Origin: Deltaproteobacteria bacterium
GTDB taxonomy: Bacteria; JAUYMQ01
NCBI GenBank assembly: GCA_030698575.1
Contig: JAUYMQ010000469.1
Coordinates: 1-21,340, forward strand
Reading direction: 5' to 3'
DNA: 21,340 nt
Shown: in pieces, positions 1 to 21,340 of the stretch
Layout of the letters: the number at the start of each line of letters is the position of its first letter
Numbering within the stretch: position 1 is the first letter of the stretch
Program-made: the position numbers and the translations under genes
The notes under the pieces: generated by a model
Database searches by the model: none
The model's input: the letters and a program-made list of their open reading frames with translations, nothing else
Told to the model about the DNA's origin: nothing

Positions 1-462
1 GCGCGCGCCGCCGGGGTCGACGGCTTCATCGTGCCCGACCTGCCGGTGGACGAAGGGGGCGCCTTCTACGACAGGGCCGCAGCCGCCGGCCTGGACGCCG
101 TGCAGCTGGTGGCGCCGACAAGCCCCGACGATCGCGTGCGCATGATCGGTGAGCGCTCCCGCGGATTTCTCTACTACGTTTCGCTCACGGGGGTCACGGG
201 CTCGCGCCAGAAGCTCGCCGCCGACTTGCCCCGCCGGCTGAGCCAGATCCGGAAGCTCACCGACAAGCCGCTCTGCGTGGGTTTCGGCGTCTCGACGCCG
301 GCGCATGCCGCGGAACTCGGCCGCGCGGCCGATGGCGTGATTGTCGGGTCGGCGCTCATCGACTGCTGGGAGAAGGCCGGCCCCGGCCCTGCGGGCCTTG
401 CCGCCGCGGGAAAGTTCATCGCATCACTTCGGAAAGGGCTCGACGCCCTCAAGGGCGGCTGA
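1..462 (+). CDS. trpA: Tryptophan synthase alpha subunit, 3' part
   Basis: This is the C-terminal part of TrpA, which cleaves indole-3-glycerol phosphate to indole and glyceraldehyde 3-phosphate in the last step of tryptophan synthesis, in complex with TrpB. The frame is open from the first base, so the gene begins outside the window. Visible family landmarks are VDGFIVPDLPVDE near the left edge, the SLTGVTG phosphate-loop region (about residues 61-67 of the fragment), the VGFGVSTPAHA segment and GVIVGSALID near the end. The catalytic Glu and Asp residues of the family lie upstream and cannot be checked. The end matches the usual TrpA C-terminus, so only the 5' part is missing. The gene stops 6 bases before the next start, which suggests cotranscription with the membrane protein downstream. 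Confidence 0.95.
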   Translation, partial: ARAAGVDGFIVPDLPVDEGGAFYDRAAAAGLDAVQLVAPTSPDDRVRMIGERSRGFLYYVSLTGVTGSRQKLAADLPRRLSQIRKLTDKPLCVGFGVSTPAHAAELGRAADGVIVGSALIDCWEKAGPGPAGLAAAGKFIASLRKGLDALKGG

Positions 463-468
463 GGCTCG

Positions 469-1761
469 ATGACTGATCGGATCCGCGCGCTCATGGATTC
501 AGTGCATCCGCGAACCGCGCGGCAGCGAACGGCCGCCATCGCGGTCGCCATCCTCCTTTTCAGCGCCGTCTCCATCTTCAGCACGAACGGCTACTACTAC
601 GGCGTCTCGGATCACTCCATCACGGTGCCGTTCCTGAAAGCCTCGATCAACCCCGAGCTCTACCCGGGCGACTATCTTCTGGCGCAGAAAGCCTTTAACT
701 ACACGTTCTTCTGGGAGCTTCTCGCGCTGCTGGTCGATGCGACCGGGGTTTCCATCCAGGTGCTGTTCTTTCTCTTTTACCTCGCCGCCCTCTACGCCAC
801 TTTCCTGGCGGTGTACCTCGTCGCGATGGCGCTCTTCGGCCGCGTAGACGTGGCTTTTCTTTCGATGTTCTTTTTTCTCTTCAGCGCCCCGACGCTGGGT
901 GGTGTGAAGACCATCGATCCCTTGCTGAACACGCGCCTCGTCGCCACACCCGTTCTGCTCTTCGCCCTCTACTACTTTCTGAAAGAACGCTACCGGACGT
1001 CATACTTCCTGCAGGGCTTCTCCTTTCTCATTCACCCGCTCTCGGCGCTCTACACCTTCGTGATGCTGCTCGCGGCAACGATTCCCGCGCTGCGCACCAT
1101 CGGCTTCAGGCGCTTTCTGGGCTGCATCGGGATCTTCACCCTGGCCGCGGCGCCCGTGCTGGCATGGCGGTTGCTGTATGTTCCGGACGGCGCGAGCTTC
1201 TTCGAGATCGATCAGGAGTGGCTCGCCCTCATGCAGGTGCGCAACTCCGATCACGCCTTTCCGTTCTGGTTCAACGGATGGCTCTTCCTGCGCGCGGCCA
1301 TCGTCATGGGGCTGTTCTTCCTGAGCTGGCGGCGCCCGCCGAGCTTCGGAAAGCACCGCGTCGTTCGCTCTGCCACCGCCGCCGTTCTCGTCATGTTCCT
1401 GCTGGGAACTCTCTTTACCGAGCTTTATCCGACCTACGGGGTGATCCAGCTTCAGCTCTTCCGGAGCTTCAAGTTCCTCGTCTTCCTGGCGGCGATCTAC
1501 GCGGCGAACTTCATCCTGGCGGAACTGCGTGAGAACCGGGGGCTCGCGGCCCAGCTCGTGGCGGGGCTCATCCCCTTCGGGATCCTCTCTACCGGGCCGT
1601 CGAGGCGCGCCAGGCGTACTTCGGCGCGGCGGCGCTGGCCATCGTCCTCCTGGGTCACGTGGCAGTGCGCCGCAAGGGGCCCGGCGCCGCCTACTGCGTG
1701 GGGGCGTTCGTCACGGTGGCCCTGGCGATGCTGCTCTGGAACATCGACGGGCTGGATCTGA
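469..1761 (+). CDS. Polytopic membrane protein (DUF6798-like), frameshifted upstream part
   Basis: This is a hydrophobic protein with roughly nine or ten predicted membrane-spanning segments. After the first segment comes an extracytoplasmic-type loop with SDHSITVPFLKASINPELYPGDYLL. That pattern resembles the DUF6798 / glycosyltransferase-C-like family of large membrane proteins, whose biochemical role is unknown to me; this family call is from memory. Authentic sequence runs to about residue 374 (FGIL). After base 1590 the frame gives Arg/Ser-rich low-quality protein up to the stop at 1761, while hydrophobic and family-like sequence continues in another frame. Removing one CT from the CTCTCT at 1585-1590 restores one 575-residue protein ending at 2198. 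The start ATG follows GAGG by four bases. The gene is either a real pseudogene or phase-variable gene, or carries a sequence error. Confidence 0.75.
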   Translation: MTDRIRALMDSVHPRTARQRTAAIAVAILLFSAVSIFSTNGYYYGVSDHSITVPFLKASINPELYPGDYLLAQKAFNYTFFWELLALLVDATGVSIQVLFFLFYLAALYATFLAVYLVAMALFGRVDVAFLSMFFFLFSAPTLGGVKTIDPLLNTRLVATPVLLFALYYFLKERYRTSYFLQGFSFLIHPLSALYTFVMLLAATIPALRTIGFRRFLGCIGIFTLAAAPVLAWRLLYVPDGASFFEIDQEWLALMQVRNSDHAFPFWFNGWLFLRAAIVMGLFFLSWRRPPSFGKHRVVRSATAAVLVMFLLGTLFTELYPTYGVIQLQLFRSFKFLVFLAAIYAANFILAELRENRGLAAQLVAGLIPFGILSTGPSRRARRTSARRRWPSSSWVTWQCAARGPAPPTAWGRSSRWPWRCCSGTSTGWI

Positions 1762-2198
1762 AGGACGTGCAGGACCGCCACTGGAGAGACGTGCAGTACT
1801 GGGCGAGGGGCAACACCGACCGGCGGGACGTGTTCATCGTGCCGCCGGATCTCTCCGGCTTCAGGGTTGAGTCCGAACGCGCGAGTTACGGCGACTGGAA
1901 GGACGGCACGCAGATGTTCTTCGATCCGGCGTTCCGGCGCGAATGGATCCGCCGGATGCGGAAGCTTGGGTATGACGGCGACGCGCGCCGCCTGGGCGCG
2001 AACTACGCCGCGCTTCCGCCGGAACGCTTCATCGAGATCGCGGCGGAGTTCGAGGGAGAGGGGCGGCGGATCTACGCGGTCGTCCCGCACGGTTCGCCTG
2101 ACGGCGCCCCCGTCGACACCGCCAGTTTCGACGCGCTCGACCGCTTCCCGGTGGCCTTCGGGAACGAGGCGTACGTCGTCCGCGCCATCGCGCCCTGA
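1659..2198 (+). CDS. Same membrane protein, C-terminal part after the frameshift
   Basis: This frame continues the upstream membrane protein. Reading back to about 1591 gives YRAVEARQAYF and a hydrophobic stretch (ALAIVLLGHVAV), and the listed ATG at 1659 falls inside that segment, so it is probably not a natural start. After a last membrane helix (VGAFVTVALAMLLWN) comes a soluble C-terminal domain of about 140 residues with DVQYWARGNTDRRDVFIVPP and WKDGTQMFFDP. A 'non-membrane tail after the last helix with a VPP-type motif' is what I recall for DUF6798-like proteins. No enzyme motif is visible. The stop at 2196-2198 is followed by the intergenic region holding the promoter of the TetR gene, so this is the end of the transcription unit that began with trp genes. 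Confidence 0.65.
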   Translation: MAVRRKGPGAAYCVGAFVTVALAMLLWNIDGLDLKDVQDRHWRDVQYWARGNTDRRDVFIVPPDLSGFRVESERASYGDWKDGTQMFFDPAFRREWIRRMRKLGYDGDARRLGANYAALPPERFIEIAAEFEGEGRRIYAVVPHGSPDGAPVDTASFDALDRFPVAFGNEAYVVRAIAP

Positions 2199-2236
2199 GG
2201 CACTCCGATTGTCCTACCGCCCGGCTGCCGGCTCGA

Positions 2237-2264
2237 TTGACAATCCAGTCAACACTCGTAGACT
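2237..2264 (+). promoter_or_regulatory. Sigma70-type promoter of the TetR gene with overlapping palindrome
   Basis: A perfect -35 TTGACA lies at 2237-2242 and a -10-like TAGACT (4 of 6 matches) at 2259-2264, with a 16-base spacer. The -35 box is the left arm of an inverted repeat, TTGAC (2237-2241) and GTCAA (2248-2252) separated by 6 bases. TetR-family proteins commonly bind such dyads at their own promoter, so this is a plausible autoregulatory operator. This rests on sequence inspection only. Confidence 0.5.
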
Positions 2265-2315
2265 GTTGCCCGTCTTGCCCTTTCAACCGCCTGCCGCCGC
2301 CGGTGGACAACGCCC

Positions 2316-2918
2316 ATGGCCCAGTCGCAACCCATCGACAAGCGCACGCTCATCCTCGACGCGGCGATCAAGGTCTTTGCGAAGAACGGCTACCACCGAT
2401 CCCGCGTTTCGGATATCGCCGAAGAGGCGGGCATCGCCTACGGCCTCGTCTATCACTACTTCAAGAACAAGGAAGAGGTGCTGAGCAGCATCTTCCGCGA
2501 GCGTTGGAGCGCGTTTCTCGACGTCATCCGCCTCTACCGCGAGGCGCCGATCACCACCCGGGAGAAGTTCACCAGCATCTGTTTCTATCTGCTCAACTCC
2601 TACAACCTGAGACCGGAGCTGATGGAGGTGCTGATCCTCGAGATCGCGCGCTCGAGCAAGTTCCTCCAGGATTCCCATATCGAGGAGTTCAATGAGGCCT
2701 TCCGGCTGCTCGAGGGAATGATCAGGGACGGGCAGGCGTGCGGTGATCTGCGGGCTGACGTCGATCCCAGTCTGTCGGCCTACAGCTTCCTCGGGGCAAT
2801 CGAGCTGATACTGACGGGATATGTCCTGAACACGCTGAAGGCGCGCGACGTGAAGACCTACCAGAAGGTGGCGGAAACGGTTGTCGACGTCTTCATCGAC
2901 GGGCTCGGCAAGCGCTGA
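2316..2918 (+). CDS. TetR/AcrR-family transcriptional regulator (FadR/YsiA-like)
   Basis: This is a 200-residue one-component regulator. The N-terminal helix-turn-helix is clear: ILDAAIKVFAKNGYHRSRVSDIAEEAGIAYGLVYHYFKNKEEVL, about residues 12-55, with the GLVYHYF recognition helix typical of TetR. The C-terminal half (about 75-195) resembles the ligand-binding domain of YsiA/FadR-type regulators that sense acyl-CoA in Bacillus and relatives; this subfamily call is tentative. The start ATG is preceded by GGTGGA about 8 bases away. The gene is convergent with the hotdog-fold gene, 14 bases apart, so a fatty-acyl or acyl-CoA link between them is possible but unproven. Its own promoter at 2237-2264 carries a small palindrome that could be its operator. 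Confidence 0.9.
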   Translation: MAQSQPIDKRTLILDAAIKVFAKNGYHRSRVSDIAEEAGIAYGLVYHYFKNKEEVLSSIFRERWSAFLDVIRLYREAPITTREKFTSICFYLLNSYNLRPELMEVLILEIARSSKFLQDSHIEEFNEAFRLLEGMIRDGQACGDLRADVDPSLSAYSFLGAIELILTGYVLNTLKARDVKTYQKVAETVVDVFIDGLGKR

Positions 2919-2932
2919 GCAGCAGGCCCAGC

Positions 2933-3745
2933 CTACTTGAGAATCACCTCGGCCACCCCCTCGGCCATCACGAGCCCGCCGTCCTCTCCCAGTATCTCGA
3001 ATCCCATGAAAGTGGTCGCCCGCCTGGTCTCTATGATCCAGCCCGCGACTGTGAGCGGCTCGCCGGCCTCGACGGGCCGCACGGGGCGGACCCTGATGCG
3101 CTTGAGCTGCGAGGGATCGCGCTTGAGGCTCGTGTCGATGACGGTCCGGGCCGCGTGGGCGAGCCCGAGGAAGGGGGAGAGCAGGGCATCGGGCGGGATG
3201 GATGGCGCTGCGCCGCCGGCCTCGCCCATGCATGACGGCGCGATGGCCGTGTAGCGGGCGCGGAAGGCGAGGGGCGGGCGGAGGAAGTGAGTAGCGGGGG
3301 GCGGCGGCGCGGGCGCGCCGGATGCGCGGGGGTGCAGGAGGCGCAGCTCGTAGAGAAAAACGAGAACGCCGAGACGACGCGTCCCCTGGAGCCTGAGCGA
3401 GATGACCTCGCCGCGTTCGTCCTGCTCGATATCGCCGAAACCGGCCGAGAGAACAACGTCGCGCCCCGGCCGCACGGGCCGCGCCAGATTCAATTCGCAG
3501 GCGACGGGGATCAGTTCCTCCGCCGGTACACCAAGCTCGGGGTCGGCGACAGCGCGGGCGAGGGCGGGAATGGCCAGGCGGGCTGCGTAGAGCGGGGGCG
3601 CGATGACGCCGCCGCGGCGCTTCGGATCGACAAAGTAGGGGTTGTTTTCTCCGAGCGCCCGGATGAACTGCTCGATCGATTCCCCCTGGACCCGAACGGT
3701 ATTCGACGGGTAGCTCTTTCCGGCGGAGGCGGGGTTGAAGGGCAT
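2933..3745 (-). CDS. Double-hotdog MaoC / FAS1-like dehydratase-family protein
   Basis: This 270-residue protein appears to contain two hotdog folds. The N-terminal one (about residues 8-140) has SIEQFIRALGENNPYFVDP followed by VIAPPLYAARLA, the pattern of the MaoC N-terminal dehydratase family (enoyl-CoA hydratase 2-like and FAS1-like dehydratases). The C-terminal half (about 150-270) looks like a second hotdog (RPVEAGEPLTVAGWIIETRRATTFMGFEI) but lacks the D-x-NPxH hydratase-2 signature of active MaoC domains. A role in (3R)-hydroxyacyl-CoA or related thioester dehydration is a family-level inference; the substrate is unknown. A Pro/Ala-rich linker separates the halves. The ATG begins one base after the coaE stop, so the two genes are very likely co-translated. 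Confidence 0.8.
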   Translation of the reverse strand: MPFNPASAGKSYPSNTVRVQGESIEQFIRALGENNPYFVDPKRRGGVIAPPLYAARLAIPALARAVADPELGVPAEELIPVACELNLARPVRPGRDVVLSAGFGDIEQDERGEVISLRLQGTRRLGVLVFLYELRLLHPRASGAPAPPPPATHFLRPPLAFRARYTAIAPSCMGEAGGAAPSIPPDALLSPFLGLAHAARTVIDTSLKRDPSQLKRIRVRPVRPVEAGEPLTVAGWIIETRRATTFMGFEILGEDGGLVMAEGVAEVILK

Positions 3746-3746
3746 T

Positions 3747-4403
3747 CTACCGGCTCCCGCCCTGCTGCCCCTCCAGTGCCTTCTCGTCGCCGTCGCCGCC
3801 TGTCACCCGCTCCCAGACTGATCGCGCCTGCCGCGCCGTCTCCCCGGGCTCACCTGAATTGTCGATCACGTAATCAGCCATCCCGGCCTTCTCGTCGAGC
3901 GGCAGCTGGGCCTCGATCCGCGCCAGCGCCTCCGGGCGCGACAGGTCGTCGCGCGCCATGAGCCGGCGGAGCTGGGTTTCCGGGTCGACGTGCACTACCA
4001 GGATGGCGTCGGCTGGGAGCGGGGCGCCGCTGCCCCGCTCCAGGTTCTCGAGATAGAGGGGAATGTCCAGCACAACGGCCTGCGCGCCCCCGGCGGCGTG
4101 CTCTGCGACCCGCTCGGCAATGCGGACGCCGATGCGAGGGTGGGTGATGCGCTCGAGGAGGGCGCGGCGTTCGGGATCGGAGAAGATGATCTTCCCGAGC
4201 TTCTCGCGATCGACCTGGCCGTCGGGCCGCAGGACGGCCTCGCCGAAGGCCTCCACGATTTCACGATGCGCATCCCGGCCCGGCTCCACGACCTCGCGGG
4301 CGATGCGGTCCGCGTCGATGATGGGCACCCCCATCTCCGCGAGCGTGGCGCACACGGCCGACTTGCCGGACGCGATGCCGCCGGTAAGCACAACAAGCTT
4401 CAT
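3747..4403 (-). CDS. coaE: Dephospho-CoA kinase
   Basis: CoaE phosphorylates the 3'-OH of the ribose of dephospho-CoA with ATP, the last step of coenzyme A synthesis, in the cytoplasm. The predicted protein has 218 residues, close to the usual ~200. The P-loop GGIASGKS is at residues 8-15, followed by the family's IIDADRIAREVV segment and the THP(R) motif of the CoA-binding region (ERITHPRI). The C-terminus ends DYVIDNSGEPGETARQ, then a short charged tail. An upstream in-frame ATG at 4505 would add 34 residues unlike any CoaE, so I chose the ATG at 4403; GAGGA lies about 10 bases before it. The gene is the first of a two-gene unit with the hotdog protein. Confidence 0.94.
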   Translation of the reverse strand: MKLVVLTGGIASGKSAVCATLAEMGVPIIDADRIAREVVEPGRDAHREIVEAFGEAVLRPDGQVDREKLGKIIFSDPERRALLERITHPRIGVRIAERVAEHAAGGAQAVVLDIPLYLENLERGSGAPLPADAILVVHVDPETQLRRLMARDDLSRPEALARIEAQLPLDEKAGMADYVIDNSGEPGETARQARSVWERVTGGDGDEKALEGQQGGSR

Positions 4404-4495
4404 GGCCTGGAGGTTCCTCGAGAAGTTCGGGCGAGAGGCCCGGGGCAATTCTTGTAGGCGCGTCTGGGCGGGCGCGTCCAGCGTCAATTGAGTTC

Positions 4496-4524
4496 CGGGT
4501 ACCATGCACCCTGTGACCTGTCAA
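4496..4524 (-). promoter_or_regulatory. Possible coaE promoter
   Basis: On the minus strand a perfect TTGACA (4524-4519) is followed after 17 bases by TACCCG (4501-4496), a poor -10 match. It would start transcription about 85-90 bases before the coaE ATG. The weak -10 keeps confidence low. Confidence 0.3.
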
Positions 4525-4589
4525 ACCAACGGGCGATCGTCGGGCGCGAGGGGCTACACGCTTGCGCGTGGGGCGGCGGGCGCTCCCTT

Positions 4590-4624
4590 CCACAGCCCGG
4601 AGGGCCGCGTGCCCACAGCCCGGA
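4590..4624 (+). repeat. Direct repeat of CCACAGCCCGGA
   Basis: Two identical 12-base copies lie at 4590-4601 and 4613-4624, offset by 23 bases (about two helical turns). The core CCACAG recurs at 4678-4683 within the DnaA-box sequence. The function is unknown; a regulator-binding site is possible. Confidence 0.5.
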
Positions 4625-4637
4625 CATCTCCTAAGGT

Positions 4638-4694
4638 ATTGGAATAACTTGACTTTAAAAGGACTTCGGCGCGTTATCCACAGGACATTCCAAT
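4638..4694. promoter_or_regulatory. Inverted repeat ATTGGAAT / ATTCCAAT flanking a DnaA box
   Basis: ATTGGAAT at 4638-4645 and its exact reverse complement ATTCCAAT at 4687-4694 are separated by 41 bases. Between them is TTATCCACA at 4674-4682, identical to the consensus DnaA box. A half-site GGAAT follows at 4701-4705, just before the promoter at 4710. The placement, immediately upstream of a strong promoter in a divergent intergenic region, suggests regulatory binding sites. Confidence 0.4.
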
Positions 4695-4709
4695 GCTGCC
4701 GGAATCTGC

Positions 4710-4739
4710 TTGACAGCGCCAGCGGCACGGACCTAGGAT
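4710..4739 (+). promoter_or_regulatory. Strong sigma70-type promoter without an adjacent gene
   Basis: Perfect -35 TTGACA at 4710-4715, an 18-base spacer, and -10-like TAGGAT (4 of 6) at 4734-4739. The predicted start is near 4746. It points toward the terminator at 4899-4946 rather than directly at a coding gene. Confidence 0.5.
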
Positions 4740-4745
4740 GTTGTG

Positions 4746-4946
4746 AAATCACTACACGCTCGCACCGCGGGCTGGCGCGTGTCGCTGCCCGCCGCGGGCG
4801 AAGTAGTCAACGCTTGATTGTCGGGTGGAGGGCCAGGGGCCGGCGATTCCGTGGAGGAGCACCCGGGTCAAGGCTTCCGGTCTTTCCATCCGGCATCGAG
4901 GGTGAGCCTGTGCCAACCTCCCCCCCAGCAGGCTCACCCTTTTTTT
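4746..4946 (+). ncRNA. Candidate small structured RNA or pheA-operon leader
   Basis: A unit of about 200 bases lies between a consensus-like promoter and an intrinsic terminator. It contains no convincing coding ORF. It can form local helices: ACTAC (4751-4755) with GTAGT (4803-4807); inside that, ACACGC with GCGTGT or alternatively GCGGGC with GCCCGC; then an eight-pair helix ATTGTCGG with CCGGCGAT that includes two G-U pairs. The final hairpin is the terminator. I found no 4.5S RNA, tmRNA, 6S or T-box signature. It may be a free sRNA. It may instead be a premature-termination leader of the aromatic operon, whose first gene begins about 220 bases after the terminator, but no clear antiterminator or Phe/Tyr/Trp-rich leader peptide was seen. 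Confidence 0.45.
4899..4946 (+). terminator. Strong intrinsic terminator
   Basis: A perfect 12-bp stem, AGGGTGAGCCTG (4899-4910) with CAGGCTCACCCT (4929-4940), an 18-base loop, and seven consecutive T (4940-4946). It terminates rightward transcription before pheA, although no plus-strand protein gene lies upstream of it back to the TetR gene. Confidence 0.88.
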
Positions 4947-4958
4947 GTCTCCGCCCCT

Positions 4959-4979
4959 TAAGTGGGACAGTCCCTCTTA
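4959..4979. repeat. Palindrome centred on GGGACAGTCCC
   Basis: GGGAC-A-GTCCC at 4964-4974 extends outward as TAAG / CTTA with one T:T mismatch, giving a 21-base imperfect palindrome. GGGACAGTCCC-type palindromes are, as I recall, common dispersed REP-like or transposon-end repeats in several environmental bacterial genomes. No transposase is adjacent. It could equally be an operator for pheA. Confidence 0.4.
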
Positions 4980-4996
4980 TCAGCCCGTAAGCTCTT

Positions 4997-5042
4997 GAAA
5001 AATAAAAATTAATTTGATTTTCGGAGGACTCTGGGGTAGGTT
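4997..5042 (+). promoter_or_regulatory. Likely pheA promoter with AT-rich UP element
   Basis: A -35-like TTGATT at 5014-5019 and TAGGTT at 5037-5042 are spaced by 17 bases. Immediately upstream is an A/T-only tract (4998-5013), very unlike the surrounding GC-rich DNA, as expected for an UP element bound by the alpha subunit of RNA polymerase. It would give a leader of about 120 bases before the pheA GTG. Confidence 0.45.
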
Positions 5043-5058
5043 CCCCGGCTGTCACCGA

Positions 5059-5101
5059 GTCGGCCGCCGCCGACGCCTGGCGATCCCTCGAGCATGCTCG
5101 A
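5059..5101 (+). promoter_or_regulatory. Structured pheA leader: hairpin and 14-bp palindrome
   Basis: GTCGGC (5059-5064) pairs with GCCGAC (5069-5074) around a 4-base loop. A perfect 14-bp palindrome TCGAGCATGCTCGA lies at 5088-5101. Both sit between the proposed promoter and the pheA start. The palindrome could be a repressor operator or an RNA hairpin; no T-run follows it. Confidence 0.35.
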
Positions 5102-5169
5102 AAACCAAAGGATCCCGGGCACTTCCCTGCGCCATCGCCGGGTCGGGAGGTTGGAAGACCGAACTGCCT

Positions 5170-6279
5170 GTGAACCCCAAAGGCTCCGGAAAGAACTCCC
5201 GGACGGACAACCAGGAAATTCAGGGCCTTCGCGAACGCATCGACGACGTCGATCTGAAGGTCCTGAAGCTTCTCAACGCCCGCGCCAAGCTCGCCGCCGA
5301 GATCGGGAAGGTCAAGTCCCGCTCTCGCCGCACCGTCTACATCCCCAGCCGCGAACGCGAGATTTTCAAGCGCCTCACCGCCGCCAATGAGGGGCCCTTT
5401 CCCAACGAGGGGGTCCGGGCGGTCTTCCGCGAGATCGTCAGCGCCTCGCGATCCCTCGAGCGCCCGCTCAAGGTCGCCTACTTCGGCCCTGAAGCCACCT
5501 TCACGCACCTGGCCTCGCTCCGGCAATTCGGCGGATCGGCCCAGCACGTCCCGCGCGCCGGCATCGCCGACGTCTTCGACGCCGTCGAGCGGCGCCAGGC
5601 CGAGTACGGCGTGGTCCCCGTCGAGAACTCCACCGAGGGAGTCGTGAGCCACACGCTCGATCTCTTCGTGACGAGCGATCTCACCATCTTCGCCGAGATC
5701 GTGCTTCCCATCAGCCACGACCTCCTCTCGCAATCGGGCAAGCTGGAAGACGTCGCCCGGGTCGTCTCGCACCCCCAGGCGCTCGCGCAGTGCCGCAAGT
5801 GGCTCGACCGCAATCTCCCGAACGTTCCCCGGCTCGAGGTTCACTCGACCTCCGCGGCGGCGCAGGCGGCGAAGGAAGATCCCACGACTGCCGCGATCTC
5901 CAGTGAGTTCGCCGGCGACTACTACGGACTCAAGGTCGTGCAGAGCAAGGTCGAGGACAACGTGAACAACGTCACCCGCTTCCTGGTCATCGGCCACGAG
6001 ACGCCGCCCCGGAGCAAGCACGACGTGACCTCGCTCATGTTCTCGATCAAGAAGGACGAAGTGGGCGCCCTCTACAACGTGCTCGAGGTGTTCGCGCGCA
6101 ACCGGGTGAACCTTTCGAAGATCGAGAGCCGCCCGATGAAAAACCAGGCCTGGGAGTACATCTTCTTCCTCGATCTGCAGGGGCACCTCGCCGAACCGGC
6201 GGTGAAGAAGGCGCTCAAGGAAGTCGAGAAACGCTGCTTCTTTTTGAAGGTCCTCGGAAGCTACCCGAGGGCGGGCTAG
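5170..6279 (+). CDS. pheA: Chorismate mutase / prephenate dehydratase (P-protein)
   Basis: This bifunctional cytoplasmic enzyme converts chorismate to prephenate and then to phenylpyruvate for phenylalanine synthesis. From the GTG start it has 369 residues, the normal P-protein length. An AroQ-type chorismate mutase domain (about 14-95: LRERIDDVDLKVLKLLNARAKLA) is followed by the prephenate dehydratase domain (about 99-275: KVAYFGPEATFTH, VPVENSTEG, and the catalytic TRF at 269-271). A C-terminal ACT domain follows, with the phenylalanine-binding ESRP at 319-322, which predicts feedback inhibition by Phe. The only in-frame ATG upstream (5014) would add 52 unrelated residues and overlap the promoter, so GTG at 5170 is preferred; its ribosome-binding site is weak. 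It is the first gene of a tightly spaced aromatic operon. Confidence 0.95.
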   Translation: MNPKGSGKNSRTDNQEIQGLRERIDDVDLKVLKLLNARAKLAAEIGKVKSRSRRTVYIPSREREIFKRLTAANEGPFPNEGVRAVFREIVSASRSLERPLKVAYFGPEATFTHLASLRQFGGSAQHVPRAGIADVFDAVERRQAEYGVVPVENSTEGVVSHTLDLFVTSDLTIFAEIVLPISHDLLSQSGKLEDVARVVSHPQALAQCRKWLDRNLPNVPRLEVHSTSAAAQAAKEDPTTAAISSEFAGDYYGLKVVQSKVEDNVNNVTRFLVIGHETPPRSKHDVTSLMFSIKKDEVGALYNVLEVFARNRVNLSKIESRPMKNQAWEYIFFLDLQGHLAEPAVKKALKEVEKRCFFLKVLGSYPRAG

Positions 6280-6284
6280 GGATT

Positions 6285-7418
6285 ATGAAGAGCGACTACA
6301 AGAACGGCGACGCAATCGCCCGGAAGGTCGATGCCCTCGTCAACGAGGCGCTGAAGACGCTGGTTCCCTACGCGCCCGGCAAGCCCATGGAGGAGCTGGA
6401 GCGCGAGCTGGGAATCAGCGACTCGATCAAGCTCGCCTCCAACGAGAGCTCCATGGGCCCGTCGCCCAGGGCCGTCGCAGCCATCGCCGAGGCGCTCCGC
6501 GGGCTTCACCGCTATCCCGACGGCAGCGCCTACAGGCTCGTGCACAAGATCGCCGCGCGGCTCGGCGTCGGCGCCAACGGCATCGTGCTCGGCAACGGCT
6601 CGAACGAGATCATCGAACTGGTGGTGCGTGGCTTCATGCTCCCGGGCGACGAAGCTGTATTCGCCCACCCCTCCTTCGCCATCTACCCGCTGGTGGTCCA
6701 GGCGGCGGGCGGGTTGGGTGTGCCGGTGCCACTGAAAGACCTCACGCACGATCTCCCGGCGATGGCGCGGGCCGTCACGCCGCGCACGAAGATCGTCTTC
6801 GTCTGCAATCCGAACAATCCGACGGGCACCGCGGTGCGGAAGGACGCCTTCGAGGCCTTCCTGAGGGACCTCCCCGACGGCGTGCTCGTCGCCGTGGACG
6901 AGGCCTACTTCGAGTACATGGACGATCCCCAGCGGGTCGACTCGCTCCAGTACCACGACTCGGGGAAGATCCTGCTCACGCTCAGGACCTTCTCGAAGTG
7001 CTACGGGCTGGCTGGGCTGCGCATCGGTTACGGGGTCGGGCACCCGCGGCTCATCGATTACCTGCACCGGGTCCGTCAGCCGTTCAACGTGAACTGGCTG
7101 GCCCAGGTCGGCGCCCTGGCGGCGCTCGATGACGACGCGCACCTGCGGGTTTCGGTGGAGAACAACCGCGAGCAGCTCGCCCGGATCTACAAGGCGCTCG
7201 ACGCGATGGGCGTGCGCTACACCCGCAGCCAGGCGAACTTCCTGCTGCTGCACCTTCCCGGGGGAGACGGCAAGGCGGTCTACGATCGCCTGCTGCGCCG
7301 GGGCGTCATCGTGCGCCCGATGGACAGCTACGATCTCCCTGGCACCATCCGGGTGACCGTGGGGACACCGGAGGAGAACACGCGCTTCCTGGCCGAGCTC
7401 GGCGAGGTGATCCAGTGA
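6285..7418 (+). CDS. hisC: Histidinol-phosphate / aromatic aminotransferase (HisC family)
   Basis: This is a 377-residue fold-type I PLP aminotransferase. Landmarks are LASNESSMGPSP (about 51-61), the NPNNPTG motif at 175-181, the cofactor-contacting DEAY at 205-208, and the PLP lysine Lys238 in TFSKCYGLAGLRIGYG. Length and motifs fit HisC, which transaminates imidazole-acetol phosphate in histidine synthesis. Members of this family also transaminate phenylpyruvate and hydroxyphenylpyruvate. Being placed between pheA and tyrA, 5 bases after pheA and overlapping tyrA by 4, it probably acts on aromatic keto acids, alone or in addition to histidine synthesis. The specificity cannot be told from sequence, so the symbol describes the family only. 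Confidence 0.85.
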   Translation: MKSDYKNGDAIARKVDALVNEALKTLVPYAPGKPMEELERELGISDSIKLASNESSMGPSPRAVAAIAEALRGLHRYPDGSAYRLVHKIAARLGVGANGIVLGNGSNEIIELVVRGFMLPGDEAVFAHPSFAIYPLVVQAAGGLGVPVPLKDLTHDLPAMARAVTPRTKIVFVCNPNNPTGTAVRKDAFEAFLRDLPDGVLVAVDEAYFEYMDDPQRVDSLQYHDSGKILLTLRTFSKCYGLAGLRIGYGVGHPRLIDYLHRVRQPFNVNWLAQVGALAALDDDAHLRVSVENNREQLARIYKALDAMGVRYTRSQANFLLLHLPGGDGKAVYDRLLRRGVIVRPMDSYDLPGTIRVTVGTPEENTRFLAELGEVIQ

Positions 7419-8389
7419 GGCGTGGTTCGAAGGCGGCCTCCGGGCCGCTCTTCCCGCGGATGACGATCATCGGCGTCGGGCTCATCGGCGGATCGCTCGC
7501 GATGGCCCTGCGGCGAGCGCAGCTCGTGGGCGAGATTGTGGGCGTCGGTCGCGGCGCCGCCAACCTCGCGCTGGCGCGTCGGCGCGGGATCGTCGATCGG
7601 GTCACGCGCGATCCCGGCAAGGGAGTGCGCGACGCGAATCTCGTCGTGCTGGCCACCCCGGTGGGGGCGCTGGCCGAAGTGGGCGAAGCGATCGCGCCCG
7701 AGCTCATGCCGGGCGCCATCGTGACCGACGTGGGCTCGACCAAGGCGAGTGTGCTTCGCGACCTCGAGCCGCTCATCCCGGCGCATGCCCACCTCGTCGC
7801 GGGCCATCCGATCGCGGGAACGGAAGACTCGGGCGCGGCCGCGGCTGCTGCCGATCTCTTCGAGGGTTCGCGCTGCATCCTGACGCCCACGCCTCGCACC
7901 AGCGCCGGGGCGCTGGCGAAGGTCCGGCGCCTGTGGCGCGCGACGGGCGCGCGGGTGATCGAAATGGACGCCGGAGAGCACGATCGCATTCTCGGCGCCG
8001 TCAGCCACCTGCCGCACGTGGTGGCCTACGCGCTCGTGAACGCGGTCACGGCAACGCGCAAGGATGCCCTCGATTACGCGGGAGGCGGGTTCCGGGACTT
8101 CACGCGAATAGCGGCGAGCCATCCGGACATGTGGCGCGACATTGTGCTCGCCAACCGCGAGTCCGTCCTGGCGGGAATCGACGCGGTGCTCATAGAGCTC
8201 GAATCGATCCGGGAGGCCGTCGACAAGCAGGACGGACGCCGCCTCGCCGCGGCTTTCACGCTGGCGCGCGAGCGCAGGCGCGCGCTCGACAAGCGCACGA
8301 TTAAAAGGCCGACTATCAAAAGGCAAACGATTAAAGGGCAAACGACGGCGAAGAGCCGGCCAGGCGCGGGGCGCAAAAGGAAACGATGA
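7415..8389 (+). CDS. tyrA: Prephenate dehydrogenase
   Basis: TyrA oxidatively decarboxylates prephenate to 4-hydroxyphenylpyruvate with NAD(P)+, the tyrosine branch. The 324-residue protein has a Rossmann nucleotide-binding motif GVGLIGGS (residues 20-27), VTDVGSTKA, the HPIAGTE substrate-site segment and the SHLPHVVAYAL helix of the family with its conserved His pair. No C-terminal ACT domain is present, so Tyr feedback would need another mechanism. The GTG start overlaps the hisC stop (GTGA); an internal ATG at 7460 is possible but would begin right at the nucleotide motif. The last ~35 residues form a Lys/Arg/Thr-rich tail with three 5-residue repeats (TIKRP, TIKRQ, TIKGQ) that I do not know from other TyrA proteins. 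Confidence 0.93.
   Translation: MRRGSKAASGPLFPRMTIIGVGLIGGSLAMALRRAQLVGEIVGVGRGAANLALARRRGIVDRVTRDPGKGVRDANLVVLATPVGALAEVGEAIAPELMPGAIVTDVGSTKASVLRDLEPLIPAHAHLVAGHPIAGTEDSGAAAAAADLFEGSRCILTPTPRTSAGALAKVRRLWRATGARVIEMDAGEHDRILGAVSHLPHVVAYALVNAVTATRKDALDYAGGGFRDFTRIAASHPDMWRDIVLANRESVLAGIDAVLIELESIREAVDKQDGRRLAAAFTLARERRRALDKRTIKRPTIKRQTIKGQTTAKSRPGAGRKRKR
8297..8341 (+). repeat. Three 15-bp tandem repeats in the tyrA 3' end
   Basis: Degenerate 15-base units at 8297-8311, 8312-8326 and 8327-8341 follow the pattern ACGATTAAAAGGCCG, ACTATCAAAAGGCAA, ACGATTAAAGGGCAA. They keep the reading frame and are more AT-rich than their surroundings. They encode the basic tail of TyrA. Confidence 0.75.
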
Positions 8390-9735
8390 CCGGCGCGAAG
8401 ACGGCCGATCTGCTCCGCGTGAAGGGCGGAGCCGCCATCCGGGGCGAGGTATCCGTTCCCGGCGACAAGTCGATCTCGCACCGGGCGATCATCCTGGGAG
8501 CGCTGGCCGAGGGGGAAACGCGCGTCACGAACCTCTCCCCCGGCGAGGACAACCGCCGCACCGTCGACGCCTTTCGCGCGATGGGCGTGGCGATCATCGA
8601 GGAAGAGAGCGCGCAGGGATCCCGCGTGGTCAGGGTCACCGGCGCCGGGCTCCGCGGGCTGCGCGCCCCGGCCGCGCCCATCGACTGCGGCAACTCGGGC
8701 ACGGCCATGCGCCTTCTGGCCGGCGTGCTCGCGGGCCAGCCCTTCGAATCGACGCTCATCGGCGATGCGTCGCTATCGCGCCGCCCCATGCGGCGGGTGG
8801 CCGAGCCGCTCCGGCGCATGGGCGCGCATGTGGAGGGGGACGGCGGCGAGGCGGGCGAGGTTCTGCCGCCGCTTCGCATACGGGGCCCGGCCGGGGGTGA
8901 AGCGCTCCGCGCCATCGATCACGTTTCGCCCGTGGCGAGCGCACAGGTGAAGTCGGCGGTTCTCCTCGCGGGCCTCTACGCGGGCGGGGTGACAACGGTT
9001 TCCGAGCCCGCTCCCTCGCGGGATCACACCGAGCGCATGCTCGCGGCTTTCGGCGCCGAATTGCGGGTGGAGGGGCCGCGGGTGTCGCTTCGCGGCGGGC
9101 CCCGGCTGCACGGGCGCACGGTGGAAGTTCCGGGAGACCTTTCGTCCGCGGCTTTCTGGCTTGTCGCCGCGCTCGTGACTCCCGGAGGGGAAGTCCGGGT
9201 GAACCGGGTCGGCGTGAACCCGACCCGCACCGGTGTGCTGGACATCCTTCGGCGCATGGGCGCGCAGATAGAGGTAGTCGCCGCCGGCGAAGCCGGCGGG
9301 GAGCCCGTCGCGGATCTGATCGCGCGCGGGAGCGATCTCTCGGCGGTCGAGATCACCGACCCCGAACTCGTGGTCCGGGCGATCGACGAGTTTCCGATAC
9401 TCTGTGTCGCGGCGGCCCGCGCGAAGGGCGTGACACGCATCCGGAACGCCGCGGAGCTTCGCGCGAAGGAATCTGATCGCATCGCGGTGATGGCCGCGGA
9501 GCTGGGAAAGCTGGGGGTGCGTGTCCACGCGCTCCCGGATGGTGTGGACATCGAGGGGGGAGGCCCCCTCGCGGGAGCGCGCTGCCGTTCTCACGGCGAC
9601 CATCGCGTGGCCATGTCACTGGCGGTGGCTGCCCTGGCAGCGGAAGGCGAAACCGTGATAGAGGATTCGGCCATGGTGGCCACCTCCTATCCGGGCTTCG
9701 CCGCGACGCTCGAGCGTTTGATTGCGCCGCGCTAG
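8386..9735 (+). CDS. aroA: 3-Phosphoshikimate 1-carboxyvinyltransferase (EPSP synthase)
   Basis: AroA joins shikimate 3-phosphate and phosphoenolpyruvate to form EPSP, the sixth step of the shikimate pathway, in the cytoplasm. The 449-residue protein has the N-terminal PGDKSISHR (25-33) with the phosphate-binding Lys28, CGNSGTAMRLL (101-111), the IGDASLSRRPM segment, RAKESDRI and the C-terminal SHGDHRVAMS. The sequence style (SISHRAIILGALAEGET; DASLSRRPM) is closer to the Bacillus/CP4-type branch than to the E. coli branch. Its ATG overlaps the tyrA stop (ATGA), showing translational coupling in the pheA-hisC-tyrA-aroA unit. In many Deltaproteobacteria cmk follows aroA; here only 73 bases separate the aroA stop from the preferred rpsA start. 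Confidence 0.95.
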   Translation: MTGAKTADLLRVKGGAAIRGEVSVPGDKSISHRAIILGALAEGETRVTNLSPGEDNRRTVDAFRAMGVAIIEEESAQGSRVVRVTGAGLRGLRAPAAPIDCGNSGTAMRLLAGVLAGQPFESTLIGDASLSRRPMRRVAEPLRRMGAHVEGDGGEAGEVLPPLRIRGPAGGEALRAIDHVSPVASAQVKSAVLLAGLYAGGVTTVSEPAPSRDHTERMLAAFGAELRVEGPRVSLRGGPRLHGRTVEVPGDLSSAAFWLVAALVTPGGEVRVNRVGVNPTRTGVLDILRRMGAQIEVVAAGEAGGEPVADLIARGSDLSAVEITDPELVVRAIDEFPILCVAAARAKGVTRIRNAAELRAKESDRIAVMAAELGKLGVRVHALPDGVDIEGGGPLAGARCRSHGDHRVAMSLAVAALAAEGETVIEDSAMVATSYPGFAATLERLIAPR

Positions 9736-9763
9736 CAGAGCGCCGGTGAAGGGAAGAATGAAA

Positions 9764-9778
9764 GCGGCCCCGGGCCGC
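9764..9778 (+). promoter_or_regulatory. GC hairpin just upstream of rpsA
   Basis: GCGGCCC (9764-9770) and GGGCCGC (9772-9778) form a perfect inverted repeat with a single central base. No T-run follows, so it is not a classic terminator. If rpsA starts at 9788 or 9809, this hairpin lies in the translation-initiation leader, where S1 genes are known to be autoregulated in E. coli; that role here is inference. Confidence 0.35.
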
Positions 9779-9808
9779 CAAATCCTAATGAAAGGGGTAC
9801 CCAGAGGC

Positions 9809-10936
<1,128 letters not shown>

Positions 10937-10942
10937 GTCGCG

Positions 10943-11641
10943 GTGGGCGCCCACGTGCGGGGCCAGGTCAAGAACATCACCAACTTCGGCGTGTTCGTGG
11001 GGGTCGACGAAGGCATCGACGGGCTGGTGCACATCAGCGACATCTCCTGGACCCAGCGCGTGAAGCATCCCTCGGATGTCTTCAAGAAGGGGGATGAGGT
11101 CGAGGCCATCGTGCTCAAGATCGACAAGGAGAACGAGCGGTTCTCGCTGGGGATCAAGCAGCTCGAGAAGAACCCGTGGGAGAACATTGAGGCGCGCTAC
11201 CCGGTCGGCACCGAGGTCAAGGGCACGGTGACGAGCATCGCCGACTTCGGCGTGTTCGTGCAGCTCGAGGAGGGCATCGAAGGGCTCATCTATCTCTCCG
11301 AGCTGGCGAAGGAGCGCGTGGAAGACCCGAAGAAGGTTGTGAACGTCGGCGAAGAGGTGCAGGCCGTGGTGCTGAAACTGGAGCCCGGCGAGCAGAAGAT
11401 CGGCCTCTCGATCCGCGCCTTCGATGACAAGGAAGCGAGGGATGCACTCAAGCAGGTTGCCGCGCAGCCGCGCGAGGGAGGCAGCACGTCGAGGCTCGGC
11501 GACGTCCTTCGCGAGAAGCTGGCCGAGACCGGAAGAACACTCGAATCGCTCATCACGCCCGGCGGGGAGGGGAGCGGTAACGGTCCGGAGGAGAGTGCTG
11601 GCGATCCGAAGGAGGGCGGTGACGGTCCGGAGGAGTCATGA
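10943..11641 (+). CDS. rpsA: 30S ribosomal protein S1, domains 5-6 after the TAG
   Basis: This is the rest of the S1 protein in the same frame as the upstream part. It has S1 repeat 5 (FGVFVGVDEGIDGLVHISDISW) and repeat 6 (FGVFVQLEEGIEGLIYLSELA), then a linker and an acidic tail of three 7-residue repeats (SGNGPEE, SAGDPKE, GGDGPEE). The GTG at 10943 is the first possible start after the stop, six bases away, with AGG five bases before it, so reinitiation is conceivable but not compelling. The coding quality is fully maintained up to the natural TGA, which argues that the stop is either very recent, bypassed, or an error in the sequence. The stop overlaps the sppA start (ATGA). Confidence 0.8.
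   Translation: MGAHVRGQVKNITNFGVFVGVDEGIDGLVHISDISWTQRVKHPSDVFKKGDEVEAIVLKIDKENERFSLGIKQLEKNPWENIEARYPVGTEVKGTVTSIADFGVFVQLEEGIEGLIYLSELAKERVEDPKKVVNVGEEVQAVVLKLEPGEQKIGLSIRAFDDKEARDALKQVAAQPREGGSTSRLGDVLREKLAETGRTLESLITPGGEGSGNGPEESAGDPKEGGDGPEES
11573..11635 (+). repeat. Three 21-bp tandem repeats at the rpsA 3' end
   Basis: In-phase units at 11573-11593, 11594-11614 and 11615-11635 share the pattern GG(C/T)GA(T/C)(G/C)GTCCGGAGGAG and encode an acidic Gly/Pro/Glu tail. Units 1 and 3 are nearly identical; unit 2 has diverged. GGAGGAG in unit 3 also serves as the ribosome-binding site of sppA. Confidence 0.75.
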
Positions 11642-12543
11642 AAAAGCGATCCACCTTTCTGGCCATCGTCGCCACGCTCCTGATCGTCGGCGCCTTCGCG
11701 GCGGCGGGGCTGGCGCTGGTGCGGCGGGCATCGTCACCCATGCCGCGGCTCATGGTCGGCCGTGACAAGGTCGGGGTCGTCCCCATCGAGGGGATCATCG
11801 GCCTCGATGTCGAGTCCGACAAAATCATCGAGCAGCTCGAGGCCTTCAAGGACAACCCGTCCGTGAAGGCGGTCGTGGTGCGGATCTCGAGCCCCGGGGG
11901 GAGCGTCGGCCCCTCCCAGGAGATCTACGACAAGATCCTCGAGGTTTCGGAAGAGAAGCACGTGGTGGCGTCGCTTGCCGACGTGGCGGCCTCGGGCGGA
12001 TACTACGTCGCGGCCGCGGCCGACAAGATCGTCGCCAATCCGGGGACCATCACCGGAAGCATCGGCGTCATCGCCGAGTTTCCCAACTTCGCCCAGCTTC
12101 TCGACAAGATCGGCGTGAAGCAGGCGGTCGTGAAGAGCGGCGAGTTCAAGGACATCGGCAGCCCGGTTCGGGACCTCACCGAGAAGGAAAAGCAGCTGAT
12201 GCAAGGGCTCATCGATAATGTCTACGATCAGTTCGTGATGGCCATTGTCGAGGGGCGCGAGATGGAGCGTGACGCCATACTTCCCTACGCCGACGGCCGT
12301 GTCTTTTCGGGTGAGCAGGCGCTCGCCTACGGATTCGTCGACGATCTCGGCGGGCTCGAGGCGGCGGTGAAGATGGCTGGTGAACTCGGCGGGATCGAGG
12401 GCGAGCCCGCGGTCCTCTATCCGGAGCGGCGCTTCGATTCGTTCGTTGACATGTTCTTCGGCCAGCAGGTGGATGGGCTTCTGAAGCGGGCGCAGTTGCC
12501 GTCGTTTCATCTAAGCTATCTGTTTGTTCCGCCCACACACTAG
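11638..12543 (+). CDS. sppA: Signal peptide peptidase SppA, short (36K-type) form
   Basis: SppA is a membrane-bound serine protease that degrades cleaved signal peptides in the envelope. This 301-residue single-domain form begins with a membrane anchor (about residues 7-28) after MKKR. The ClpP-like fold shows VVRISSPGGSVGPSQEIY (80-97), the nucleophile Ser119 in VAASGGYYVA, and the general base Lys171 in SGEFKDIGSPVR, so the Ser-Lys dyad is intact. The usual NPGTITGSIGVI segment is at 134-145. The ATG overlaps the rpsA stop and is preceded by GGAGG. Position between rpsA and ihfB is a common deltaproteobacterial arrangement. Confidence 0.94.
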   Translation: MKKRSTFLAIVATLLIVGAFAAAGLALVRRASSPMPRLMVGRDKVGVVPIEGIIGLDVESDKIIEQLEAFKDNPSVKAVVVRISSPGGSVGPSQEIYDKILEVSEEKHVVASLADVAASGGYYVAAAADKIVANPGTITGSIGVIAEFPNFAQLLDKIGVKQAVVKSGEFKDIGSPVRDLTEKEKQLMQGLIDNVYDQFVMAIVEGREMERDAILPYADGRVFSGEQALAYGFVDDLGGLEAAVKMAGELGGIEGEPAVLYPERRFDSFVDMFFGQQVDGLLKRAQLPSFHLSYLFVPPTH

Positions 12544-12571
12544 CCGGGCCAATCGGGACAAGGAGACCAAC

Positions 12572-12868
12572 ATGACCAAGAGCGATCTGGTATCCAAAGT
12601 CGCGGAACGGATGTCACACGTTTCCAAGAAGGATACCGAGATGATCGTGAATTCGGTCTTCGAGAGCATGTCCGAGGCGCTCAAGCGCGGAGACCGGATC
12701 GAAATTCGTGGTTTCGGGAGCTTCCAGGTGAAGCTTCGGGAGTCCCGGGAAGGGCGCAATCCCAAGACCGGCGATATCGTTTCAATCCCGGCCAAACGCA
12801 CTCCCTTCTTCAAGGTGGGAAAGGAGTTGAAGGAGCGCGTGAACTACAAGCCCGGGGACGGCAAGTAA
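12572..12868 (+). CDS. ihfB: Integration host factor beta / HU-family DNA-bending protein
   Basis: This 98-residue nucleoid protein bends DNA as a dimer. The N-terminal helical half (MTKSDLVSKVAERM) is followed by the family signature RGFGSFQVKLRE (46-57) and the DNA-intercalating arm GRNPKTGDIV with Pro64. The C-terminal FFKVGKELKERV matches IHF/HU. Closest by eye to IHF beta rather than HU because of DRIEIRGFGSF and GRNPKTGD; the distinction is not certain. The start at 12572 has AAGGAGA 5-6 bases upstream; an ATG at 12524 is inside the sppA end and would add unrelated residues. It lies 28 bases after sppA and 41 before lapA, consistent with one transcript. Confidence 0.92.
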   Translation: MTKSDLVSKVAERMSHVSKKDTEMIVNSVFESMSEALKRGDRIEIRGFGSFQVKLRESREGRNPKTGDIVSIPAKRTPFFKVGKELKERVNYKPGDGK

Positions 12869-12909
12869 CCGACTCGAGAACAGCGCGGGATGCGCAGCGG
12901 AGGAGCCAG

Positions 12910-13302
12910 ATGAGACTCGTGAAGGGGTTGGTGGGAATTGCACTGTTCTTTTCCGTCCTCTACTTCGGGATCCAGTTTGCGCGGAACAACAACCAGGCAT
13001 TGAGCCTCGAGCTTCCGGGAGGGTGGCAGACGCTGGACGTCGAGCTCTGGGAGCTCGTGCTGATCTCCGCGGCGGTGGGCGCCGCGCTGACCTTCCTCGT
13101 CTTCCTCGGCCAGCTCGTCGCCGGCGGCCTCGCGCGGCGCGGGTTCACCAAGCGCATCAAGGTGCTGGAGCGGGAGCTGAACGATCTGCGCAACATGCCC
13201 CTCTCCGCCGAGAAGGCGCCCGTGACCTCCGTGGCCGCTTTCACGCAAGACGGCGCCGCGGCGGATCCTCCCGCCGGCGCCGGTGACACGCCCGCGGCCT
13301 GA
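12910..13302 (+). CDS. lapA: LapA-domain inner-membrane protein
   Basis: LapA (DUF1049) is a small inner-membrane protein that partners LapB in controlling lipopolysaccharide assembly in E. coli. This 130-residue version has two membrane helices, about 5-25 (LVGIALFFSVLYFGIQFA) and 45-68 (ELVLISAAVGAALTFLVFLGQLVAGG), with the family pattern of an N-rich inter-helix segment (ARNNNQALSLELP). A cytoplasmic coiled-coil-like stretch (KRIKVLERELNDLR) and an Ala/Pro-rich tail follow. The ATG has GGAGG seven bases upstream. The TPR gene that follows is the expected LapB partner. The stop codon sits in the loop of a terminator hairpin. Confidence 0.85.
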   Translation: MRLVKGLVGIALFFSVLYFGIQFARNNNQALSLELPGGWQTLDVELWELVLISAAVGAALTFLVFLGQLVAGGLARRGFTKRIKVLERELNDLRNMPLSAEKAPVTSVAAFTQDGAAADPPAGAGDTPAA

Positions 13303-13317
13303 GGGCCGCGACTTTTT
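13293..13317 (+). terminator. Intrinsic terminator overlapping the lapA stop
   Basis: CGCGGCC (13293-13299) pairs perfectly with GGCCGCG (13304-13310); the loop TGAG contains the lapA TGA stop. After AC comes a run of five T (13313-13317). It is a moderate terminator that would end or attenuate the rpsA-sppA-ihfB-lapA transcript before the LapB-like gene. Confidence 0.6.
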
Positions 13318-13355
13318 CATCTTCCAATTCGTTCACAGCGATCGGGAGGGATCGG

Positions 13356-14534
13356 GTGCTGCAAGGCCTCGATAGCGCAAGCTGGGAGATCTGGGCCCCG
13401 CTGGCGATCTTCCTGCTCCTGGCCGGCCTCGTCGGGGCCGTGCTGGCGGCCCGGCGCCGCGCCGCCAGGTCTCGCGACCTCGAGTTCGACGCCTACCGGA
13501 ACGCCGTGGGCGCGCTTCTCGGGGGCGATCTCGAGGCGGCCTCGAAAGCGCTGCGGGCCGCCGCCGAGCAGAACTCCGCCCGCATCGAAACCTACCTGTC
13601 CCTCGGCCGCATCATCCGCCGCCTCGGTGATCCCGAGCGCGCCCTGCGCGTGCACCGGAGCCTGCTCGTGCGTCAGGGGCTGGCGCCGGGTCTCCGCTTC
13701 GAGGCGCTCCGCGACGCCGCCCTCGACGAGCTGGCGGCCGGCCGCCCGAAGGAAGCCCTGGCGCTTCTCGACGAGGTTCTGGCCAAGCGCCGGAAGGATC
13801 GCGAAGCGCTCACGGCCGCTGTCGAGGCGCATGCTCGGCTCGGCCACTGGGAGGCCGCCTACGAGAACCGGCGGCGGCTCGATCGCCTTGACGGTATTCC
13901 GCAGCCCGCGCTGCTCGCGCGCCTCATGGCCGCGCGCGCGCGGCAGCTCCTGGCCCAGAACGATCCCGGCGGCGCGCGCAAGGCGCTCAAGAAGGCGATC
14001 GGCGCGCATGCCGGGTCCGTTCAGGCCCTCCTGGCGCTGGGCGATACGGCGCTGCTCGAGGGGAAGGGCGAGAAGGCGGTGGAGGCGTGGGAGAAGATCC
14101 TCAAGGCCGATCCGGGGCGCGCCGCGGCGCTGTTTCCGAGGCTGGAGCAGGCTCACTACGCCATCGGCGACGTCGACCGGCTGGAGGTGATCCTGCGGCG
14201 CTTCGCCGGTGAGCACCCGGACGACGCGAATATCCATCTTCTGCTCGGACGCCACGTGGCGAAGAAGCAGCGCGTCGTCGACGCCCTCGGAAGCCTGAAG
14301 CGGGCCATCGATCTGGATCCGGGAAATCTCGCCGCCCACCTCGAGCGATGCCGCCTCCGGCTGGCGCACGGGCCGCAGGCGGATCTCGAGGGTGATATCC
14401 GCGCGCTGCTCGACGCCCTTCAGGCCGCGCCGCCCGTTACGCCCCTCGCGGCCGGCACGGCCTCCCCGCTCGAGGGGATGCTTCAGGCGGACGAGCGGCG
14501 CGCCTGGGAACTGATCCCCGCGCCAAAGCGGTAG
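13356..14534 (+). CDS. LapB/YciM-like TPR membrane protein lacking the rubredoxin domain
   Basis: This is a 392-residue protein with one N-terminal membrane helix (about 11-32) followed by tetratricopeptide repeats through most of its length, for example RIETYLSLGRIIRRLGDPERALRVHRSLL, SVQALLALGDTALLEGKGEKAVEAWEKILKADP and NIHLLLGRHVAKKQRVVDALGSLKRAIDLDPGN. Layout and position after lapA match LapB, an essential adaptor that in E. coli directs LpxC to FtsH and balances LPS synthesis. Canonical LapB ends in a rubredoxin-type metal site with two CxxC pairs. Here the C-terminus (LQADERRAWELIPAPKR) has no such cysteines. The GTG start is preceded by GGGAGG at about 6 bases. Confidence 0.8.
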   Translation: MLQGLDSASWEIWAPLAIFLLLAGLVGAVLAARRRAARSRDLEFDAYRNAVGALLGGDLEAASKALRAAAEQNSARIETYLSLGRIIRRLGDPERALRVHRSLLVRQGLAPGLRFEALRDAALDELAAGRPKEALALLDEVLAKRRKDREALTAAVEAHARLGHWEAAYENRRRLDRLDGIPQPALLARLMAARARQLLAQNDPGGARKALKKAIGAHAGSVQALLALGDTALLEGKGEKAVEAWEKILKADPGRAAALFPRLEQAHYAIGDVDRLEVILRRFAGEHPDDANIHLLLGRHVAKKQRVVDALGSLKRAIDLDPGNLAAHLERCRLRLAHGPQADLEGDIRALLDALQAAPPVTPLAAGTASPLEGMLQADERRAWELIPAPKR

Positions 14535-14553
14535 ATTTCAGAATCGAGCCCTG

Positions 14554-17256
14554 ATGATGAAGCAGAACGGCCAGAAGTCGCGCTCAGCCGCCACACCGAT
14601 GCTGCGGCACTACCTGGAGATCAAGGAGCGCTACCCCGAAGAGATCCTTTTCTACCGCGTGGGCGACTTCTTCGAGATGTTCTACGAGGATGCGCTGCGC
14701 GCCTCGAAGCTGCTCGATATCGCCCTCACCTCGCGCGACAAGAACAGCGACAACCCCGTTCCACTCTGCGGTGTTCCCCACCACGCCGTGAACGGCTACA
14801 TCTCCCGCCTCGTTGCGGGCGGCCACAAGGTCGTGGTCTGCGACCAGGTGGAGGACGCCCGTTTCGCCCAGGGGCTCGTACGCCGCGAGGTCACCCGTGT
14901 GATCACGCCCGGCACGCTGCTCGAGGACGAGCACCTGGAGGCGCGGGGGAACAACTACCTGCTGGGACTTTCCGCGGGGGAGGGCCGGGTGGGGCTGGCG
15001 TGCCTCGATCTCTCGACGGGGGAGTTCCGCGCAACCGAAGTCGAGGACGAGCCTGCCGCCATCGAAGAGGTGGCCAGAATCGACCCTCGCGAAGTGCTTC
15101 TCTCGCAGGATCTCGCGTCCGCGGAGGGCTTCAGCGCGCGGTGGCGCGTGCTCGACGGCCGGTGCGTCAACGTGATCGAGAGCGCCGCATTCGATCCGGA
15201 GCGGGCCCGCCTCCTGCTCTGCGAGCAGTTCGCCGTGCAATCGCTCGACGGATTCGGCTGCGAGGGGCTTTCGCCGGCGCTCGGGGCGGCAGGCGCGCTG
15301 GTGGCTTACGCCCGGGAGACCCAGTGCACCGCCGTGGCTCATCTCGGCCGCGTGGTTCCCTACGTGCTGGCCGACTACATGGTGCTCGACGATTCGACGC
15401 GCCGGAATCTCGAGCTGACGCAGACGCTCCGGGAGACGCGACGTGACGGCTCGCTGCTGGCCACCATCGACCGCACGGTGACCGCGATGGGCGCACGCGC
15501 GCTCGGCCGCTGGGTGCTCTACCCGCTCCTCCGGATCGACGAGATCAACCGCCGCCTCGACGCCGTGGAGGAGCTTCTCGGCAAGGCTGCGGTACGCGAG
15601 TCGCTCCGCGACCAGCTCGCCCGCCTGGCGGACCTCGAGCGAATCAACGCGCGCGTGGCCGCGGGGCGTGCCACTCCGAGGGATCTCGGCGCGATGCGCG
15701 CGAGCCTCGAAGCCCTTCCCGCGATTCTCGATACGGTTTCGCAGCTCGATGCAGATTACTTCCGGAAGGACCGCTTCCCTCTCGATCCGCTACCCGACCT
15801 GGCGGCGCTGCTCGCGCAGAGCATCGTCGAGGCGCCGCCCGCCATCGCGCGTGAAGGGGGCGTGATCCGGCCCGGTTACAACGCCCGCCTCGACGAGCTG
15901 CGTGATCTCTCGGGGCACGGCAAGGGGTGGATCGCAGAGCTGGAGGCGCGTGAGCGCGCGCGCACGAAGATCAGCAACCTGAAGATCCGCTACAACAAGG
16001 TCTTCGGCTACTTCATCGAGATCACGAAGTCGAACCTACAGCTGGTGCCGCCGGACTACGAGCGGCGGCAGACGCTCGCGAACGCCGAGCGCTACGTCAC
16101 ACCGGAGCTGAAGGACTGGGAATCGAAGGTGCTCACGGCCGACGAGGAGGCGGTCGCGCTTGAGCGAGATCTCTTCGACGAGATACACGGGCGCCTTCGC
16201 TCCGAATCGGGGCGGGTTCAGGGGACGGCTGCGGCGATCGCGCGGCTCGACGCCCTGGCGGCGCTCGCACAGGTGGCGCATGCGCATCGCTACGTGCGTC
16301 CCCTGGTGGACGCCGGCGGCGTGCTCACGATCATCGAGGGACGTCATCCCGTCATCGAGCGCGCCAACCTCGGCGAGCGCTTCGTTCCGAACGACGTGCA
16401 CATCGACGGCGATAGCCAGCAGTTGCTCATTCTCACCGGCCCTAACATGGCCGGCAAGTCGACCGTGCTCCGCCAGACGGCCCTCATCGCCCTCATGGCG
16501 CAGATGGGGAGCTTCGTGCCCGCGCGGTCGGCACGGATCGGCCTCGTCGATCGAATCTTCACGCGTGTGGGGGCGAGTGACAGCCTCTCCCGCGGCCACA
16601 GCACGTTCATGGTCGAGATGATTGAGGCGGCGAACATCCTTCATCATGCGACCGATCGGAGCCTCGTGATCCTCGACGAGATCGGCCGCGGCACCTCGAC
16701 CTTCGACGGGATCAGCATCGCCTGGGCCATCGCCGAGTTTCTCCACGACCGGCTGGGCGCGCGCCCGCTCTTCCCCACGCACTATCACGAGCTGACCGAT
16801 CTGGCGCGCACGAAGCTGCGCGCGCGGAACTTCCATATCGCGGTGAAGGAGTGGAACGGGCGGGTGATCTTCCTCCGGAAGCTCGTCGAGGGGGGCACCA
16901 GCCGCAGCTACGGCATCGAGGTCGCGCGCCTCGCGGGGCTGCCGGCCGAGGTCGTGGAGCGGGCGCGGGAGGTGCTCGACAATCTCGAGCGCGGCGAGCT
17001 GGATGAATGGGGATCGCCGCGGCTCGCGGCGGGGCACAGCGCTCCCGAGAGCGCACGCGCCGGCCAGCTCGGGCTTTTCACCGGGCCGCCGCCCCCGGGC
17101 GCTTCGTCCGCCGCGGCCGCCGCCGACCGACTGCGCGACGAGATAGCCTCGGCCGACCGCGACACCCTCTCCCCCCTCGAGGCGCTGAATCTGTTGCATC
17201 GCCTGAAGCGAGGGCTTGCCGGAGACGATCCGGAAGAGGGGGGGGGAGGTTCTTGA
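14554..17256 (+). CDS. mutS: DNA mismatch repair protein MutS
   Basis: MutS recognises mismatches and small loops and starts repair with MutL. The 900-residue protein has the usual MutS1 length. The N-terminal mismatch-binding domain has GDFFEMFYEDA with the Phe-x-Glu mismatch-contact motif (about residues 36-46; tyrosine is more common before EMF). The ATPase domain has the Walker A loop GPNMAGKST at 629-637, the STFMVEM signature and the Walker B LVILDEIGRGTSTFDGIS, then PTHYHELT. The C-terminus includes SPLEALNLLHRLK, typical of the MutS tail. ATGATG gives two possible starts; a clear ribosome-binding site is lacking. A run of nine G (17238-17246) lies at the end of the coding region, and the stop overlaps the next start (TTGA). 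Confidence 0.96.
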   Translation: MMKQNGQKSRSAATPMLRHYLEIKERYPEEILFYRVGDFFEMFYEDALRASKLLDIALTSRDKNSDNPVPLCGVPHHAVNGYISRLVAGGHKVVVCDQVEDARFAQGLVRREVTRVITPGTLLEDEHLEARGNNYLLGLSAGEGRVGLACLDLSTGEFRATEVEDEPAAIEEVARIDPREVLLSQDLASAEGFSARWRVLDGRCVNVIESAAFDPERARLLLCEQFAVQSLDGFGCEGLSPALGAAGALVAYARETQCTAVAHLGRVVPYVLADYMVLDDSTRRNLELTQTLRETRRDGSLLATIDRTVTAMGARALGRWVLYPLLRIDEINRRLDAVEELLGKAAVRESLRDQLARLADLERINARVAAGRATPRDLGAMRASLEALPAILDTVSQLDADYFRKDRFPLDPLPDLAALLAQSIVEAPPAIAREGGVIRPGYNARLDELRDLSGHGKGWIAELEARERARTKISNLKIRYNKVFGYFIEITKSNLQLVPPDYERRQTLANAERYVTPELKDWESKVLTADEEAVALERDLFDEIHGRLRSESGRVQGTAAAIARLDALAALAQVAHAHRYVRPLVDAGGVLTIIEGRHPVIERANLGERFVPNDVHIDGDSQQLLILTGPNMAGKSTVLRQTALIALMAQMGSFVPARSARIGLVDRIFTRVGASDSLSRGHSTFMVEMIEAANILHHATDRSLVILDEIGRGTSTFDGISIAWAIAEFLHDRLGARPLFPTHYHELTDLARTKLRARNFHIAVKEWNGRVIFLRKLVEGGTSRSYGIEVARLAGLPAEVVERAREVLDNLERGELDEWGSPRLAAGHSAPESARAGQLGLFTGPPPPGASSAAAAADRLRDEIASADRDTLSPLEALNLLHRLKRGLAGDDPEEGGGGS

Positions 17257-18134
17257 AAAGGGGTGCCTGCCTGGCCGTTTTCGCCGGCGCCGTCGTTCTG
17301 ACGGCGCCGGTGCTGGTGGTTCAACCCATGGGCGGCGCCGCGCTGGCCGCCGATGGCCGCATCGTTGATCTCTCCGGCGACTACAATCGCACCCGTGTCG
17401 AGTTCGAGTCCTTCCTGCAGAACCCCGATCGCTTCAAGGATACCGGGCGGTGGGACGGTTTCGCGGATCGGTTTCGCAGAATCTATGAAACCGACCGCGG
17501 CGGCCCGCGCGCCGACGAGGCGCTCTACATGGTGGGTGAGGTGAACTACGAGCGGCACCGTGTCTTCCGGCGGCGCGAGTATCTCGACGCGGCGATCAGC
17601 GCCTTCACACGGCTCCTCGACAGCTACCGGTACAGCTCGATGGGGAGCGATGCGCTGGTCGGCCTGGCGGACATTCACTATTATAATCTCGATGATCCGC
17701 GCCGGGCCTATCTGCTCTACCGGCGGGCTGCGCGGGACTACGCGGATACCGAGGCTGCCCGGCGGGCCCGCGTGCGCCTGGTGGCGATCGAGGCGCAGCA
17801 CCCGGAATTCGCGTCGGCCGACGATTCGCAGCTCGAAGGGCTCATTCCTCCGGCCGGTTCCGGGAAGCCGCTCCCCTCGCCGGGGGCCGTTGTCGGCGGA
17901 CGTACTGGAGGCAGGCCAGCGACGGCCGGGCGTACGACGGCTGGGCGAACGACAGTCGAGCAAACGCCGGCTGCCACCGCCGCGCGAACCGTGAGGGATC
18001 CCGCTCCGCCACCACGACCGGTCCGGAGCGACGCCGCGGCTTCCGCGCCCGGAAATCCGCTGCTCCAAAAGGGGCCGAATCCCTTCAAACGCCCCTCTGA
18101 CGATTTGCCGGTGCTGAGTTCGCCCGGTCCCTGA
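17253..18134 (+). CDS. Secreted TPR-like protein, resembles amidase N-terminal region without catalytic domain
   Basis: This 293-residue protein starts with TTG, directly after a G-rich ribosome-binding site and overlapping the mutS stop. A signal peptide is clear: MKRG, a hydrophobic core and a likely cut after ALA or ALAA near residue 32-33. Residues about 45-190 are helical TPR-like repeats (FADRFRRIYETDRGGPRADEALYMVGEVNYE; AISAFTRLLDSYRYSSMGSDALVGLADIHY; AYLLYRRAARDYADTEAARRARVRL). In Deltaproteobacteria, as I recall, this module precedes the AMIN and Amidase_3 domains of N-acetylmuramoyl-L-alanine amidases, often next to mutS. Here it is followed only by a Thr/Pro/Ala-rich tail, and no amidase sequence exists before glnD. 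It is probably a periplasmic scaffold or adaptor; the function is unknown. Confidence 0.75.
   Translation: MKRGACLAVFAGAVVLTAPVLVVQPMGGAALAADGRIVDLSGDYNRTRVEFESFLQNPDRFKDTGRWDGFADRFRRIYETDRGGPRADEALYMVGEVNYERHRVFRRREYLDAAISAFTRLLDSYRYSSMGSDALVGLADIHYYNLDDPRRAYLLYRRAARDYADTEAARRARVRLVAIEAQHPEFASADDSQLEGLIPPAGSGKPLPSPGAVVGGRTGGRPATAGRTTAGRTTVEQTPAATAARTVRDPAPPPRPVRSDAAASAPGNPLLQKGPNPFKRPSDDLPVLSSPGP
17919..17978 (+). repeat. Four degenerate 15-bp tandem repeats in the TPR protein tail
   Basis: Units at 17919-17933, 17934-17948, 17949-17963 and 17964-17978 encode ATAGR, TTAGR, TTVEQ and TPAAT. They keep the frame. Units 2 and 3 begin ACGAC, and the pattern ACGA..., ending GGGCGA or GAGCAA, resembles the 15-base repeats in tyrA in length and phase. 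Confidence 0.6.
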
Positions 18135-18135
18135 T

Positions 18136-18149
18136 CCCGCAGGCGGGAG
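18136..18149 (+). other. Small hairpin between TPR gene and glnD
   Basis: The palindrome TCCCGC-AG-GCGGGA follows the TPR gene stop directly. No T-run follows, so it may stabilise or process the transcript rather than terminate it. Confidence 0.3.
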
Positions 18150-18169
18150 ATTCTCCGGAGTCTGCAGCG

Positions 18170-20917
18170 ATGTCCGTTGCTCTCACAGAAGTCGTAAGCC
18201 GCACCGAGGAGGTCGAGATTCTCTCGCCTCTCGCGGAGCTCGAGCAACCACCGCCGGGCGGGTCCTGGGCGCACGAGGAGGTCGTTGCGCGCGCGAAGAT
18301 ATTCCTCGAGCGAAAGGACGCGCTTCTTCGCCGCCTGCACGCCGAGCTTCCCCTGGGCGGCGCGCTCATGAACGCCAACACGCGGCTCATCGACACCCTT
18401 CTCAGAACCCTGATGAACGTCGCCGAGGCCGGCTTCCGGGCGAAGTACACGCACCTCGAGGGGCGGCTGGCGATCATCGCCCAGGGCGGCTACGGGCGCG
18501 GGAAGATGGCGCCGTATTCGGACATCGACGTCCTGTTTCTCTACTCCTACAAGGTCGACAGCTACGTCGAGAGCATCACAGAGCAGGTGCTCCTGATTCT
18601 CTGGGACGTGGGGCTGCAGGTGGGCTCGGCGGTGCGCACGGTGGCCGACTGCGTGCGCATGGGAGAGGCGGACCTCACGATCCGGACCTCGCTGATGGAC
18701 ACGCGATACGTGGCCGGCGATCCGCTCCTGGCCGCTGAGCTCGAGACCCGAATCCGCAAGGACGTCATCGGAAAGAACGTGCAGGATTTCTTCCGCGCCA
18801 AGCTCGCCGAATCGGAGCAGCGGCATAAGCGCTATGGCGGGAGCATCTTCGTGCTGGAACCCAACCTGAAGGAGGGGATGGGCGGCTTGCGCGATTACCA
18901 CACCGCGCTCTGGATCGCGAAGGCGGTCTACAAGGTGAATCACCTCCGCGATCTTCTCGCCAAGGGCGTGATGACCGAGCGCGAGCTCAAGGACTTCGAG
19001 CGATCGATCGAGTTCATGTGGCGGGTCCGAAACGAGCTCCACCTCCTTTCGGGCCGGCGCAACGATCAGATCCAGTTCGAGTATCAGGACCCCATCGCCA
19101 AGGCCTTCCGCTACCGCACGAACGGGCGCCAGCAGCCCGAGGAACGTTTCATGCAGCACTACTACCTGCACGCGCGGAACGTGCTCGAATGCTCGACGCG
19201 CCTGGTGCAGCGGGCGGCGCTGCTGCAGGGCGGGGGCGGCATCGCGCCGATCATGGCGAGGCTCAGGCAGCGGGTTATCGCCCCGGGCTTCAAGATCTAC
19301 GAGGGAGCGCTGGGCCTTACCGAGAACGATCTCTTCGAGAAGCGCCCCGAGGCGATGATGGAGGCCTTCGAGCTGGCCCAGAAGCACGGGATCGACTTCT
19401 CGTCGTCGTTGCTCGATCGCCTGAGAGAGAACCTCCGTCGCATAGACCGGAACTTCCGCCAGGACCCCGAGGTGAGCAGGTGTTTCCTCCGGATACTGGA
19501 CGGCGGCAAGGACATCTACCGCATTCTCACGCTCATGAACAACACACGCCTGCTCGGGCGCTACATCCCCGAGTTCGGCCAGGTGGTCTGCAAGGTGCAG
19601 CGCGATGCGTTCCACGTCTACACGGTGGACGTGCACAGCATCATCGGCATCCTGGAGCTGGAGAAGCTCGAGGAAGGGGGCGCCGGCGATAAGTTCGAGC
19701 ACCTCCGGAGCCTGGTCACATCTCTCGATAGCCGGCACGAACTCTATCTCGCGCTGCTGCTTCACGATATCGGCAAGGGGACCGGGAAGGATCATCACAT
19801 CCGCGGCAAGCTGCGCGCCCACGAGGTCTGCACGCGGATGGGGCTCACGCCGGAGGCGACCGCCCGGATCGAGTTTCTCGTCGAGAATCACCTTCTCATG
19901 GTCCACTACGCGTTCCGGCGCGACGTGAACGACTTCCGGCTGATCGCCGACTTCGCCCGCCGCTGCGGCGATCTCGAAAACCTGAATCTCCTTTACCTCG
20001 TCTCCTTCGCCGACGTGCGGGCCGTTGCTCCGGATATCTGGAACGAGTGGAAACGCAGCCTCCTCGAGCTGGCCTACCAGCGGACCCACGCGATGCTCGA
20101 ACGGGGGCGGGTCGATCTGGACGAAGAGGAGTTGGTGGTGGAGCGCCAGGCCCATACCCGGGAGCTGCTGGCGGGAGAGATTCCGGAGGAGGAGCTCGAT
20201 CGCTTCTTCTCCCAGATGGTCAATCGATTCTTTATCTCGATAGGCCCTCAGCGGATCGCGCGCTGCATCCGGATCTGGCGCGAACTGAACGGCAAGCCGT
20301 TCTCCTACGACCTGAAGCAGCAGCACAAGCGCGGGACCTCGACGCTGATCGTGTGCGCGCCCGACTCGAAGGGGCTCTTCTCGAAGATCGCGGGCGTGAT
20401 GGCGGCGAACAACGCCAACATCGTTTCGGCTTCGGTGTTCACGACGCTGGACGGCACGGCGATCGACATCTATCAGATCACCGATCCCGTCACCTCCGGC
20501 CCGATTCTAACGGAAGCGAAGTGGGAGGCCATCTTCTCCGATCTCGACCGCGTGCTCAGCGGGGAGGAGGCCGTGGCGGCGCTAGTGGCGCGCAAGCGCC
20601 CCCCGTCGAAACTCGCCGAGCGCCAGATTCCGCGCCGCCCCTCGCGCGTCGAGATCGACAATGCCGCGTCGGACTTCTATACCGTCATTGACATCGACGG
20701 CCACGACCGCGTGGGCCTGCTCTACGAGATAACCAACGCCCTCCATGCGCTGGACGTGGGCATCTACGTGAGCCGCATAACGACGCGGCGGGGAAATGTC
20801 GACGACGTGTTCTTCGTGAAGGGGCCCGACGGGAAGAAGATCGATAACGAGGAGTTCCTCGAGAAGATCTGTCATCAGTTGCTCGAGGTCATGGGTCCCT
20901 CAGTATCGGGCCCCTGA
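18170..20917 (+). CDS. glnD: Bifunctional [protein-PII] uridylyltransferase / uridylyl-removing enzyme
   Basis: GlnD senses glutamine and adds or removes UMP on PII proteins, controlling nitrogen assimilation. The 915-residue protein is of usual length. The nucleotidyltransferase site GGYGRGKMAPYSDIDVL has Gly106-Gly107 and the metal-binding Asp118 and Asp120. The family segment EPNLKEGMGGLRDYH follows. The HD hydrolase domain has LLHDIGKG with His532-Asp533 and a downstream ENHLLM. Two C-terminal ACT domains (about 724-800 and 835-915: CAPDSKGLFSKIAGVMAANNANI and DGHDRVGLLYEITNALHALDVGI) would bind glutamine. All catalytic elements are present. The ATG has GGAG about 8-9 bases upstream. No PII or glutamine synthetase gene lies in the window. 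Confidence 0.96.
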   Translation: MSVALTEVVSRTEEVEILSPLAELEQPPPGGSWAHEEVVARAKIFLERKDALLRRLHAELPLGGALMNANTRLIDTLLRTLMNVAEAGFRAKYTHLEGRLAIIAQGGYGRGKMAPYSDIDVLFLYSYKVDSYVESITEQVLLILWDVGLQVGSAVRTVADCVRMGEADLTIRTSLMDTRYVAGDPLLAAELETRIRKDVIGKNVQDFFRAKLAESEQRHKRYGGSIFVLEPNLKEGMGGLRDYHTALWIAKAVYKVNHLRDLLAKGVMTERELKDFERSIEFMWRVRNELHLLSGRRNDQIQFEYQDPIAKAFRYRTNGRQQPEERFMQHYYLHARNVLECSTRLVQRAALLQGGGGIAPIMARLRQRVIAPGFKIYEGALGLTENDLFEKRPEAMMEAFELAQKHGIDFSSSLLDRLRENLRRIDRNFRQDPEVSRCFLRILDGGKDIYRILTLMNNTRLLGRYIPEFGQVVCKVQRDAFHVYTVDVHSIIGILELEKLEEGGAGDKFEHLRSLVTSLDSRHELYLALLLHDIGKGTGKDHHIRGKLRAHEVCTRMGLTPEATARIEFLVENHLLMVHYAFRRDVNDFRLIADFARRCGDLENLNLLYLVSFADVRAVAPDIWNEWKRSLLELAYQRTHAMLERGRVDLDEEELVVERQAHTRELLAGEIPEEELDRFFSQMVNRFFISIGPQRIARCIRIWRELNGKPFSYDLKQQHKRGTSTLIVCAPDSKGLFSKIAGVMAANNANIVSASVFTTLDGTAIDIYQITDPVTSGPILTEAKWEAIFSDLDRVLSGEEAVAALVARKRPPSKLAERQIPRRPSRVEIDNAASDFYTVIDIDGHDRVGLLYEITNALHALDVGIYVSRITTRRGNVDDVFFVKGPDGKKIDNEEFLEKICHQLLEVMGPSVSGP

Positions 20918-20927
20918 GAGGAGCCAG

Positions 20928-21340
20928 ATGAAGGGGATCGACGCGCAGATCGACGCCTTCATGAACCATGCGGCCATCGAGCAGGGCCTGGCCCGCAACA
21001 CGCTCGAGGCTTACGCCCGCGATCTCGCGCGCTATGGCCGGTTTCTCGCCTCGCGCCGCACCGACCCCGCCCGCGCCACGCCTGATCTCGTTTCGGTCTA
21101 CCTGGCTACGCTCATGCGGGACGGCCTCTCGCCCCGATCGGCCGAGCGCAACCTGGTCTCGGTGCGGCGGCTTCACGCCTACCTGGTGACGGCGGGCGCC
21201 GCGAAATCGAATCCAACCGAGGACATCCCCGCGCCCCGGCGCGGCCGGAACCTGCCGAAGGTGCTCTCCCTCGAGGAGGTCGAGGCCATCCTGGCCGCGC
21301 CCGACCCAGCCACGCCCCGCGGGCTCCGCGATGCCGCGAT
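20928..21340 (+). CDS. xerD: Tyrosine recombinase XerD/XerC, 5' part
   Basis: This frame is open to the right edge of the window and gives 137 residues plus a partial codon. It matches the N-terminal SAM-like core-binding domain of Xer recombinases: IDAFMNHAAIEQGLARNTLEAYARDLARYGRFL, then SPRSAERNLVSVRRLHAYLV, NPTEDIPAPRRGRNLPKVLSLEEVEAIL. This arrangement (two-residue spacing of the AEQTL-like helix, LPKVLS linker) is typical of XerD; XerC is not excluded. The catalytic Arg-His-Arg-Tyr residues lie beyond the window. XerC/D resolve chromosome dimers at dif. The ATG has GAGAGGAG 5-6 bases upstream and is 10 bases after glnD, so it is probably cotranscribed with mutS-TPR-glnD. Confidence 0.9.
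   Translation, partial: MKGIDAQIDAFMNHAAIEQGLARNTLEAYARDLARYGRFLASRRTDPARATPDLVSVYLATLMRDGLSPRSAERNLVSVRRLHAYLVTAGAAKSNPTEDIPAPRRGRNLPKVLSLEEVEAILAAPDPATPRGLRDAA

Follow-up and report, generated by a model that had tools for sequence, protein, structure and literature searches.

We propose that positions 4710 to 4946 of the window, that is, of the whole stretch of 21,340 nucleotides that was analysed, hold a free-standing, lineage-specific non-coding RNA gene, a candidate small regulatory RNA (sRNA), and we put the probability of this reading at about 0.58. Sequence analysis establishes a promoter, an intrinsic terminator, a lack of coding potential and an excess of folding stability, while the transcription of the unit, its separation from that of pheA and whatever function it may have are what we infer. 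RNA polymerase would start near position 4746, driven by the promoter at 4710–4739, and would make an RNA of about 200 nt with two long hairpins, synthesis ending at the intrinsic terminator at 4899–4946. The pheA gene would be transcribed separately, probably from an AT-rich region past the terminator.

The unit lies inside a 766-bp divergent gap between coaE (3747–4403, minus strand; Pfam CoaE, E 1.1e-56) and pheA (5170–6279, plus strand), which encodes a chorismate mutase/prephenate dehydratase with an ACT domain (Pfam CM_2, PDT and ACT). The latter is the first gene of an operon in the order pheA-hisC-tyrA-aroA; Pfam backs the names coaE, pheA, tyrA and aroA, and for hisC only the aminotransferase class. 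The start of pheA is presumed to be the GTG at 5170, about 220 bases downstream of the terminator of the unit. This start is uncertain (5145–5218): the GTG is without a well-spaced ribosome site, and the alignment of PheA to its relatives mostly starts near residue 15–17. The source genome, assembled as a draft of 4.13 Mb split over 653 contigs, has a completeness of 91.6%, and the window has a mean GC content of 67%.

The promoter is sigma-70-like and consists of TTGACA (4710–4715), an 18-nt spacer and TAGGAT (4734–4739) on the plus strand, matching the consensus at 10 of 12 positions and placing the predicted transcription start near 4746. It is the only site with at least 9/12 matches within 4000–6000, where 0.2 are expected. 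Over 20 kb and both strands, two such sites are present against 1.2 expected by chance, and the match at 4710 is therefore good but by itself not decisive, because chance alone would place a site of this quality roughly once in every 20 kb. The same frequency speaks for the unit being a remnant or spurious, that is, a real terminator behind a chance promoter-like site, with an RNA that is not stable or functional. We consider this unlikely for reasons given with the terminator and the fold. For a perfect TTGACA with a −10 element of at least 4/6, shuffling predicts 0.05 occurrences per window, and two are present. The second of these, at 2237–2264, lies ahead of a gene of the tetR family at 2316. 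The window has a single perfect DnaA box (TTATCCACA, 4674–4682), 27 bases upstream of the −35 element of the unit.

The intrinsic terminator (4899–4946, plus strand) has a 12-bp stem (4899–4910/4929–4940) whose arms are complementary at 12 of 12 positions and 18 nt apart, enclosing the loop GCCAACCTCCCCCCCA (4912–4927), which measures 16 nt if the U-G pair 4911–4928 forms as well. In the predicted ensemble this loop is unpaired with a probability of at least 0.93. The T run of seven (4940–4946) contributes its first T to the stem and the other six follow it. Neither strand of the window has another perfect stem of 8 bp or more with T6. Shuffled windows contain 0.003 stems per window under that rule, and none of 300 shuffles gave a stem of 12 bp; the terminator is far beyond chance. 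Both signals described in the preliminary description, a perfect TTGACA with a TAGGAT −10 element and a perfect 12-bp stem with seven T, thus stand, with the qualification that the first T is part of the stem. A strong terminator without an upstream gene on the same strand needs a transcript to act on, and coaE points away, which argues against a remnant.

The RNA predicted between these signals (4746–4946, plus strand) is a candidate sRNA of about 200 nt by its folding, its lack of coding potential and the absence of an Rfam match. In the predicted fold of 4744–4948, the terminator hairpin is preceded by two long hairpins; the minimum free energy is −104.4 kcal/mol (z −3.76), and shuffled sequences fold at −84 to −86 kcal/mol. 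Depending on the boundaries, the z-score of the unit is −3.8 to −4.3 (−4.27 for 4746–4947). Of the 284 window segments scanned, the one that begins at 4801 takes first place. Hairpin A (4751–4807) has the base ACTAC..GTAGT and G-U pairs in its stem (segment 4746–4812, z −3.4); hairpin B (4816–4896) has a long stem and the apical loop AGGAGCA (segment z −3.1). Both fold significantly more stably than shuffles, which again speaks against a spurious unit, and the earlier suggestion that the enclosed RNA can form several helices is borne out by the predicted structure. The sole long frame crossing the unit (4562–4990) has no Pfam match, and the seven possible ATG, GTG or TTG starts within the unit show no obvious ribosome site and no convincing small ORF, in agreement with the earlier statement that no protein gene lies between the signals.

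The main rival reading is that the unit is an attenuated 5′ leader of pheA-hisC-tyrA-aroA, in which pheA is transcribed from the promoter at 4710, and the terminator is bypassed once the leader refolds in response to a ligand, a protein or a tRNA signal. Control by attenuation is familiar from aromatic operons. The unit lies on the pheA strand with only the 220 or so bases between its terminator and the presumed pheA start, and the site at 4710 is the only good promoter consensus upstream of pheA. Transcription attenuation depends on a competing helix that keeps the terminator from forming. The predicted fold of an RNA truncated before the 3′ arm of the terminator contains the same hairpins A and B, and nearly all of the 5′ arm is left without a strong competing upstream helix. 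An extension of hairpin B (4813–4818 with 4895–4900) does touch the terminator, as a leader would need, but contests only the first two bases of its stem. Since the truncated RNA keeps both hairpins and the 5′ arm has no strong competitor, no antiterminator helix that would seriously compete with the terminator is visible in these folds, which were computed without ligand or protein, and termination looks constitutive. Furthermore, none of the seven possible starts opens a Phe/Tyr-rich leader peptide of the pheL type with a ribosome site, the T-box covariance model matches nothing in the region at E≤5 and nothing elsewhere in the genome, and no other Rfam leader was recognized. Comparable terminator architecture is also absent from the regions ahead of pheA at 107 other loci, apart from two weak matches. 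We regard the leader as improbable, though a more serious contender than a remnant. The preliminary description had left the choice between a free-standing sRNA and an attenuated leader open, and the sRNA fits better because a strongly competing helix, a leader peptide and a T-box are all lacking.

For the free-standing sRNA to be independent, pheA would need a promoter of its own. The AT-rich tract at 4992–5022 (plus strand), the lowest-GC 30-mer in the window with 4 of 30 G or C, may hold it. The support is circumstantial: of the second, AT-rich promoter described earlier, the base composition is confirmed and the promoter consensus is not, the best sigma-70 match in the tract reaching only 8/12 with a 15-nt spacer. 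Between the terminator and this tract, directly after the former, lies a single REP-like palindromic repeat, TTAAGTGGGACAGTCCCTCTTA (TAAGTGGGACAGTCCCTCTTA), at 4958–4980. Its core has 55 strand-counted matches in the genome versus 0 for a reversed control. These cores often occur in inverted pairs, resembling BIMEs (loci L155–L170), and the genome contains three Y1_Tnp (REP-type transposase) genes, all on other contigs.

Membership in a known RNA family, such as 6S RNA, SRP RNA or T-box, diverged past recognition, is very improbable. The size and the rod-like hairpins would fit the range of such RNAs, but the Rfam covariance search proposed in the preliminary description identified no family for the unit at gathering or at relaxed thresholds and returned only a chance miRNA match. 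6S RNA is present elsewhere in the genome and T-box is absent from it, and this reading is already largely refuted. Specifically, 6S RNA (RF00013) has no match at the unit, and a T-box identity was rejected on the searches described above. The two 6S matches of the genome (L009 and L010, on contigs C338 and C171) are 96% identical over the 482 bases at the ends that they share, and are probably strain variants of one locus or a mis-binned duplicate.

The unit is single-copy in its genome, and among 59 genomes searched at the DNA level, its own included, only the unit itself matched. A covariance model built from this single sequence and run against 98 genomes and 58 sources found only the unit, plus one chance match (E 0.14); for more than 40 of the genomes stricter filters were used, with which weak matches can be lost. 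A homologue was thus found neither in 97 other genomes, all outside its phylum, nor at 57 related loci. The search of phage DNA gave no homologue, and the search of viral contigs for the terminator pattern gave no match. Among named genomes, the closest pheA is 59% identical and has a different upstream neighbour, and its upstream region contains no such promoter-to-terminator unit. The comparison with other pheA upstream regions revealed no conserved architecture and no similar terminator unit in the 107 other loci; in one of the two weak terminator matches, the terminator follows a tRNA-like sequence. The adjacency of coaE and pheA was not seen in the other loci compared, some of which have only about 1.5 kb of flank. 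A literature search for pheA attenuation with T-box or Deltaproteobacteria found no papers. These results show that the unit is not widespread among the genomes covered, which lie outside its own phylum. The lack of a homologue in these genomes, and with it of conservation that would support the helices, weighs against the sRNA reading and is also a point in favour of a remnant.

If the free-standing sRNA is made, its most likely action would be base pairing with mRNA through the unpaired C-rich terminator loop, in particular the segment CCAACCUCCC, which is anti-Shine-Dalgarno-like; this is speculative. The 16-nt loop (GCCAACCUCCCCCCCA) is predicted to be almost fully unpaired and includes ACCUCC, the anti-Shine-Dalgarno core. 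Bases 4913–4922 of the loop could pair without a mismatch, along all 10 nt, with GGGAGGUUGG at 5145–5154, upstream of pheA on the plus strand (GGGAGGTTGG in the DNA). A complement of 10 nt was reached in 12 of 5000 shuffles of 4950–5190. The duplex of the loop with the pheA start region has a predicted energy of −27.6 kcal/mol, the best value among 15 start regions of the window; it ranks within about the top 0.6% of 1064 background windows. This complementarity is suggestive and was found post hoc. GGGAGG, the core of the site, stops 19 bases short of the presumed GTG, a long spacing for a Shine-Dalgarno sequence, and longer mRNA folds are predicted to hold the site in paired form. Hfq was not found in this genome of 91.6% completeness, a point against the sRNA reading. 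We give little credence to the specific proposal that the loop pairs with GGGAGGUUGG before pheA and makes the RNA an Hfq-independent repressor of the aromatic operon, acting in trans or, where transcripts occasionally read through, in cis.

Overall, the well-formed promoter-to-terminator unit is real, and it is an ordinary, plausible orphan sRNA candidate. If transcribed, it would add a new family of small RNAs from a sparsely sampled phylum and from a genome without a detected Hfq, and the RNA would adjoin, and perhaps act on, a biosynthetic operon of a kind that elsewhere is often under attenuation control. Otherwise, it adds to a long list of orphan intergenic sRNA candidates, which are common in bacteria.

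With its run from promoter to terminator placed shortly ahead of an aromatic biosynthesis operon, the unit resembles the attenuated leaders of amino-acid operons, but unlike leaders of the leader-peptide and T-box types it has no leader peptide, antiterminator or T-box match. In Listeria monocytogenes, the sRNA LhrC uses CU-rich sites, one of them in the terminator loop, to bind a Shine-Dalgarno region without needing Hfq (PMC4132741). The unit shares with LhrC a C-rich terminator loop (CCUCCC), an anti-Shine-Dalgarno character and possibly the independence from Hfq; it differs in length (about 200 nt versus 111–114 nt), in being single-copy and in that its target is putative, and the likeness is one of working principle only. 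A difference from intergenic, independently transcribed bacterial sRNAs is that no Hfq was found in this genome; the unit resembles these RNAs, as far as can be judged from its sequence, in having its own promoter, a length of about 200 nt, a structured and non-coding RNA, and an intrinsic terminator with a T run.
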